Source: Hydrogenophaga sp. (GTDB taxonomy: Bacteria > Pseudomonadota > Gammaproteobacteria > Burkholderiales > Burkholderiaceae_C). From it: 64,000 nucleotides of DNA. The stretch covers positions 124,001 through 188,000 of the forward strand of contig JACVCO010000006.1 of the NCBI GenBank assembly GCA_016741995.1, read 5' to 3'. How positions within the stretch are numbered: position 1 is the first letter of the stretch; every line of letters starts with the position of its first letter. The notes below the pieces were generated by a model. The model did no database searches. It was given only the letters and a program-made list of their open reading frames with translations, and was not told the DNA's origin. Made by a program: the position numbers and the translations under genes. Positions 1 to 64,000 of this stretch are shown in pieces.

Positions 1-356
1 TCGAAGAGCTGTCGCACCTCGACCACCGCCGTGCGGCCCAGGCCCATCGGGTTGGGGAAGCGGCGCGACCATTCGATCGCTTCCTCACGGCTGCGCGCCT
101 GGATCAGCGTGTAGCCGGCGATGAGTTCCTTGGCCTCGGCGTAGGGGCCGTCGACGATGCGCGGTGTGCCCTGCGCGCCGTGGTGCACGCACCACCCCTG
201 GCGGCCGGGGTGCAGGCCCGAGCAGTCGAGCAGCACGCCGGCGCGCGCGAGTTCTTCGTGGAAGTGCAGCATGGACTCGAACACGGCCGGGTCGGGGTCG
301 GGCCCCTCCATGGCCTCGAATTCGGGCACGGAACGCACGATGATCATGAACCGCAT
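1..356 (-). CDS. YCII/DGPF-family protein (3' end outside window)
   Basis: Small alpha-beta barrel protein of the YCII (DGPF) family; 118 codons are visible and the C-terminus lies beyond the window edge. The family motif region DGPYAEAKELIAGYTLIQ is present, as is the usual EAIEWSRRFP helix. The ATG is preceded by AGGAG at good spacing. Function is unknown; members carry a His/Asp pair reminiscent of muconolactone isomerases. It lies downstream of a paralogue on the same strand. Such pairs are often encoded beside an ECF sigma factor gene, which would be off the left edge (inference). Confidence 0.85.
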   Translation of the reverse strand, partial: MRFMIIVRSVPEFEAMEGPDPDPAVFESMLHFHEELARAGVLLDCSGLHPGRQGWCVHHGAQGTPRIVDGPYAEAKELIAGYTLIQARSREEAIEWSRRFPNPMGLGRTAVVEVRQLF

Positions 357-458
357 GGCTGTCTCCTGAAGGTGTCTGGCGCGGCGACCCATTTCGCCGC
401 GTTCACCCCCACGACGAGCAAGCGCCGCCGGTTTCGACAGCCGCTGGTCGGGAAGCGC

Positions 459-824
459 CTAGGCCCGGCTTTCGTCGAAACACGGGGCCAGGCCGCGCAC
501 CTCCACCGTGGCCCATTCGGCCGCCGGGCACTGGCGGGCGAGTTCGATGGCCTCGTTGCGGGTGACGCCCTCGAGCAGGAAGAAGCCGCCCACCATTTCC
601 TTGGCTTCGGCAAAGGGTCCGTCGAGCCGGCGCGCGGCACCGGGCGCCTGGCTCACGCGCACCGCGTCGCTCAACCCGGCCAGCGATTCCACCGCCTTCA
701 GCCTGCCCTGCGCGCGCAGCGATTCGCCGAACGCCTGCATGCGGGCATAGGCCTCGCGGCCCTGGGCTTCGGTGCGCTCGGCGCGCTGGCCGGCGGGCTC
801 GATGATCAACAGCATGTACGACAC
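459..824 (-). CDS. YCII/DGPF-family protein
   Basis: A 121-aa paralogue of the preceding partial gene, with LDGPFAEAKEMVGGFFLLEG as family signature and EAIELARQCPAAEWATVEVRG at the C-terminus. A GTG start is chosen because it gives the typical MSYMLLI beginning and has GGAG upstream; an ATG three codons later is possible. It reads toward the other YCII gene with about 100 bp between them, so co-transcription is likely. No enzymatic role can be assigned from sequence. Confidence 0.88.
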   Translation of the reverse strand: MSYMLLIIEPAGQRAERTEAQGREAYARMQAFGESLRAQGRLKAVESLAGLSDAVRVSQAPGAARRLDGPFAEAKEMVGGFFLLEGVTRNEAIELARQCPAAEWATVEVRGLAPCFDESRA

Positions 825-878
825 GTGCAGGGTCTCCGGGCAAGCAAAAGCCGCATCCTAGGCGCAGAATGCCCGGCC

Positions 879-1160
879 ATGGACACCAACCGTTTCGACA
901 CGTTTCGCGAGCAGGCCCTGGCCGAGGGTTTCGACGAGGTGCTGGAACGCCAGTGGGCGCCCCACACCGTGCTCGACACGCACACCCATCCGTTCTCCGT
1001 GAAAGCGGTCGTCACCGCCGGCGAGATGTGGCTCACCGTGGGCGGCGACACCCAGCACCTGCGCACGGGCGACACCTTCGCGCTGGGGCGCGATGTGCCG
1101 CACGCCGAGCGCTACGGCGCCGAGGGCGCGGCGTACTGGGTGGCGCGGCGCAACGGCTGA
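879..1160 (+). CDS. Small cupin-domain protein
   Basis: A 93-aa single-domain cupin. The first cupin motif is seen as HTHPFSVKAVVTAGEMWLTV and the second around GDTFALGRDVPHAERYG, giving plausible metal-ligand histidines (HTH and the later PHAE). It sits alone between the divergent YCII genes and the MntA gene, 54 bp from the GTG-started YCII gene. Such small cupins bind metal or small ligands; substrate unknown. The ATG start was chosen because the cupin fold begins about 30 residues in and the frame upstream reads through non-homologous sequence. Confidence 0.82.
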   Translation: MDTNRFDTFREQALAEGFDEVLERQWAPHTVLDTHTHPFSVKAVVTAGEMWLTVGGDTQHLRTGDTFALGRDVPHAERYGAEGAAYWVARRNG

Positions 1161-1185
1161 GGCGCGGCTGCGCTACATTGCTGGC

Positions 1186-1476
1186 GTGAACCGACAACAC
1201 GCTTTCGAACTGCTGGCACGCAGCAAACCGGAACTGGCCCGCCGATACGGCGTGGCCGGCCTTGCCCTGTTTGGCTCCACAGCGCGCGACGAGGCACGCG
1301 AGAACAGCGATGTGGATGTGCTCGTGGCCTTTGATGGCCCAGCCACCTCGCAGCGGTACTTCGGTGTCCAGTTCTATCTCGAAGATCTCTTCGGTCATCC
1401 CGTCGATCTGGTGACCGAAAAGGCCTTGCGCGAAGAACTCCGACCCTACGTGAACAAGGATCGAATGGATGTCTGA
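1186..1476 (+). CDS. mntA: MntA-type minimal nucleotidyltransferase antitoxin
   Basis: A 96-aa protein with the minimal nucleotidyltransferase signature GS-X10-DXD: G30-S31 then D42-V-D44, with a third acidic residue (D74) in HPVDLV. In characterised HepT/MntA modules this antitoxin adds AMP units to a tyrosine of the HEPN toxin, which inactivates it. The GTG start gives the natural N-terminus (MNRQHAFELL). The 3' end overlaps the hepT gene by 8 bp, so the two are translationally coupled. All catalytic residues are present, so the antitoxin should be active. Confidence 0.88.
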   Translation: MNRQHAFELLARSKPELARRYGVAGLALFGSTARDEARENSDVDVLVAFDGPATSQRYFGVQFYLEDLFGHPVDLVTEKALREELRPYVNKDRMDV

Positions 1477-1831
1477 GGGAGCGGCACGCGCATGGCGCTT
1501 CTACCTTGACGACATGATCGGGTTCACTCGCAAGGCCCTGGAGTACACCCGCGGTCTTGATCGAGCGCAGTTCTCGTCAGACTCCATGCGCCGCGATGCG
1601 ACATTGCGCAACCTGGAGCTGTTGGGCGAAGCGGCCAACCGGATTCCGCCCGACATTCGCGCCGCGCACGGCCAGGTGCCCTGGCGACAAATGATCGCCA
1701 CCCGCAACCGGCTCATCCATGCCTATCTCGGCATCGATGACGACGTGATCTGGAGCATCGTTCGGGACGACCTCCCCACCTTGCTGCACGAGTTGCAGGC
1801 GTTGCAGTCGGCACCGGATCCGCTCGCCTGA
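1469..1831 (+). CDS. hepT: HepT-type HEPN toxin ribonuclease
   Basis: A 120-aa, mostly helical HEPN-domain protein. The RX4HXY motif is complete: R79, H84 and Y86 in RNRLIHAY. In the family R and H form the RNase site and the Tyr is the residue adenylylated by MntA. The DXMRRDATLRNLELLGEAANRI segment is typical of DUF86/HepT. It starts inside the mntA 3' end. The convergent methyltransferase gene ends 16 bp away. The motif predicts a functional toxin; its target is usually tRNA or mRNA. Confidence 0.9.
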   Translation: MSEGAARAWRFYLDDMIGFTRKALEYTRGLDRAQFSSDSMRRDATLRNLELLGEAANRIPPDIRAAHGQVPWRQMIATRNRLIHAYLGIDDDVIWSIVRDDLPTLLHELQALQSAPDPLA

Positions 1832-1847
1832 GCGGCGCAACGCGCCC

Positions 1848-3068
1848 TCAGTGAACTGAACCGGCGACCGCTTCGCGCCGCAACCACACGTACCAGCCCA
1901 TCACCGGCTGGCGCTGCTCTTCGCGGATCGGGCCGGCTTCGATGGCCTGCACGGTGAAGCCGTGGGCGAAGGCCAGGCGCTGGACGAGTTCGCGCGAGTG
2001 CGCGTAGCGCAGGCTGGGGCGCAACTGCAGGTCGCGGCCGGGGTCGGCCTGTTCCACGCTGAAGGCGAACACGCCGCCCGGGGCCAGGCGTTGCGCCGCG
2101 GCGGCGAAGACCTCGTCGAGCGGGCCCACGTAGATGAAGACGTCGGCCGAGAGGATGAGATCGGCCGGTTCGCGGCTGGCGCGCAGGAAACCCAGCAGGT
2201 CGCCATGCACCACCTCGCGGTAGGCGCCGCTGGCGCGCGCGCGATCGACCATGACGCGCGAGGCGTCAACGCCTTCGACGGCATCGGCGTGCGGTGCGAC
2301 ACGGCGGCCGCACAGGCCGGTGCCGCAACCCAGGTCGAGCACGAGGCCGAAGCGGCGGTCGTTGGCGAGCAGCGGTTTGAGCAGGGTGTCGGGCGCGGCG
2401 TACTTGAGCTGGGCGAGCAGGTGGTCCTGGAACTCGTCGGCGTACTGATCGAACAGCACGCTGGCGTACACGGGTGGCGGTGCCGGCGGCTCGCGCACGT
2501 CGGTCACGGCGGCGAGGTAGTAGCGGTGCAGGTCGGCGTCGGCACCGTGCTGCAGGGCGCGTTCGTAGCTGCGCGCGGCCTCGGGCAACTGGCCGTTCTC
2601 GCGCAGCAGGTGGCCGCGCTGGCTCCAGACCTCGGCCACGGTGTCGTCCGCGGCGAGCGCGTCGTCCAGCGCCTGCAGCGCCTCGCGCGCGCGGTCCTGC
2701 CGCAGCTCGCACTGCGCGAGCGAGAGGTACAGCCCGCTTTGCTGCGCGCCGAGCGCGATGGCCTGGCGCAGCGCGTGCGCGGCACCGGCCCACTGGCCCA
2801 GGGCCTCGCGGCTGAGGCCGAGCGCGGCCCAGGCGTCGCGGTGTGTGGGGTCGGCGAGCAAGGCGGCGTCGAGCTGCTGGACGGCGGCGTTCCACTGGCC
2901 GAGCCGGCACAACGTGACGCCCAGGTTCGCCAGCACCGAGGGGCGGCCGGGCACGAGCGCGAGCGCGGCCTCGTAGTCGGCGCGCGCGGCGTCGAGGCGG
3001 CCGGCCTCGAAATGCGCGTTGCCGGCGAAGAAGTGCGCCTTGGCGCGTTCGATGGTGTCGTCGGACAT
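1848..3068 (-). CDS. TPR-repeat class I SAM-dependent methyltransferase
   Basis: A 406-aa protein in two parts. Residues about 1-200 form several tetratricopeptide repeats (FFAGNAHFEAGRLDAARADY, LANLGVTLCRLGQWNAAVQQ and further copies). Residues about 215-390 are a Rossmann methyltransferase with motif I VLDLGCGTGLCG, an acidic motif II (GVDASRVMVDRAR) and motif IV-like DLILSADVFIYV. TPRs usually recruit the protein or glycan acceptor, but the acceptor cannot be told here. It is a single gene, convergent with hepT and 60 bp upstream of the ABC-linked operon end. Confidence 0.85.
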   Translation of the reverse strand: MSDDTIERAKAHFFAGNAHFEAGRLDAARADYEAALALVPGRPSVLANLGVTLCRLGQWNAAVQQLDAALLADPTHRDAWAALGLSREALGQWAGAAHALRQAIALGAQQSGLYLSLAQCELRQDRAREALQALDDALAADDTVAEVWSQRGHLLRENGQLPEAARSYERALQHGADADLHRYYLAAVTDVREPPAPPPVYASVLFDQYADEFQDHLLAQLKYAAPDTLLKPLLANDRRFGLVLDLGCGTGLCGRRVAPHADAVEGVDASRVMVDRARASGAYREVVHGDLLGFLRASREPADLILSADVFIYVGPLDEVFAAAAQRLAPGGVFAFSVEQADPGRDLQLRPSLRYAHSRELVQRLAFAHGFTVQAIEAGPIREEQRQPVMGWYVWLRREAVAGSVH

Positions 3069-3128
3069 GGGGCGTTCGGGTGCGAAGGAGCGCGCATCGT
3101 AGGCGATGCGCGCCCGCTCGGCCCCGCT

Positions 3129-4370
3129 TCAGCCCCCGCCCGCTCTCTGGCCCAGCACCTCGCGCACCTGCTGCGCGAGCGCGGCGGCGAATGCGGGGTC
3201 GTTGATGTGCAGGTCAAGCTCGATCAGGCGGTGCGTGTCGCTGGTGGCGAAGCGCGCGCGCAGGGAGTCGAACAGCGCGGCGTTCACCGCGGGCGCGTGG
3301 AAGGCCTGGCCCGGTGCGTCGAGCATGGACACGCCGCGCAGCGGCAGCAGCAGCCGCACCGGCCCGCTCGCGCGGTTGAGCTGTTCGGCGATGCGCTCGC
3401 CGGCCGCGCGCACCTCGTCGGCGTTGCTGCGCATCAGCGTCACGTCGGGGTTGTGCACGTGGAACAGGCGCTCGCGGTGGCGCTCGGGGATGGTGTGGCG
3501 CGGGCCGAAGTTGATCATGTCGAGCGCGCCCACCGAGCCCACCCAGGGCAGGCCGTGGCGCGCGGCGGCGTCGAGCCGGTTCGGGCCGGCGTCGCACACG
3601 CCGCCGTGCAGGTGCTGGCCGACCTCGGTGGTGGTCACGTCGACGACGGCGCTCAACAACCCCGCGGCGGCCAGGGCTTCGAGCGTGCGCCCGCCGGGGC
3701 CGTTGGCGTGGAACACCTGGGCGTCGAAATCGTTTTGCAGTTCGGCGCGCACGGCCTGCACGCAGGGCGTGGTGACGCCGAACATGCTGAGGCCGATCGC
3801 GGGTTTGTCTTGCGCGGCACCGGTGGCGGGCGCGCGGTGCAGCAGCATGCCCGCCATGGCGTGCGCCGCGTTGGCGAGGATGGTGCGCGAAAGACCGTTC
3901 AGGCCGGCGATGTCCGTCACCGGGTACATCAGCATCAGGTCCATCACGTCCACATAGGGCGCGACGTTGCCCGAGGCCATGGTGGAGACGAGCAGCTTGG
4001 GCACCCCGATGGGCAGGCGCCGCATGGCGGGCGCAATCATCGAGGTGCCGCCCGAGCCACCCAGGCCCAGCATGCCCGCGATCTCCCCCGCGGCCAGCGC
4101 GCGCTGCACGCACGCGCCCAACGCCTCGCCCATGGCGGTGACGGCCTCGCCGCGGTCGCGCGGGCCGAACACGGCATTGACCCCGCGCGGGTGGTGGGCC
4201 GCGACAGCGCGTGCGTCGATGTCGGCCACGCCCGGCGCGCTGCGGGTGCCGATGTCGACCGTGCACACCGGCACGCCGGCCGCGCGCAGCAGGCCGGCCA
4301 CGTAATCGAGTTCCGGCGCCTTGGTGTCGAAGGTGCCGACCACCCAGGCGGGCGCCAGCGCCGCGTTCAT
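3129..4370 (-). CDS. UPF0261 / Tm-1-like ATP-binding protein
   Basis: A 413-aa protein of the UPF0261 family, matching the N-terminal domain of tomato Tm-1. Visible features are VVGTFDTKAPELDYVAGLLR at the N-terminus and the glycine-rich LGLGGSGGTSMIAPAMR and LLLPLRGVSMLD segments, typical of the family's two nucleotide-binding-like halves. Start chosen at MNAALAPAW, which overlaps the upstream SRPBCC gene by 4 bp (ATGA). It is the last gene of a transcript that runs from the ABC permeases, so it probably acts on the imported compound. Biochemical activity of bacterial members is not established. Confidence 0.85.
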   Translation of the reverse strand: MNAALAPAWVVGTFDTKAPELDYVAGLLRAAGVPVCTVDIGTRSAPGVADIDARAVAAHHPRGVNAVFGPRDRGEAVTAMGEALGACVQRALAAGEIAGMLGLGGSGGTSMIAPAMRRLPIGVPKLLVSTMASGNVAPYVDVMDLMLMYPVTDIAGLNGLSRTILANAAHAMAGMLLHRAPATGAAQDKPAIGLSMFGVTTPCVQAVRAELQNDFDAQVFHANGPGGRTLEALAAAGLLSAVVDVTTTEVGQHLHGGVCDAGPNRLDAAARHGLPWVGSVGALDMINFGPRHTIPERHRERLFHVHNPDVTLMRSNADEVRAAGERIAEQLNRASGPVRLLLPLRGVSMLDAPGQAFHAPAVNAALFDSLRARFATSDTHRLIELDLHINDPAFAAALAQQVREVLGQRAGGG

Positions 4371-4810
4371 CGCTTCGCGCCGAAGTGCGCGTCCACGCAC
4401 TCGAAGAAGGTGCGGAAGGTGCCCTTCACGCGCTCCATGGCCTCGGCCTCCTGGTCGGCGGGCACGTCCCACTCGGCCCACCATTCGCCAAAGCACTGGT
4501 TGCCTTCGGTGACGGGCAGCAGGTGCATCTCGGCCACGTAGTTTTTCCAGTCGGCGTCGATGTGCAGGATCTTGTAGCGGCAGCGGTGCGTGTCGTCGGA
4601 CAGGGCCAGCAGTTGCTCGCGCAGGTAACCGCCGCCGTCGCGCACGGTGAAGTGGCGCACGCAGCCCACCTGATCGGCGGGCTTGCCGTCTTCGATGTAG
4701 GACTTCTCGAAGAAGGGGTGGTATTCGCCCAGGCGACCGAAGTCGCGCAGGTAGCCCCAGGCCTGTTCCAGCGTGGCGTTCATCACCGCGCTCACGTACA
4801 CGCGTGCCAT
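4367..4810 (-). CDS. SRPBCC-family (START/polyketide cyclase-like) protein
   Basis: A 147-aa helix-grip protein; residues 6-140 match the SRPBCC pattern (MNATLEQAWGYLRDFGRLGEY near the N-terminus, a long C-terminal helix AEAMERVKGTFRTFFECVDAHF). Such proteins have a deep hydrophobic ligand cavity. It lies between the genes for the two Tm-1-like domains, is preceded by AGGAG and overlaps the next gene by 4 bp. This suggests a ligand shared with the pathway. Ligand unknown. Confidence 0.82.
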   Translation of the reverse strand: MARVYVSAVMNATLEQAWGYLRDFGRLGEYHPFFEKSYIEDGKPADQVGCVRHFTVRDGGGYLREQLLALSDDTHRCRYKILHIDADWKNYVAEMHLLPVTEGNQCFGEWWAEWDVPADQEAEAMERVKGTFRTFFECVDAHFGAKR

Positions 4811-4838
4811 GTCTTGTCTCCTGTGTGGTGTTGTCGGG

Positions 4839-5672
4839 TCAGCCGATGGCGGCCTGGCGGAAGCGCTCCACGTGGGCCTTGATCGCGATCTCGGTGGGCA
4901 TTCTCTCCATGCTGCTGGCGCCGTAGAAGCCGTTGCAGTGCGTGCTGTGCTTGAGCACGTAGGCCACGTCTTCGGGGCTGGAGATCGGGCCGCCGTGCGC
5001 GATCACCACCACGTCCTTGCGCACCTTGCGCGCGGCCTCGCCCCACTCGTCGATGAGCTTCACGCAGGTGTCGAGCGATTTCGCGGTGGTGGCGCCGATG
5101 GTGCCGCCGGTGGTGACGCCCATGTGCGGCACGATGAAATCGGCGCCCGCTTCCGTCATGGCAATGGCTTCCTCGACCGAGAACACGTAGGGCGTGGTGA
5201 GCAGGTCCAGCGCGTGGGCCTGGCCGATCATGTCCACCTCGGTCGCGTAGTTGATGCCGGTCTCCTCCAGGCTCTGGCGGAAGGTGCCGTCGATGATGCC
5301 CACGGTGGGAAAGTTCTGCACACCGGAGAAACCCAGCTCCTTGAGCTGCTTGAGGAACACCGGCATGACGATGAAGGGGTCGGTGCCGTTCACGCCCGCG
5401 ATCACGGGCGTCTGCTTCACCACCGGCAGCACCTCGCCCGCCATCTCCACCACGATCTGGTTGGCATTGCCGTAAGCCAGCAGGCCGGCCGACGACGCGC
5501 GCCCGGCCATGCGGTAGCGGCCCGAGTTGTAGATGACGATGAGGTCGATGCCGGCGGCCTCCTCGCATTTGGCGGAAATGCCGGTGCCGGCACCGCCGCC
5601 CAGGATGGGCTGGCGCGCGCGCACCATGGCCTGGAATTTGGCCATCAGGGCCTGGCGTTCGAAACGCGGCAT
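4839..5672 (-). CDS. TIM-barrel phosphoenolpyruvate hydrolase-like protein (Tm-1 C-domain homologue)
   Basis: A 277-aa TIM-barrel of the PEP hydrolase-like/signal-transduction family. Motifs seen: [20 protein letters not shown] near the N-terminus, [27 protein letters not shown], and [13 protein letters not shown] near the C-terminus. The fold is related to the PEP mutase/isocitrate lyase superfamily. In plants and fungi this domain is fused to UPF0261 (Tm-1 architecture). Here the two are separate genes split by an SRPBCC gene. It starts 31 bp after livM, so it is part of the transporter operon. Confidence 0.85.
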
Positions 5673-5703
5673 GGGGGTGACTCCTGTGTGTGACGGGTAA
5701 GGG

Positions 5704-6636
5704 TTAAGTGCGGCGGCGTGCCATGAGGCTGTTGAACGCGCCGGCGATGCCGGAGCGGAAACAGAGCACGCACACCATGAAGATCAGGCCGGTGACCAGC
5801 GTCACCCAGCCACCGAAAGCGTCGAGGTAGTACTGCAGCGCCACCACCAGCGCGGCGCCGATGGCGGGGCCGAACACGGTGTGCAGGCCGCCGAGCAGGG
5901 CCATGAGCACCACGTCGCCCGAGAGGTGCCAGTGCACGTCGGTGAGCGCGGCCACCTGGAACACGATGGCCTTCATCGACCCGGCCAGGCCCGACAACGC
6001 GGCCGAGAGCACGAACAGCATGAGCTTGTAGCGCTCCACCGGATAGCCGAGCGAACGCGCGCGGGGCTCGTGCTCGCGGATGGCGACGATGACGTGACCG
6101 AAGGGCGAATGCACCACGCGGTGGATGAGCCACAGGCCGGCGATGGTGAGGGCCAGCACCAGGTGGTACATCGCCACGTCGCTGCGCAGGTCGATGAAGC
6201 CGAGCAGCGTGCCGCGCGGGATCTGCTGCAGACCGTCTTCGGCACCCGTGAAGGGCAGCTGCAGGAAGATGAAATACACCATCTGCGCCAGCGCCAGCGT
6301 GATCATGGCGAGGTAGATGCCCTGGCGGTGGATGGCGAGTGCACCGAACACCGCGCCCAGCCCCGCCGCAAACGCGGTGCCCACCAGCAGCGACAGCTCG
6401 GGCGGCAGGCCCCAGGTCTTGGCGGCCAGGCCGGTGAGGTAGGCCGCGCTGCCGAAGAAGGCCGCGTGGCCGAAGGACATCATGCCGCCGAAGCCCAGCA
6501 GCAGGCCGTAGGCGCAGGCGAACAGCGCCATGCACAACAGCTTCATCACGAACACCGGGTACAGCAGCTGCGGCACCCAGGGCACCACGAGCAGCGCGGC
6601 GATCAACACGCCGATGGCGAGGGCTTTCGCGTTCAT
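5704..6636 (-). CDS. livM: Branched-chain amino acid-type ABC permease LivM
   Basis: A 310-aa inner-membrane permease with about nine hydrophobic segments. The family landmarks are [38 protein letters not shown] and the cytoplasmic coupling loop [20 protein letters not shown]. The start [10 protein letters not shown] overlaps the livH stop by 4 bp, so the true protein is much shorter than the open frame that continues upstream. Substrate is not predictable from the permease. The operon partners (UPF0261, SRPBCC, PEP hydrolase-like) argue against a plain leucine transporter. Confidence 0.9.
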
Positions 6637-7523
6637 GCCGAGCCCTCCCGGCCAAACAGGCCGCGCGGGCGCAGCAGCAGGATCAGCGCCATCACCACGA
6701 AGATCACCGTCGTCGACGCTTCGGAATAGAAGACCTTGGTGAGCCCTTCGACAACACCGATGCCCAGCGCGGTGACGATGGAGCCGGCCACCGAACCCAT
6801 GCCGCCGATGACCACGATGGCGAACACGATGATCACCAGGTTGGAGCCCATGCCCGAGTTGACGTGCAGGATGGGCGCGGCCAGCACGCCGGTGAACGCG
6901 GCGAGCGCGATGCCCGCGCCGTAGGTGAGCGTGAGCAGCAGCGGCACGTTCACCCCGAAGGACTGCGTGAGCGCCGATTTCTCGGTGGCGGCGCGCAAGC
7001 GCGCGCCGAGTGCGGTGCGCTCGATCAGCCACCAGGTGGCGCCACAGGCGAGCAGCGCGGCCACGATGACCCAGGCCCGGTACTTGGGCAGCACCATGAA
7101 GCCCAGGTTGTAGATGCCGCGCAGCGCTTCCGGCACCGGGTAGGGCTGGCCCGAAGTGCCGTAGGCCACGCGCAACCCGCCCTCGATGAACAGCACCAGG
7201 CCGAAGGTGAGCAGCAAACCGTAGATCGGGTCGAGCCCGTAGAGGCGGCGCAGCAGCGTGCGCTCGAAGCCGGCGCCGAGTGCACCCACGATCAGCGGCA
7301 CCGCGATCAACGCCACCCAGTAGCCCAGGCCCAGGTAGAGGTGCAGCATCCACGCACCGAAGGCACCGAGCGTGAAGAACGCACCGTGCGCGAAGTTGAC
7401 GATGCGCAACAGGCCGAAGATCACCGCGAGCCCCAGGCTCAGCACGGCGTAGAAACAACCGTTGACCAGGCCGAGCATGATCTGCCCCGCGATCACCGAC
7501 AACGGCAGGCCGAAGATTTCCAT
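6633..7523 (-). CDS. livH: Branched-chain amino acid-type ABC permease LivH
   Basis: A 296-aa inner-membrane permease with the LivH landmarks GLVNGCFYAVLSLGLAVIFG, RIVNFAHGAFFTLGAF and VIGGMGSVAGSIVTALGIGV, the last preceding the coupling region. An ATG (MEIFGLPL) is chosen; two GTG codons lie 3 and 9 bp upstream. Only 35 bp separate this start from the divergent AraC gene, so its promoter must overlap the regulator's 5' region unless it is read from far upstream. Followed by livM with a 4-bp overlap. Confidence 0.88.
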   Translation of the reverse strand: MEIFGLPLSVIAGQIMLGLVNGCFYAVLSLGLAVIFGLLRIVNFAHGAFFTLGAFGAWMLHLYLGLGYWVALIAVPLIVGALGAGFERTLLRRLYGLDPIYGLLLTFGLVLFIEGGLRVAYGTSGQPYPVPEALRGIYNLGFMVLPKYRAWVIVAALLACGATWWLIERTALGARLRAATEKSALTQSFGVNVPLLLTLTYGAGIALAAFTGVLAAPILHVNSGMGSNLVIIVFAIVVIGGMGSVAGSIVTALGIGVVEGLTKVFYSEASTTVIFVVMALILLLRPRGLFGREGSA

Positions 7524-7558
7524 CACGCCCACCCCCGCTTGCCTATCATGCGCACGCC

Positions 7559-8407
7559 ATGCCCAGCCGACATCCCGACATCTCCGTTGAAACCCATGTG
7601 ATGGGCGAACACTCGGCGCAGACCGTGGTGCGCGCCGAACAGTGCGAAGCGCTCGCGGCGCGCCGCATCGCGCACGTGGCGGTGGTGGACGCGGCCACGC
7701 CCTACACCATCGTGCGCACGCACCTGAGCGGTGCCTTCATGCAGGTGTGCCTGGCCGGCGAGGGCCGCACCTTTCTCGACGGCCGCTGGTACACGCACAA
7801 GCCCGGCAGCGTGAGCTTCTCGCCCGCACACGTGCTGCACGCCTTCCATTGCGTGCCCGGCAAGCGCTGGCGCCTGGCCTGGGTGCGCTTCATGCCCGAA
7901 TCGCCGCTGTCGGTGGACGGTGCGCTCTCGCCCACCATCTCGCCCTTCGACGGCCGCGTGCTGGAGCACGCCATCCTGGGCCTGGCCAGCGAGATGGAAG
8001 GCGCGGCCGACCCCGGCACCTGCGTGGTGTGGGTCGACGTGATCGAGCGCTACGCGGCGCGCATCCTGGCGCCGCTGCAGCGCGAGCCGCGCCTGGTGCC
8101 GCTGTGGAACGCGGTGAAGGCCGACCTGGCGCGCGACTGGAGCGTGGCCGAGATGGCCGCGCTGGCCAAGACCAGCGAGGAGAACCTGCGCCGCCTGTGC
8201 CAGAAGAGCCTGGGCCGCAGCCCCGGCAAGCAGCTGGCCACGCTGCGCATCGCGCACGCGGCGCACCTGCTGGCCACCAGCGACGAAAAGATCGAGACCG
8301 TGGCGCACAGCGTGGGTTACGCGAACCCGTTCGCGTTCTCCAACACCTTCAAGCGCATGACGGGTTTCAGGCCGTCGGACTACCGGCGTCGTCCCCAGGC
8401 GGCTTGA
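7559..8407 (+). CDS. AraC-family transcriptional regulator with N-terminal cupin domain
   Basis: A 282-aa regulator. Residues about 25-125 resemble an AraC sensory cupin (HLSGAFMQVCLAGEGRTFLDG, KPGSVSFSPAHVLHAF). Residues about 190-280 hold two HTH motifs (WSVAEMAALAKTSEENLRR and KIETVAHSVGYANPFAFSNT, then FKRMTGFRPSDYRR). It is encoded opposite to, and in the middle of, the first liv operon, 35 bp from livH and 14 bp from the end of livF. It therefore most likely controls that operon in response to the transported compound (inference). Confidence 0.9.
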   Translation: MPSRHPDISVETHVMGEHSAQTVVRAEQCEALAARRIAHVAVVDAATPYTIVRTHLSGAFMQVCLAGEGRTFLDGRWYTHKPGSVSFSPAHVLHAFHCVPGKRWRLAWVRFMPESPLSVDGALSPTISPFDGRVLEHAILGLASEMEGAADPGTCVVWVDVIERYAARILAPLQREPRLVPLWNAVKADLARDWSVAEMAALAKTSEENLRRLCQKSLGRSPGKQLATLRIAHAAHLLATSDEKIETVAHSVGYANPFAFSNTFKRMTGFRPSDYRRRPQAA

Positions 8408-8421
8408 GTCTTGCATCGCGC

Positions 8422-9126
8422 TCATACGCCGATGCGCGAGGCAATCGCGTCGAAATCGCGCCGCAGGGTGTCGGCATCGAAGCCATCCACCACGCGACCG
8501 GAAGCCATGAGGTAGTGCCGGTCGGCCAGGTTGGCCGCGAAGCGCACGTTCTGCTCCACCAGCACGATGGTGTAGCCGCGCGTGCGCAGCCTGGCGATCA
8601 GCTCGCCGATGCGTTCCACGATCACCGGCGCCAGGCCTTCGGTGGGTTCGTCGAGCAGCAACACGCGCGCCCCGGTGCGCAGGATGCGCGCGATCGCCAG
8701 CATCTGCTGCTCGCCACCCGAGAGGTGCGTGCCGGCCGAGTTCGCGCGCTCGGCCAGGTTGGGAAAGAGTTCGTACAGCTCGGCCTCGCTCATGCCGCCC
8801 TGGGCCACCACGGGTGGCAGGCGCAGGTTCTCGCGCACGCTCAGCGTGGCGTAGATGCCGCGGTCGTCGGGGCAGTAGGCGATGCCCTGGCGCGCGATGC
8901 GGTGCGGTGCCGTGGCGATGAGTTGCTGGCCGCGCAGGCGGATCGCGCCCTCGCGCCGGTCCACCAGGCCCATGATGCTGCGCAACAGCGTGGTCTTGCC
9001 GGCGCCGTTGCGGCCCAACAGGGCCACCACCTCGCCCTCGTTCACGTGCAGGCTGGTGCCGTGCAGGGCCTGGCTCGGGCCGTACCAGGCGCACAGGTTT
9101 TCAATCTGCAGCAAAGGCTCAGCCAT
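8422..9126 (-). CDS. livF: ABC transporter ATP-binding protein LivF
   Basis: A 234-aa ATPase of the LivF type. Walker A is GRNGAGKTT, the signature is LSGGEQQMLAIARIL, Walker B is VLLLDEPTEGL and the switch His lies in VLVEQNVRF. The start MAEPLLQIENL overlaps livG by 8 bp; the frame continues upstream without homology. It ends 14 bp from the convergent AraC gene, which separates it from the livHM half of the same system. Confidence 0.9.
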   Translation of the reverse strand: MAEPLLQIENLCAWYGPSQALHGTSLHVNEGEVVALLGRNGAGKTTLLRSIMGLVDRREGAIRLRGQQLIATAPHRIARQGIAYCPDDRGIYATLSVRENLRLPPVVAQGGMSEAELYELFPNLAERANSAGTHLSGGEQQMLAIARILRTGARVLLLDEPTEGLAPVIVERIGELIARLRTRGYTIVLVEQNVRFAANLADRHYLMASGRVVDGFDADTLRRDFDAIASRIGV

Positions 9127-9904
9127 GGGCGGCTCCCGTGGACACCGCGGCATGGGTGTGGGTGCCCTGGCCCAGGTAGGCCTCGACCACGCGCGGATCC
9201 TTCGACACCGCGGCGTAGTCGCCCTCGGCCAGCACCTCGCCACGCGCCAGCACGGTGATGCGGTCGCACAGATCGGCCACCACCGACAGATTGTGTTCCA
9301 CCATCAGCACGGTGCGGCCTTGCGCGGCGCGGCGGATGAGCTGCGCGGCCTGCACGATGTCCTCGGCGCCCATGCCGGCCATGGGCTCGTCGAGCAGCAG
9401 CACACGCGGCTTGAGCGCCAGCGTGGTGGCCAGCTCCAGCGCGCGCTTGCGGCCGTAGGGCAGCTCCGCCGCGGGCACCGTCGTCCATTCGCTCAGGCCC
9501 ACCTCGGCCAGCAGTTCGTGGGTGCGGTCGTCGAAGCGCGCGAGCACGCGCTCGCTGCGCCACCAATCCATGGAGAACCCCCGCTCGCGCTGCACCGCCA
9601 GGCGCACGTTCTCGAACACGCTGAGCTGCCCGAACACGGCCGAGATCTGGAACGAACGCACCAAGCCGTCGCGCGCCACGGCGTCGGCCTTGCGGCGCGT
9701 GATGTCTTCGCCCTGGTAACGGATGCGCCCCGCCGTGGGTTCGATGAAGCGCGTGAGCAGGTTGAAGCAGGTCGTCTTGCCGGCGCCGTTGGGGCCGATG
9801 AGGGCGTGGATGCTGCCCTCGGCCACCGACAGGTTCACGTCGAGCACGGCGTGGAACCCGTTGAAGCTGCGGCTGAGCCCCTGCGTTTCGAGAATGGCCT
9901 TCAT
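9119..9904 (-). CDS. livG: ABC transporter ATP-binding protein LivG
   Basis: A 261-aa ATPase of the LivG type with Walker A GPNGAGKTT, the family-specific RSFQISAVFGQLSVFENV, Walker B VLLLDEPMAGMG and H-loop MVEHNLSVV. The canonical LSGGQ is replaced by LPYGRKRALELA, which is usual in LivG proteins. It follows the binding-protein gene after 81 bp and overlaps livF by 8 bp. Confidence 0.9.
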   Translation of the reverse strand: MKAILETQGLSRSFNGFHAVLDVNLSVAEGSIHALIGPNGAGKTTCFNLLTRFIEPTAGRIRYQGEDITRRKADAVARDGLVRSFQISAVFGQLSVFENVRLAVQRERGFSMDWWRSERVLARFDDRTHELLAEVGLSEWTTVPAAELPYGRKRALELATTLALKPRVLLLDEPMAGMGAEDIVQAAQLIRRAAQGRTVLMVEHNLSVVADLCDRITVLARGEVLAEGDYAAVSKDPRVVEAYLGQGTHTHAAVSTGAAHG

Positions 9905-9985
9905 GGGGATGTCCTGGCGGCGGGGGAACGCGCCGTCACTGGGAAAACGCCCGCGGCTGCGACACCGCGCCGCGGGCGGCGATGC

Positions 9986-11203
9986 TCACTTCTTGACGAG
10001 GTAGCAGGTGCTCTGCGCCAGCGGCATGAAGGCCTGCTCGGCAGGGATGGTCTTCACCGGCTTGAGGTAATCCCAGGCGTACTTGGACTCGGCCGGGCTC
10101 TTCACTTCCCACAGGTACATGTCGTGCACCATGCGGCCGTCGGCGCGGATCTTGCCGTTCTTGGCGAACATGTCGTTGATCGGCATCTCGCGCATCTTGG
10201 CCGACACGGCATCCGGGTCGTCGCTGCCCGCGGCCTGCACCGCCTTGAGGTAGTGCAGCGTGGACGAGTAATCACCCGCGTGCGCCATGTTGGGCATGTG
10301 GCCCACGCGCTGCATGAAGCGGCGCGCGAAGGCACGCGATTCGTCGTTCATGTCCCAGTACCAGGCGTTGGTGAGCTGCAGGCCCTGCGCGGTCTGCAGG
10401 CCGAGCGAGTGCACGTCCTGGATCCACAGCAGCAGCGCGGCCAGCTTCTGGTTCTTGGTGACACCGAACTCCTGCGCGGCCTTGATGGCGTTGATGGTGT
10501 CGTTGCCGGTGGAGGCCAGGCCGATGATCTTGGCCTTGGAAGCCTGGGCCTGCAGCATGTACGACGAGAAATCGGTGGTGCCCAGCGGGTGGCGCGCAGC
10601 GCCCACCACGCGGCCCTTGCTGGCGCGCACCACGTCGCTCACCTGCTGCTCCAGGCCGATGCCGAACGCGAAATCCACCGTGAGGAAGAACCAGGTGTCG
10701 CCACCGCCTTCGGCGATGGTCTTGCCCGTGCCGTGCGCGAGCGAGTAGGCGTCGTAGGCGTAGTGCACGGCGTAGGGCGAGCACTGCGCGTTCGTCACGC
10801 CCACGTTGGACGCGTTGTTGACGATGACGTGGCGCTTCTTCTCCTTGGCCACGCCGGCCACGGCCAGGGCCACGCCCGAGTTGGCCAGGTCGTTGATCAT
10901 GTCCACACCGCCGGTGTCGAACCACTCGCGGGCCTTCGCAGCCCCCACATCGGCCTTGTTCTGGTGGTCGGCGGATACGACGTCGATGTTCTTGCCGAAC
11001 ATCTTGCCGCCGAAGTCCTCCACGGCCATCTTCACGGCTTCGACAGCGCCCTTGCCCGAGATGTCGGCATAGACGCCCGAGATGTCGGTCAGCACGCCGA
11101 TGCGCAGCACGTCGTTGGACAGCGTGCCCGACTGGGCCTGCGCGCTACCCACACCCGCGGCCACCACGCTGGCGGCCGCCCAATGCAACAGTTTCTTGCT
11201 CAT
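9986..11203 (-). CDS. ABC transporter periplasmic substrate-binding protein (LivK-like)
   Basis: A 405-aa periplasmic binding protein of the Peripla_BP_6 type. A Sec signal peptide MSKKLLHWAAASVVAAGVGSAQA precedes the mature domain, which starts with the typical LRIGVLTDISGVYADISGKG. It is the first gene of the minus-strand transporter operon and has AGGAG before the ATG. Its counterpart at 20531 is clearly paralogous (VKMAVEDFGGKMFGKNIDVV against ARMAVEDFGAAAKGMKVEIV), so the two systems are likely related duplicates with different ligands. Confidence 0.9.
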   Translation of the reverse strand: MSKKLLHWAAASVVAAGVGSAQAQSGTLSNDVLRIGVLTDISGVYADISGKGAVEAVKMAVEDFGGKMFGKNIDVVSADHQNKADVGAAKAREWFDTGGVDMINDLANSGVALAVAGVAKEKKRHVIVNNASNVGVTNAQCSPYAVHYAYDAYSLAHGTGKTIAEGGGDTWFFLTVDFAFGIGLEQQVSDVVRASKGRVVGAARHPLGTTDFSSYMLQAQASKAKIIGLASTGNDTINAIKAAQEFGVTKNQKLAALLLWIQDVHSLGLQTAQGLQLTNAWYWDMNDESRAFARRFMQRVGHMPNMAHAGDYSSTLHYLKAVQAAGSDDPDAVSAKMREMPINDMFAKNGKIRADGRMVHDMYLWEVKSPAESKYAWDYLKPVKTIPAEQAFMPLAQSTCYLVKK

Positions 11204-11499
11204 TTGTCTCCTCTTGGATGGTCAGCCCCGAACCCGGCGTTCGAGTGGACGAATCCTAGGAAGACGATGCCACGCCAACCATGACCTGAAGGCACAGGCA
11301 TCTACTCAAAACCCACACTTCTGCGGGTGATCCCGGGGTGGGTTTTCCCGAGTGACCGCCTCATTCCGCTCCGCCGAATCCACCGATGTGGGATTAGCGC
11401 GACGGCCAGGCTGAAAACCGTGAGCGATGATGTCGACGCTCTGGACGGGACTCGAACGCGGCTCGTAAAGCCGCCAAAACCAGCGGGATGGGAGGAACC
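11204..11499. other. Intergenic region with one inverted repeat and a tRNA-like fragment
   Basis: This 296-bp region separates the divergent binding-protein and oxidase genes. It contains a perfect 9-bp inverted repeat, AAAACCCAC at 11308-11316 and GTGGGTTTT at 11338-11346, with a 21-bp spacer. Near 11441-11475 the minus strand carries GTTCGAGTCCCGTCCAG, like a tRNA T-arm end but without a matching stem or the rest of a tRNA. No credible gene is seen. It must hold promoters for both flanking units. Confidence 0.5.
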
Positions 11500-12951
11500 A
11501 TGATCGACCACGATCGGCGAAAACTCGTGCTGGCCTCATCGGCCATGGTGACAGGTGCCGTCCTGCCGGTTTCATCGAGGGCTCAGCAGCGCAGCGTCAT
11601 GAACGACGCGAGCGGCTTGTCGGCCACGCCTGTATTCAGCCATCGGATACTCAATACGGATACCGAGGAGAACCTCATCGCGGCGCTCCGCGCCGAACTG
11701 AAGTCCGCCACCTCCCAGAAGCGTCCGGTGGCCATCGCAGCAGCCCGGCATTCGATGGGCGGGCAGAGCCTAGCGCGCAACGGGAGCGTCATCACCTTCG
11801 CTGCGCCACGATGCGATGTAGACAAGTCCGCTGGTGTGTTTCGTGTGCAGGCGGGAACGCGCTGGCATGAAGCGATGCAGGTGCTGGATCCGCTGCGCGA
11901 ATCGCCAGCGGTCATGCAATCGAACAGTGACTTCGCTGTCGGCTCGACGTTCTCGGTGAACGCCCACGGGTGGCCAGCTCCCTACGGGCCCTTCGGCGCC
12001 ACCGTCCGCGCGATTCGATTGATGTTGTCGGACGGATCAATCCTTACTTGCTCGCGGACGGAAAACACCGAACTCTTCAGTCTCGCGATGGGTGGCTATG
12101 GACTGGTCGGCATCCTTCTGGACCTGGAAGTGGAGATGGTGCCGAACACCTTGATGCGACCCGAATACGAGCGCATGGACGCAGACGCCTTGGCGAACCG
12201 CTTCCTGAAGAAGCTGGCCGATACGGCCATGGTCAGGTTGCTATACGCCCGCCTCAACGTCGCGCGAGCCAACTTCTTCAGCGAGGCGCTGCTGGTGAGC
12301 TACACGGCCGATCCGACACCGCCCGAAGGCTTGCCACCCGTCACCCGCCGCGGCGCCTTGACCGGGCTTTCAAGGTCCGTTTATCGCGCGCAGATCGGCT
12401 CCGAGCCAGCCAAGCGGGCACGCTGGGTCGCCGAAACACAGGGCGCCCCGCGGCTGGGCTCGGGCGTGGCGACACGCAACACGCTGCTGAACGAGCCCGT
12501 TTCCAACCTGGGCGCTTCGCCGGCGGGGCGCACCGACATCCTTCATGAGTACTTTGTGCCACCGGCGCGCTTCAATGCCTTCCTGAGCGCATGCAGGCAG
12601 ATCATTCCCAAGGCCAAAGCCGAGTTTCTGAATGTCACGCTGCGCTACGTCGCTCGCGATGACACCAGCGTGCTGTCCTTCGCACCCGCCAACAGAATCG
12701 CAGCGGTCATGTCCTTCTCCCAGGCCATGACGTCCGAAGGCGAGGCCGACATGTTGCTGATGACCGAAGCGCTCATCGATCAGGTATCAGCCTTGGGCGG
12801 TAGTTACTACCTGCCCTATCGCTTGCACGCGCGGGTCGACCAATTTCACCGCATCTACCCCGGAGCGGAGCGTTTTGCCGCGCGCAAGCGCCACTACGAC
12901 CCCGGCCTGCTCTTCCGCAACGCGCTTTGGGACAACTACCTTGCCGTCTGA
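11500..12951 (+). CDS. Exported FAD-linked oxidase (PCMH-FAD, aldonolactone oxidase-type C-terminus)
   Basis: A 483-aa protein. It begins MIDHDRRKLVLASSAMVTGA, a twin-arginine-like signal ending near SRAQQ. Residues about 65-240 form a PCMH-type FAD-binding domain (RPVAIAAARHSMGGQSLARN carries the His often used for covalent FAD; GGYGLVGILLDLEVEMVP). The C-terminal half resembles D-arabinono-1,4-lactone oxidase. The second ATG is chosen because GGGAGG lies 5 bp before it. First gene of a tight four-gene unit with membrane proteins, so it probably passes electrons at the membrane or to oxygen in the periplasm. Substrate unknown. Confidence 0.82.
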   Translation: MIDHDRRKLVLASSAMVTGAVLPVSSRAQQRSVMNDASGLSATPVFSHRILNTDTEENLIAALRAELKSATSQKRPVAIAAARHSMGGQSLARNGSVITFAAPRCDVDKSAGVFRVQAGTRWHEAMQVLDPLRESPAVMQSNSDFAVGSTFSVNAHGWPAPYGPFGATVRAIRLMLSDGSILTCSRTENTELFSLAMGGYGLVGILLDLEVEMVPNTLMRPEYERMDADALANRFLKKLADTAMVRLLYARLNVARANFFSEALLVSYTADPTPPEGLPPVTRRGALTGLSRSVYRAQIGSEPAKRARWVAETQGAPRLGSGVATRNTLLNEPVSNLGASPAGRTDILHEYFVPPARFNAFLSACRQIIPKAKAEFLNVTLRYVARDDTSVLSFAPANRIAAVMSFSQAMTSEGEADMLLMTEALIDQVSALGGSYYLPYRLHARVDQFHRIYPGAERFAARKRHYDPGLLFRNALWDNYLAV

Positions 12952-12964
12952 CGACAAACACGCC

Positions 12965-13372
12965 ATGAACATCCTCCGTCGCATCACGCTTGTTTACGCT
13001 GTCGTTCTAGGGCTGGTGACTGCCCTCAACTACGTACCTGGTCTCACAGACGATCAGGGACGGGTTTTTGGCATCTTCGCGCTCGACCTGTACGACGACC
13101 TGCTGCATTTCGCATCCGCTGCATGGGCGGCTGCCGCAGCGTGGACATCCACACGCGCATGCGTCATCTACCTCAAGGTGTTCGGCAGCCTGTACCTGCT
13201 GGATGGGCTCCTGGGACTGGCCACAGGATCGGGGTTCCTGGATCTGGCCATCGTCGTGTATGGCATTCAACCGCTGCCGTTGCAGTTCAAGTTCTTGGCC
13301 AACCTGCCGCATATCGCACTGGGCGGCTTTGCGGCATACGCGGGATTCGTTCTCGCGCGACGCCATGCCTAA
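12965..13372 (+). CDS. Small integral membrane protein (about four TM segments)
   Basis: A 135-aa hydrophobic protein with about four membrane segments (starting ITLVYAVVLGLVTALNYVPG, then FASAAWAAAAAW, YLLDGLLGLATG and IALGGFAAYAGFVLA). The conserved-looking loop DLYDDLLHFASA lies between TM1 and TM2. No specific family was recognised; it resembles DUF4383-like proteins. It starts 13 bp after the oxidase gene and overlaps the next gene by 8 bp. A role as membrane partner of the exported oxidase is inferred from context only. Confidence 0.75.
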   Translation: MNILRRITLVYAVVLGLVTALNYVPGLTDDQGRVFGIFALDLYDDLLHFASAAWAAAAAWTSTRACVIYLKVFGSLYLLDGLLGLATGSGFLDLAIVVYGIQPLPLQFKFLANLPHIALGGFAAYAGFVLARRHA

Positions 13373-14450
13373 GCGCCGAATGTTGCTGATCGGACTGGGC
13401 CTCGGACTCGGTCTCGTCCTGTTTCTAGCAGCCGCCATCGCTCCCATCGCGTGGATCGAAGCCAGCTGCATGGAAACGCCGGTCGACGACAGCGCGACCT
13501 ACAGCCCTATCCTCTCGCCCGAACATCGTCGCCCGGAGACCAATACGTATGTCACATACCCTGAGTGGTTGATCGTTCACGTATACGAGGACTACGCTGC
13601 CGTGGCCCACGCAGAGGGTGAATCGGCCTTCCCTTATTTCTCCAGCATCGGCAGGTACTGGTCGAACCTGTGTGTGATGACCCGACACGCGTCGGCACGT
13701 GGCGGCATCACAAGCGACTCGAAAGCCATGCTGTACACCATCGGCGTCAGCTTCTCGATCGAAATGGCCCTGAAGGGTGCCTACGAAAAAACCATGGGCT
13801 GGCTTACCGAAACGATTGGCGGTGAACCAGCGACGCCGGAAGACCGGTTCGCACGCGCTGTGGCAGACGACTACGCCCTTTTCCTGGTCCAAGCGCCTTG
13901 GTATGCGTATCCGTTCACCCAGAAATTGAAGACCTTCTGGAGGGAGGTTCCATGGGGTGAAGGCAATGTCATTCGCAAGCTCGAACGGCGCGCTTCATTC
14001 AGTCTGGAATTCGGTTTCAAGGCACTGTATGCGCGGGCCATCGGTGCGCTCGCGGGCATGGCACCGGCACCGCTGCAAGTTCGCAGCGTCGTGCGTGGAT
14101 GGGACACTTCCGGAGTCCAAGAAGCAGACATCAAGACCTTCGAGGCGCTTGCAGGCGGCTTGCAAGTCATCGAAACCTCTCGCTACCGGGACTTCACTCA
14201 CATCGTTCGGCGCTTGTCGATGCGCGGAGTCGATATCGTGGAAATCGCGGGCAACGACGAAGTCTTTACCACCATCCTTTTACCAACCAAGGTACCCGGG
14301 CTGGTTGGCCAGTCACTTATTGACTCGCCAGTTGCGGCCCGCCCTGGTTGGCACCGAGAGGGCCTACTCGTGAAGGTCATCGACCTGGGCCCGCTGGTGC
14401 GCCGGCTCGCCTCGATTGGCGGCGAACTGGAGCATGTCTATGAGTACTGA
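13365..14450 (+). CDS. Membrane-anchored protein of unknown function in the oxidase operon
   Basis: A 361-aa protein with one N-terminal membrane anchor (MLLIGLGLGLGLVLFLAAAI) and a large, probably periplasmic domain. Distinctive segments are TYVTYPEWLIVHVYEDYAAV, a C-M-E-T region just after the anchor (SCMETPVDD), AMLYTIGVSFSIEMALKGAYE and VDIVEIAGNDEVFTTILLP. A second hydrophobic stretch occurs near FSLEFGFKALYARAIGALAG. I do not recognise the family. It overlaps its neighbours by 8 bp and 11 bp, so the operon is translationally coupled. Start is the first ATG compatible with that overlap. Confidence 0.72.
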   Translation: MPKRRMLLIGLGLGLGLVLFLAAAIAPIAWIEASCMETPVDDSATYSPILSPEHRRPETNTYVTYPEWLIVHVYEDYAAVAHAEGESAFPYFSSIGRYWSNLCVMTRHASARGGITSDSKAMLYTIGVSFSIEMALKGAYEKTMGWLTETIGGEPATPEDRFARAVADDYALFLVQAPWYAYPFTQKLKTFWREVPWGEGNVIRKLERRASFSLEFGFKALYARAIGALAGMAPAPLQVRSVVRGWDTSGVQEADIKTFEALAGGLQVIETSRYRDFTHIVRRLSMRGVDIVEIAGNDEVFTTILLPTKVPGLVGQSLIDSPVAARPGWHREGLLVKVIDLGPLVRRLASIGGELEHVYEY

Positions 14451-14739
14451 GTGGCGACCACTCGTCGCCACCGGAATGTTCGCCTTTGCATGCTGCCTAG
14501 CCACGCTGTCTGCCTTGGCACATCGGTCCCGACCGGCTGACGAGGTGGTCGCGTGGGCGCCACCAGAGCGGCGGGCACAGATGCTCTCTGCATCCCCGGT
14601 GTCGGTCGTGGACGCGGGACGGAATGGCTTCGTTGTGCTGCGCGGAGACTCCCCCGGTTTCGTGGGTACCTTGTACGCCCGTGGCGCGTGGTTGGTACTT
14701 CCTGCCCGGAGAAGCACCGGATGCGCTTCCGTTCGATAG
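14440..14739 (+). CDS. Small single-pass membrane protein in the oxidase operon
   Basis: A 99-aa protein that begins MSTEWRPLVATGMFAFACCL, giving one N-terminal membrane segment followed by a soluble domain of about 65 residues (VVDAGRNGFVVLRGDSPGFV). It overlaps the previous gene by 11 bp. No family recognised. As the last gene of the four-gene unit it is probably an accessory membrane component. A perfect 7-bp hairpin lies 31 bp after the stop. Confidence 0.62.
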   Translation: MSTEWRPLVATGMFAFACCLATLSALAHRSRPADEVVAWAPPERRAQMLSASPVSVVDAGRNGFVVLRGDSPGFVGTLYARGAWLVLPARRSTGCASVR

Positions 14740-14769
14740 CGGCCACGCGACTTGAAGTTCTGGAGCGCA

Positions 14770-14786
14770 GCTTCAGGAGCTGAAGC
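14770..14786. repeat. Hairpin after the oxidase operon
   Basis: GCTTCAG, three bases, then CTGAAGC form a perfect 7-bp stem between the oxidase operon and the convergent enoyl-CoA hydratase gene. There is no T-run on either side, so it is only a weak terminator candidate. Confidence 0.35.
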
Positions 14787-14835
14787 GAACAGGCCGCGTC
14801 CGCCAGCAGCGCGAGGTCGCGCCGGGAAGCGCCTC

Positions 14836-15600
14836 TCAGACCTTCGAAAAATCCGGCTTGCGCCGTTCCATGAACGCCCCGAACGCCTCCTTGGCCGCCG
14901 GCTCGCGCAGCATGCGCCCGAAGCTCGCGCCCTCTTCCGCAATGGTCTTGATCACCAGATCGCTCTGGCCCTTCTTCATGAGGCGCTTGGTTTCGATGAG
15001 CGAGCTCAGCGGCTTGGCGGCGAGTTTCTTCGCCACGCCTTGCGCGTAGGTGCTGGCCTCGGTGGGGGGCAGCACGCGGTTGACCAGGCCCACCTCCAGC
15101 GCGGCCTCGGCCATGAAGGGTTCGCCCAGCAGCAGCGCCTCGGCGGCGCGGTGGTAGCCCAGCATCTGCGGCACCAGCAGGCTGCTGGCGGCTTCGGGGC
15201 ACAGGCCCAGGTTCACGAAGGGCATGGAGAACGCGGCGTTGTCGCCGGCGTAGACCAGGTCACAGTGGAACAACATCGTGGTGCCCACGCCCACCGCCGG
15301 CCCGCACACCGCGGCCAGCAGCGGCTTGGGGAAGGTGGCGATGCCCTGCAGGAAGCGGAACACCGGTGAATCCAGCCCCGCGGGCGGGTTGTTGAGGAAA
15401 TCGCCGATGTCGTTGCCGGCGGAGAACACGGTTTCGTGGCCCTGGAACAGCACCACGCGCACGGCCGGGTCGTCCACCGCGCTGGCCAGCGCGTCGGCCA
15501 TGGCGCCGTACATGGCCGAGGTGATGGAGTTCTTCTTGTCGACCCGGTTGAGGGTGACGGTGCGGATGCCGGCTTCGGTGTGGACGAGGATGTCGCTCAT
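14836..15600 (-). CDS. Enoyl-CoA hydratase/isomerase family protein
   Basis: A 254-aa crotonase-fold protein. The oxyanion-hole motifs are FSAGNDIGDFL and CGPAVGVGTTMLFHCDLVYAG, and the catalytic region includes NLGLCPEAASSLLVPQMLG with one glutamate. The start MSDILVHTEAG is chosen as the natural N-terminus; the frame upstream is non-homologous. It is a single gene, convergent with the oxidase unit and divergent from the patatin gene. The single Glu and FLNN loop fit PaaG/ECI-type isomerases as well as hydratases, so exact activity is open. Confidence 0.87.
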   Translation of the reverse strand: MSDILVHTEAGIRTVTLNRVDKKNSITSAMYGAMADALASAVDDPAVRVVLFQGHETVFSAGNDIGDFLNNPPAGLDSPVFRFLQGIATFPKPLLAAVCGPAVGVGTTMLFHCDLVYAGDNAAFSMPFVNLGLCPEAASSLLVPQMLGYHRAAEALLLGEPFMAEAALEVGLVNRVLPPTEASTYAQGVAKKLAAKPLSSLIETKRLMKKGQSDLVIKTIAEEGASFGRMLREPAAKEAFGAFMERRKPDFSKV

Positions 15601-15699
15601 GGCTTTGCAAGGGGGTGTGAAAACAGCGGGCCAAGTTACCACGAAGGCCCCGTGGGCGGCCTAGACTTGGCTCCCTCGAACTGTCTCCCAGACGACGCC

Positions 15700-17994
15700 A
15701 TGCGCCCCCGCCTGCTGCTTCCCCCGCTCCTGCTGCTCTGCCTGTGCCTGGCCATGGCGCCCGCCCGCGCGCAAGACAAACCCGACACCAGCCCGAACGC
15801 CCAGGCGCCCCTGCCCGAGATGCCGCGCCCGCGCGTGGCGCTGGTGCTCTCGGGCGGTGGGGCGCGCGGCTTCGCGCACGTGGGCGTGCTCAAGGCACTG
15901 GAGGCCGCGCGCGTGCCGGTGGACCTGATCGTGGGCACCTCGATGGGCGCCATCGTGGGCGGGCTGTATGCCAGCGGCATGAACGCCGACGAGCTGGAGC
16001 GCGAGATCCTGGGGGTGGACTGGAACGGCCTGTTCAGCACGCGCCAGCCGCGGCAGATCCTCTCGCAGCGGCGCAAGGAAGAGGATTTCGAGCTCTCGCC
16101 GGTGCTGCTGCTGGGTTTTCGCGACGGCGCGTTCCACCTGCCCACGGGCGCGGTGTCGAGCCGTTCGCTGGAGATGCTGCTGCGCCGCTACACGCTGCCC
16201 ACGCGCCACCTGCCCAGCTTCGATGGCCTGCCCACGCGCTTTCGCGCCGTGGCCACCGACATGGAGACCGGCAAGGCGGTGGTGATGGACCGCGGCGACC
16301 TGGCCGCGGCGCTGCGCGCGAGCATGTCGGTGCCGGGCGTGTTCTCGCCACTGGAGATCGATGGCCGCATCCTGGGCGACGGGGGCCTGGTGAACAACCT
16401 GCCGGTGAGCGTGGCGCGCGATCTCGGCGCCGACGTGGTCATCGCCGTCAACATCGGCACGCCACTGGCGGGGCGCGACACGCTGCATTCGCTGCTGGGC
16501 ATCAGCACGCAGATGATCCACATCCTGACCGAGCAGAACGTGCAGGCCAGCATCGCCACGCTCACGCCACGCGACCTGCTGCTCACGCCGCCGCTGGGCA
16601 CGCTCACCTCGGGCGATTTCGACAAGGCCGACGAACTGGTGCGCCTGGGCAACGAGTACGCCCGCACGGTGAGCGAGGCGCTGGCGCGCTTCTCGGCGCC
16701 AGCGCCGCAGTACCAGGCCTGGGCCGAGGCGCGGCGCACGCAGGCCGAGGTGAACGCCACGCGCGTGGGCCGCATCGAGCGCATCCGCTTCGAGGGCGTG
16801 AGCGAGGCGCGCGCCGAGCGCCTGGCCACCGGGCTGGACCACCTCACGGGCGAGCGCGCCGACGTGAAACGCATCGAGAACGACCTGCAGCACCTGGCCG
16901 CTGCCGGCGACTACGAGCGCGTGGACTACCGCCTGGTGCGCAACCCCGACACCGGTGGCGAGGACCTGCTGGTCGGCCTGCGCGAGAACAACTGGGGGCC
17001 GAACTACCTGCGCGTGGGGCTGGACCTGCGCACCGACTTCCGCGGCGAAGGCGCGTTCAACCTGCGCCTGAGCCACAACCGCCACTGGCTCACCGACCGC
17101 GGCACCGAATGGCGCAACCGGGTGCAACTGGGCGAGACGCTGGGCCTGTACTCCGAGATCTACCAACCGCTGAACCTCACCAGCAGCAGCTTCGTGTCGG
17201 CCTATGCCGACCTGACCGTGCGCAAGGTGGACCTGTTCGACGAGAGCAGCCGGCCGCTGGCGCGCATCCAGCGCGAATCGCTGCGCATGGGCGCCGACGT
17301 GGGCTGGCCGATTGGCTTGCGCGGCGCCGTTGGCGACCTGCGGGTGGGCGTGGTGGCGAGTTCGCGGCGCTCGCAGCTTGAACTGGTGCAGCCGGGTTTC
17401 GACTTCGCGGCCGGCGTACTCGACGTGCACTGGCGCGAGCTGGGCATGCGCACCGCGGTGATCGCCGACCAGCTCGACTACGCCAACTTCCCCTCGCACG
17501 GCTACCGCGCGCTGGGCGAGGTGGTGGTGGGGCGGCGCGAGGTGCGCGGCGGCGAGCGCAGCAACTTCACCCGCATCGAGGGTTCCTACACCGGTGTGCG
17601 CAGCTGGGGGCCGCACACCTTCAACGTGGGCGCGCGGCTGGCGCACGCCAACCGCATCCCCATCGGCGCGATCGACGAGTACTCGCTCGGTGGCTTCCAG
17701 AACCTCTCGGGCTTTCGCACCGGGCAGGTGGTGGGCAGCTACCTGGCCTTCGGGCGCCTCACCTACTACCGCCGCCTGCCCTGGGAGGTCGGCATCGCGC
17801 GGGCGATGTTCGCGGGCGGGTCGATCGAAGCCGGCAACGCCTGGCTCGACCGCAACGAGGCGTCGATCAAGAACCTGCTGGCGGGCGGCAGCCTGTTCGT
17901 GGGCGCAGACACCGGCATCGGCCCGCTCTACCTCGCGGTGGTGAGCGCACCCAAGGGCTTCACCGGGCTCTACCTGTTCCTCGGCCGGCCCTGA
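15700..17994 (+). CDS. Patatin-like phospholipase with POTRA and outer-membrane barrel (type Vd autotransporter)
   Basis: A 764-aa protein with a Sec signal (MRPRLLLPPLLLLCLCLAMA, cleavage near ARA). The patatin domain follows: oxyanion loop SGGGARGFAH at 51-60, nucleophile Ser81 in VGTSMG, and catalytic Asp227 in GDGGLVNN. A POTRA-like segment comes next (about 350-430, IRFEGVSEARAERLATGLDH). The rest is beta-strand rich, as in a 16-strand Omp85-type barrel. Length and order match PlpD of Pseudomonas (728 aa). The lipase domain should therefore reach the cell surface. The Ser-Asp dyad is intact. It is a single gene with its own promoter region. Confidence 0.88.
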   Translation: MRPRLLLPPLLLLCLCLAMAPARAQDKPDTSPNAQAPLPEMPRPRVALVLSGGGARGFAHVGVLKALEAARVPVDLIVGTSMGAIVGGLYASGMNADELEREILGVDWNGLFSTRQPRQILSQRRKEEDFELSPVLLLGFRDGAFHLPTGAVSSRSLEMLLRRYTLPTRHLPSFDGLPTRFRAVATDMETGKAVVMDRGDLAAALRASMSVPGVFSPLEIDGRILGDGGLVNNLPVSVARDLGADVVIAVNIGTPLAGRDTLHSLLGISTQMIHILTEQNVQASIATLTPRDLLLTPPLGTLTSGDFDKADELVRLGNEYARTVSEALARFSAPAPQYQAWAEARRTQAEVNATRVGRIERIRFEGVSEARAERLATGLDHLTGERADVKRIENDLQHLAAAGDYERVDYRLVRNPDTGGEDLLVGLRENNWGPNYLRVGLDLRTDFRGEGAFNLRLSHNRHWLTDRGTEWRNRVQLGETLGLYSEIYQPLNLTSSSFVSAYADLTVRKVDLFDESSRPLARIQRESLRMGADVGWPIGLRGAVGDLRVGVVASSRRSQLELVQPGFDFAAGVLDVHWRELGMRTAVIADQLDYANFPSHGYRALGEVVVGRREVRGGERSNFTRIEGSYTGVRSWGPHTFNVGARLAHANRIPIGAIDEYSLGGFQNLSGFRTGQVVGSYLAFGRLTYYRRLPWEVGIARAMFAGGSIEAGNAWLDRNEASIKNLLAGGSLFVGADTGIGPLYLAVVSAPKGFTGLYLFLGRP

Positions 17995-18022
17995 GTTTGT
18001 CGCCCGAGCGTCATTCCTTGGG

Positions 18023-18829
18023 TCATTCCTTGTAATAGACGACCTGGTGCGTGGTGGCCAGCAGCGCGCCGGCCTGGCTCCAGAGCTGGCCGCGCTGATC
18101 GAAGTAGCCGTTGCGCATGACGCTGGCCTGCGCCTGGCCGAGCAACCAGCCTTCGCCCACCGCCGCGAGCTCGGCCGTGCCCACGTGGAAGTACACGGTC
18201 ATCGACACGGTGCCCGCGGGCACGCGCGTGGCGCGGCGCAGCCACACGCGGGGGAAGAACACATCGCACAGCGCGGCCAGGCTCGGGAAATCGAGCGCGC
18301 GCGGCGGCTCGTCGCGCACCCACAAGGTGGTGCGGCTGTGTTCGCCGGTGCCGTCCCACACGCGCGGGATCGCGCCCTCGACCATGCGGATGTCGTAGCG
18401 CTTCACCCACTCCACGGGCGCGGCCATGTTGGGTTTGCCGATGGCGTTGGGCGAGAGCACGCGCGGCGCGGGTTCGTCCTGCGAGCCCCAGGTTTCGCGG
18501 CGCACGGCGGTGAGCGCGGTGGCGGTGAGCACGGTCTCGCCGCCCTGCTGGATCTCGATCACCCAGTGCTGGGTGGAGCGGTTGGTGCGCACCGCACGCG
18601 CACTCACGTCGAAGGCGCCGTCGGTCAGGGCGGCGCAGAAGTTGACGGTGAGCGACACCGGGTCGCCAAGCCTGTCGGGATGCTGACAGATGGCCTGCAG
18701 CGCGGTGGCGGCGGTGATGCCCCCGTAAGGGCCGACCATGTTGGCGTAGGCCGCATCGGTGCGGCCCTGCCAGCGGCCCGCGCCATCGGCGGTGAGCGCG
18801 GTGGCGCGATCGAAGAAATGGGTGTCCAT
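18023..18829 (-). CDS. Acyl-CoA thioesterase, double hot-dog (TesB/4HBT_3-like)
   Basis: A 268-aa protein with two hot-dog folds. The N-terminal one has MVGPYGGITAATALQAICQH (the hydratase-like helix) and SLTVNFCAAL; the C-terminal one has GTVSMTVYFHVGTAEL and ASVMRNGYFDQRGQLWSQ. This matches acyl-CoA thioesterases of the TesB-related group, which release free fatty acids from CoA. It is convergent with the patatin gene. A 12-bp unit is tandemly duplicated around its stop codon (18010-18032). The start MDTHFFDRA matches the family start. Confidence 0.82.
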   Translation of the reverse strand: MDTHFFDRATALTADGAGRWQGRTDAAYANMVGPYGGITAATALQAICQHPDRLGDPVSLTVNFCAALTDGAFDVSARAVRTNRSTQHWVIEIQQGGETVLTATALTAVRRETWGSQDEPAPRVLSPNAIGKPNMAAPVEWVKRYDIRMVEGAIPRVWDGTGEHSRTTLWVRDEPPRALDFPSLAALCDVFFPRVWLRRATRVPAGTVSMTVYFHVGTAELAAVGEGWLLGQAQASVMRNGYFDQRGQLWSQAGALLATTHQVVYYKE

Positions 18830-18979
18830 GCCGTGCAGTGTGCACCAGCGCCGTGCACCGCACCGAGGCGGTCCGCACGCATGTAGCGCGCGCGACAAAA
18901 CGACGCCGGCGCATGCATGCGCCGTGGGGTTTCCCCTCATCCTGCAGACCGGACGCTTGCTCACAATGCCGCTCCTACG

Positions 18980-19768
18980 ATGGCAGCAAACCACGCACCC
19001 GATTGCATCCTCGAAGCGCGAGGACTGGTCAAGGAATTCAAGGGCTTCATGGCCGTGAACGACGTGAACCTGCGTGTACAGCGCGGACACATTCACGCCC
19101 TGATCGGCCCGAACGGCGCAGGCAAGACAACCGTCTTCAACCTGCTCACCAAATTCCTCATCCCCACGCGCGGGCAGATCCTCTACAACGGCGAGGACAT
19201 CACCACGCAGAAGCCTGCGCAGGTGGCGCGCCGGGGCATGGTGCGCTCGTTCCAGATCTCGGCCACCTTCCCGCACCTGAGCGTGCGGGAGAACGTGCGC
19301 ATCGGTCTGCAACGCGCCACCGGGCAATCGTTCCATTTCTGGAAATCGAAGAAGGTGCTCGACGGCCTGGACGACCGCGCGATGGCCTTGCTCGAAACCG
19401 TGGGCCTGGCCGAGTTTGCCGACTGGGTGACGGTGGAGCTGCCTTACGGTCGCAAGCGCGCACTGGAAATCGCCACCACGCTGGCCACGGAACCCGAGCT
19501 GATGCTGCTGGATGAGCCCACGCAGGGCATGGGCCACGAAGACGTGGAGCGCGTGACGCAACTCATCAAGAAGGTGTCGGCCAACCGCACGGTGCTCATG
19601 GTCGAACACAACATGAACGTGGTGTCGAGCATCGCCGACACCATCAGCGTGCTGCAGCGCGGCCAGGTGATCGCCGAAGGCGACTACGCCACGGTGTCGG
19701 CCAACCCGCAGGTGCTCGAGGCTTACATGGGCAGCGCCGAGGCCCAACTGCAAGGTGCCCACGGATGA
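18980..19768 (+). CDS. livG: ABC transporter ATP-binding protein LivG (second system)
   Basis: A 262-aa ATPase with Walker A GPNGAGKTT, RSFQISATFPHLSVRENV, LPYGRKRALEIA in place of LSGGQ, Walker B LMLLDEPTQGMG and H-loop MVEHNMNVV. The start MAANHAPD is preferred over upstream codons because homology begins about 12 residues later. It heads the plus-strand liv operon and overlaps livF by 4 bp. It is closely related to the LivG at 9119-9904. Confidence 0.9.
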   Translation: MAANHAPDCILEARGLVKEFKGFMAVNDVNLRVQRGHIHALIGPNGAGKTTVFNLLTKFLIPTRGQILYNGEDITTQKPAQVARRGMVRSFQISATFPHLSVRENVRIGLQRATGQSFHFWKSKKVLDGLDDRAMALLETVGLAEFADWVTVELPYGRKRALEIATTLATEPELMLLDEPTQGMGHEDVERVTQLIKKVSANRTVLMVEHNMNVVSSIADTISVLQRGQVIAEGDYATVSANPQVLEAYMGSAEAQLQGAHG

Positions 19769-20469
19769 GCGAAGAACTCCTGAGCCTCAGTGGTGTGAAC
19801 GCCTGGTACGGCGAATCGCACATCCTGCATGGCGTCGATCTGCGCGTGAACCGCGGCGAGGTGGTGACGCTGCTGGGCCGCAATGGCGCAGGCCGCACCA
19901 CCACGCTCAAGTCCATCATGGGCATGGTGGGCAAACGCACCGGCTCCATCCGCCTGTTCGGGCAGGAAACGGTGAACATGGCCACGCACCAGGTGGCGCG
20001 CCTGGGGCTGGGCTACTGCCCCGAAGAACGCGGCATCTTCGCCAGCCTGAGCTGCGAAGAGAACCTGCTGCTGCCCCCGGCCGTGGCCAGCGGCGGCATG
20101 TCGGTCGACGAGCTCTACGAGCTGTTCCCCAACCTCAAGGAACGGCGCCACAGCCCGGGCACGCGACTGTCGGGTGGCGAGCAGCAGATGCTCGCGGTGG
20201 CCCGCATCCTGCGCACCGGCGCCAAGCTGCTGCTGCTCGACGAGATTTCCGAAGGCCTCGCGCCCGTGATCGTGCACACGCTGGCACGCACCATCCGCAC
20301 GCTGCGCGAGCGTGGCTTCACCATCGTGATGGTCGAGCAGAACTTCCGTTTTGCGGCCCCGCTCGCGGACCGCTTCTACGTCATGGAACATGGCCGCATC
20401 GTCGAGGGCTTCTCCGCAGCGGAGCTCGACGCGAGGATGGGCATGTTGCACGAGTACCTCGGCGTCTAG
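19765..20469 (+). CDS. livF: ABC transporter ATP-binding protein LivF (Walker A Lys replaced by Arg)
   Basis: A 234-aa ATPase with signature LSGGEQQMLAVARIL, Walker B LLLLDEISEGL (Pro of the usual DEP replaced by Ile) and MVEQNFRF. Walker A reads GRNGAGRTTT: the invariant Lys is Arg44, codon CGC at 19894-19896, whereas the paralogue at 8422-9126 keeps Lys. LivG and LivF form a heterodimer, so a weakened site here may be tolerated. It is translationally coupled to livG (4-bp overlap) and 61 bp from the binding-protein gene. Confidence 0.9.
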   Translation: MSEELLSLSGVNAWYGESHILHGVDLRVNRGEVVTLLGRNGAGRTTTLKSIMGMVGKRTGSIRLFGQETVNMATHQVARLGLGYCPEERGIFASLSCEENLLLPPAVASGGMSVDELYELFPNLKERRHSPGTRLSGGEQQMLAVARILRTGAKLLLLDEISEGLAPVIVHTLARTIRTLRERGFTIVMVEQNFRFAAPLADRFYVMEHGRIVEGFSAAELDARMGMLHEYLGV

Positions 20470-20530
20470 ACACACAGACGGGCACCGGGGTGGGTCCTTT
20501 CCACGTTGACACACTGAAGGAGACGACGAG

Positions 20531-21742
20531 ATGAAGACGACGATGAAACTGCTGGGCACCGCGGCCGCGGCGCTGATGGCCGCGGGGGCTGCGCAGGCGC
20601 AGATTTCCGACGGCGTGATCAAGATCGGTGTGCTCAACGACATGTCGGGCCTGTACGCCGACATCGCCGGCCCGGGCTCCGTCACCGCAGCGCGCATGGC
20701 GGTGGAAGACTTCGGCGCCGCTGCCAAGGGCATGAAGGTCGAGATCGTGGGCGCCGACCACCAGAACAAGCCCGACGTGGGCTCCACCGTGGCTCGCACC
20801 TGGTACGACGTGGACAAGGTCGACGCCATCGCCGACGTGCCCACCAGCTCGGTGGCACTGGCGATCAACCAGATCACGCGCGAGAAGAACAAGGTGTTCC
20901 TGAACTCGGGCGCCGCCACATCGGACCTGACCGGCAAGGCCTGCAGCCCCAACACCGTTCACTGGACGTACGACACCTGGATGCTGGCTAACGGCACCGG
21001 CAGCGCGATCGTGAAGACCGGTGGCGACAGCTGGTTCTTCCTGACCGCCGACTACGCCTTCGGCCATGCGCTGGAGCGCGACACCGAAGCGGCCGTGCTC
21101 AAGGGCGGTGGCAAGGTGCTGGGCAAGGTGCGCCACCCGTTCCCGGGGCAGGATTTCTCGTCCTTCCTGCTGCAGGCGCAGGCGAGCAAGGCCAAGGTGA
21201 TTGCACTGGCCAACGCCGGCGGCGACACCATCAACTCCATCAAGCAGGCGGCCGAATTCGGCATCACGCGCGGTGGCCAGAACCTGGCGGGCATGCTGAT
21301 GTTCATCACCGACGTGCACGCACTCGGCCTGAACACCGCCCAGGGCCTGATCTTCACCGAGACGTTCTACTGGGACCTGAACGACCAGACCCGCGCCTGG
21401 AGCAAGAAATTCGCCGAGCGCAACGGCGGCAAGTACCCGTCGATGGTGCAGGCCGGTGTGTACGCCTCGGTGCTGCACTACCTGAAGGCGGTGGAAGCCG
21501 CCAAGACGGATGACGGCGCCAAGGTGGTGGAACAGATGAAGAAGATGCCCACCGACGACCCGCTGTTCGGCAAGGGCATGATCCGCCAGGACGGTCGCAA
21601 GATCCACCCGGCCTACCTGGTGGAAGTGAAGAAGCCGTCCGAGTCGAAGGGCCCGTACGACTACTACAAGGTCCGCGCCACCATTCCGGCCGACCAGGCG
21701 TTCCGCCCGCTCAACATGGGCGAGTGCCCGCTGGTGAAGTAA
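20531..21742 (+). CDS. ABC transporter periplasmic substrate-binding protein (second system)
   Basis: A 403-aa periplasmic binding protein. The signal peptide MKTTMKLLGTAAAALMAAGA ends at AQA, and the mature part begins ISDGVIKIGVLNDMSGLYAD. GAAATSDLTGKACSPNTVHW is a ligand-pocket segment typical of the Peripla_BP_6 group. A strong RBS (AAGGAGACG) precedes the ATG. Its position between the ATPase and permease genes differs from the first system, where it comes first. Ligand not predictable. Confidence 0.9.
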   Translation: MKTTMKLLGTAAAALMAAGAAQAQISDGVIKIGVLNDMSGLYADIAGPGSVTAARMAVEDFGAAAKGMKVEIVGADHQNKPDVGSTVARTWYDVDKVDAIADVPTSSVALAINQITREKNKVFLNSGAATSDLTGKACSPNTVHWTYDTWMLANGTGSAIVKTGGDSWFFLTADYAFGHALERDTEAAVLKGGGKVLGKVRHPFPGQDFSSFLLQAQASKAKVIALANAGGDTINSIKQAAEFGITRGGQNLAGMLMFITDVHALGLNTAQGLIFTETFYWDLNDQTRAWSKKFAERNGGKYPSMVQAGVYASVLHYLKAVEAAKTDDGAKVVEQMKKMPTDDPLFGKGMIRQDGRKIHPAYLVEVKKPSESKGPYDYYKVRATIPADQAFRPLNMGECPLVK

Positions 21743-21755
21743 GGCGACCACGAGC

Positions 21756-22643
21756 ATGACCGAGATCTTCGGCGTTCCCACCGCGGCCCTGTTCGGGCAG
21801 TTGCTGATCGGGCTGATCAACGGCTCGTTCTATGCCCTGCTCTCGCTGGGGCTGGCCGTGATCTTCGGTCTGCTCAACATCATCAACTTCACGCACGGCG
21901 CCCAGTACATGATGGGCGCCTTCGTGGCCTACCTGCTGCTCAACAAGCTCGGCATCGGCTACTGGTGGGCGCTGCTCATCACGCCCTTTGTGGTCGGTGC
22001 CAGCGGCATGCTGATCGAGCGGCTCATGCTGTCGCGGCTGTACAAGCTCGACCACCTCTACGGCCTGCTGCTCACGTTCGGCATCGCGCTCATCATCCAG
22101 GGCCTGTTCCGCAACGAATACGGCTCATCGGGCCAGCCCTATGCCATTCCCGCGCAGCTGCAGGGCGCGCAGAACCTGGGCTTCATGTTCCTGCCCAACT
22201 ACCGCGGCTGGGTGGTGGTGGCCTCGCTCATCGTGTGCCTGTCCACCTGGTTCGTGATCGAGCGCACCAAGCTCGGCGCGTATCTGCGCGCGGCCACCGA
22301 GAACCCCACGCTGGTGCAGGGCTTCGGCATCAACGTGCCGCGCATGATCACGCTCACCTACGGCTTCGGCGTGGGCCTGGCCGCGCTGGCCGGCGTGATG
22401 GCGGCGCCGATCTACCAGGTGAGCCCGCAGATGGGCGCCGACCTGATCATCGTGGTGTTCGCGGTGGTGGTGATCGGTGGCATGGGCTCGATCATGGGCG
22501 CCATCCTCACCGGCTTCGGCCTGGGCATCATCGAAGGCCTCACCAAGGTCTTCTACCCCGAAGCCTCCAACACGGTGATCTTCGTGATCATGGCCATCGT
22601 GCTGCTGATCAAGCCCGCGGGGCTGTTCGGCACCCAGAAGTGA
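21756..22643 (+). CDS. livH: Branched-chain amino acid-type ABC permease LivH (second system)
   Basis: A 295-aa integral membrane protein with GLINGSFYALLSLGLAVIFG, NIINFTHGAQYMMGAFVAYL and VIGGMGSIMGAILTGFGLGI as landmarks. It starts 13 bp after the binding-protein gene and is followed by livM after 8 bp, so it is inside the operon. It is a paralogue of the LivH at 6633. Confidence 0.92.
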   Translation: MTEIFGVPTAALFGQLLIGLINGSFYALLSLGLAVIFGLLNIINFTHGAQYMMGAFVAYLLLNKLGIGYWWALLITPFVVGASGMLIERLMLSRLYKLDHLYGLLLTFGIALIIQGLFRNEYGSSGQPYAIPAQLQGAQNLGFMFLPNYRGWVVVASLIVCLSTWFVIERTKLGAYLRAATENPTLVQGFGINVPRMITLTYGFGVGLAALAGVMAAPIYQVSPQMGADLIIVVFAVVVIGGMGSIMGAILTGFGLGIIEGLTKVFYPEASNTVIFVIMAIVLLIKPAGLFGTQK

Positions 22644-22651
22644 ACCCGCCC

Positions 22652-23632
22652 ATGAGCACCACGACCCCCACCGCCCCCACGAGCAGCGTCGCCGCCAAGA
22701 CCGGCGGCGGGCATTCGCACCTGGTCATCGCCTTCGCCATCATGGCCGCGTTCTTCCTGATCGCGCCCATGGTGGTGTACCCCGTGTTCCTGATGAAGGT
22801 GATGTGCTTCGCGCTCTTCGCCTGCGCGTTCAACCTGCTCATCGGTTTCGGCGGCCTGCTCTCCTTCGGGCACGCCATGTTCCTGGGCAGCGCGGGCTAT
22901 GCGTCGGCGCACGCGGCCAAGGTCTGGGGCCTCACGCCCGAGCTGGCCATCCTGTTCGGTACGCTGTGCGCCACGCTGCTGGGTGTGGTGGTCGGCGCGC
23001 TGGCCATCCGCCGCCAGGGCATCTACTTCGCCATGATCACGCTGGCGCTGGCGCAGATGGTGTTCTTCTTCAGCCTGCAGGCCAAGTTCACCGGCGGCGA
23101 GGACGGCATCCAGGCCGTGCCGCGGGGCCAGCTCTTCGGCCTGATCGACCTGAGCTCGACGATGGCCATGTATGCGGTGGTCTACGCCATCTTCATCGCC
23201 GGCTTCCTGCTCATCTGGCGCGTGGTGCATTCGCCCTTCGGCCAGGTGCTGCAGGCCATTCGCGAGAACGAGGCGCGCGCCACCTCGCTCGGCTACGACA
23301 CTGACCGCTACAAGCACCTGGCCTTCGTGCTCTCGGCCGGCCTGGCCGGCGCGGCAGGCGCCACCAAGTCCATCGTGTTCCAGCTCGCCTCGCTCACCGA
23401 CGTGCACTGGAGCATGTCGGGCGAGGTGGTGCTGATGACACTGCTCGGCGGCATGGGCACGCTGTTCGGCCCGGTGGTGGGCGCGGCCATCATCGTCTCG
23501 ATGCAGAACTACCTGGCCCAGCTTGGCGCCTGGGTCACCATCGTGCAGGGCGTGATCTTCGTGATCTGCGTGCTGGCCTTCCGCCGCGGTGTGGTGGGCG
23601 AGATCGCGAACTGGCTGAAGAAGCCGCTGTGA
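22652..23632 (+). CDS. livM: Branched-chain amino acid-type ABC permease LivM (second system)
   Basis: A 326-aa permease with a hydrophilic N-terminal tail of about 25 residues rich in Thr/Ser/Ala, then multiple membrane segments. Landmarks are [37 protein letters not shown] and AIRENEARATSLGYDTDRYK. The start MSTTTPTAPT lies 8 bp after livH. It is the last gene before a strong bidirectional terminator. Confidence 0.92.
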   Translation: MSTTTPTAPTSSVAAKTGGGHSHLVIAFAIMAAFFLIAPMVVYPVFLMKVMCFALFACAFNLLIGFGGLLSFGHAMFLGSAGYASAHAAKVWGLTPELAILFGTLCATLLGVVVGALAIRRQGIYFAMITLALAQMVFFFSLQAKFTGGEDGIQAVPRGQLFGLIDLSSTMAMYAVVYAIFIAGFLLIWRVVHSPFGQVLQAIRENEARATSLGYDTDRYKHLAFVLSAGLAGAAGATKSIVFQLASLTDVHWSMSGEVVLMTLLGGMGTLFGPVVGAAIIVSMQNYLAQLGAWVTIVQGVIFVICVLAFRRGVVGEIANWLKKPL

Positions 23633-23644
23633 TCTCGCACTGAC

Positions 23645-23673
23645 AAAAAAGGCGCCCCGCGGGGCGCCTTTTT
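23645..23673. terminator. Bidirectional rho-independent terminator
   Basis: A run of six A, then a GC-rich palindrome (GGCGCCCCGCGGGGCGCC) and five T. The perfect stem with A-tract on one side and T-tract on the other can stop both the second liv operon (ends 23632) and the convergent fad operon (ends 23691). Confidence 0.93.
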
Positions 23674-23690
23674 GCTTGGCGGGTGATCGC

Positions 23691-24899
<1,209 letters not shown>

Positions 24900-24910
24900 G
24901 GTGGGGCTCC

Positions 24911-27310
24911 TCAGTTGCGGACCGGCTTGCCGGTGTTGAGCATCCCGAGAATGCGTTCCTGCGTCTTGGGGTTCGTGATCAGCGCGCAGAAAGCCTGGCG
25001 CTCCAGCGTCATCAGGTATTCCTCGCTCACCAGCGTGCCGGGGTCGACGTCGCCGCCGGTGACCACGTTGGCGATCAGGGTGGCGATGTGGAAATCGTGC
25101 TGGCTGATGAAGCCGCCGTCGCGCATGTTCACCAGCTGGCCCATCACCGTGGCCTTGCCGGAACGGCCCGCCACCGGGAACAGGCGTCTGTGCGGCGCGC
25201 GGTAGCCGGCGCGGTACATGGCCTTGGCCTCGTTGAGCGCCACGAACAGCAGTTCGTCCTTGTGCGGCACGATGAGGTCGGACTCGAGCAGGTAGCCGAT
25301 GCTGCGCGACTCGATGGCGCTGGTGCCCACCTTGGCCATGGCCGCGGCGGTGAAGCCTTCGGTGAGGAAGGGCAGCAGGTCCTTGCCCGTTGACGTGGCG
25401 GCGTTCTCGGCCGCACGGCGCGCGATGTAGGTGAGGCCGCCCGCGCCCGGGATCAGGCCCACGCCCACCTCCACCAGGCCGATGTAGCTTTCCATGTGCG
25501 CCACACGCTTGCTGCTGTAGACGGCCAGCTCGCAGCCGCCGCCCAGCGCCATGCCGCGGATCGCGGAGACCACCGGCACGTTGGCGTAGCGCAGGCGCAG
25601 CATGGTCTGCTGCATGAAGCCTTCGGCGTCTTCGATGGCGGCCACACCCACGGCCAGGAAGGCCGGCAGCATGGCCTGCAGGTCGGCACCAACGCTGAAG
25701 GGCTCGTCGCCCGACCACACCACCAGGCCCTGGTACTGCGCTTCGGCCAGTTCCACCGCCTGCATCAGGCCTTCGCACACCTCGGGGCTGATGGCGTGCA
25801 TCTTGGTCTTGATGCTGGCGATCAGGACTTCGTTGTCCAACGTCCAGAGGCGGACCGAGTCGGTCTCTTCGATCGTGGTGCCGGCGTCCGCGAAACGCGG
25901 GCCGGCTTCGCCGAGCAGCAACTCGGGGAAGGGCTGGCGCTGGTACACGGGCAGCTCGCGGCGTGGCTCGAACGTGCTCTTGGCGGGGTTCCAGGAACCC
26001 TGCGCGGTGTGCACGCCGCCGGCGTCGGCCACCGGGCCTTTGAACACCCAGTCGGGCAGCGGCGCGGTGCTCAGCGCCTTGCCCGCGGCGATGTCTTCCT
26101 GAATCATCTGTGCGACATCGAGCCAGCCCGCTTCCTGCCACAGCTCGAACGGGCCCTGCTTCATGCCGAAGCCCCAGCGCATGGCCTGGTCCACGTCACG
26201 CGCGGTGTCGGCGATGGTGGCCAGGTGCACGGCCGCGTAGTGGAAGCTGTTGCGCAGGATCGCCCACAGGAACTGCCCCTGCGGCCCGGTGCTGTTGCGC
26301 AGCAGCTTCAGGCGTTCACCGGCGGGCTTCTTGAGCATGCGGCCGTACACCTCGTCGGCCTTCTCGCCCGCGGGCACGTACTCGCCGCCGTCGAGCTCGA
26401 ACCGCATCACGTCGCGCCCGACCTTCTTGTAGAAACCGGCCTTGGCCTTCTGGCCCAGGTGGCCCTTGTCGAGCAGGGCCTTGAGCACGGGCGGCGTGCC
26501 GAAGCTGCCGTAGAACGGGTCGGTTTCGGCGCTCAGGTTGTCCTGCAGCGTCTTGATGACGTGGGCCATGGTGTCGAGGCCCACCACGTCGGCGGTGCGG
26601 AAGGTGCCGCTGCTGGCGCGCCCCAGGCGCTTGCCGGTGAGGTCGTCCACCACGTCGAAGGTGAGGCCGAAGTTCTCCACCTCTTTCATCGTGGCCAGCA
26701 TGCCGGCGATGCCGATGCGGTTGGCGATGAAGTTGGGCGTGTCCTTGGCGCGCACCACGCCCTTGCCCAGGCCGCTGGTCACGAAGGCTTCGAGGTCATC
26801 GAGGATCTTCGGCTGCGTGGTGGGCGTGGCGATCAGCTCCACCAGCGTCATGTAGCGCGGCGGGTTGAAGAAGTGGATGCCGCAGAAGCGCGGCTTGATG
26901 GCCTCGGGCAGCGCTTCGCTCAGCTTCGTGATCGACAGGCCCGAGGTGTTGGACGCGACGATGGCGTGCTTCGCCACGTGCGGCGCGATCTTCTGGTACA
27001 GGTCGAGCTTCCAGTCCATGCGCTCGGCGATGGCCTCGATGACCAGGTCGCACTCACCCAGCAGCGCCATGTGCTCCTCGTAGTTGGCCTGGCCGATCAG
27101 GTCGGCATCGGCCGCCACACCCAGTGGCGAGGGCTTGAGCTTCTTCAGGTTCTCGATGGCGCGCGTGACGATGCCGTTCTTCGGGCCTTCCTTCGCGGGC
27201 AGATCGAAGAGAACAACAGGCACCTTGACGTTGACGAGGTGGGCGGCGATCTGCGCGCCCATCACGCCCGCGCCGAGCACGGCAACTTTTCTGACGTTGA
27301 ATCGGTTCAT
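24911..27310 (-). CDS. 3-hydroxyacyl-CoA dehydrogenase/enoyl-CoA hydratase fusion (FadN-like domain order)
   Basis: A 799-aa bifunctional enzyme. The N-terminal Rossmann domain starts VRKVAVLGAGVMGAQIAAHL, the 3HCDH C-domains follow (GIHFFNPPRYMTLVELI), and a crotonase domain sits at about residues 510-720 (VGADLQAML, IRGMALGGGCELAVYS, GVGLIPGAGG). The dehydrogenase-then-hydratase order is that of Bacillus FadN, opposite to E. coli FadB. It carries out the middle two steps of beta-oxidation. The start MNRFNVRK is the first codon with homology downstream. Part of the fad operon. Confidence 0.93.
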   Translation of the reverse strand: MNRFNVRKVAVLGAGVMGAQIAAHLVNVKVPVVLFDLPAKEGPKNGIVTRAIENLKKLKPSPLGVAADADLIGQANYEEHMALLGECDLVIEAIAERMDWKLDLYQKIAPHVAKHAIVASNTSGLSITKLSEALPEAIKPRFCGIHFFNPPRYMTLVELIATPTTQPKILDDLEAFVTSGLGKGVVRAKDTPNFIANRIGIAGMLATMKEVENFGLTFDVVDDLTGKRLGRASSGTFRTADVVGLDTMAHVIKTLQDNLSAETDPFYGSFGTPPVLKALLDKGHLGQKAKAGFYKKVGRDVMRFELDGGEYVPAGEKADEVYGRMLKKPAGERLKLLRNSTGPQGQFLWAILRNSFHYAAVHLATIADTARDVDQAMRWGFGMKQGPFELWQEAGWLDVAQMIQEDIAAGKALSTAPLPDWVFKGPVADAGGVHTAQGSWNPAKSTFEPRRELPVYQRQPFPELLLGEAGPRFADAGTTIEETDSVRLWTLDNEVLIASIKTKMHAISPEVCEGLMQAVELAEAQYQGLVVWSGDEPFSVGADLQAMLPAFLAVGVAAIEDAEGFMQQTMLRLRYANVPVVSAIRGMALGGGCELAVYSSKRVAHMESYIGLVEVGVGLIPGAGGLTYIARRAAENAATSTGKDLLPFLTEGFTAAAMAKVGTSAIESRSIGYLLESDLIVPHKDELLFVALNEAKAMYRAGYRAPHRRLFPVAGRSGKATVMGQLVNMRDGGFISQHDFHIATLIANVVTGGDVDPGTLVSEEYLMTLERQAFCALITNPKTQERILGMLNTGKPVRN

Positions 27311-27338
27311 GGATGAAAGCGGTTGCGGTGGGTGCGCG

Positions 27339-27779
27339 TCATTCGACGCGCTGCCACACCTGGGTTCGGTAGAAGGGGCCGAGGTAGCCGCGCATCTCGA
27401 GCTGTGCGCCGCCATTGACCGGCTTCAGGCGCGCGCGGTAGCTCTTGCCGTTGTTCGGGTCGACGATGGTGCCGCCCTCGTACACGGTCTTGTCGCTCTC
27501 GCCCTGCTTGATGCCGCGCAGGATGTCGAGCCCGACGATGGGCTTGTCCTTGCGGTCGTCCGTGCACTTGTCGCACACGGCCTTGGGGTCGCTCGCGGGG
27601 TCGAGCAGCTTCTCGATGCGGCCGCTGAAGACGCCATTGCTCTCGGTGATGCGCACGAGCGACTTCTCCTTCTTGGAGTCGTCGTCGATGGTCTTCCACA
27701 CGCCCACGGGCGTCATCTGCGCGTGGGCCAGGCCCGCGAGCGCGATCAGGGAAGTGGCAAGTGTCGTCTTGAGCAACAT
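27339..27779 (-). CDS. Exported DUF2147 protein
   Basis: A 146-aa secreted protein with signal peptide MLLKTTLATSLIALAGLAHA. The mature domain starts VGVWKTIDDDSKKEKSLVRI and contains CDKCTDDRKDKPIVGLDILRG, the DUF2147 pattern of a small beta-barrel-like domain. The two Cys (CDKC) could form a disulfide. It lies inside the beta-oxidation operon with AGGAG before the ATG. Function is unknown; the operon position suggests a periplasmic role linked to lipid use. Confidence 0.85.
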   Translation of the reverse strand: MLLKTTLATSLIALAGLAHAQMTPVGVWKTIDDDSKKEKSLVRITESNGVFSGRIEKLLDPASDPKAVCDKCTDDRKDKPIVGLDILRGIKQGESDKTVYEGGTIVDPNNGKSYRARLKPVNGGAQLEMRGYLGPFYRTQVWQRVE

Positions 27780-27817
27780 GGCTGTCTCCTTCTGGCGGGT
27801 TACGAAACGGGCACCGC

Positions 27818-29614
27818 TCAGGCCAGGGCCAAGTCGGTGTCCATGAGAACCTTGCTGCCGGCACGGGCCTGGCGCATCAGCGTCGCCGTCTCGGGGAAGA
27901 GCTTGGCGAAGTAGAAGCGCGCGGTCTGCAGCTTGGCGGCATAGAACGGGTCGGTGTTGCCGCTGTCGATGGCGCGCTGCGCGGCCTGGGCCATGCGCGC
28001 GAAGAAATAGGCGAACACCAGGTGGCCGGCCACGCGCAGGTAGGGCACGGCAGCGGCGCCGACTTCGTCAGGGTTCTGGATGCCCTTGAAGCCAAGCTCG
28101 GTGGTGAATTTGGTCATCTGCTCGCCCAGGTAACCCAGCGGGTTGATGAACTCGGCCATCTTCTCGTTCACGCCCTCTTCTTCAACCAGCTTCGCGACGA
28201 GCTTGCCGAACTTCTTGAGCGTGGCGCCGTTGTTGCCCAGCACCTTGCGGCCCAGCAGGTCCAGGCTCTGAACCGTGTTGGTGCCCTCGTAGATCATGTT
28301 GATGCGGGCATCGCGCACGTACTGCTCCATGCCCCATTCCTTGATGTAGCCGTGGCCGCCGAACACCTGCATGCAGTGGTTGGTGGCCTCGAAACCGTTG
28401 TCGGTGAGGAAGGCCTTGGCGATGGGCGTGAGCAGCGCGGCGAGATCGGCGCTGTCCTTGCGCACCTTCTCGTCGGGGTGGTTCAGTTCCTTGTCGAGCA
28501 GGATGGTGCAGAACATCAGCAGCGCGCGGCCGCCTTCGGCGTAGGCCTTGGCGGTGAGCAGCATCTTGCGCACATCGGGGTGCACGATGATCGGGTCGGC
28601 CGGCTTGCTCTTGTCCTTCACGCCCGAGAGACTGCGCATCTGGATGCGGTCCTTGGCGTAGGCCAGCGCGTTCTGGTACGCCACTTCGGTAAGGCCCAGG
28701 CTCTGGTTGCCCACGCCCAGGCGCGCGGCGTTCATCATCACGAACATGGCCGGCAGGCCCTTGTTGGGCTCACCCACCAGCGTGCCCACGGCGCCATCCA
28801 GGATCATCTGTGCGGTGGCGTTGCCGTGGATGCCCATCTTGTGCTCGAGGCCGCCGCAATGGATGGCGTTGCGCTCGCCCAGCGAGCCATCGGCCTTCAC
28901 CTTGAACTTGGGCACCAGGAACAGGCTGATGCCCTTGCTGCCCACGGGCGCATCGGGCAGGCGTGCGAGCACCAGGTGCAGGATGTTCTCGGCCATGTCG
29001 TGCTCGCCGGCGCTGATGAAGATCTTCTGGCCCGTGAGCTTGTAGGTGCCGTCGGCCTGCGGTTCGGCCTTGGTGCGCAGCAGGCCGAGATCGGTGCCGC
29101 AGTGGGGTTCGGTCAGGCACATGGTGCCGGTCCACTTGCCGCTGGTGAGGTGCGGCAGGTACAGCGCCTTCTGCTCGGGCGAGCCGTGCGCGTGCAGGCA
29201 TTCGTAGGCGCCGTGCGACAGGCCGGGGTACATGGTCCAGGCCTGGTTGGCGCTGTTGAGCATCTCGTAGAAGCACTGGTTCACGATGAAGGGCAGGCCC
29301 TGGCCACCGAACTCGGGGTCGCACGAGAGCGCGGGCCAGCCGCCTTCCACGTACTGCGCATAGGCTTCCTTGAAGCCCTTGGGCGCCTTCACCTCGTGCG
29401 TGGTCTTGTCGAGCACGCAGCCCTCTTCGTCACCGCTGATGTTGAGCGGGAAGGTCACCTCGGCCGCGAACTTGCCACCTTCTTCGAGCACCGCGTTGAT
29501 GGTGTCGGCGTCGATGTCGGCGTGCTTGGGGCAGGCCTTGAGTTCGTCGACGACGTTGAAGACCTCGTGCATGACGAACTGCATGTCGCGCAGTGGCGGG
29601 GTGTAGACGGGCAT
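27818..29614 (-). CDS. Acyl-CoA dehydrogenase (long form with C-terminal extension)
   Basis: A 598-aa flavoprotein. The N-terminal helical part is followed by the FAD/acyl-CoA core (TGTMCLTEPHCGTDLGLLRT, LTGQKIFISAGEHDM) and the C-terminal helical domain with MQVFGGHGYIKEWGMEQYVR and the probable catalytic base Glu in YEGTN. The extra C-terminal domain of about 150 residues is typical of the DmdC/FadE-like long acyl-CoA dehydrogenases of proteobacteria. It does the first oxidation of beta-oxidation. The TetR gene is 42 bp upstream, in the same operon. Confidence 0.92.
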   Translation of the reverse strand: MPVYTPPLRDMQFVMHEVFNVVDELKACPKHADIDADTINAVLEEGGKFAAEVTFPLNISGDEEGCVLDKTTHEVKAPKGFKEAYAQYVEGGWPALSCDPEFGGQGLPFIVNQCFYEMLNSANQAWTMYPGLSHGAYECLHAHGSPEQKALYLPHLTSGKWTGTMCLTEPHCGTDLGLLRTKAEPQADGTYKLTGQKIFISAGEHDMAENILHLVLARLPDAPVGSKGISLFLVPKFKVKADGSLGERNAIHCGGLEHKMGIHGNATAQMILDGAVGTLVGEPNKGLPAMFVMMNAARLGVGNQSLGLTEVAYQNALAYAKDRIQMRSLSGVKDKSKPADPIIVHPDVRKMLLTAKAYAEGGRALLMFCTILLDKELNHPDEKVRKDSADLAALLTPIAKAFLTDNGFEATNHCMQVFGGHGYIKEWGMEQYVRDARINMIYEGTNTVQSLDLLGRKVLGNNGATLKKFGKLVAKLVEEEGVNEKMAEFINPLGYLGEQMTKFTTELGFKGIQNPDEVGAAAVPYLRVAGHLVFAYFFARMAQAAQRAIDSGNTDPFYAAKLQTARFYFAKLFPETATLMRQARAGSKVLMDTDLALA

Positions 29615-29656
29615 GGATGAAGCTCCTGTGGTTTCGTCGGAAAGAAAAAGGGGAAA

Positions 29657-30331
29657 TCAGCTTTTGCGCCGCGGGGCCGCTGCGGCCCCGTTGCGCTCGA
29701 GGATGGCGGCGAAGCCGCGCCAGGCGCGGTCGATGCAGCCGGGGCTGCGCAGAAAGCGCGCCTCATAGTGCAGCGCGAGGATCAGGCCGTGGATTTCGAA
29801 CGCCACCTGTGACGCGTCCGTGTCCGGTGCGAAGTGGCCCTCTTCGGCCGCGATCTCGACCGCGCGCTTGAACGCGTCCTGCCAGGTGGTGACGGAGCTG
29901 GCCAGCGCATCGCGCACGGGGCCGGGGCGGTCGTCGAACTCCACCGCGCCACTGATGTAGATGCAGCCCGAGTCGATCTCGACCGAGGTGCGCTTCATCC
30001 AGTTGTCGAACAGCGCGCGAAGGCGCGGCAGGCCGCGCGGCGCGGCCATCGCGGGGTAGAACACCTCGTCTTCGAAGCGCGTGTGGTACTCGCGCACCAC
30101 CGAGATCTGCAGCTCTTCGCGCGAGCCGAAGTGGGCGAACACGCCCGACTTGCTCATCTGCATGACCTCGGCGAGCGCGCCGATGGACAGGCCTTCCAGA
30201 CCGATCTGCGTGGCCAGGCCGAGCGCGGCATCGACGATGGCCGCCTTCGTCTGCTGGCCCTTGGGGGCCTGGCGGGCGTCGGCGCTGCGCGGCGCGCTGG
30301 CGCGGCGTTGGCGTGTGGGGGTTTCGCTCAT
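29657..30331 (-). CDS. TetR-family regulator of the beta-oxidation operon
   Basis: A 224-aa repressor. Residues about 25-75 form the TetR HTH (TKAAIVDAALGLATQIGLEG, LSIGALAEVMQMSKSGVFAHF) and the rest is an all-helical ligand domain. A basic N-terminal tail of about 25 residues precedes it. It is the first gene of the operon that continues with acyl-CoA dehydrogenase, DUF2147, FadN-like and thiolase genes. It therefore probably senses acyl-CoA and represses its own operon (inference). A 12-bp near-palindrome lies 40 bp upstream. Confidence 0.88.
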   Translation of the reverse strand: MSETPTRQRRASAPRSADARQAPKGQQTKAAIVDAALGLATQIGLEGLSIGALAEVMQMSKSGVFAHFGSREELQISVVREYHTRFEDEVFYPAMAAPRGLPRLRALFDNWMKRTSVEIDSGCIYISGAVEFDDRPGPVRDALASSVTTWQDAFKRAVEIAAEEGHFAPDTDASQVAFEIHGLILALHYEARFLRSPGCIDRAWRGFAAILERNGAAAAPRRKS

Positions 30332-30370
30332 GCGCTCGCTCGGGTGGGTGAAAGGTGGCCGCCGAAAGAA

Positions 30371-30382
30371 ACGAACGGTCGT
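30371..30382. promoter_or_regulatory. Candidate TetR operator
   Basis: ACGAACGGTCGT is a near-perfect 12-bp palindrome (one mismatched pair) 40 bp upstream of the TetR start, next to an AT-rich stretch (TATTTTTA) in an otherwise GC-rich region. Its size and place fit autorepression by the TetR protein. No second copy was seen before other genes of the operon. Confidence 0.5.
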
Positions 30383-30442
30383 GCTATTTTTACCCAGATT
30401 GGCGGCGACGGGACAAGCCGCGCGCGTTTCGCGGGGCTTTGT

Positions 30443-30483
30443 TTAGGGCTGCGGCCCTAATTCGGCGTGAGCGGCGTCACGCC
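30443..30483. repeat. Two adjacent hairpins between slmA and the TetR gene
   Basis: TTAGGGC-TGCG-GCCCTAA (30443-30460) and GGCGTGA-GCGGCG-TCACGCC (30464-30483) are both perfect 7-bp stems, 3 bp apart. They follow the slmA stop on the minus strand. Neither has a T-run, so they may act as a factor-dependent terminator or mRNA end; a regulator site is possible. Confidence 0.45.
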
Positions 30484-30496
30484 CGATGGGGCGGGC

Positions 30497-31177
30497 TCAG
30501 AGCCGCCCGCCGGGCAACAGCAGGTTCAGGCTGTGTTCCAGGCTTTCGCCGGGTGAGCGTTTGAAGCCGCTGCGCGCAAAGCGTTGCAGACGCCCCACGC
30601 AGAAGGCGGTGATCACGGACGCATCGGCCTGGGCGTCCACGGTGGGGGTGCTGGCGCCGGTGAGCACGGCGGCTTCGCGCAGGTTCTGGCGCAGCGTGGC
30701 TTCGATCTTGTCGAAGAACAGGTTCATGCGCTGTTGCAGGCGCTCGTTCTCGAACACCAGCGCGTCGCCCACCATCACGCGCGTCATGCCGGGGTTCTTT
30801 TCGCCGAACTGCAGCAGCAGCGCCACCAGCTTGCGGCAACGCACCAGCGCGTCGGCTTCGCGCTCGCCAAGCTGGTTGACGAGGCCGAAGACGGTCTGTT
30901 CGATGAATTCGATCAGGCCTTCGAACATCTGGGCCTTGCTCGCGAAGTGGCGGTACAGCGCGGCTTCACTGACTTCGAGCCGGGCCGCGAGCGCCGCGGT
31001 GGTGATGCGATCGGCCCCGGGCTGTTCGAGCATCGTGGCCAGCGCTTGGAGGATCTGCACGCGACGCTCGCCGGGCTTGGGGCGTTTGCGCGTGGGGGTG
31101 TCGCTGGTCTCGGCCGCGGACGCGGTGTCCAGGGCATCGTCATCGGGGGATGGCATCTCGGGCGCGGCGGTGGTCAT
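30497..31177 (-). CDS. slmA: Nucleoid occlusion factor SlmA
   Basis: A 226-aa TetR-fold protein. After a 35-residue acidic/Pro-rich tail comes the SlmA HTH (RRVQILQALATMLEQPGADR, ITTAALAARLEVSEAALYRH), FASKAQMFEGLIEFIEQTVF, and the C-terminal ITAFCVGRLQRFARSGFKRS typical of SlmA. It binds chromosomal sites and blocks FtsZ ring assembly over DNA. Gene order slmA - two-component system - argB on the same strand suggests a long transcript from argB, with 123 bp before slmA. Confidence 0.9.
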   Translation of the reverse strand: MTTAAPEMPSPDDDALDTASAAETSDTPTRKRPKPGERRVQILQALATMLEQPGADRITTAALAARLEVSEAALYRHFASKAQMFEGLIEFIEQTVFGLVNQLGEREADALVRCRKLVALLLQFGEKNPGMTRVMVGDALVFENERLQQRMNLFFDKIEATLRQNLREAAVLTGASTPTVDAQADASVITAFCVGRLQRFARSGFKRSPGESLEHSLNLLLPGGRL

Positions 31178-31300
31178 GGTCGTGCGATCGGTCCGTGAGG
31201 TGGCTGCGAATGGCGCCCGATGGGCCCCGGGGTTACCCCCGCGGGCATTCTCGCACAGGCAGCAACATCTGGTTACCCAGCATCGGCGCGGCCTGCGGGG

Positions 31301-32809
31301 CTAGTGGGCGACCGCATCAAAGGCCACGCGCACGCACAGGCCACGGCCCTGCGCCCCTTCGGCGAACTGAAGTTGCGTGCGGTGCACCCTGGCGATGCCG
31401 TCGGCGATGGCCAGGCCCAGGCCATGCCCGCCCGCGGGCGCGCCGGGCACGCGATAGAAGCGTTGCAGCACGCGCTCGCGCTCCGCCACCGGAATGCCGG
31501 GGCCATCGTCTTCCACCTCGATCCAGACCCGTGGCCCCTCGGGGGTGTCACCCTGCCCGCAGCGCAGCGTGACGTGGCCGTGCGCGGGCGTGTACTTGAT
31601 CGCGTTGTCGACGAGGTTGATCAGCAGCTCGCGCAGCAACCAGGTGTGGCCGCGCGTCTGGGCCGGCATCACCTCCAGCCCGAGGTCGATGCGGCGCGCG
31701 CTCGCCGCGTCGAGGAACTTGGCGAGCAGGCTTTCGCAGAGTTCGGCGAGATCGATCTGCTCGATCACGCCGTCGTCGTCGCGCAGCGCGTCGGTGCGCG
31801 AGAGCGCGAGCAGCTGGTTGGCCAGCTGCGTGGTGTTGCGCGTCGCGTCGCGCAGGCGCAGCACCTGCTCGGCCCGCAGGCTCAACAGATCGCCAACGCC
31901 GATGCTGCGGGCCGCCTGGGCCCAGGCCTCCACCTGCGCCTGCAGCCCGGCCAGCGGCGTGCGCAGCTGGTGCGCAGCATCGGCCACGAAGCGGCGTTGC
32001 GCCTCGCTCTGTTCGTTGACGCGAGCGAACAGGCGGTTGAGTGCTGCCACCAGCGGGCGCACCTCGGCCGGGGTCTGGCGGTCGTCGATCGGGCTCAGGT
32101 CGCGCGGCGAGCGGCGCTCCACCGCCTGCTTGAGGTCGATCAGCGGTTGCAGCGCGCGCGAGACGCCCCAGCTCAGCACCGCCGCGGCCACGGCGAACAA
32201 CAACAGGTTGGGCAGGAGCACGCGCAGCAGCACGTTGCGCACCCATTGCTGGCGCGCGTCGCTGCCATCGGCCAGCATGACGATGAGCTCGCCCGCCTCG
32301 GTGTCCATGCGCTGCGCCACCACACGGTGTGTGACGCCCTCCTCGACCACGCTCACGAACTCCGGGGCTTCGGTGGCGGGCAACAGCGTGGGCAGCCAGG
32401 TCGGGCCCACGAGTTGCTGCCCCTGGGCGTTGAAGACACCGAGCGCGGCATAGCCCTCGCGGTCGGCGAGGAACTCCTGGATGGGCGGCGCCATGAGCAA
32501 CGCGAGATCGGCCACCAGCGGAGGCCCCCCCGGGCCAATGCCGATGCCCAGACCGGGGTCGGTCTCGGCCAGACCGTCGGCGCCCTTGCGCGCGATGCGC
32601 GACACCACCACCGAGTCGGCCAGCATCGGCACCAGGCGCTGCAGGCGCTGGTCTTGTTGCAGGGCAGCGGTGCCTGCGCTCTGGTAATGGAAGAAGACGC
32701 TGAACGCGCCGATCAGTGCGATGGTGGCCAGCAGCGTGACCAGCAGGCGGCGGCGCAGGCCGCCGATCATGTCGCGCGCGCCGCCGCCCTCAATCCTCGG
32801 CAGGGGCAT
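31301..32809 (-). CDS. Sensor histidine kinase (TctE-like)
   Basis: A 502-aa kinase. TM1 is near residues 22-40 (LLVTLLATIALIGAFSVFF), then a periplasmic sensor domain of about 170 residues, TM2 near NLLLFAVAAAVLSWGV, HAMP, H-box FVADAAHQLRTPLAGL, N-box NLVDNAIKY, G1 DDGPGI and G2 GHGLGLAI. The first ATG gives a 20-bp overlap with the response regulator gene; an alternative ATG 13 codons later (32770) would not overlap. This group often controls tricarboxylate or other carboxylate uptake, but no transporter is adjacent. Signal unknown. Confidence 0.9.
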   Translation of the reverse strand: MPLPRIEGGGARDMIGGLRRRLLVTLLATIALIGAFSVFFHYQSAGTAALQQDQRLQRLVPMLADSVVVSRIARKGADGLAETDPGLGIGIGPGGPPLVADLALLMAPPIQEFLADREGYAALGVFNAQGQQLVGPTWLPTLLPATEAPEFVSVVEEGVTHRVVAQRMDTEAGELIVMLADGSDARQQWVRNVLLRVLLPNLLLFAVAAAVLSWGVSRALQPLIDLKQAVERRSPRDLSPIDDRQTPAEVRPLVAALNRLFARVNEQSEAQRRFVADAAHQLRTPLAGLQAQVEAWAQAARSIGVGDLLSLRAEQVLRLRDATRNTTQLANQLLALSRTDALRDDDGVIEQIDLAELCESLLAKFLDAASARRIDLGLEVMPAQTRGHTWLLRELLINLVDNAIKYTPAHGHVTLRCGQGDTPEGPRVWIEVEDDGPGIPVAERERVLQRFYRVPGAPAGGHGLGLAIADGIARVHRTQLQFAEGAQGRGLCVRVAFDAVAH

Positions 32810-33473
32810 CGGCGCACTCCAGGCGGTAACCGAAGCCGCGAACGGACCGCAACCGGATGCCCGCGGGTTCGAGCTTGGCGCGCAGACGCGAGACGTAGAC
32901 CTCGATGGCGTTGGGCGTGATTTCCTTGTCCCAGCCCGTGAGCGCGGCCAGCAGCTTGTCCTTGGCGGCGGGCTTGGGCGCTTGCAGCAGCATGTATTCG
33001 AGCACCGTCCACTCGCGAGGGCCGAGTTCGAGCGGCTGGCCGGCGAGCGTGGCGCGGCGCTGTGCGGTGTCCATTTCCAGCGTGCCGAAGCCCAGCACCG
33101 CGGTGGTGGCGGCCTGCGAGCGGCGCAACAGCGCGCGCAACCGCGCCAACAGCTCGGGCAACTCGAAGGGCTTGACCATGTAGTCGTCGGCGCCGAGATC
33201 CAGCCCCTGCACGCGATCGCGCAACGCATCGCGCGCGGTAAGGATGAGCACCGGCATGGCCAGGCCGCGCGCGCGCACGCGCCGCGTGAGCTCCAGCCCG
33301 TCCACGCCGGGCAGGCCGATGTCGAGGATGGCGGCGTCGAAGCTGTCCCTGTCGAGCGCCTGTTCGGCGCGCTCGGCACTGCCCACCCAATCGACCATGT
33401 AGCCGGCGTCGCTCAAGCCCAGCTTGATGCCGCTGGCGACCATGAGGTCGTCTTCGACGAGCAGCAGGCGCAT
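32790..33473 (-). CDS. OmpR-type response regulator (TctD-like)
   Basis: A 227-aa regulator. The receiver has MRLLLVEDDLMVASGIKLGL, the phospho-acceptor Asp in AILDIGLPGVDGL, Thr in LILTARD and Lys in DDYMVKPFEL. The C-terminal winged helix has LGPREWTVLEYMLLQ, NAIEVYVSRLRAKL and IRSVRGFGYRLE-type ends. It overlaps its cognate kinase gene and begins 4 bp after argB, so expression is probably tied to arginine biosynthesis transcription. An exact target cannot be predicted. Confidence 0.92.
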   Translation of the reverse strand: MRLLLVEDDLMVASGIKLGLSDAGYMVDWVGSAERAEQALDRDSFDAAILDIGLPGVDGLELTRRVRARGLAMPVLILTARDALRDRVQGLDLGADDYMVKPFELPELLARLRALLRRSQAATTAVLGFGTLEMDTAQRRATLAGQPLELGPREWTVLEYMLLQAPKPAAKDKLLAALTGWDKEITPNAIEVYVSRLRAKLEPAGIRLRSVRGFGYRLECADAPAED

Positions 33474-33477
33474 GGGT

Positions 33478-34377
33478 TCAGCGGGAACGGATCATGGTGC
33501 CGAAAGGCTCGTTGCCGAGAACTTCCAGCAAGAGCGCGTGCGGCACGCGGCCGTCGATGATGTGCACCGCGTTCACGCCACTCTTGGCCGCGTCCAGCGC
33601 GCCGGCGATCTTGGGGATCATCCCGCCGGAGATGGTGCCGTCGGCCACCAGCTCGTCGATGCGCCGCGGCGTGAGCTCGGTGAGGAGCTGCATCTCCTTG
33701 TCGAGCACCCCGCGGATGTTGGTGAGCATGAGCAGTTTCTCGGCCTGCAGCACGGTGGCCAGCTTGGCGGCCACCACGTCGGCGTTGATGTTGTAGCTCT
33801 CGTTCTGTTCGCCGAAGCCGATCGGGCTGACCACCGGGATGAACTGGTCGTCCTGCAGGGCCTTCACCACCGCGGGGTCGACGCCCACGATGTCGCCGAC
33901 CTGGCCCACATCGTGCTCGCGCGCCGGATCGGCCTGGTCGGCCAGGCGCAGCTTGCGGGCGCGGATCATGGCGCCGTCGCGGCCGGTCAGGCCCACGGCC
34001 TTGCCGCCGGCCTGGTTGATCAGGCCCACGATGTCCTGCTGCACCTCACCCGCCAGCACCCACTCCACCACTTCCATGGTCTCGGCGTCGGTCACGCGCA
34101 TGCCCTGGATGAACTCGCCCTTCTTGCCCAGGCGCTTGAGCAGGGTCTCGATCTGCGGGCCGCCACCGTGCACCACCACCGGGTTGATGCCGACCAGCTT
34201 GAGCAGCACCACGTCCTCGGCGAAGTCCTGCTGCAGGGCCGGGTCCGTCATGGCGTTGCCGCCGTACTTGATGACCATGGTCTTGCCGTGGAACTGCCGG
34301 ATGTAGGGCAGCGCCTGGGCCAGGATCTCGGCGCGGTCGCGCGGGGCGATGGTGGTGATGTCGGGAGCGGAAGACAT
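33478..34377 (-). CDS. argB: Acetylglutamate kinase
   Basis: A 299-aa amino acid kinase. Visible motifs are [16 protein letters not shown] (phosphate binding), [32 protein letters not shown] and [15 protein letters not shown]. It phosphorylates N-acetylglutamate in the arginine pathway. The N-terminal helix [20 protein letters not shown] is the type found in arginine-inhibited hexameric enzymes. The start MSSAPDITT is preferred to an upstream codon because of family length. Confidence 0.95.
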
Positions 34378-34429
34378 GCGCGGGCTTTCGGGTGAGGCCA
34401 AAAGCCCGGATTCTAGGGATGCGCGTGGC

Positions 34430-36415
34430 TCAGAAATGAATGCCGCGCATCATCTGCTGCATCGCGATCGCCTCGGGCGACAGCTGCGGCTTCGCGCCCT
34501 TTTCGCCCTTCGCCGCCGCCGAGTCGGGGAACATGCGAAAGCTCGTGTTCATCACGATCTGCGCGATGCGCGGCACCAGTGCATGCATCACCTGGCCGGT
34601 GATGCCCAGGCGCGTGGCGATGCGCACCGGTTTGTCGATGCACGCCTGCGCGATCATGTCGGCGGCCTCTTCGGGCGCCAGCGTGGGCACGTTGTTGTAG
34701 ATCTTGGTCGGCGCGATCATGGGCGTGCGCACCAGCGGCATGTTGATCGTGGTGAAGGTGATGCCCTGGTCGGCGAACTCGCTCGAAGCGCAACGCGTCC
34801 ACGCGTCCAGCGCGGCCTTGCTGGCCACATAGGCGCTGAAGCGCGGCGCGTTGGTGAGCACGCCGATGGAGCTGATGTTGACCACATGCCCCTTGCGCCG
34901 CTGCACCATGCCGGGCAACAGGCCCATGGTCACGCGCAGGCAGCCGAAGTAGTTGAGCTGCATGGTGCGTTCGAAATCGTGGAAGCGGTCGTAGCTGCCT
35001 TCGATGGCGCGGCGGATCGAGCGGCCCGCGTTGTTGATGAGGAAATCCACGCCACCGTGGTTCTGCACCAGCAATTGCACGAAGCGGTCGCAGTCGGTCA
35101 TGTCGGCGATGTCGGCCGGGTAGGCGATGAACTGGTAGCCCTTCTGCTTCGCTTCCTTGCAGGCCTCGTCGAGCTTGTCCTGGTCGCGCCCGCAGATCAC
35201 GGTGATGGCACCCGCCTCGGCAAAGGTGTGCGCCGCCGCCAGGCCGATGCCCGAGCTGCCGCCGGTGATCAGCACCACCTTGCCGGCCACCGTGCCACGC
35301 AGGCTGCGGTCGCGGTGCAGATCGGGGTCGAGGTGGCGTTCCCAGTAATCCCACAGGCGCCAGGCGTAGTCCTTGAGATTGGGGCATTCGATGCCGCTGC
35401 CCTTGAGCGCAGCCAGCGTGCCGCGGCAGTCGAAGCGTGTGGGGTAGTTGACGAAGGTGAGCATGTCCTCGGGCAGGCCCAGGTCCTTCATCACCGCGTC
35501 GCGCACGCGGCGCACCGGCGCCAGCGCCATCAGGCCCTTCTTCACGCTCCGGGGAATGAAGCCCAGCAGCGCGGCATTGACGAACAGGTTCATCTTGGGC
35601 GCGTGCGCGGCCTTGCTGAAGATGTCCAGCACATCGCCCACGCGGTAACCCACCGGGTCCACCAGGTGGAAGCACTCGCCACCCTTGAGCTGCCCATGGC
35701 TGATGTGGTCGAGCGCGTTGACCACGAAATCCACCGGCACGATGTTGATGCGTCCGCCTTCGAGGCCGATGCTGGGCATCCACGGCGGCAGGATCTGGCG
35801 CATGCGCTGGATCAGCTTGAAGAAGTAGTACGGCCCGTCGATCTTGTCCATCTCGCCGCTCTGGCTGTCGCCCACCACCATCGCGGGGCGGTACACCGTC
35901 CAGGCCAGCTTGCCCTCGGCGCGCACGAGCTTCTCGCTCTCGTGCTTGGTCATGAAGTACGGGTGGTCGATGTTCTCGGCCTCGTCGAACATGTCCTCGC
36001 GGAACACGCCTTCGTACAGGCCGGCCGCGGCGATGGACGACACATGGTGGAAGTGCCCCGCGCCGATGGCCTTGGCGAAATCGACCGTGTTGCGCGTGCC
36101 GTCGATGTTCACGGCCACCTGGCTCTCCTCGTCCGCGCCGAGGTCGTACACCGCGGCCAGGTGGTAGAAGTGATCGATCTGGCCCTTGAGCGCCTTCACG
36201 TCGTCGGCCGCCACACCGAGCTTTTTCTCGGTGAGGTCACCGAACACCGGCACCGCGCGCGCCGGGCCCACGCCCCAGAACTCGCGCAAGCCCGCCACCT
36301 TGCCCTCGCTCTCCTTGCGGATGAGGAAGTGCACCACCGCGCCCTTGCGCTGCAGCAGTTTGCCCACGAGTCGCTTGCCGATGAAACCGGTGGCACCGGT
36401 GACGAAGTAATGCAT
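34430..36415 (-). CDS. Alcohol-forming fatty acyl-CoA reductase (two-domain SDR, Maqu_2507-like)
   Basis: A 661-aa two-domain reductase. The N-terminal extended SDR domain has [36 protein letters not shown] and a YFMTK (YxxxK) active site. The C-terminal classical SDR domain (from about residue 375) has [40 protein letters not shown] and a YVASK site. Length, order and many segments match the Marinobacter fatty acyl-CoA reductase that reduces acyl-CoA or acyl-ACP all the way to fatty alcohol with NADPH. Together with the wax ester synthase at 49606 it would supply alcohol for wax esters. It is a single gene, 52 bp before argB on the same strand. Confidence 0.9.
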
Positions 36416-36619
36416 GAAGTCGCTCCTGATCGGATGGGTTCGGGTCGCCAGAGATTCTGTTGCAGCCGATCGGCCGGCCCATTCCGCAGAAACCCGCGTG
36501 CGGTGCAACAACGTCTAGTCGCGCTTCCCTACACAGGGGCCGCGCACGCGGCGAACATGCGCAGCCATGGCGGCAACGGCCGCCTGCCCGCAGTGACCCA
36601 ATCCACAGGAGCCCGCAGC

Positions 36620-37153
36620 ATGGTCAAGAAGATCTCCAAGGGCGGCAGCGCCGCCAAGTCCGCCAAATCCGCGTCCAACGGCGCCTCGCCCCTGGCCGGC
36701 GCCATCAAGGATTCGGCCCAGCAGATCTGGCTGGCCGGCCTGGGCGCGTTCGCCAAGGCGCAGGAAGAAGGGGGCAAGGCCTTCGAGACCCTGGTGAAGG
36801 AAGGCCTGTCGATCCAGCGCAAGACCCAGTCCGTGGCCGAAGAGCGCATCAACGAGGCCACCAGCCGCGTGAGCAGCATGGCCAACGAGATCCAGAGCAA
36901 GGCCGCGGGCCAGTGGGACAAGCTGGAAAGCCTGTTCGAAGAGCGCGTGGCCAAGGCGCTCGGCAAACTCGGCGTGCCCTCGGCGCGCGACGTGGACGCG
37001 CTGATGGAGCGCATCGACGCGCTCAACGCGCAGGTGCTCAAACTCGGTGGCGTGGGCGTGACGGCCACCAAGCCGGCCCGCAAGGCCCCCGCGAAAAAAG
37101 CCGCCACCAAGCGCGCGCCGGCCAAAAAGGCAGCGGCGAAGAAGGCCGCCTGA
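36620..37153 (+). CDS. Phasin-like PHA granule-associated protein with AAKK-rich tail
   Basis: A 177-aa protein. The helical phasin domain (residues about 25-110) contains IKDSAQQIWLAGLGAFAKAQ and EEGGKAFETLVKEGLSIQRK, matching the PhaI/PhaF family. A predicted coiled coil around 125-140 follows (ARDVDALMERIDALNAQVLK). The C-terminal 30 residues are histone-like (ARKAPAKKAATKRAPAKKAA), suggesting nucleoid binding as in PhaF. It probably coats PHA or neutral-lipid granules and tethers them to DNA. A single gene with a perfect hairpin after its stop. Confidence 0.87.
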   Translation: MVKKISKGGSAAKSAKSASNGASPLAGAIKDSAQQIWLAGLGAFAKAQEEGGKAFETLVKEGLSIQRKTQSVAEERINEATSRVSSMANEIQSKAAGQWDKLESLFEERVAKALGKLGVPSARDVDALMERIDALNAQVLKLGGVGVTATKPARKAPAKKAATKRAPAKKAAAKKAA

Positions 37154-37174
37154 GCCTGCTGCGTTGCAGCAGGC
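37154..37174 (+). terminator. Hairpin directly after the phasin stop codon
   Basis: GCCTGCTGC-GTT-GCAGCAGGC, a perfect 9-bp stem with a 3-base loop starting at the base after the TGA. No T-run follows, so it may stabilise the abundant phasin mRNA or act as an intrinsic terminator of the U-poor type. Confidence 0.5.
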
Positions 37175-37205
37175 CTGAGCGGGGCCGCGCCCTACACTCG
37201 GCCGC

Positions 37206-38411
37206 ATGACCCGAACCCGCCCCACCGCCACCACGGCACCCCGCATCGCGCTGGCCCTGGCCGGCGGCGGCCCGCTGGGCGCCATCTACGAAGTCGGCGC
37301 GCTGTGCGCGCTCGACGACACGTTGGAGGGCCTGGACCTCAACGCCTGCGGGCACTACGTGGGCGTGTCGGCGGGTGGCTTCATCGCCGCGGCGCTGGCC
37401 AACGGCATCACGCCGCGCGAGCTCTGCGAATCCTTCATCGAAGGCCGCCCGCGGATCGACGGCTTCGACCCCGCCTGGCTGATGCGCCCGGCGTGGGGCG
37501 AGTTCGCGCAGCGCCTGCGCGCGCTGCCGCAGCTGGCGGGGGGTGCGGCCTGGGCCTGGCTGGTGCACGGCAAGGCCTTCACCCAGGCCATCGAACGCCT
37601 GGGCGCGGCGCTGCCCACCGGGGTGTTCGACAACGAGGCCATCCACGCCGAGATCGAGCGGCTGTTCACCCGCCCCGGGCGCACCAACGATTTCCGCGAA
37701 CTCAAGGCGCGCCTCACGCTGGTGGCCACCGCGCTCGACACCGGCGAGGCCGCACCCTTCGGCCAGCCGGGCTGGGACCACGTGCCCATCTCGCGCGCCA
37801 TCCAGGCCAGCGCTGCGTTGCCCGGCCTGTTCCCGCCGGTGCACATCGATGGCCGGCACTACGTGGACGGCGCGCTCAAGAAAACACTGCACGCCACGGT
37901 GGCGCTCGACGAAGGCGTGGACCTGCTGCTGTGCGTGAACCCGCTGGTGCCCTACCACGCCTCGCCCGAGGCCACGCACGAGGGCCGCATCCCCGCGCTG
38001 GTGGAGGGCGGCCTGCCGGTGGTGATGAGCCAGACCTTCCGCTCGATGATCCATTCGCGGCTGGAGCTCGGCTTCAAGCACTACGAGCGCAACTACCCGA
38101 ACACCGACATCGTGCTGATCGAACCCGACCAGCGCGACGCCGAGCTGTTCTTTGCCAACACCTTCAGCTACCGCCAGCGCCGCGAGATGGCCGAGCACGC
38201 CTACCAGCAGACGCGCGCACTGCTCAAGCTGCGCGCCGGCCGGCTGGCGCCGCAGCTTGCGCGCCACGGCATCAGCATCGACCACGCCGCACTGGCCGAC
38301 CCGCAGCGCCGCCTGATCGACACGCGCATGAAACCCGCCGACAGCGCCGTGGCCGCGCGCCTGCACCGCGTGCTCGACGATCTGCAGCGGCGCCTGCCGC
38401 ACGCCGCCTGA
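37206..38411 (+). CDS. Cytoplasmic patatin-like phospholipase
   Basis: A 401-aa patatin-fold hydrolase. The oxyanion loop is ALAGGGPLGAIYEVG, the nucleophile Ser lies in YVGVSAGGF and the catalytic Asp in YVDGALKKTLH. There is no signal peptide or barrel, unlike the patatin at 15700. It starts 52 bp after the phasin stop and is followed 14 bp later by a TetR gene. The link to phasin and wax ester genes suggests lipid-granule turnover (inference). The family is acyl hydrolase; lipid substrate not known. Confidence 0.88.
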   Translation: MTRTRPTATTAPRIALALAGGGPLGAIYEVGALCALDDTLEGLDLNACGHYVGVSAGGFIAAALANGITPRELCESFIEGRPRIDGFDPAWLMRPAWGEFAQRLRALPQLAGGAAWAWLVHGKAFTQAIERLGAALPTGVFDNEAIHAEIERLFTRPGRTNDFRELKARLTLVATALDTGEAAPFGQPGWDHVPISRAIQASAALPGLFPPVHIDGRHYVDGALKKTLHATVALDEGVDLLLCVNPLVPYHASPEATHEGRIPALVEGGLPVVMSQTFRSMIHSRLELGFKHYERNYPNTDIVLIEPDQRDAELFFANTFSYRQRREMAEHAYQQTRALLKLRAGRLAPQLARHGISIDHAALADPQRRLIDTRMKPADSAVAARLHRVLDDLQRRLPHAA

Positions 38412-38425
38412 GGCGCAACGGGTCC

Positions 38426-39079
38426 ATGGCCAAGAAAGCCCCGCGCCGCACGGCCGAGCGCATCCTCGAAACCACGCTCGACCTGTTCAATCGCTTCGGC
38501 GAACCCAACGTCTCCACCACGCTGATCTCGGCCGAGCTCGGCATCAGCCCGGGCAACCTGTACTACCACTACCCGGCGAAAGACGAGCTCATCAACTCGC
38601 TGTTCGAGCGCTACGAGCGCGCGCTGGGCGAACTGCTGGGCGCGGCCGACGGCGTGCGCAACGTGGAAGACGCCTGGTTCTTCCTGCACTCGCTGTTCGA
38701 GCGCATCTGGGAATACCGCTTCCTCTACCGCGACCTGAACGACCTGCTGTCGAAGAACCGCCTGCTGGAGACGCGCTTCCAGGCACTGCTGGCGGCCAAG
38801 ACGCGCGCGGTGCGCGGCCTGCTCGGCGGCCTGGGCCGCGCGGGCGCGGTGCAGATCGACAGCCGCGAGGTGGAACCCACGGCCGACAGCATGGTGGTGC
38901 TCATCACCTACTGGCTGAGCTACGAATACGTGCGCGACCCGCGGCGCGCGCTGGAGCCGGAGCAGGCGCAGAGTGCCTTGCTGCGGGGTGCCCAGCATGT
39001 GTTGCATCAATTGGCGCCGTACCTGGAGCCGGCGCAGCGGCAGCACCTGATGGGGCTGTCTTCGGCGTACCAGCGCTGA
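38426..39079 (+). CDS. TetR-family regulator, patatin-linked
   Basis: A 217-aa TetR protein with HTH AERILETTLDLFNRFGEPNV, then STTLISAELGISPGNLYYHY, and a long helical C-terminal domain (EYRFLYRDLNDLLSKN is typical of a DUF-type subgroup). It is 14 bp after the patatin gene and so co-transcribed. It may control lipid or stress genes. No operator was recognised nearby. Confidence 0.88.
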   Translation: MAKKAPRRTAERILETTLDLFNRFGEPNVSTTLISAELGISPGNLYYHYPAKDELINSLFERYERALGELLGAADGVRNVEDAWFFLHSLFERIWEYRFLYRDLNDLLSKNRLLETRFQALLAAKTRAVRGLLGGLGRAGAVQIDSREVEPTADSMVVLITYWLSYEYVRDPRRALEPEQAQSALLRGAQHVLHQLAPYLEPAQRQHLMGLSSAYQR

Positions 39080-39252
39080 CTGTTTGCCTGCTTTTGTGGC
39101 GGGTGTGTCAGGCAACTTGCCGACACCAGCCCCGAACCTGACGTGCTTGCGTGGGGCGGTTTTGGCAGTAGAGTCGGGCGGAAGGCTGGATGCAGAAACA
39201 CCGCAGCGATGGGTCGGCCCGGCTGACGCATGGTGGGCCAGGAAGGAACTCT

Positions 39253-40323
39253 ATGGGGCAAGCGCGCGACATCGAGTTCGTCTCGTCTCGGGACGGGGTC
39301 CAGCTCGCCACCGCGTGCTACGGCGCGGGGCCGGCGTTGATCAAGGCGGCAACGTGGCTTACGCACATTGAACGCGCCGCCCCCGGAACGATCCAGCAGG
39401 CGCTGATCGACGAGTTCGCTCCCCGATTCAGCTACGTCGAATACGACACGCGCGGCTGCGGCCTGTCGCAGCGCCGGGTGGATGACCTGTCCTTCGAGGC
39501 CTGGGTGCACGACCTGGAGGCCGTGGCCGACGCACACGGCCGCAAGCCGTTCACGCTGCTGGGCTTCACCTGTGCGGCCGGCGTGGCGGTGGAATACGCG
39601 GCCAGGCATCCCGAGCGCGTGAGCCGGCTGATCCTGTTCGGCGGGTTCGCGACCTCGTATCACAGCACCAGCCATCCCGATCCGGCGATTCGCCGCGAAG
39701 GCGACCTGATGATCGAGCTGGCCGAGCTGGGGTGGGGCAACAGTTCGCCCGCGTTCCGACAGGTCTTCGTCTCGCGCTTCCTGCCCACGGCCACGCAGGC
39801 GCAGTGGATGGCCTTCGACGAGGTGCAGCGCACGACGGCGACTCCCGACGTGGCAGTGCGCTATCTGCGGGCGATGTATGGCATGAACGTCAAGCAATCG
39901 GCTGCGCGGGTGCGCTGCCCGACGCTGGTGCTGCATCCGAAGGACGACGAGATGGTCAGCTTCAAGCAGGGGCGCCGTCTTGCATCGCTCATTCCCGGCG
40001 CGCGCTTCGTGCCGCTGGAGGGCCGCAACCACATCCCGTTCCCCGACGAGCCTGCCTGGGAAGGCTTTGTGCGGGAGACCCGTCGCTTCCTCGGCACGAA
40101 CGACGAGCCGACCGGGCGCGCCGAGATCCGCTTGACCGAACGCCAGCTGGAGGTGCTGCGCCGGATCTCGGTCGGCCAGTCCGACAAGCAGATCGCTGCG
40201 GCGCTGGGGCTGAGCCCACGCACCGTGGAGATGCACGCGGCGCGAGCCCTGCAGGCGCTCGGCTGCCGAACCCGCGCCGAGGCGGTTCGGCGCGCGTCCG
40301 AGCGCCACATGTTCGTGGCCTGA
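39253..40323 (+). CDS. Alpha/beta-hydrolase-fold regulator with C-terminal LuxR HTH
   Basis: A 356-aa protein. Residues 10-275 are an alpha/beta-hydrolase domain (LIKAATWLTHIERAAPG, EYDTRGCGLSQRRVDD). The LuxR HTH spans about 290-350 (LTERQLEVLRRISVGQSDKQ, IAAALGLSPRTVEMHAARAL). The nucleophile elbow reads G104-F-T106-C-A108: the usual Ser is Thr. The Asp (HPKDDEM) and His (EGRNHIPF) are retained, so the domain may bind rather than hydrolyse its ligand. The second ATG is used because AGGAAGGA precedes it. It is followed by a thioesterase and a quinone oxidoreductase, probably its targets. Confidence 0.86.
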   Translation: MGQARDIEFVSSRDGVQLATACYGAGPALIKAATWLTHIERAAPGTIQQALIDEFAPRFSYVEYDTRGCGLSQRRVDDLSFEAWVHDLEAVADAHGRKPFTLLGFTCAAGVAVEYAARHPERVSRLILFGGFATSYHSTSHPDPAIRREGDLMIELAELGWGNSSPAFRQVFVSRFLPTATQAQWMAFDEVQRTTATPDVAVRYLRAMYGMNVKQSAARVRCPTLVLHPKDDEMVSFKQGRRLASLIPGARFVPLEGRNHIPFPDEPAWEGFVRETRRFLGTNDEPTGRAEIRLTERQLEVLRRISVGQSDKQIAAALGLSPRTVEMHAARALQALGCRTRAEAVRRASERHMFVA

Positions 40324-40336
40324 AGCTCCACCGCCC

Positions 40337-40382
40337 TACCGGGATGCCCCGGTATCCGACAGGCCGACTACCGTAGTCGGCC
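40337..40382. promoter_or_regulatory. Two tandem perfect inverted repeats before the thioesterase gene
   Basis: TACCGGG-ATGC-CCCGGTA (40337-40354) and GGCCGACTA-CCG-TAGTCGGCC (40362-40382). The second can extend outward through CGACA/TGTCG with a 3-base bulge. They fill the 119-bp gap between the LuxR-type regulator and the thioesterase gene. No T-run follows, so an operator for the upstream regulator or an mRNA structure is more likely than a terminator. Confidence 0.55.
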
Positions 40383-40442
40383 GACTGTCGCTCGCGCGGT
40401 GATCCGTCACAGACTCGCGGCACGAAAACTGCGGAGAACGAC

Positions 40443-40901
40443 ATGGACGGACGCCCGCTGCAGGATGTGCTGAAAGTAAGGTGCTATGGATGCGGTGCCC
40501 TGAACGCGCAGGGCATGCAGATCAAGAGCCACTGGGACGGCGACGAAGAGCTCGTGTGCTTCTGGCAGCCGCAGCCGTATCACATCGGTCATCCCGGCTT
40601 CGTCTACGGCGGAACCATCGCGTCGGTGGTCGATTGCCACGCGGTCTGGACCGCCTTGGCATCCCGCTGTCGCGATGAAGGCATCGACCTGGCGGATGGT
40701 GCCCCGCCCTTTGCGGTGGTGACCGGCCGTCTCAGCGTGAGCTTTCTCAAGCCGGCCGTCATCGACCAACCCCTGGAGTTGCGGGCGAAGGTGGTCGACG
40801 CGGGGCCGCGTCGGGCCACCGTCGCCTGTCGAGTCCTGCAGCAGGGCAGCGAATGCGCAACGGCCGAGGTGGTGACGGTGCGCGTCGCCGCGATGGGGTG
40901 A
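40443..40901 (+). CDS. Hot-dog fold thioesterase (PaaI-like)
   Basis: A 152-aa single hot-dog domain. It begins VRCYGCGALNAQGMQIKSHW, has the substrate helix region HPGFVYGGTIASVVDCHAVW with Asp as candidate catalytic residue, and LSVSFLKPAVIDQPLELRAK. This group hydrolyses acyl- or aryl-CoA. The paired Cys (CYGCG) is typical of the subgroup. It is 4 bp from the next gene and has GGAGA before the ATG. Confidence 0.84.
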   Translation: MDGRPLQDVLKVRCYGCGALNAQGMQIKSHWDGDEELVCFWQPQPYHIGHPGFVYGGTIASVVDCHAVWTALASRCRDEGIDLADGAPPFAVVTGRLSVSFLKPAVIDQPLELRAKVVDAGPRRATVACRVLQQGSECATAEVVTVRVAAMG

Positions 40902-40905
40902 CGCG

Positions 40906-41904
40906 ATGAAGGCGATCCTTTGTACAAGCTTTGCCGACGAGCCGCAGTTGCGGCTTGGCGAGGCGACGAATCCGACGCCTGGTCCGCACGACGTCGAGAT
41001 CGCGGTGCACGCCGCCGCGGTCAGCTTCATGGACCTTCTCATGGCCCAAGGGCGCTACCAGATGCGGCCAGAGTTTCCCTACGTGCCCGGCACCGATGCA
41101 GCCGGCGTGGTCGTATCGGTCGGCTGCAACGTCACGCGTTTTCACGTCGGTGATCGCGTCGCCTGCGGCAACTGGCATGGCGCATGGGCCGAGAGGATGG
41201 TGGCCCCGGAAAGCAACACGGTGCCGCTGCCGGCGGGCATCGACTTCCGGACGGCGGCGGCCGTTCGCTACGCCTACGGGACGGCGCGCTATGCGCTGGT
41301 CACGCAAGCCCGCCTGCAGGCCGGCGAAACGCTGTTCGTGACAGGAGCGGCCGGTGGCGTCGGGCTGGCCGCCGTCGACCTGGGCCGCCATCTCGGCGCG
41401 CGGGTGATCGCCGGCGTGGGTTCGCGCGACAAGGCTGTTGTCGTGCGCGAGCGCGGTGCCGAGCACGTGATCGTCTACACCGAGGAAGACCTGCGCGAGC
41501 GCATCCGATCGCTGACCGGCGGCCGTGGTGTGGATGTGTGCCTCGATCACGTCGGTGGCGACGTCTTCGCCGTCATGGCGCGCTCGATGAACTGGGGCGG
41601 CCGCCTGGTTCCGCTGGGCTTCGCCTGCGGGCAGATTCCGAGCGTCGCTGCCAACCTGCCACTGCTGAAGAACTACTCGGTCGTCGGCGCCTATTGGGGC
41701 GCGTGGGCCGAGCGCCATCCGCACGAGAGTGCCGCGGCCGACGAAGCGCTGATGCGCATGGTGGCGACAGGGGAGCTGCGCCCGCACGTCGGTCGCACGA
41801 TGCCCTGGGAGGACTTCGCCGTCGCGCTGGACCTTATACGCCGTCGCGAGGCCCAGGGCCGCGTGGTGCTGCAGATGCCGCAGCCGGGTCAGTTGCTCCA
41901 GTGA
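40906..41904 (+). CDS. Zinc-free NADPH:quinone oxidoreductase family (MDR)
   Basis: A 332-aa medium-chain reductase without the structural zinc Cys cluster. The N-terminal GroES-like half has FPYVPGTDAAGVVVSVG. The Rossmann half has the NADPH motif VTGAAGGVGLAAVDLGRHLG and CLDHVGGDVF. It reduces quinones or unsaturated carbonyls with NADPH. It is coupled to the thioesterase gene (4-bp gap) and probably controlled by the LuxR-type protein upstream. Physiological substrate unknown. Confidence 0.87.
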   Translation: MKAILCTSFADEPQLRLGEATNPTPGPHDVEIAVHAAAVSFMDLLMAQGRYQMRPEFPYVPGTDAAGVVVSVGCNVTRFHVGDRVACGNWHGAWAERMVAPESNTVPLPAGIDFRTAAAVRYAYGTARYALVTQARLQAGETLFVTGAAGGVGLAAVDLGRHLGARVIAGVGSRDKAVVVRERGAEHVIVYTEEDLRERIRSLTGGRGVDVCLDHVGGDVFAVMARSMNWGGRLVPLGFACGQIPSVAANLPLLKNYSVVGAYWGAWAERHPHESAAADEALMRMVATGELRPHVGRTMPWEDFAVALDLIRRREAQGRVVLQMPQPGQLLQ

Positions 41905-42038
41905 CGAAGCGACGAAAACCAAATCGGATGAATGCGACGCGGCGCTCACCGCTGGCTGGCCCAAATATGTGGCTCGTCGGGCCGCTCATGGCCGCTGCGC
42001 GCCATCCTGGTCGACACAAAACCCGCGGGCCAGAGAAA

Positions 42039-43136
42039 TCAGGCCCCCAACCCGTCCACCGCCTGAAAAAGCGCCTGCCGCGCCTGGCTCACGATCTGCC
42101 CGCGCCAGATGTCGGTGTCGGTATAGAACGCGTCCTTGATGCGCTGCTTGATCTGGCCTTGAAGTTCCGCCGGTGCGTCGGGGTGCTGGTGCAGCCAGTG
42201 GTCACCGCGCAAGGAGCCGATGACCTCGGTGATGGGCACGGTGCCGTACTCCAGCGCGATGCCGGTGTACTCGGCCTGCGGGCATTCTTCGTAGACCGAG
42301 GTCCACATCAGGCCGGTGAGCTTGGCCGAGGTGGACGAACCGTCGTAGATGCTGGTGACGGGCGTGGCGCCGTTGCCGCCCCACCAGGCGCGCGCGCGGG
42401 CCAGCGCGGCGTCGTCGTCGCGGCAGGCGCAGATGCGCTCACCCAGGCCGCTGGGGCCCAGGCCGGTGTGCAGGTCGATCCAGGCGATGCGCTTCGCCGC
42501 CTGGGCGTGGTCGCGCAGCACCTGGCGCAAGGTGGTGTTGTTCCAGGTGGGCGCGGTGCCACCGAAGAACAAACCGTCCGCAAACGCGTGCTGCCCGCCA
42601 GACACCGCGGCCTGGTAGCGCGTGAGGCCGTGCTCGGCGATCCAGGCCGCCACCGCGGCGTCGTTCTCGGCCGTGGGCGGCCACACCTCGGGCAGCAGCA
42701 GCGGGTGCAGCTCGGCATAGGCTTCGTTCACCGGCAGCGGCTGCGCGAAATCCTGGAAGTTGCGGTTGAGGTCGACGTTCTCGTGCGTGACGCGGCGCAG
42801 CCACGAAAAGCCGTGCGGGTTGAGCGCGTGGATGTAGAGCACGGCCACGCCGGCGTCGCGCGCCTTGGCGCGCCACTCGGCGTCGTGCGCGGCGAACACC
42901 TGCACGCCCGAGCCGCAGAAGCCTTCGGCGCCGTGGCAGGCGCTGCTGACGATGAGCAGTTTGTCGGCGTTGGCGGGGCCGTCGAGCGCGAGGTCCATGG
43001 CCAGCACCTCGCCCTCGAGGCCCTTGAGCGGGTGCGCCAGGCTGTGGATGGCCATGCCGGCGGTGGCGGCGGCTTCGAGGAACTTGACGCGGGCTTTGGC
43101 GTAGGTGGGAGAAAAAGCGTCCTGCGGAGAAATCAC
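42039..43136 (-). CDS. M14-family DUF2817 metallopeptidase
   Basis: A 365-aa protein of the DUF2817/M14 carboxypeptidase-like family. Zinc-ligand candidates are H and E in SSACHGAEGFCGSGVQVF and the later His in AWIDLHTGLGPSG, with ENVDLNRNFQDF giving the typical Asn-Arg pair; the probable catalytic Glu is in ALEYGT. A GTG start overlapping the M20 gene by 4 bp (GTGA) is chosen; the frame extends upstream without homology. It probably acts on a small peptide or amide with the M20 enzyme. Confidence 0.82.
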   Translation of the reverse strand: MISPQDAFSPTYAKARVKFLEAAATAGMAIHSLAHPLKGLEGEVLAMDLALDGPANADKLLIVSSACHGAEGFCGSGVQVFAAHDAEWRAKARDAGVAVLYIHALNPHGFSWLRRVTHENVDLNRNFQDFAQPLPVNEAYAELHPLLLPEVWPPTAENDAAVAAWIAEHGLTRYQAAVSGGQHAFADGLFFGGTAPTWNNTTLRQVLRDHAQAAKRIAWIDLHTGLGPSGLGERICACRDDDAALARARAWWGGNGATPVTSIYDGSSTSAKLTGLMWTSVYEECPQAEYTGIALEYGTVPITEVIGSLRGDHWLHQHPDAPAELQGQIKQRIKDAFYTDTDIWRGQIVSQARQALFQAVDGLGA

Positions 43137-44353
43137 GCGGCACCCCCGGCGCGGCGCGGCTGGCCCAGCCATTTCTCGGCCAGGCGCACCCAGTAGGTGG
43201 CGCCCAGCGGGATCAGGTCGTCGTTGAAGTCGTAGCTGGGGTTGTGCAGCATGCAGGGGCCGTCGCCGTGGCCGCTGTCGCGGTGGCTGCCATCGCCGTT
43301 GGCGATGAACACGTAGCAGCCGGGCCTGGCCTGCAGCATGTAGGCGAAATCTTCGGCGCCCATGGTGGGCTCCTGCGCCACCACGCGTTCAGCGCCCACG
43401 ATCTCGGCCAGCACCTCGCGCGCGAAGGCGGTCTCGTCGGGGTGGTTCACGGTGGGCGGGTAGTTGCGGTTGAACTGGAACTCGCAGGTGGCGCCGTAGG
43501 CCGCGCAGGTGTGCTCGGCGATTTCCTTCATGCGGCGCTCGATCAGGTCGAGCACCTCGTAGGTGAAGGTGCGCACGGTGCCGCGCAGTTCGGCGTGGTC
43601 GGGCACCACGTTGTTGGCTTCACCGGTGTGGATCATCGTCACCGAGATCACGCCCGCGTCCACCGGCTTCTTGTTGCGCGTGATGATGGTCTGGAAGCCC
43701 ATCACCATCTGGCAGGCCACGGGCACCGGGTCGATGCCGTTGTGCGGCAGCGCGGCGTGCGCGCCCTTGCCGCGGATGGTGATGATGAAGTCGTTGCTGG
43801 ACGCCATGACGGGGCCGGTGCTGGCCGCGAAGCTGCCGGTGGGCAGGCCGGGCCAGTTGTGCATGCCGTACACGGCTTCCATGGGGAACTGCTTGAACAG
43901 GCCGTCCTTGATCATTTCGCGCGCGCCGCCGCCGCCCTCTTCGGCCGGCTGGAAGATCAGGTAGACGGTGCCGTCGAAGTTGCGGTGCTTCGCAAAATGC
44001 TGGGCCGCGGCCAGCAGCATGGCGGTGTGGCCGTCGTGGCCGCAGGCGTGCATCTTGCCGGCGTGCGTGCTGGCGTGCGCGAAGTGGTTGTGCTCCTGCA
44101 TGGGCAGGGCGTCCATGTCGGCGCGCAGGCCGATGGCACGGCCACTGGCACCGCCGTCGCGCCCGTGCACGATGCCCACCACGCCGGTGGTGCCCATGCC
44201 GCGGTGCACGGGAATGCCCCATTCGGTGAGCTTGGCGGCCACCACGTCGGCGGTGCGCACCTCTTCAAAGCACAGTTCGGGGTGGGCGTGGATGTCGCGC
44301 CGCACGGCCGCAATGCCCGCGGCCTGCGTGACGATGGAATCGATGAGTTTCAT
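43133..44353 (-). CDS. M20-family amidohydrolase (hippurate/aminoacylase-like)
   Basis: A 406-aa metal-dependent amidohydrolase with RRDIHAHPELCFEE, LRADMDALPMQE (Asp), KMHACGHDGHTAMLLAAA (metal ligands Cys and His), FQPAEEGGGGA (Glu pair) and a dimerisation domain starting IRGKGAHAALPHNGIDP. It hydrolyses N-acylated amino acids or related amides. The start MKLIDSIV is preferred. It shares a 4-bp overlap with the DUF2817 gene. A binding-protein gene lies 96 bp upstream, together suggesting uptake and cleavage of an acyl-peptide-like compound. Confidence 0.9.
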   Translation of the reverse strand: MKLIDSIVTQAAGIAAVRRDIHAHPELCFEEVRTADVVAAKLTEWGIPVHRGMGTTGVVGIVHGRDGGASGRAIGLRADMDALPMQEHNHFAHASTHAGKMHACGHDGHTAMLLAAAQHFAKHRNFDGTVYLIFQPAEEGGGGAREMIKDGLFKQFPMEAVYGMHNWPGLPTGSFAASTGPVMASSNDFIITIRGKGAHAALPHNGIDPVPVACQMVMGFQTIITRNKKPVDAGVISVTMIHTGEANNVVPDHAELRGTVRTFTYEVLDLIERRMKEIAEHTCAAYGATCEFQFNRNYPPTVNHPDETAFAREVLAEIVGAERVVAQEPTMGAEDFAYMLQARPGCYVFIANGDGSHRDSGHGDGPCMLHNPSYDFNDDLIPLGATYWVRLAEKWLGQPRRAGGAA

Positions 44354-44449
44354 GACCGGTCTCCGAAACCGGGCATGGTATCGGTTCAAGGCCGGTGCGG
44401 CAGCCCCCGCGGCGACAAGCCGAGCGCCGCGTCCGGGTTCAGAACCCGT

Positions 44450-45598
44450 TCAACGGCGGATGCGGCCGTCTTCGGTGAGCAGGGTCAGTTCGACGAACTT
44501 GGAGCCGGTGTGCTTGTTGGGGCCGAAGTCGACCGGGAAGCCGCCCAGGTCGGTGCCGCGCAGGGTCTGGATGGCGTTGATGAAGCCTTCGCGAGACACA
44601 CCGCGGCCAGCGCGGTTGAGCGCCTCGCAGAACACCTTGGCCGCCACATAGCCCTCGATGCCCGAGTAGTTGGGCGCGCGGCCCTGCTTGGCCCGCACCG
44701 CGGCCAGGTACTCGCCGGAGATCGGCGTGACGGGGCTGTAGGGGAAGGGCATGACCTGGCTCACCGCCACGCCGCGCGCGTCCTTGCCCAGCTCGTCGAG
44801 CAGGGCCTGCGTGCCCACGAAGGACACGTTGTAGAAGTTGCCCGCGTAACCCGCCTTGCGCGATTCGCGGATGAAGGCGGCGCACGACTTGTAGGCGCTG
44901 ATCTGCACGATGGCTTCGGGGCGCCCCGCCATGATGGACTTGACCGCCGCGGCCACGTCCACCGTGTTGCGCTCCACCGTGCCGGTGGAGGCCGGCTCCA
45001 TGTTGAGCGACTTGAGCGCGCGCGTCACCCCCTCCAGGCCGGCCTTGCCATAGGCGTCGTTCTGATAGAAAACCGAGACGCGTTTGATGCCCACCTGCGT
45101 GACCTGGCGCACGATGGCCGCTGTCTCGTCGTAGTAGGACGCGCGCACGTGAATGGCGTAGCGGTTGAACGGATCGCGCAGCACCTCGGCCCCGGTGAAG
45201 GGCGCAAAGAAAGGCACCTTCGCTTCGGTGGCCAGCGGCAGGGCCACCACACTGGTGGGTGTGCCGATGTAGCCGAACAGCGCGAACACGCCCTCGCCGA
45301 TCAACTGCTTCGTGTTCGCCGCACACTTCTCGGGCTCGTAGCCATCGTCCAGGCGCTTGAGATCGATGCGCCGCCCCTGCACACCGCCCTTTGCGTTGAT
45401 CTGCTCGAAGAAGAGCTGTGCGCCCAGGTGGAACTGCAGGCCGAGTTGCTCGGCGGCCCCGCTGAACGGTGCGGATTGCCCGAGCACGATGGTGGTGTCG
45501 GACAACCCGGCCTGGGCATGGGCCGCCCAGGGCAGGCAACTGAAACAGGACAGCGTGGCCGCGGAACCCGTGGCCTTCAAAAGCCGGCGACGTTGCAT
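44450..45598 (-). CDS. Orphan ABC-type substrate-binding protein (Peripla_BP_6)
   Basis: A 382-aa binding protein with an N-terminal MQRRRLLKATGSAATLSCFS, a Tat-like signal. The mature part starts TIVLGQSAPFSGAAEQLGLQ, then RIDLKRLDDGYEPEKCAANT. No permease or ATPase genes are beside it, so it must share transporter parts coded elsewhere or serve as a sensor. It reads into the M20 and DUF2817 genes. Confidence 0.87.
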   Translation of the reverse strand: MQRRRLLKATGSAATLSCFSCLPWAAHAQAGLSDTTIVLGQSAPFSGAAEQLGLQFHLGAQLFFEQINAKGGVQGRRIDLKRLDDGYEPEKCAANTKQLIGEGVFALFGYIGTPTSVVALPLATEAKVPFFAPFTGAEVLRDPFNRYAIHVRASYYDETAAIVRQVTQVGIKRVSVFYQNDAYGKAGLEGVTRALKSLNMEPASTGTVERNTVDVAAAVKSIMAGRPEAIVQISAYKSCAAFIRESRKAGYAGNFYNVSFVGTQALLDELGKDARGVAVSQVMPFPYSPVTPISGEYLAAVRAKQGRAPNYSGIEGYVAAKVFCEALNRAGRGVSREGFINAIQTLRGTDLGGFPVDFGPNKHTGSKFVELTLLTEDGRIRR

Positions 45599-45745
45599 GG
45601 CAGGGTCTCCTGATTTGGGCTTTCGTGGGGAGTACCCGGTAAGGGTATAAACCCCGGTTCATAGGGGAAGGCTCCATCCGCCAAGCGGTGCGCTGCACGG
45701 GGCAGGCGCACCTGCCTATGATCCCCACGCAACACCCGACCAGAC

Positions 45746-47797
45746 ATGACCGAAGCCTCCTTCGCCATTCGCGGGGCTTGCCCGCACGACTGCCCGGACA
45801 CCTGCGCCCTGCTCACCACGGTCGAAAACGGCCGCGCGGTCAAGGTCCAGGGCAACCCGCAACACCGCCACACCGACGGCGTGCTGTGCACCAAGGTCTC
45901 GCGCTACGCCGAGCGCACGCACCACCCCGAGCGGCTGCTCACGCCGCTGCGGCGCAGCGGCCCCAAGGGCAGCGGCCGCTTCGAGCCGGTGGGCTGGGAC
46001 GAAGCGCTGGACGACATCGCGGCCCGCCTGAAGGCCATCGCCGCGCGCGACCCTCAGGCCATCCTTCCCTACAGCTACGCCGGCACCATGGGCCAGGTGC
46101 AGGGCGAAGCCATGGCCGGGCGCTTCTTCCATCGGCTCGGCGCCTCCCTGCTGGACCGCACCATCTGCGCTTCCGCCGGTGGCGAGGGCCTCACGCAGAC
46201 GCTGGGCGGCAAGGTCGGCATGAAGGTGGAGCATTTCGCCGAGGCGAAGCTGATCCTGATCTGGGGCAGCAACAGCATCGGCAGCAACCTGCACTTCTGG
46301 AAACTCGCGCAGCAGGCCAAGCGCGACGGCGCCCGGCTGGTCTGCATCGACCCGCGACGCACCGAAACGGCCGACAAGTGCCACGAGCACATCGCGCTCA
46401 AGCCGGGCACCGACGCGGCGCTGGCGCTCGCCCTCATGCACGAACTCATCGTGCACGATTGGCTCGACCACGACTACATCGCGCGCCACACGCTGGGCTG
46501 GGAAGGCCTGCGCGAGCGCGCGCTGCAATGGCCACCCGAGCGCGCCGCCGCGGTCTGCGGCGTGCCGGTGCAGCAGATCACCGACCTGGCGCGCGCCTAC
46601 GCCACCACGAAGCCGGCCGCCATCCGCCTGAACTACGGCATGCAGCGCGTGCGCGGCGGCGGCAACGCGGCGCGCGCCGTGGCCAGCCTGCCCGCGCTGG
46701 TGGGCGCCTGGCGGCACCGCGCGGGCGGGGTGCTGCTCTCGTCGTCCGGCATGTTCCCGGTGCGCCGCGCCGAACTCCAGCGGCCCGACCTGCTGGCCGG
46801 GCGTGCGCCACGCACCATCAACATGAGCACCATCGGCGACGACCTGCTGCGCGAGGCCTCGCCCGGCTTCGGGCCGAAGGTGGAGGCGCTGATCGTCTAC
46901 AACAGCAACCCGGTGGCGGTGGCGCCCGAGTCGGGCAAGGTGGTGCAAGGCTTCGCGCGCGACGACCTCTTCACCGTGGTGCTGGAGCACTTCCAGACCG
47001 ACACCGCCGACCACGCGGACTACATCCTGCCCGCCACCACCCAGCTCGAGCACTGGGACATCCACACCAGCTACGGTCACACCGACGTGCTGCTCAACCG
47101 CCCGGCCATCGCGCCGCAAGGCCAGGCACGCACCAACACCGACGTGTTCCGCGCGCTGGCTGCGCGAATGGGTTTCGACGACCCCTGCTTCGCCGACGAC
47201 GACCTCACGCTGTGCCGCACCGCCTTCGAGGGCGTGATCGATTTCCAGCAACTGCTGGATGAAGGCTGGGCCACGCTGGCCGTGCCCGAAGCGCCGTTCG
47301 CCCATGGCGGCTTCCCCACGCCGTCGGGCAAGTGCGAATTCCACAGCGATCGCCTGGCCGCCATGGGGCTGGACCCGCTGCCCGATCACCTGCCCAACGT
47401 GGAACCCGGGGGCACGCACCCCGACTACCCGTTGGCCATGATCTCGCCGCCAGCACGCAACTTCCTCAACAGCAGCTTCGTCAACGTGCAGAGCCTGCGC
47501 GACGTGGAAGGCCAGCCGCTGTTGGAGATCCACGCCGACGACGCGGCCCCGCGCGGCATCAACAGCGGCGCCATGGTGCGGGTATTCAACGAGCGTGGCG
47601 AGTACCGCTGCGTGGCTGAGGTGTCCTCGCGCGCGCGGCCCGGCGTGGTCAACGGCCTGGGCATCTGGTGGCGCAAGCTCGGGCCCTTCGGCACCAACGT
47701 GAACGAGGTGACGAGCCAGCGGCTCACCGACCTGGGCCGCGCGCCCACCTTCTACGACTGCCACGTGCAGGTGGCCCCGCTGGAGGCCACCCCCTGA
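45746..47797 (+). CDS. Molybdopterin-dependent oxidoreductase (DMSO reductase family)
   Basis: A 683-aa cytoplasmic-type enzyme. The N-terminal 4Fe-4S motif is CPHDCPDTCAL...VLCTKV. Bis-MGD domains follow, with ICASAGGEGLTQTLGGKVG carrying a candidate Mo-ligand Cys, LIWGSNSIGSNLHFWKLAQQ, and IYNSNPVAVAPESGKV-like and VGSTVNEVT-like C-terminal elements (FGTNVNEVTSQRLTDLG). No Tat signal is seen. The physiological substrate is unknown; this group is often annotated formate-dehydrogenase-like. The stop overlaps the next gene's ATG by 1 bp. Confidence 0.88.
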   Translation: MTEASFAIRGACPHDCPDTCALLTTVENGRAVKVQGNPQHRHTDGVLCTKVSRYAERTHHPERLLTPLRRSGPKGSGRFEPVGWDEALDDIAARLKAIAARDPQAILPYSYAGTMGQVQGEAMAGRFFHRLGASLLDRTICASAGGEGLTQTLGGKVGMKVEHFAEAKLILIWGSNSIGSNLHFWKLAQQAKRDGARLVCIDPRRTETADKCHEHIALKPGTDAALALALMHELIVHDWLDHDYIARHTLGWEGLRERALQWPPERAAAVCGVPVQQITDLARAYATTKPAAIRLNYGMQRVRGGGNAARAVASLPALVGAWRHRAGGVLLSSSGMFPVRRAELQRPDLLAGRAPRTINMSTIGDDLLREASPGFGPKVEALIVYNSNPVAVAPESGKVVQGFARDDLFTVVLEHFQTDTADHADYILPATTQLEHWDIHTSYGHTDVLLNRPAIAPQGQARTNTDVFRALAARMGFDDPCFADDDLTLCRTAFEGVIDFQQLLDEGWATLAVPEAPFAHGGFPTPSGKCEFHSDRLAAMGLDPLPDHLPNVEPGGTHPDYPLAMISPPARNFLNSSFVNVQSLRDVEGQPLLEIHADDAAPRGINSGAMVRVFNERGEYRCVAEVSSRARPGVVNGLGIWWRKLGPFGTNVNEVTSQRLTDLGRAPTFYDCHVQVAPLEATP

Positions 47798-48870
47798 TGC
47801 GCCGCGCGGCGCTGGCGCTGCTGCTCGCGGCGGCCGCGCTGGCCACCGGGTGCGCGCGCACCACCGGGCCGGGCTACTACTGGCAATCGTTCACCGGCCA
47901 TGCCGACCTGATGTGGCGCACCCGGCCGGTGGCCGACTGGCTGGGCGACCCCGCCACGCCCGCCCCGCTGCGCCAGCGCCTTGAACTGGCGCGACGCCAG
48001 CGCGCCTTCGCGGTGAGCGAACTCGGCCTGCCCGACAACGCCAGCTACACGCGCTACGCCGACCTGCAGCGGCCCGCCGCCGTCTACAACGTGGTGGCCG
48101 CCCCGCCGTTGTCGCTGGATCTCAAGACCTGGTGCTTCCCCGTGGCGGGCTGCGTGGGCTACCGTGGCTACTACCGCGAGGCCGACGCCCAGGCCTTTGC
48201 CGGCGGCCTGGGCGAGGGCCTGGAGGTGGCCGTCTACCCCGTGCCCGCGTACTCCACCCTGGGCTGGATGAACTGGGCCGGTGGCGATCCGCTGCTCAAC
48301 ACCTTCATCCACTACCCCGAGGGCGAGCTTGCGCGCCTGGTGTTCCACGAACTCGCGCACCAGGTCGCCTATGCGAAGGACGACACCGCCTTCAACGAAT
48401 CCTTCGCCACCGCGGTGGAGCGCCTGGGCGTGCAGCGCTGGCTGGCCCGGGCTTCCACGCCCGCGGCGCGCGCCGAGTACGTGGCCTTCGACCAGCGCCG
48501 CAACGCCTTCCGCCAGCTCACGCGCGCGGTGCGCGAGCGCCTGCACGCGCTCTACACTGACCCAGCGCTCGACGACGACACCAAACGCGCCCGCAAACAG
48601 GGGGTGATGGACGACTTCCGCCGCGAGTACGCCGCACTCAAGGCCTTCTGGGGCGGCTTTTCGGCCTACGACGGCTGGGTGGCGCGCGCCAACAACGCAC
48701 TGCTGGGCGCCCAGGGCGCCTACGACCGCTTCGTGCCGGCCTTCGAGGCGCTGTTCGAACGCGAAGGCAAAGACTTTGCCCGCTTCTATGATGCGGTGCG
48801 CGCGCTGGCCGACCTGCCACAGGCCGACCGCCACGCCGCCCTGCAGGCACTGGCACCGACCACCCGCTGA
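47797..48870 (+). CDS. Aminopeptidase lipoprotein (PF10023-like) with HExxH
   Basis: A 357-aa protein with a lipoprotein signal (MRRALALLLAAAALATGC, lipobox Cys near residue 19). The soluble domain has AVYNVVAAPPLSLDLKTWCF and PVAGCVGYRGYY, and the zinc motif FHELAHQ with downstream FNESFATAVE (third ligand Glu). This is the predicted aminopeptidase family of proteobacteria. It is translationally coupled to the molybdoenzyme gene (TGATG), and a PHA protein gene follows after 18 bp. Substrate unknown; membrane anchor on the periplasmic side. Confidence 0.85.
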   Translation: MRRAALALLLAAAALATGCARTTGPGYYWQSFTGHADLMWRTRPVADWLGDPATPAPLRQRLELARRQRAFAVSELGLPDNASYTRYADLQRPAAVYNVVAAPPLSLDLKTWCFPVAGCVGYRGYYREADAQAFAGGLGEGLEVAVYPVPAYSTLGWMNWAGGDPLLNTFIHYPEGELARLVFHELAHQVAYAKDDTAFNESFATAVERLGVQRWLARASTPAARAEYVAFDQRRNAFRQLTRAVRERLHALYTDPALDDDTKRARKQGVMDDFRREYAALKAFWGGFSAYDGWVARANNALLGAQGAYDRFVPAFEALFEREGKDFARFYDAVRALADLPQADRHAALQALAPTTR

Positions 48871-48888
48871 CCCGAGGAGACACGAGGC

Positions 48889-49224
48889 ATGGCCGACATC
48901 CACATCGAACGCGAACACACCCTGGGGCTGGCCGCCGCGCGCAAGCTGGCCTGGCAGTGGGCGGAGCAGGCCGAGAACGAGTTCGACATGAGCTGCACCT
49001 ACGAAGAAGGCAAGAAGGCCGACGACGTGCAGTTCACGCGCTCGGGCGTGAGCGGCTGCCTGCACGTCACGGAAAACCGCTTCGTGCTCGACGCCAAGCT
49101 GGGCTTCCTGCTCGGCGCGTTCAAGGAGCGCATCGAATCCGAGATCGTGAAGAACCTGGACACGCTGCTGGCGGCGAAGAAACCCGCTGCAAAAAAGGCG
49201 CCCGCCAAAAAGAAAGCCACCTGA
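48889..49224 (+). CDS. PHA granule-region family protein (PHA_gran_rgn)
   Basis: A 111-aa protein matching the polyhydroxyalkanoic acid system family: ADIHIEREHTLGLAAARKLA, then SGCLHVTENRFVLDAKLGFL and FKERIESEIVKNLDTLL. The last 17 residues are Lys/Ala-rich (KKPAAKKAPAKKKAT), like the tail of the phasin-like protein at 36620. The shared tail supports a common nucleoid or granule partner (inference). RBS CGAGGAGA is present. The 3' end lies under a hairpin that serves the convergent ACBP gene. Confidence 0.85.
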   Translation: MADIHIEREHTLGLAAARKLAWQWAEQAENEFDMSCTYEEGKKADDVQFTRSGVSGCLHVTENRFVLDAKLGFLLGAFKERIESEIVKNLDTLLAAKKPAAKKAPAKKKAT

Positions 49225-49234
49225 TCGGTGGCTT
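49205..49234 (-). terminator. Rho-independent terminator for the acyl-CoA-binding protein gene
   Basis: On the minus strand AAGCCACC-GATCA-GGTGGCTT (8-bp perfect stem, 49234-49214) is followed by TCTTTTTGG. It lies inside the 3' end of the plus-strand PHA protein gene, whose stop codon is in the loop. Confidence 0.8.
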
Positions 49235-49251
49235 GGCGGGTCGCGAGGCGA

Positions 49252-49506
49252 TCAGCTCAGACTTTCGATGAGGTCGATGTATTGCTGCATCGCGTCGTCC
49301 GACGAGGCGCCCTTGAAACCGTTCCAGGCGTCCCACTTGGCGCGGCCCACCATGTCGCCGAAGCCGGGTTTCTTCTCGGTGTTGTCGCCCGCGGTGGCCT
49401 GTTTGTACAGGCCGTAGATCTTGAGCAGTGTGCTGTTGTCGGGGCGTTCGGCGAGCTTCTTGGAATTGGCAACGGCCGCTTCGAAACGGGCTTTGAGGTC
49501 GGACAT
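49252..49506 (-). CDS. Acyl-CoA-binding protein
   Basis: An 84-aa four-helix ACBP. Signature residues are in LLKIYGLYKQATAGDN, KPGFGDMVGRAKWDAWNGFK and the final helix MQQYIDLIES. It binds medium- and long-chain acyl-CoA and shuttles it between enzymes. ACBP is common in eukaryotes and sporadic in bacteria. It is divergent from the wax ester synthase gene (99 bp) and may deliver acyl-CoA to that enzyme or to the reductase at 34430. Confidence 0.93.
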   Translation of the reverse strand: MSDLKARFEAAVANSKKLAERPDNSTLLKIYGLYKQATAGDNTEKKPGFGDMVGRAKWDAWNGFKGASSDDAMQQYIDLIESLS

Positions 49507-49605
49507 GGGGTCTCCTGAAGGGAAAGCGCTGAGGGATGGCGGTTTGTCCCGGTATCTTACGGAGCCCGGCCTCGCCAGAATAGGGAACCCACCCGAGGAG
49601 ACAGC

Positions 49606-51099
49606 ATGGATCACCGCGTCGCCGCCGTCACGCAGGCGCTGAGCACCGCGATCGGCCTGGAAGGCGAGCGCATGAGCAAGGTCGACACGGCCTGGCTGCG
49701 CATGGACTCGTCCGCCAACCTCATGATGATCGTGGGCGTCTGGATCCTCAAGCCCGCGGTCTCGCGCGACGCGCTGGCCGAGCGCATCACCGAGCGGCTG
49801 CTGCCCTACCGGCGTTTCCTGCAGATCGCGCGCGAGGACGCGGCCGGCGCCGCCTGGGTCGACGACCCCGATTTCAAGCTCGAACGCCACCTCACCACAC
49901 ACCGCCTCAAGCGCGCCCGGGGCCAGACGGCGCAGGCGGCCTTGCAGGCACGGGTGGCGACACTGGCCATGCAGCCGCTGGACCACGCCCACCCGCTGTG
50001 GCAGTTCGAACTCATCGAACACCACGAGGGCGGCTCGGCGCTGATCGCACGCATCCACCACTGCATCGCCGACGGCATCGCACTCATCAGCGTGATGATG
50101 AGCCTGGTCGATGGCGGCGCCATGCCGCCCCAGCGCCGCTCCAGGCCGGCACGCGAAGCCGCGGCGGGCGCGGAAGACTGGCTGGCCGACACCCTGATCC
50201 GCCCCCTGGGCGACATCACCGCGCGCGCACTCGAGGTGGCCGGCGGCAGCGCCGCAAAGTCGCTCACCCTCGTGGCCGCGCCGCAGCAGACCCTGGCCGG
50301 CACGGTGGACCAGGCCATCGACATCGCGCGCATCGGCACCCAGCTCGCCAGCGACCTGGCCGCCCTCGCGCTCATGCCCGACGACGCCAGCACCCGCCTG
50401 AAGGGCACGCCCGGCGCGGTGAAAAAGGTGGCCTGGTGCGAGCCGATCCCGCTCGACGCCGTGAAAGCGGTGGGCAAGGCCTTCAATGCGTCGATCAACG
50501 ACGTGCTGCTGTCGTGCGTGGCCGGTGCCATCGGCCACTACCTGCGTGGCCTGGGCGACGACACCGAGGGGCAGGAGATCCGCGCCATGGTGCCGATCAA
50601 CCTGCGCCCGCTGGAAGACGCCTGGAAGCTCGGCAACCGCTTCGGCCTGGTGCCGCTGCTGTTGCCCATCGGCATCACCAACCCCGTGGAACGCCTCTAC
50701 GCGGTGCGCGCGCGCATGAGCAGCCTCAAGGGCAGCCTGCAACCGCTGCTGACCTTCGGCCTGCTCAGCGTGGCCGGCCTGCTCATCAAGCCCGCGCAGG
50801 ACGCCATGCTCAACCTCTTCGGCCGCAAGACCACGGCCGTGATGACCAACGTGCCGGGCCCGGGCAGGAAACTGCAGGTGTGCGGCAGCACGCTGGAGCA
50901 GACCATGTTCTGGGTGCCGCAGACCGGCTCGGTGGGCCTGGGCGTGTCGGTGCTCAGCTACGGCGGCGGCGTGCAGTTCGGCGTGATCGCCGACACCGCG
51001 CTGTGCCCCGAGCCGCAGGCCATCATCGATGGCTTCACACCGGCGTTCCACCAGTTGCTGGCCCTGACGCTGATGCTGCCCTGGGGGGAGCAGACCTAG
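49606..51099 (+). CDS. Wax ester synthase/diacylglycerol acyltransferase (WS/DGAT)
   Basis: A 497-aa acyltransferase. The catalytic motif HHCIADG is at 151-157, preceded by [15 protein letters not shown]. The C-terminal domain has [27 protein letters not shown] and MTNVPGPG. It joins acyl-CoA to a fatty alcohol (wax ester) or diacylglycerol. The ATG at 49606 has GAGGAGA just upstream; a Met at residue 23 would give the shorter N-terminus typical of the family. The stop shares CTAG with the convergent coaX stop. Confidence 0.92.
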
Positions 51100-51884
51100 G
51101 CCTCGTGCTCCGGCAACGACAGCTTCAGCCGCCGGCTCGCGATGTGCAGCAGGCCGTCGAAGATCAGGCTCTCAACGAGCTCGACCTCGGTGGACATGGA
51201 CGGTGCCATCTTCCAGCCGGCCCCGCCCGTCATGTAGACCACGGGCGCTTCGCCGCAATGGCGGTGCAGGTTCTCCACCATGCGCTGCACCGCGCCTGCA
51301 ATGGCGAAGGTGCCACCGCTGGTGAGCGCGTCGCTGGTGTTGGTGGGGAAATCGCGCACCTCGCCGGTGGGCACGTGCAGGCCCGCGGTGCCCGATTCGA
51401 GCGCGCGCAGCATGATGCCGTGGCCCGGCAGGATGATGCCGCCGAGGAATTTGCCCTGGGTGTCGATGGCCTCGACCGTCACCGCCGTGCCCACCATCAC
51501 CACCACGCAGGGCCGCGCCGGCCCCCGCGCGAGCAGACGCTGGCGCGCGCCGATCACGGCAACCCAGCGGTCGGAGCCCAGGCGTGCGGGGTGGTCGTAG
51601 CCGTTGACCACCCCCCCTTCGGCGTTGCCGGATACCACCCATTGCGGCGTGACATCCCAGAGTTCGAGCTGTTCCTCGACGCGGCGCTTGACCGCATCGC
51701 CCGCCACCACGCACCCCAGCACCCAGCGCGGCGTTGAGAGCCGGCTCCAGTCGCCTTCCTCGAGCGACTCGATGTTCTCGAGGAACTGGGCCCCGTGCGC
51801 GAGCAGCCGGGCCCCCACGCGGGGCTCCTCGTACAACGCCCATTTCAGGCGCGTGTTGCCGACGTCCAGGGCGAGAAAGGCCAT
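51096..51884 (-). CDS. coaX: Type III pantothenate kinase
   Basis: A 262-aa kinase of the ASKHA fold with [15 protein letters not shown] (phosphate 1), [35 protein letters not shown] and [18 protein letters not shown]. It makes 4-phosphopantothenate, the first step to CoA. The stop overlaps that of the wax ester synthase by 4 bp. It lies 55 bp downstream of the luxR gene on the same strand, so co-transcription is possible. Confidence 0.93.
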
Positions 51885-51939
51885 GGGCCGGCATTATGAC
51901 GAACGCCCCAGGCTGGGGCGCTCCGCGTGTCAGGCCGGC

Positions 51940-52608
51940 TCAGATGAGGCCAAGCCAGCAGGCGCGCTGCACCGCCGCGAGCTTGTTGTCGGTCTGCAGC
52001 TTGGCCATGGCATTGGCCAGGTGGTAGTTCACGGTGCGCTCGGACACTTCCATGCGGGAGGCGGTCTCGCGCGCGGTCAGGCCTTCGAAGGCAAGGTTCA
52101 GGCTCTCGAGCTCGCGCGGGCTCAACGCCACTCGCTGCTCGGCCAGGGCACGCTTGAGCATGGGCCACACGTTGAAGGCCGACCACGCCAGGGCGGCCGC
52201 CTCGGCCCGGCCGCCAAAAGCCCGCGGGCTGAAAAGGAAACACTCGAAGGCGCGCCCCGCGGGCAGCGGGAAGGCCACACGCACCAGGGTCTGGTGCCCA
52301 TGCGCAAGAAACAGGCGGCGCCAGCGGCTGCCCTGGTCGGACGCCGACTTGGCGATGTCCTGCCAAGCCACCAGGGGTGCGTCGCTTTCGCGCCAGCTCG
52401 AACCGAAATCGCGGCTCTCCGCCAGCGCCTCGGCGGCGGCCAGCACACGGGGCGGGTGCGCGGCGAGAACATCGCGTTTCTCGCGCGGGCCGACGGGATC
52501 CGGGCCGAGCACCACCAGCGCTTCCACACCCTGCTCGCGCAGCGCGCAAAGCCAGTCCGACAGGATGCTGTCGACCCCGACACTGTCAAAGTTGACAGGG
52601 AGGGTCAT
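51940..52608 (-). CDS. LuxR-family regulator of the quorum-sensing locus
   Basis: A 222-aa protein. The N-terminal 150 residues look like a degenerate autoinducer-binding domain: DAPLVAWQDI resembles the Pro/Trp pocket motif and TLVRVAFPLPAGRAFECFLF the core strands. The HTH (about 160-222) is of quorum-sensing type: LSPRELESLNLAFEGLTARE, SERTVNYHLANAMAKLQTDN, then a WLGLI end. It has no luxI partner in the window. It is divergent from the kinase gene (87 bp), and a lux-box-like palindrome covers codons 4-9, suggesting autoregulation. Whether it binds acyl-homoserine lactone, a hydroxyketone or nothing is unknown. Confidence 0.87.
   Translation of the reverse strand: MTLPVNFDSVGVDSILSDWLCALREQGVEALVVLGPDPVGPREKRDVLAAHPPRVLAAAEALAESRDFGSSWRESDAPLVAWQDIAKSASDQGSRWRRLFLAHGHQTLVRVAFPLPAGRAFECFLFSPRAFGGRAEAAALAWSAFNVWPMLKRALAEQRVALSPRELESLNLAFEGLTARETASRMEVSERTVNYHLANAMAKLQTDNKLAAVQRACWLGLI
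52581..52600. promoter_or_regulatory. Lux-box-like palindrome at the luxR start
   Basis: CACTGTCAAAGTTGACAGGG has the CTG-N10-CAG layout of lux boxes; CTGTCAA-AG-TTGACAG (52583-52598) is a perfect inverted repeat. It overlaps the first codons of luxR and lies about 100 bp upstream of the kinase start. A near copy is found before the synthase gene at 56370-56389. The likely ligand is the adjacent LuxR protein. Confidence 0.7.
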
Positions 52609-52695
52609 GCCCGTCTCGCCCTTTCAGGGCGCAGAATGCGCGCAGCCTGCCGAGCCGAGGGCACGGGGGCGAAGCACGCTTGAACACAGGAGAGC

Positions 52696-54027
52696 ATGTT
52701 GCGGCTGGACCGGTTGCAATTGAGAAACACGCTGGCGCGTTGGCGCCAATGGTGGCACGACGACGTCGTCGACGCACCGCTGGAGCCCATTTTGCACCCA
52801 TCCCCGCAACGGTTGCTGTGGATCGGCGTATTCACGTTCTGCGGGCATGTGCTGTTTCACTGGGTCTGGGCTTACGGGTTGCCCCAGCCCTACGAGAACC
52901 CGTTGGCGCGCCTGTTCATGGCGCTCACCTCCCTGATCTACCTCATGCCCGCCCTGCGGCGCGACCCGACCTCCGCCACCAGCGGGCGTCTGTTCACGCT
53001 CGCCACCTGGATTCAACTGCCCTGGTTCTTCACCTGGATGTACAGCATGAACGGCGGCAACCCGGTCTGGCTGGGCAGCTTCGTGGCCATGGTGCTCGTC
53101 TACTACCACGCCACCGACTGGCGCCTCGCCACCCTGGGCCTGATCGTCGGCGGTGGCGCCGGCCTGTTGACCACGCACCTGCTGGGCGCCAGCCCGGTCG
53201 GCCCGGAACAGCCCATGGCCAACATCGTGGTCATCGGCTTTGCCTGGTCGATGGGCCTGATGCTCGGCCTGTCCAGCGCCAACCTGCGGCGGGCGCGGCT
53301 GATCAACACCTTGTCCACCATGGGCGTGATGGCCCACGAGCTGCGCACGCCGCTGGCCACCGTCAACCTCATGGGCGACGTGCTGCGCAACCTGTCGCAG
53401 CACGACGTGGGCGAGGCCAAGCGCAAGAAGTTCGAGGAGCTCGCCACCCGGTTGCAGAACCTGGTGCGCAGCATGAACCGCCAGATCGATACGCAGATAT
53501 CCAACGCCCAGTTGCTGCGGCTGCCACGCGAAAACCTGCCGATCCAGGCCGCCGATCTGGTGCAGGAGGTGATAAGTAGCTACCCCTACCGCAGCTCGCG
53601 CGAGCGCGATTGCGTGCGCGTGCAGGTTCAGCAGGATTTCTGCTTCACCGGTTCGCGCGCGATGTTTGCCCAGGTCATCACCAACCTGCTCAAGAACGCG
53701 CTGCATGCGCTGGCCTCGGCCAGCAGCGCGCCGCAGCCGGGCGACCTGCGCGTGGACGTCGGCATCCACCACGGCAAGGGGCGCATCGCGGTCTCCGACG
53801 ACGGCATCGGCATCTCGCACGAACTGCAGACACGCATCTTCGAGCCCTTCTATTCCACCCAGGCCGGCGCGGGCAACGGCCTGGGCCTGACCTTCTGCAA
53901 GAACGTGGTCGAGGCGGCCAACGGCCGCATCAGCGTGCACTCGGAGCCCGGCCTGGGTGCCGTGTTCATGATCGACTTGCCCTTGTCCACCTCCGGCTCG
54001 CCGATGCGGCCCACCCCGACCGCTTGA
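52696..54027 (+). CDS. lqsS: Alpha-hydroxyketone sensor histidine kinase (LqsS/CqsS-like, non-hybrid)
   Basis: A 443-aa kinase. The first 195 residues are a multi-pass membrane domain (about six segments) whose core LPWFFTWMYSMNGGNPVW resembles the CAI-1 sensor region of CqsS. H-box is MAHELRTPLATVN with His214; N-box NLLKNALHAL; G1 DDGIGIS; G2 GNGLGLTFCKN. It has no receiver domain, so it is like Legionella LqsS rather than hybrid Vibrio CqsS. The separate receiver protein follows after 4 bp. Divergent from luxR. Confidence 0.86.
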   Translation: MLRLDRLQLRNTLARWRQWWHDDVVDAPLEPILHPSPQRLLWIGVFTFCGHVLFHWVWAYGLPQPYENPLARLFMALTSLIYLMPALRRDPTSATSGRLFTLATWIQLPWFFTWMYSMNGGNPVWLGSFVAMVLVYYHATDWRLATLGLIVGGGAGLLTTHLLGASPVGPEQPMANIVVIGFAWSMGLMLGLSSANLRRARLINTLSTMGVMAHELRTPLATVNLMGDVLRNLSQHDVGEAKRKKFEELATRLQNLVRSMNRQIDTQISNAQLLRLPRENLPIQAADLVQEVISSYPYRSSRERDCVRVQVQQDFCFTGSRAMFAQVITNLLKNALHALASASSAPQPGDLRVDVGIHHGKGRIAVSDDGIGISHELQTRIFEPFYSTQAGAGNGLGLTFCKNVVEAANGRISVHSEPGLGAVFMIDLPLSTSGSPMRPTPTA

Positions 54028-54031
54028 CGCC

Positions 54032-55018
54032 ATGGCCCTGACCCTGTCCCTCTTCCAGCGCCCGGGCGCGGTGCTGTTTCTCGACGACGATCCCGACTAC
54101 CTGGAGATGCTCGGCATGGTGGTGCCGGCGCAGACACAGGTCGAGCTCTACTCGCGGCCCTCGGGCTTTCTCGCGCGAATGCAGGCCGAACCGGCCCACT
54201 GGGAGGCCGACGCCGCCCTGCAACTGCAGATGATCGACCGCTGGCGCCAGGGCCAGGCGCTGATCCCTCAGGTGCTGCACTACTGGGCGACGCGCCCCGA
54301 GCGCTACCGGCTGGCGCAGATCTGCGTGGTCGACTACGCCATGCCCGGCACCGACGGCCTCACCGTGCTCAACACCCTGCTCGACTGGCCGGGCTCGCGC
54401 GTGCTGCTGACCGGCCAGGCCGACGAGCAGATCGCCATCCAGGCCTTCAACAACGGCCTGATCGATCAGTTCGTGCCCAAACAGGCCACCGACATCACGC
54501 GCCACCTGCTGGGCGTGCTGCGCCGCCTGGCCCAATCGCCGCACCCGCGCCTGAACACCATGTGGCGGGGCGTGCTGCGGCCGCACCAGGTGTCGCTGCT
54601 GCAGATCCCCTCGGTCGCGCAATGGCTGCGCGACTACACGCACCACCACTGGGTGGAATACGTGGTGATCGGGGAGCCCTTCGGCCTGATCGGGCTCGAC
54701 GCCGAAGGCCAGGTGCACTGGCTGCAGCTCGAACCCACGGCCAGCCTGGGCGATCTGGCCGAGCTGGCCGCCTCGGCCGCGCTGGGCATGGAGGTGGTTC
54801 AGGCGGTGCGCGATGGCCGCCGCCTGGCCGCGGTGGAGTTGCACCAGCAAATGGCGCTGCGCGGGCCGGTGCGCACCGCGTCGGCCACCCCGATCGGCGA
54901 GGACGGCCTGCTCATGGCGGCCGCTTTCGAACTCTCCGGCGCCGAACTGCCGCAGCCGATCTACCCGTACCGCCACTTCCTCCAGGCCGAGAACCACCGC
55001 GTGGTGCAGGACCACTGA
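54032..55018 (+). CDS. lqsR: LqsR-like response regulator with uncharacterised output domain
   Basis: A 328-aa regulator. The receiver has acidic residues D18-D20 in VLFLDDDPDY, phospho-acceptor Asp101 in VVDYAMPGTDG, Thr127 in LLTGQA and Lys150 in FVPKQ. An insertion of about 50 residues (45-95) lies between the early strand and the phospho-Asp strand, so Asp101 comes late, as in LqsR. The output part (165-328) has no HTH; it contains VEYVVIGEPFGLIGLDAEGQ and VRDGRRLAAVELHQQMALRG. Legionella LqsR has a nuclease-like C-terminal fold; the relation here is an inference. It is coupled to the kinase gene. Confidence 0.8.
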   Translation: MALTLSLFQRPGAVLFLDDDPDYLEMLGMVVPAQTQVELYSRPSGFLARMQAEPAHWEADAALQLQMIDRWRQGQALIPQVLHYWATRPERYRLAQICVVDYAMPGTDGLTVLNTLLDWPGSRVLLTGQADEQIAIQAFNNGLIDQFVPKQATDITRHLLGVLRRLAQSPHPRLNTMWRGVLRPHQVSLLQIPSVAQWLRDYTHHHWVEYVVIGEPFGLIGLDAEGQVHWLQLEPTASLGDLAELAASAALGMEVVQAVRDGRRLAAVELHQQMALRGPVRTASATPIGEDGLLMAAAFELSGAELPQPIYPYRHFLQAENHRVVQDH

Positions 55019-55052
55019 AAGAAGAACGCCGGCAGTTGCCGGCGTCTTTCTT
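55019..55052. terminator. Bidirectional terminator between response regulator and synthase genes
   Basis: AAGAAGA, then a perfect stem ACGCCGGCA-GT-TGCCGGCGT (55026-55045), then CTTTCTT. Purine-rich on the left and T-rich on the right, it can end both the response regulator and the convergent synthase transcripts. Confidence 0.85.
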
Positions 55053-55064
55053 GCGGTGCAGAGG

Positions 55065-56306
55065 TCAGGCCTCCGCAGCGACCCGGGCGCGGCGCGCGAT
55101 CGGCCAGTCCCAGGGTTGCACGATCGGCGCCACCTCGGCCAGCACGGCTTCGATGTGATCGAGTTCGGCGTCCGTGAGGGCTGCGCTCAGCGTCAGGCGC
55201 ACCATGGCGCGGTTGCGGCTGGTGGCCGGCGCGCAGAAGATCGCGCCGAACACGCCGCGCGCCTCCAGCGCGTCGCGCAGCTTCATGGTGTCGGCCTCGG
55301 TACCGGCCTCCAGCGCAATGATCTGCTCGGTGCCCTGGTGGATCGGGTAGCCCAGGTCGGTGATGCGCTCGCGCAGGCGGCGCGTCATCTGGAACAGGCG
55401 CTCGCGCTGGGCGTCGGCGCGCTGCAGCACGTCCACCGTGGCGCGCAGGCCGGCCACCTCGTGCGGCAGCAGGCAGGAGCTGAAGATGTTCGGGAAGCTC
55501 GAGGTCAGCACGTAGTAGCGCATGCTGGCGGGCATGGTGAAGAAGCCCGCGCGGCCGGCCATGGCCTTGGCCAGGCTGGCGGTGATGAAGTGCACCCGGT
55601 TGGTGAGGCCCAACGAGGCCACGAGGCCGGCGCCGCGCTCACCGTGCGTGCCCAGCGAGTGCGACTCGTCGACCAGGATCATGGCGCCGTGCTTCTCCAC
55701 CACCTCCACCATTTCGGCCAGGGGGCAGACCGCGCCGGTGGTGCTGTAGACGGAATCGACCACCACCACCCCCGGGCCCTTGCGGCTCAGCATTTTGTCC
55801 AGGTGGTCCGGGTCGTTGTGGCGGAACATGTGCGCCGGCGCGCGCGCCGCGTGTGCGCCTTCCCACAGCGAGGTGTGCGCCATGGCGTCGATGAACACGG
55901 GGGTGTTGGCGTTGGCGATGCACTGCAGCAAGCCCACATTGGCCGAATAGCCGGACTGGCAGACCAGGGCCTCTTCCTTGCCCACCCAGTCAGCGAGCGC
56001 TCGCTCCAGCGCGCGCGAGGGGTGCTGCTGCAGCAGGAACACGCCCGACTGCACCACGAATTCGGTGCTGCGGGTCAGGGCCGACACCTGCGCCGAGACG
56101 ATGTCCGGGTGACCGGTGACGCTGAGGTAGTCGTTGCCGTCCAGACGCACCGCATTGGGGCCTGGCTGACTGCCGTGCAACACAAACTTGCCACCCCACT
56201 CCCCCTCCCAGCGGGGTTTGAAGTCGCGCTCGAGGCGGGCGAGCACGGCGGGGTGCATGGCGGGCTCTTTCGGCACCGCTCTTTCCAACGTTCCCAACGA
56301 ATCCAT
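55065..56306 (-). CDS. cqsA: Alpha-hydroxyketone autoinducer synthase (CqsA/LqsA)
   Basis: A 413-aa PLP enzyme of the alpha-oxoamine synthase family. CqsA-specific segments are LVCQSGYSANVGLLQCIANA, AHTSLWEGAHAARAPAHMFR, VVVDSVYSTTGAVCPLAEMV, VDESHSLGTHGERGAGLVAS and the PLP lysine K247 in HFITASLAKAMAGRAG. It condenses an acyl-CoA with an amino acid-derived partner to make a hydroxyketone-type autoinducer. The first ATG is chosen (AGGAG 8 bp before it); a Met at residue 17 would match the usual 390-aa length. Convergent with the kinase/regulator pair. Confidence 0.92.
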   Translation of the reverse strand: MDSLGTLERAVPKEPAMHPAVLARLERDFKPRWEGEWGGKFVLHGSQPGPNAVRLDGNDYLSVTGHPDIVSAQVSALTRSTEFVVQSGVFLLQQHPSRALERALADWVGKEEALVCQSGYSANVGLLQCIANANTPVFIDAMAHTSLWEGAHAARAPAHMFRHNDPDHLDKMLSRKGPGVVVVDSVYSTTGAVCPLAEMVEVVEKHGAMILVDESHSLGTHGERGAGLVASLGLTNRVHFITASLAKAMAGRAGFFTMPASMRYYVLTSSFPNIFSSCLLPHEVAGLRATVDVLQRADAQRERLFQMTRRLRERITDLGYPIHQGTEQIIALEAGTEADTMKLRDALEARGVFGAIFCAPATSRNRAMVRLTLSAALTDAELDHIEAVLAEVAPIVQPWDWPIARRARVAAEA

Positions 56307-56335
56307 GGAGTTCTCCTAGAAGGCCAGAGAACTCC
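56307..56335 (-). promoter_or_regulatory. Hairpin covering the ribosome-binding site of the synthase gene
   Basis: On the mRNA strand GGAGTTCTC, an 11-base loop, and GAGAACTCC form a perfect 9-bp stem ending one base upstream of the ATG. The SD sequence AGGAG spans the end of the loop and the start of the 3' arm. Opening of this structure would be needed for efficient translation, so it is a candidate site of sRNA or CsrA-type control. Confidence 0.7.
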
Positions 56336-56369
56336 ATTAAAAAAATGAATGTGTGACGTATCGCACGAA

Positions 56370-56389
56370 CCCTGTCAGAGTTGACAGGG
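56370..56389. promoter_or_regulatory. Lux-box-like palindrome upstream of the synthase gene
   Basis: CCCTGTCAGAGTTGACAGGG has the CTG-N10-CAG layout with 18 of 20 positions paired. It differs from the site at 52581-52600 at two positions (A to C at position 2 and A to G at position 8). The centre is about 73 bp before the synthase ATG. If the promoter has the usual lux-box spacing (centre about 42 bp before the transcript start), the transcript would begin just before the hairpin. Confidence 0.7.
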
Positions 56390-56474
56390 GGTGTGACGCT
56401 TTCGTCTCAAGTTTGGGCTTGCAAATCCGACCAGTGGTCGGATGGGCGTGTGGTTTTCTTCACGGCTGTGCCAG

Positions 56475-57599
56475 TTATTTCTGCCGCCAGGGCAGGCCGC
56501 GGCGGCGCCAGCCCCCCCGGGTTCCGCGGTGCGCCTGGTCGTCCGGATCCCCCTCGAAGCCCTCCAGGATGTTGTAGGCCTGCAGCCCGATGGCGGTGGC
56601 GCGTTGGGCGGCGGCAATGGAACGCACCCCGCTGCGGCACAGCATCACCAGGGGTTTGCCGCCCGCTGCGGCCCGCACCTGGGCATCGAAATCGGGGTTG
56701 GGCGCCATGCCGGGCCACTGTTTCCAGGCCACAGGCACCGCTTCGGGGACAAACCCCACCCATTCACGCTCCGCATCGGTGCGCACGTCCACCAGCACGG
56801 CGCGGCCCTCGCGCACCCAGCGCCAGGCCAGCTCGGCCGACACGTCGCCCGCGTAGCTGGACGCGTCGGCGCCCTGGGGCGGGCGCGGCGCGGCCAGCGC
56901 GTCACCGCCGGCGTCATGGCGCAAGCCCGAACTGAGGTTGGCCGGCACCGCCTCGTCGATGCGCCGTGGGCGCGGCAGGTTCAGGCCGTCCATCAAGGCC
57001 ACGAACTCGGCCTCGCTGCGCCCGGCCACGCGCGCGTTGTGGCGCTTCTCGTGGCCGATGGTCGACTGCGTGCGCCCGTGGTAATCGTGCCCGGGCCAGA
57101 CGGTGGTGTCGTCGGGCAGCTCGAACAGCACGCGCGTGAGGCTGCGGTAGAGATCGCTCGCGCTGCCGGACTGGAAATCGGTGCGCCCGCACCCGTCGAT
57201 GAGCAAGGTGTCGCCGGTGAACACGTGGTCGCGCCAGACGTAGCTCATGCTGCCCGCCGTGTGGCCGGGGGTGTGCAGGGCGCGCAGCGTTTCACCGCCG
57301 AAGCGCAGTTCGTCGCCGTGCTCGAGTTGCACCACGGCGGTGCCGATGCCGCAGCCCGCGGGTGCCGCGGAGCGCGCGCCGGTGAGTTCCACCAGCCGGC
57401 CCGCGCTGGTGATGTGGTCGGCATGGGCGTGGGTTTCGATGGCCCAGACCAGCTTCAAGCCGTGGGCCTGAAGCGCGTCGAGATCGCGCTGCAATTGCTC
57501 GTCCACGGGATCGATGATCACCGCCTCTCGGCTGGCGGCGTCGAACAGCAGGTAGGTGTACGTGCTCGACGCCGGATCGAAAAACTGCAGGGGTTGCAT
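56475..57599 (-). CDS. MBL-fold persulfide dioxygenase-like protein fused to rhodanese
   Basis: A 374-aa fusion. Residues 1-210 are an ETHE1-like metallo-beta-lactamase domain (THAHADHITSAGR with H57, H59, D61, H62; LHTPGHTAGS; FTGDTLLIDGCGRTDF; VWPGHDYHG). Residues about 265-360 are a rhodanese domain with active Cys321 in MLCRSGVRS. Such fusions oxidise glutathione persulfide and exchange sulfur, so a role in sulfide/persulfide detoxification is likely. It is a single gene, upstream of which the TRAP genes diverge. Confidence 0.9.
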   Translation of the reverse strand: MQPLQFFDPASSTYTYLLFDAASREAVIIDPVDEQLQRDLDALQAHGLKLVWAIETHAHADHITSAGRLVELTGARSAAPAGCGIGTAVVQLEHGDELRFGGETLRALHTPGHTAGSMSYVWRDHVFTGDTLLIDGCGRTDFQSGSASDLYRSLTRVLFELPDDTTVWPGHDYHGRTQSTIGHEKRHNARVAGRSEAEFVALMDGLNLPRPRRIDEAVPANLSSGLRHDAGGDALAAPRPPQGADASSYAGDVSAELAWRWVREGRAVLVDVRTDAEREWVGFVPEAVPVAWKQWPGMAPNPDFDAQVRAAAGGKPLVMLCRSGVRSIAAAQRATAIGLQAYNILEGFEGDPDDQAHRGTRGGWRRRGLPWRQK

Positions 57600-57841
57600 G
57601 GGGTGCTCTCAAAGGATGCGTGAGCCCCTGAATTGGCTCACATTGGTCTGCATGATGGGTCCGCGGCGTATTTCATCAAGCCGTTCAAAAAAATTCACGG
57701 CGCCCGGGGCCGACCCACCACCGAGGGGATGGGCGTGAGCCGCAGCTTGCAGCAACCTGAACGTTGGTGAAAACCCTGTCTTGGTAAGCATGCTTGCGGA
57801 AGGATGATGGCTTTTTTCCCAACCCGTTCTGGAGACAACCG
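57600..57841. other. Divergent intergenic region between the MBL-rhodanese and TRAP genes
   Basis: 242 bp without a credible gene. It should hold the promoters of both divergent genes and the dctP leader (GGAGA 6 bp before the ATG). A run of A residues near 57690 and a TTTTTT run near 57811 are the only marked low-GC features. No palindromic operator was recognised. Confidence 0.4.
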
Positions 57842-58960
57842 ATGACCGAGAAGAAGACCGTCACGTCCCGCCGCGGCATGCTCAAAGGTGCTGCCGTCGC
57901 CACCGGCGCCATGGCCGTGCCGATGGTCGCCACCGCGCAGACCACCACGCTGCGCTTCCAGTCCACCTGGCCGGCCAAGGACATCTTCCACGAGTACGCC
58001 AACGACTTCGCCAAGAAGGTCAATGACATGGCCGGTGGCCGCCTCAAGATCGAGGTGCTGCCCGCCGGTGCCGTGGTGCCCGCGTTCCAGTTGCTCGAAG
58101 CGGTGGCCAAGGGCACGCTCGACGGCGGCCACGGCGTGATCGCCTACCACTACGGCAAGAACTCGGCCCTGGCGCTGTGGGGTTCGGGCCCGGCCTTCGG
58201 CATGGACCCGAACATGGTGCTGGCATGGCACTACTACGGCGGCGGCAAGGATCTCGTGGCCGAGATCTACAAGTCGCTGAACATGGACGTGCAGTCGTTC
58301 CTCTACGGCCCGATGCCTTGCCAGCCCCTGGGCTGGTTCAAGAAGCCGGTGGCCAAGGTCGAGGACATGAAGGGCCTGAAGTTCCGCACTGTGGGCCTGG
58401 CCGTGGACGTGTTCACCGCCATGGGCACCGCCGTCAACCCGCTGCCCGGCGGTGAGATCGTGCCCGCGCTCGACCGCGGCCTGATCGACGCGGCCGAGTT
58501 CAACAACGCCTCGTCCGACCGCGTGCTCGGCTTCGCCGACGTGGTGAAGAACTGCATGCTGCAGAGCTTCCACCAGAGCGGCGAGCAGTTCGAGATCCTG
58601 TTCAACGGCCCGAAGTACAACGGCCTGAACGCCGAACTCAAGGCCATCATCGACTACGCCGTGCAGGCCGCCAGTGCCGACATGAGCTGGAAAGCGATCC
58701 ACCGCAACAGCGAGGACTACATCGAGCTCAAGAAAGCCGGCGTGAAGTTCTACAAGACGCCCGACCCCGTGCTGCGCGCGCAGCTGGCGGCCTGGGACAC
58801 GACCATCGCCAAGAAATCCGGCGAGAACGCGCTGTTCAAGAAGGTGCTCGATTCGCAGAAGGTCTTCGCCCAGCGCGCCGGCCAATGGCAGAACGACTAC
58901 ACCGTCGACTTCAAGATGGCCTACAACCACTACTTCGGCCGCGGCGCCAAGAAGAGCTGA
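57842..58960 (+). CDS. dctP: TRAP transporter substrate-binding protein DctP
   Basis: A 372-aa periplasmic binding protein. The N-terminus MTEKKTVTSRRGMLKGAAVA is a twin-arginine signal ending near VATAQ. The mature part starts TTLRFQSTWPAKDIFHEYAN and has GLKFRTVGLAVDVFTAMGTA and VPALDRGLIDAAEFNNAS, typical of the DctP family whose conserved Arg binds carboxylates. The TAT signal and sequence suggest a 2-oxoacid/aromatic acid subgroup; ligand not certain. A hairpin separates it from the permease genes. Confidence 0.92.
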   Translation: MTEKKTVTSRRGMLKGAAVATGAMAVPMVATAQTTTLRFQSTWPAKDIFHEYANDFAKKVNDMAGGRLKIEVLPAGAVVPAFQLLEAVAKGTLDGGHGVIAYHYGKNSALALWGSGPAFGMDPNMVLAWHYYGGGKDLVAEIYKSLNMDVQSFLYGPMPCQPLGWFKKPVAKVEDMKGLKFRTVGLAVDVFTAMGTAVNPLPGGEIVPALDRGLIDAAEFNNASSDRVLGFADVVKNCMLQSFHQSGEQFEILFNGPKYNGLNAELKAIIDYAVQAASADMSWKAIHRNSEDYIELKKAGVKFYKTPDPVLRAQLAAWDTTIAKKSGENALFKKVLDSQKVFAQRAGQWQNDYTVDFKMAYNHYFGRGAKKS

Positions 58961-58977
58961 TCCTTCAAGGGTCAGCC

Positions 58978-59008
58978 CAGAAAGGGCGCCCCTCGGGCGC
59001 CCTTTCTG
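58978..59008 (+). terminator. Intra-operon hairpin between dctP and dctQ
   Basis: CAGAAAGGGCGCCC-CTC-GGGCGCCCTTTCTG, a perfect 14-bp stem with a 3-base loop, then TTTCCC. Only 64 bp separate the genes. A partial terminator or mRNA-stabilising structure here would raise binding-protein over permease levels. Confidence 0.8.
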
Positions 59009-59024
59009 TTTCCCGGAAATCGTC

Positions 59025-59648
59025 ATGCAAAAACTACTTCTGTCGGTCGACGCGTTGTCAACCTGGTTCGGCAAGGCCTGCGCCTGGTCGGTGGTGGTCC
59101 TGACCGGCCTCATCACGTGGGAAGTCTTCTCCCGCTACGTGCTCAACAACCCGCACGCCTGGGTGCTGGACGCCCAGATCATGCTGTACGGCCTGCTCTT
59201 CATGACCGCAGGCGCCTACACCCTCGCCAAGAACGGCCACGTGCGCGGTGACGTGCTGTACGGCTTCTTCCAGCCGCGCACGCAGGCCAGCATCGACCTG
59301 GCGCTCTATGTGGTGTTCTTCCTGCCCGGCATCGTGGCCCTCACCTGGGCCGGGTGGACCTTCGCCAACGAATCGCTGGCGATCCGCGAACAGACCTTCA
59401 ACGCCGACCCGCTGCCGGTCTACCCGTTCAAGTTCGTGGTGCCCGTGGCGGGCGCCTTCCTGCTGCTGCAGGGCATCGTGGAAATCATCCGTTGCGTGAT
59501 CTGCATCCGCACCGGCGAATGGCCCAAACGTGAAGAAGACGTGGAAGAAGTCGACGTCGACAAACTCAAGGAAATGGTGCACGTGAAAGACGCCGACATC
59601 GAAGCACTGGACAAGAGCCTGACTGCTCAGCAGAAAGGTGGCCAGTGA
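59025..59648 (+). CDS. dctQ: TRAP transporter small permease DctQ
   Basis: A 207-aa integral membrane protein with four membrane segments (CAWSVVVLTGLITWEVFSRY, IMLYGLLFMTAGAYTLAKNG, LALYVVFFLPGIVALTWAGW and VVPVAGAFLLLQGIVEIIRC). Its long acidic C-terminal tail (KREEDVEEVDVDKLKEMVHV) is unusual for DctQ. It pairs with DctM and is coupled to it by TGATG. Confidence 0.9.
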   Translation: MQKLLLSVDALSTWFGKACAWSVVVLTGLITWEVFSRYVLNNPHAWVLDAQIMLYGLLFMTAGAYTLAKNGHVRGDVLYGFFQPRTQASIDLALYVVFFLPGIVALTWAGWTFANESLAIREQTFNADPLPVYPFKFVVPVAGAFLLLQGIVEIIRCVICIRTGEWPKREEDVEEVDVDKLKEMVHVKDADIEALDKSLTAQQKGGQ

Positions 59649-61636
59649 TGAAATTGCGCAAGGAACTCTGGTTCGGCTTCATCCTGATGGGCATCATCAT
59701 CGCCGCGGCGGGGGTGATGGTGCTCAGCGTGGACAAGATGGAAAACGGCCACTACGGCCTGCTGATGCTCTCGCTGGTGGTCGTGGCCATCATGCTGGGC
59801 TTCCCCACCGCCTTCACGCTGATGGGCATGGGGATCATCTTCACCTTCTTCGCCTACCACTCGGGCGACCAGTCCGCGGCCGGGGCGATCCGCCAGACGC
59901 TGGACCTGATGGTGCAACGCGCGTTCTCCGTGATGGCGAACGACGTGCTGATCTCGATCCCGCTGTTCGTGTTCATGGGCTACCTCGTCGAACGCGCGAA
60001 CCTGATCGAGAAGCTCTTCCGCGCCCTGCACCTGGCGCTGGCGCGCCTGCCAGGCTCGCTGGCCGTGGCCACGCTGGTCACCTGCACGGTGTTCGCCACC
60101 GCCACCGGCATCGTGGGTGCCGTGGTCACGCTCATGGGCCTGCTGGCACTGCCGCAGATGCTCAAAGGCGGTTACGACACGCGCCTGGCGGCCGGCGCCA
60201 TCACCGCCGGCGGCTGCCTGGGCATCCTGCTGCCGCCTTCGGTGCTGCTGATCGTCTATGGCGCCACCGCGGGCGTGTCGGTGGTCAAGCTCTACGCGGG
60301 TGCGTTCTTCCCCGGCCTGATGCTGTCGGCGCTGTACATCATCTACGTGATCCTGCTGGCCAAGCTCAAGCCGGCCTGGGCGCCCCCGCTGTCGGCCGAG
60401 CAGCGCATCGTGCCGCTGCCCGAGCCGCTGCTCAAGATCGGCGCGCGCACCGGCGCATCGGCCCTGGCGGGCCTCGTCAACGGCCTCAAGGGCCGCAACA
60501 ACCAGAGCGTGCCCGCGGGCTACCTGCTGCGCCAGCTGGGCATCGCGCTGCTGCCCGCGCTGCTGTTCGTGGCCGTGGCCATCCTGAGCTACCCCAGCGC
60601 CAAGGAGGAGATCGACGAAGAGCTGCCGAGCGAACTCGTGCAACTGGGTGCCAATGCGCCCGTGCGCGATGCGGGCAGCGGCCTGGCCGAACCACCCGGC
60701 GGCGAAGCCGACAGCGAATCCTCGGGTGGCCTGGCCGAGCCCCCGACCGATGAAGCCGATGGCGACAGCGTTGCCGAACCCGAGGGGGCGGAACCCGAAG
60801 AAGCGCCTGCCGCGGGGGGGTTGAGCGAACCGGGTGCACCGGCGGCGCCCGATGCCAATGCGCAGGCAGAACCCGAAGCCACCGGCGCGGGCGCGGGCTA
60901 CTGGATCGGCGTCGGCATGGGCCTGGTGTCGCTGCTGGTCTTCTACGCGCTGCTCAGCTACGCACGCTTCGAGATCTTCAAGATGCTGCTCTCCAGCTTC
61001 TTCCCGCTGGTGGTGCTGATCCTGTTCGTGCTCGGCTCGATCGTGTTCGGCCTGGCCACACCCACCGAGGCAGCGGCCGTGGGAGCCTTCGGCGGCTTCC
61101 TGCTCGCGGCGGCCTACCGCAAGCTCACCTTCGCGGTGGTCAAGGAGAGCGTGTTCCTCACGGCCAAGACCAGCGCCATGGTGTGCTGGTTGTTCGTGGG
61201 TTCGGCGATCTTCTCGGCGGCGTTCGCGCTGCTGGGTGGCCAGGAGCTGGTGGAGCAGTGGGTGCTGGGCATGAACCTCAGCAAGACCGAGTTCCTCGTC
61301 ATGACCCAGGTGATCATCTTCATCCTGGGCTGGCCGCTGGAGTGGACCGAGATCATCGTGATCTTCATGCCCATCTTCATTCCGCTGCTCGACAACTTCA
61401 ACGTCGACCCGCTGTTCTTCGGCCTGCTGGTGGCACTGAACCTGCAGACCGCGTTCCTGAGCCCGCCCGTGGCCATGAGCGCGTTCTACCTGAAGGGCGT
61501 GGCCCCCAAGCACGTGACGCTGAACCAGATCTTCGCCGGCATGATTCCCTTCATGGGCATCCAGATCATCGCCATCGTGATCCTCTACTGGTTCCCCGAG
61601 ATCGGCCTGTGGCTGCCTTCGGTGCTCTACAACTGA
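59648..61636 (+). CDS. dctM: TRAP transporter large permease DctM with an acidic low-complexity insertion
   Basis: A 662-aa permease, far longer than the usual 425-450. Multiple membrane segments occur in both halves (MLGFPTAFTLMGMGIIFTFF, GAVVTLMGLLALPQML, then GLATPTEAAAVGAFGGFLLA and LNLQTAFLSPPVAMSAFYLK). Between them, residues about 318-418 form a Glu/Pro/Ala/Gly-rich hydrophilic stretch with repeated SGLAEPP/GGLAEPP units. It is Na+- or H+-driven with DctPQ. The start at the ATG coupled to the dctQ stop is used. Followed by a strong terminator. Confidence 0.9.
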   Translation: MKLRKELWFGFILMGIIIAAAGVMVLSVDKMENGHYGLLMLSLVVVAIMLGFPTAFTLMGMGIIFTFFAYHSGDQSAAGAIRQTLDLMVQRAFSVMANDVLISIPLFVFMGYLVERANLIEKLFRALHLALARLPGSLAVATLVTCTVFATATGIVGAVVTLMGLLALPQMLKGGYDTRLAAGAITAGGCLGILLPPSVLLIVYGATAGVSVVKLYAGAFFPGLMLSALYIIYVILLAKLKPAWAPPLSAEQRIVPLPEPLLKIGARTGASALAGLVNGLKGRNNQSVPAGYLLRQLGIALLPALLFVAVAILSYPSAKEEIDEELPSELVQLGANAPVRDAGSGLAEPPGGEADSESSGGLAEPPTDEADGDSVAEPEGAEPEEAPAAGGLSEPGAPAAPDANAQAEPEATGAGAGYWIGVGMGLVSLLVFYALLSYARFEIFKMLLSSFFPLVVLILFVLGSIVFGLATPTEAAAVGAFGGFLLAAAYRKLTFAVVKESVFLTAKTSAMVCWLFVGSAIFSAAFALLGGQELVEQWVLGMNLSKTEFLVMTQVIIFILGWPLEWTEIIVIFMPIFIPLLDNFNVDPLFFGLLVALNLQTAFLSPPVAMSAFYLKGVAPKHVTLNQIFAGMIPFMGIQIIAIVILYWFPEIGLWLPSVLYN

Positions 61637-61655
61637 TCACCACTCATCCAGCCAG

Positions 61656-61680
61656 GGGGCGCTTCGGCGCCCCTTTTTTT
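61656..61680 (+). terminator. Rho-independent terminator after dctM
   Basis: GGGGCGC-TTCG-GCGCCCC followed by seven T. The TTCG tetraloop with a perfect 7-bp GC stem makes this a very strong terminator of the TRAP operon. Confidence 0.95.
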
Positions 61681-61696
61681 CTGGTTTGCCGCTACC

Positions 61697-61720
61697 ATTG
61701 ACGTTTACGTTAACGTCAAT
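61697..61720. promoter_or_regulatory. 24-bp palindromic operator candidate upstream of ppk2/icmF
   Basis: ATTGACGTT, six bases (TACGTT), then AACGTCAAT: perfect 9-bp arms, 46 bp before the ppk2 start. Its TTTACGT core resembles the operators described for MerR-type LiuR regulators of branched-chain amino acid catabolism, which fits the isobutyryl-CoA mutase gene downstream. Assignment is inference. Confidence 0.6.
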
Positions 61721-61766
61721 CATGGCCGCCCGGTTACGGTAGGCCCCGACCCCTTCCGGAGACGCC

Positions 61767-62648
61767 ATGCCCCGCCCCAGCGACGCCCGCCTGCCGTTCG
61801 ACGAACAGGTGTTGCGCGCGCCCAAGGGCAGCCCCTGGCGAGCATGGCAGGTCGATCCCGAGGCCGCGAAGCCGCAGGTCTCGCTCAAGGCGCTCGACCC
61901 CGAAGCCAAGCCCTTCTCGGGTGGCGACAAAGCGGCCGACAAGGCCGCGGTCGATCGGCTGGCCGACGAGATCGACCGGTTGCAGAACGTGTTCCACCCC
62001 GATGGCCGCTTCAAGATGCTGGTGGTGCTGCAGGGCACCGACACCGCGGGCAAGGACGGCACGGTGCGTGGCGTGTTCGCCCGCACCAGCCCGCTCGGTG
62101 TGCGCACCGTGGGCTGGAAGGCGCCCACCGAGATCGAGCGGGCGCACGACTACCTCTGGCGCATCCACCAGACCATGCCCGGCAACGGCGAGATCGTGGT
62201 CTTCAACCGCAGCCACTACGAGGACGTGCTCGTGCCCGTGGTCAACGGCTGGATCGACAAGGCACAGACCCGCCAGCGCTACGCACACCTCAACGATTTC
62301 GAGCGCATGCTGGCCGAGACCGGCACCGTGATCCTGAAGTTCATGCTGCACATCGGCTTCGACGAGCAGCGCCAGCGCCTGCAGGACCGCATCGACGACC
62401 CGGCGAAGCACTGGAAATTCAGCATGGGCGACATCGAGGTGCGCAAGCAGTGGCCGCAATACCAGAAGGCCTACGAAGACCTGCTCGAAGCCACCAGCAC
62501 GCCCTGGGCCCCCTGGACCATCGTGCCGGCCAACAGCAAGACGCACCGCAACCTCATGATCGCCACCATCGTGCGCGACACCCTCAAGGCGCTGGACTTG
62601 CGCTTTCCCCCGGAAGACCCCGCGCTGAAGAAACTGCGCGTGGAATGA
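61767..62648 (+). CDS. Polyphosphate kinase 2 family protein
   Basis: A 293-aa PPK2 (probably the ADP/AMP-phosphorylating group). Walker [39 protein letters not shown], Walker B-type [10 protein letters not shown] and the lid region [14 protein letters not shown] are seen, with [20 protein letters not shown] further on. It transfers phosphate from polyphosphate to nucleotides. It lies between the palindrome and icmF (28-bp gap), so the two may be co-transcribed, possibly supplying nucleotide for the mutase's GTPase part (inference). Confidence 0.92.
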
Positions 62649-62676
62649 GCCACCCCGAGACCGAGAGAGACACGAC

Positions 62677-64000
62677 ATGACCCAGTTGAGCGCCGACTAC
62701 CAGGCACTGGCCAACTACCGCCCGAAGAACAAGGTGCGCTTCGTCACCGCCGCGAGCCTGTTCGATGGCCACGACGCGGCCATCAACATCATGCGCCGCA
62801 TCCTGCAGGGCATGGGTGCCGAGGTGATCCACCTCGGCCACAACCGCAGCGTGGACGAAGTCGTCACCGCCGCGTTGCAGGAAGACGTGCAGGGCATCGC
62901 GATCAGCAGCTACCAGGGCGGCCACGTCGAGTACTTCAAGTACATGGTCGACCTGCTCAAGGCACGCGGCGGCGCGCACATTCAGGTCTTCGGCGGCGGC
63001 GGCGGTGTGATCGTGCCAGGCGAAATCCAGGACCTGCAGGCCTACGGCGTGTGCCGCATCTACAGCCCGGAAGACGGCCAGCGCATGGGCCTGCAGGGCA
63101 TGATCGGCGAGATGGTCATGCGCTGTGACCAGGATCTCTCGGGCCACGCACCGAAGGCGCTGGCCGCGGTGCAAGGCCACGGCGAAATGAGTTGGCGCGC
63201 GCTCGCGCAACTCATCACCGTGATCGAGAACGGCCGCGCCGACGCCGCGCTGCTGCAGGCCGTGCGCGACGCGGCGGCGGGCGTCAAGACGCCGGTGCTG
63301 GGCATCACCGGCACGGGTGGCGCGGGCAAGTCCTCGCTCACCGACGAACTCATCCGCCGGCTGCGGCTGGACCAGAGCGACGCGCCGCGCGTGGCCGTGA
63401 TCAGCATCGACCCGTCGCGCCGCAAGAGCGGTGGCGCGCTGCTGGGCGACCGCATCCGCATGAACGCCATCGGGCCGTGGCAGCAAGGCCCGCGCGTCTT
63501 CATGCGCTCGCTGGCCACGCGCGATTTCGGCAGCGAGATCAGCGCCGCCCTGCCCGACGTGATCGCCGCCTGCAAGGCCGCCGGCTTCGATCTGGTGATC
63601 GTCGAGACCTCCGGCATCGGCCAGGGCGACGCGGCCATCGTGCCGCACGTGGACGTGCCGATGTACGTGATGACGCCCGAGTTCGGCGCCGCGAGCCAGC
63701 TCGAGAAGATCGACATGCTCGACTTCGCCGAGTTCGTGGCGATCAACAAGTTCGACCGCAAGGGCGCGGCCGACGCGCTGCGTGACGTGGCCAAGCAGGT
63801 GCAGCGCAACAAGGAGGCCTGGGGCAAGCGCCCCGAAAACATGCCGGTGTTCGGCACCATGGCCGCGCGCTTCAACGACGACGGCGTGAGCGCGCTGTAC
63901 CAGGCCCTCAAGCCGCGCCTGGCGGGTCTGGGCCTGGCGCTCACCGAGGGCCGCCTGCCCACCGTGTCCGTGCGCCACAGCACCAACCAGACGCCCGTCG
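62677..64000 (+). CDS. icmF: Isobutyryl-CoA mutase fused to G-protein chaperone (3' end outside window)
   Basis: 441 codons visible, continuing past the right edge. Residues about 18-150 form the B12-binding domain ([24 protein letters not shown] giving the cobalamin His; [27 protein letters not shown]). Residues about 205-420 form a MeaB-like GTPase with Walker [18 protein letters not shown] and [16 protein letters not shown] (NKFD). The substrate-binding TIM-barrel part should follow. This order is that of IcmF, which interconverts isobutyryl- and butyryl-CoA. RBS AGAGAGA precedes the ATG. Part of valine/branched acyl-CoA use. Confidence 0.92.

Follow-up and report, generated by a model that had tools for sequence, protein, structure and literature searches.

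The window, the 64,000-nucleotide stretch of Hydrogenophaga DNA analysed here, carries an alpha-hydroxyketone-type signalling locus with a built-in LuxR-type regulator, an arrangement which is conserved in related genera. What is new in the locus is its LuxR partner; clusters of synthase, kinase and LqsR-type regulator are themselves already published for betaproteobacteria (PMC3566124, PMC5080296, PMC3376566, PMC10653808) and, with these in print, the preliminary description of this DNA overstated the case in naming Vibrio and Legionella as the known models. The four adjacent open reading frames that it reported are present (51940–56306) in the order luxR (-), kinase (+), lqsR-type (+) and synthase (-). 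The same order recurs in relatives and related genera, with the kinase and regulator neighbours conserved, and the arrangement is therefore not a product of chance.

Table 1. Features of the hydroxyketone-type locus (positions within the window).
Feature	Position	Strand	Description
LuxR-type transcription factor	51940..52608	-	222 aa; GerE, LuxR-like fold, conserved beside LqsR; proposed transcriptional output
Palindrome, one mismatch, luxR codons 4-9	52582..52599		faces kinase-LqsR operon; putative LuxR site
Membrane sensor histidine kinase, LqsS/JqsS kind	52696..54027	+	443 aa, non-hybrid; HATPase_c, H/N/G boxes; sensor part co-varies with synthase
LqsR-type response regulator	54032..55018	+	328 aa; best fold match 6sy9; no DNA-binding domain found
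Alpha-hydroxyketone autoinducer synthase	55065..56306	-	413 aa; PLP lysine K247; NF005526, CqsA best solved relative, SLAK motif
TTTAAT	56336..56341	-	at the place of the relatives' TTCAAT element; possibly -10-like
Perfect palindrome, 64 nt before synthase start	56371..56388		putative LuxR site

Synthase, kinase and LqsR-type protein

The synthase scores 561 bits against the NF005526 profile, above the curated cut-off of 428, and falls below the cut-offs (in brackets) for bioF at 233 (426), serine palmitoyltransferase at 220 (500) and 5-aminolevulinate synthase at 182 (339). Its best solved relatives are entries for the CAI-1 autoinducer synthase, CqsA (E about 5e-101). Judged by sequence, it is a member of the alpha-hydroxyketone autoinducer synthase family (CqsA/LqsA/JqsA), in agreement with the original assignment, and the profile scores and closest structures argue against a BioF or 5-aminolevulinate synthase identity.

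The kinase contains a HATPase_c domain and the catalytic motifs VMAHELRTP (H-box), NLLKNA (N-box), DDGIG and GNGLGL; its HisKA match, at 26.3 bits, lies just under the cut-off of 26.9. No receiver domain was found on it in the Pfam scan, making it a non-hybrid kinase, as had been proposed, of the LqsS/JqsS kind; CqsS of Vibrio is a hybrid kinase. Set against the six transmembrane helices looked for in such a kinase, four segments exceed the threshold in the window protein and 3–10 in 92 relatives. The synthase adjoins both a kinase and an LqsR-type regulator, as in a locus of the Lqs/Jqs type.

LqsR (6sy9) is the best match of the receiver protein in a sequence search (E 2.5e-13, receiver part only) and also in a fold search with its predicted structure, where the similarity extends over the whole length (E 1.4e-19, TM 0.71/0.76). 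The Pfam receiver match (26.8 bits) is under the family cut-off of 30.2, and residues D18, D19, D101, T127 and K150 are invariant in 42/42 aligned proteins. The predicted whole-length fold and the conserved receiver residues place the protein in the LqsR family, and the earlier description of it as LqsR-like holds. In the relevant passages of the Legionella literature the output domain of LqsR is called putative (PMC3376566, PMC11237717), and diguanylate cyclase activity of LqsR is reported as not detected in vitro (PMC10653808, PMC11237717).

The LuxR-type protein and its tie to LqsR

The fourth protein ends in a GerE helix-turn-helix (6.8e-14; 51.7 bits, cut-off 23.5). Its structure model predicts an N-terminal alpha/beta domain and a LuxR-like fold, with QscR, RhlR and SdiA as the first matches (E 5e-10 to 1e-8, TM about 0.35–0.55). 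The Pfam scan did not match it to PF03472, the AHL-binding family. When its profile was compared with those of six LuxR proteins of the PF03472 type, the helix-turn-helix alone aligned, which leaves the ligand-binding half without a family; a canonical AHL receptor identity was rejected on the PF03472 result. The label of quorum-sensing LuxR protein is therefore weaker than first given: the helix-turn-helix and the predicted fold bear it out, and the AHL-binding family does not. The protein may need a ligand of its own.

The LuxR partner is found in 54/56 related named loci. Of 399 genomes sampled from the family, 36 have the synthase, and 33 of these also have the LuxR partner. These counts and those below ignore kinship, and some species enter twice across the genome sets, identical sequences having been removed. 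In the same sample, an LqsR match occurs in 42/43 LuxR-bearing genomes, the 43rd having only a broken piece of luxR. Ten genomes have LqsR without a LuxR of the window type, so LqsR is able to work without it. In eight genomes the divergent LuxR-LqsR pair remains with synthase and kinase absent from the stretch, so that LuxR does not depend on the synthase there. Hitchhiking of luxR with the adjacent coaX gene is also unlikely, because the distance between the two differs from locus to locus and coaX is absent from the stretch in some. LuxR-type proteins stand beside LqsR-like ones in further arrangements as well: at L137, at L225 (in another family), and at L155/L156, where an LqsR-like protein with no Pfam receiver match adjoins LuxI and an AHL-type LuxR.

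The divergence of the proteins forms a line running from synthase to kinase sensor, kinase core, LqsR and LuxR. Synthase and kinase sensor co-diverge at 0.54 (0.63 with a second control gene), kinase core and LqsR at 0.72/0.68 (0.75), and LqsR and LuxR at 0.67/0.62 (0.58). LuxR also correlates with the kinase core (0.50) and the kinase sensor (0.34); its value with the synthase is 0.09, or -0.05 with the second control gene and 0.21 when thinned to 43 loci.

We tie LuxR to LqsR because the two co-diverge and because they remain neighbours in genomes that lack synthase and kinase in the stretch. On balance, it is probable that the locus is a hydroxyketone system of the Lqs/Jqs type that carries its own transcriptional output, LuxR being the downstream transcription factor of the LqsR branch and not a second signal receptor. 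The predicted LuxR-like fold with its N-terminal alpha/beta domain, and the linkage of luxR to the locus, would also suit a role of LuxR as a cytoplasmic receptor for the hydroxyketone, in addition to the kinase (one signal, two receptors). This is unlikely, given that the divergence of LuxR does not follow that of the synthase, as that of the kinase sensor does, and that LuxR persists in the eight synthase-less genomes. Nor do we see much likelihood that LuxR answers to a separate cue through a ligand of its own (a metabolite or a foreign AHL, for instance), leaving LqsR unlinked and the hydroxyketone system gated from outside: the LuxR-LqsR co-divergence, the survival of the pair without synthase and kinase, and the lack of a PF03472 match all count against it, even though LuxR solos with such roles are described (PMC10134790) and the palindromes at both control regions require no LqsR input.

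A lux-box-like palindrome at the locus and elsewhere

The locus contains two copies of a lux-box-like palindrome, CCTGTCA-N4-TGACAGG, one upstream of the synthase gene and one within the first codons of luxR. LuxI/LuxR systems have the same geometry, with a CTG-N10-CAG palindrome before the synthase gene. With at most two mismatches, it is present in 72 of 80 distinct synthase upstream regions (58 of them perfect), as against 0.05% of 4000 shuffles, and a TTCAAT element follows 28–31 bp past it in 68 of the 72. The JAI-1 motif, TTGA-N6/7-TCAA, was rejected as the shared element, occurring in only 1/80 of these regions. At 82 of 87 luxR starts the palindrome is present with at most three mismatches. 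Codon choice within it is skewed, with CCT used in 75/76 cases (71/824 elsewhere in the genes) and TTT in 74/75 (229/698 elsewhere), which shows that selection acts on the DNA here. Four loci of a synthase-less genus have a changed N-terminal peptide here and retain the palindrome. The luxR-kinase intergenic stretch proper contains no palindrome by eye, the copy being in the luxR codons. The synthase promoter shares this putative site with the luxR/kinase control region, in support of the two-layer control that had been suggested for this locus.

It is very improbable that the palindrome is instead the site of another factor, or an RNA hairpin or terminator, with luxR as a linked passenger. 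Inverted repeats can fold, the synthase-side copy in the window sits between two same-direction genes, and a perfect palindrome is found in 13 genomes lacking LuxR. However, the letters of the arms are fixed and do not co-vary, no T run directly follows, a further copy lies within luxR codons, the palindrome is kept in Polaromonas loci (L014–L019) of differing upstream spacing, and it tracks LuxR and not LqsR; a PF03472-type LuxR is found in just 3/20 relatives.

Perfect palindromes occur in 26/43 LuxR-bearing genomes versus 13/356 others, and in 0/10 genomes having LqsR but no LuxR. Counting off-locus copies alone, the figure for the LuxR-bearing genomes is 21/43; 17 of the 43 have no perfect copy. 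At up to two mismatches, the window contains the palindrome in two places, both within the hydroxyketone locus, and the whole own genome (82% complete) in five, versus two for the backwards control. No copy at this threshold lies at the wax-ester or acyl-CoA genes of the window, and we rejected as unsupported the idea that these are targets, the own-genome scan likewise placing none at them. The own genome has one more perfect site, which may be unrelated to the LuxR system: it falls within a larger inverted repeat that is flanked by genes for a gamma-glutamyltranspeptidase and a UPF0093 protein.

LuxR-bearing genomes have 36 perfect sites outside the locus, and LuxR-less genomes a further 16. 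We looked for a regulon at 35 of the former (all but the sixth G164 site), scanning a subset of 30 + 8 downstream proteins. Four kinds of gene recur, as raw counts, among those starting near these sites. ShlB-type secretion proteins appear in 4 genomes from 3 genera, and a phosphonate-binding-like protein in 3 genomes from 2 genera. The other two each come from a single genus: a PF03602 methyltransferase in 4 genomes, and a cellulase-like GH5 protein that Pfam assigns in 2 genomes and that has a 77% identical counterpart in a third. All four are weak candidates for the LuxR regulon.

Proposed mechanism and relation to known systems

From its family, the synthase would be expected to make an acyl-CoA-derived alpha-hydroxyketone. 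The membrane kinase would sense this compound by its N-terminal part and then signal to the LqsR-type receiver, a step to which its family, conserved catalytic residues and co-divergence all point. The receiver, in which no DNA-binding domain was found, would act on the divergent LuxR-type protein, perhaps by direct contact. LuxR would then bind the palindrome at two places in the locus, upstream of the synthase gene and in the luxR/kinase-LqsR control region, forming a feedback loop, and also at a few scattered genome sites.

Janthinobacterium JqsA/JqsS/JqsR is likewise a betaproteobacterial hydroxyketone-type synthase with an adjacent kinase and LqsR-like regulator, and has a conserved palindrome before regulated genes, the synthase gene among them; its motif is different (the TTGA-N6/7-TCAA element above), and the published passages on the cluster describe no LuxR gene (PMC3566124, PMC5080296). 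Legionella LqsA/LqsS/LqsR shares the synthase, the non-hybrid kinase and the receiver of LqsR fold, but its cluster contains hdeD and, in the corresponding passages, no LuxR gene is described (PMC3376566, PMC11237717). Vibrio CqsA/CqsS shares the synthase family but has its output via LuxU/LuxO, which is not locus-linked (PMC3376566). Work on the LqsR/PhcX family places an LqsR-type regulator in a betaproteobacterial lqs cluster and names Hydrogenophaga, although the term luxR is absent from its main text and the corresponding passages describe no partner transcription factor (PMC10653808). LuxI/LuxR and PqsE-RhlR have the LuxR-type fold and helix-turn-helix, and in PqsE-RhlR the activity of the LuxR-type protein is set by a partner protein, as we propose here; the window locus differs in having no LuxI, no PF03472 match, another signal class and, as the putative partner, a response regulator (PMC13043044). 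In the open-licence PMC literature we found no paper treating LqsR together with a lux box, and none combining hydroxyketone, LuxR and Comamonadaceae; among the matches listed, LqsR was absent from the papers pairing a LuxR-type protein with a lux box.

The LuxR protein and the matching DNA site before the synthase gene suggest a possible way for such systems to activate genes. In the passages on LqsR, its route from hydroxyketone signal to gene expression looks unsettled (PMC10653808, PMC11237717). Our tentative generalisation, about which we are somewhat doubtful, is that LqsR-family response regulators act on genes via LuxR-type partner proteins. If this is true, the window is the fullest case, with hydroxyketone, kinase, LqsR and LuxR in one line and palindromes before the synthase gene and inside luxR; given the further arrangements in which LuxR adjoins LqsR-like proteins, this link may have had more than one origin. 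It could also answer what LqsR does after phosphorylation, and the conserved LuxR-type partner and defined palindrome would offer an output of hydroxyketone signalling that can be tested directly, together with a reporter promoter and candidate targets, in a group of environmental bacteria.

Proteins of the locus and conservation of its LuxR gene

All four ORFs claimed in the preliminary description were found where it had placed them. Its synthase passes the curated cut-off for alpha-hydroxyketone synthases (561 bits against 428), and family-model scoring puts it under the cut-offs of the 8-amino-7-oxononanoate, 5-aminolevulinate and serine palmitoyl enzymes; the closest solved relatives are CqsA entries, and the closest named relative (91%) comes from Hydrogenophaga intermedia MER 62. 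The kinase is non-hybrid as proposed: it carries the H, N and G boxes and lacks a receiver domain. The receiver protein retains D18, D19, D101, T127 and K150, and structure comparison fits its model (pLDDT 94) to LqsR 6sy9 along its length. The claim of a quorum-sensing LuxR protein stands in part: there is a GerE helix-turn-helix and a LuxR-like fold (model pLDDT 88; top fold matches QscR, RhlR and SdiA, TM about 0.35-0.55), but domain scan and profile comparison gave no match to the autoinducer-binding family. A separate LuxR of that family is encoded elsewhere in the same genome (table).

As the preliminary description had asked of relatives, the neighbours are conserved: among related loci of named genomes, 54 of 56 contain a LuxR ORF, the genes being arranged as synthase, LqsR, kinase, LuxR. 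The exceptions are L044, a 3,086-base contig ending inside LqsR, and L053, labelled Sneathiellales (synthase 47%). Among 399 genomes of the family, the synthase is over cut-off in 36 and LuxR (E <= 1e-20) occurs in 43; 33 have both, split across two contigs in one (G335). The three with only the synthase (L113, L120, L121) have synthases of 58, 39 and 49%. Eight of the ten with only LuxR hold an adjoining divergent LuxR-LqsR pair, around which no kinase or synthase was found in stretches of up to 20 kb; the ninth has a distant LuxR (33%) adjoining a distant LqsR (31%), and in the tenth luxR is a broken piece. LqsR-like proteins occur in 52 of the 399, ten of these without a LuxR match. Those adjoining LuxI in L155 and L156 are 34-35% identical to the window's and have no Pfam receiver match.

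Across the order, a synthase over cut-off (E <= 1e-120) was found in 13 of 180 genomes, 11 of them outside the family (synthase identity 45-50%). Perfect CTGTCA-N4-TGACAG is absent from all 11 stretches, and a LuxR gene occurs in one, L225, where it is of PF03472 type and adjoins LqsR; this is a separate LuxR-LqsR neighbourhood. The L222 and L223 stretches do not reach far enough to cover the neighbours, and LqsR was not found in the L221 stretch.

The literature already has clusters of synthase, kinase and LqsR in Janthinobacterium (PMC3566124, PMC5080296), and notes clustered homologues of lqsA and lqsS, in some cases together with lqsR, in Ralstonia eutropha, Nitrococcus, Burkholderia xenovorans and Polaromonas (PMC3376566); an LqsR/PhcX survey that yielded 310 genomes names Hydrogenophaga (PMC10653808). 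What is new is the LuxR gene within the locus, none being described in the accessible parts of these four papers.

Coordinates of the locus and of related features
Feature	Genome	Stretch
Locus under study	Hydrogenophaga sp.	window:51940-56306
Separate PF03472-type LuxR	same genome	L141, C1:92986-93399
LqsR-like protein adjoining LuxI (PF00765) and AHL-type LuxR (PF03472)	G132	L155:7672-10689
As preceding	G035	L156:7105-10138
LuxR gene after LqsR, same direction, within hydroxyketone locus	G415 (another family)	L225:4653-6416
Locus with diverged LqsR and kinase		L007:5861-8166
Off-locus palindrome		L170:1763-2002
Off-locus palindrome		L198:2862-5000
Off-locus palindromes		L168, L172, L173, L179

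Palindromes before the synthase and in luxR

CCTGTCA-N4-TGACAGG lies upstream of the synthase in 72 of 80 distinct regions at <=2 mismatches (58 perfect), a level reached by 0.05% of 4000 mononucleotide shuffles. It ends 60-67 nt from the start codon in 66 of the 72, and TTCAAT (TTTAAT in the window) follows 28-31 bp past it in 68. The eight regions without it are L029, L092 and L109, where LuxR is 51-58% identical; L053, L113, L120 and L121, all without LuxR; and L138, where the contig end cuts the synthase. The 64-kb window has two places at <=2 mismatches, both in the locus, against 0.21 expected. In two synthase-less genomes, G272 (L194) and G162 (L196), a perfect palindrome stands just past LqsR, at the would-be synthase promoter; loss of the synthase may have left it behind.

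At <=3 mismatches the palindrome is also found in 82 of 87 luxR starts, within the first codons, although the start codon is predicted and the site might precede the true one. NNCAAT stands 30-32 bp beyond it on the kinase side in 57; the window's clade has AGAAT instead. Across 76 genes encoding P-x-N-x-D-S, proline at the site is CCT in 75/76 (71/824 elsewhere in the genes), phenylalanine TTT in 74/75 (229/698) and serine AGT or AGC in 76/76 (657/1195). A synthase-less genus (g70) encodes PVRTAS instead, displaced by 6 bp away from the start; 4/5 of its loci still carry the palindrome at two mismatches, and L131 has four mismatches. This codon choice, and the retention despite another peptide, point to selection on the DNA.

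With kinship ignored, a perfect palindrome is carried by 26 of 43 LuxR-bearing genomes (60 sites) against 13 of 356 others (16 sites), and by 21 of the 43 (36 sites) when lqs-locus sites are left out; none of the ten LqsR-bearing, LuxR-less genomes has one. The window's genome has two perfect sites, at the synthase and between gamma-glutamyltranspeptidase and UPF0093 genes (L162), together with a one-mismatch site (luxR codons) and a pair at two mismatches; two sites turn up in the backwards control.

Co-divergence and a proposed circuit

Identities were compared across 58 loci as partial correlations corrected for the neighbouring CoaX. Synthase and kinase sensor part (0.54), sensor and kinase core (0.44), core and LqsR domains (0.72, 0.68) and LqsR domains and LuxR (0.67, 0.62) are all correlated (permutation p 0.0005); LuxR and synthase give 0.09 (p 0.089). 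A line from synthase through kinase sensor, kinase core and LqsR to LuxR would give this pattern. Off-line pairs are lower, not nil: kinase core-LuxR 0.50, sensor-LuxR 0.34, sensor-LqsR 0.41 and 0.40, and synthase with kinase core 0.22 and with LqsR 0.16 and 0.09. The LqsR gene adjoins the synthase gene, apart from luxR, and therefore nearness alone does not explain the correlations. A thinned set of 43 loci gives 0.21 for LuxR-synthase and 0.71 and 0.67 for LqsR-LuxR. When MBL-rhodanese serves as a second control, in 29 loci (its own correlations -0.04 to 0.20), the values are synthase-sensor 0.63, sensor-core 0.48, core-LqsR 0.75, LqsR-LuxR 0.58 and LuxR-synthase -0.05.

In five loci (L042, L046, L047, L050, L103) identity to the window is lower for the synthase (63-66%) and the sensor part of the kinase (48-53%) than for the kinase core (78-80%), LuxR (79-81%) and CoaX (84-87%); judging by these identities, it is as if signal type had changed among Hydrogenophaga-like strains. 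In L007 the diverged genes are LqsR (55%) and kinase (62%), with synthase at 77% and CoaX at 86%.

From the families, gene order, conservation, palindromes and co-divergence observed, we infer a circuit in which the synthase product would be of alpha-hydroxyketone type, phosphotransfer would lead to LqsR acting on LuxR, and LuxR would bind the palindromes, presumably activating rather than repressing. A partner protein likewise runs a LuxR-type protein in PqsE-RhlR, the worked example in the accessible part of PMC13043044; here LqsR is the proposed partner. Genes for RebB (killing trait), RHS-repeat proteins and ShlB-type secretion stand close to off-locus palindromes in LuxR-bearing genomes, and such neighbours of candidate sites would suit a quorum regulon.
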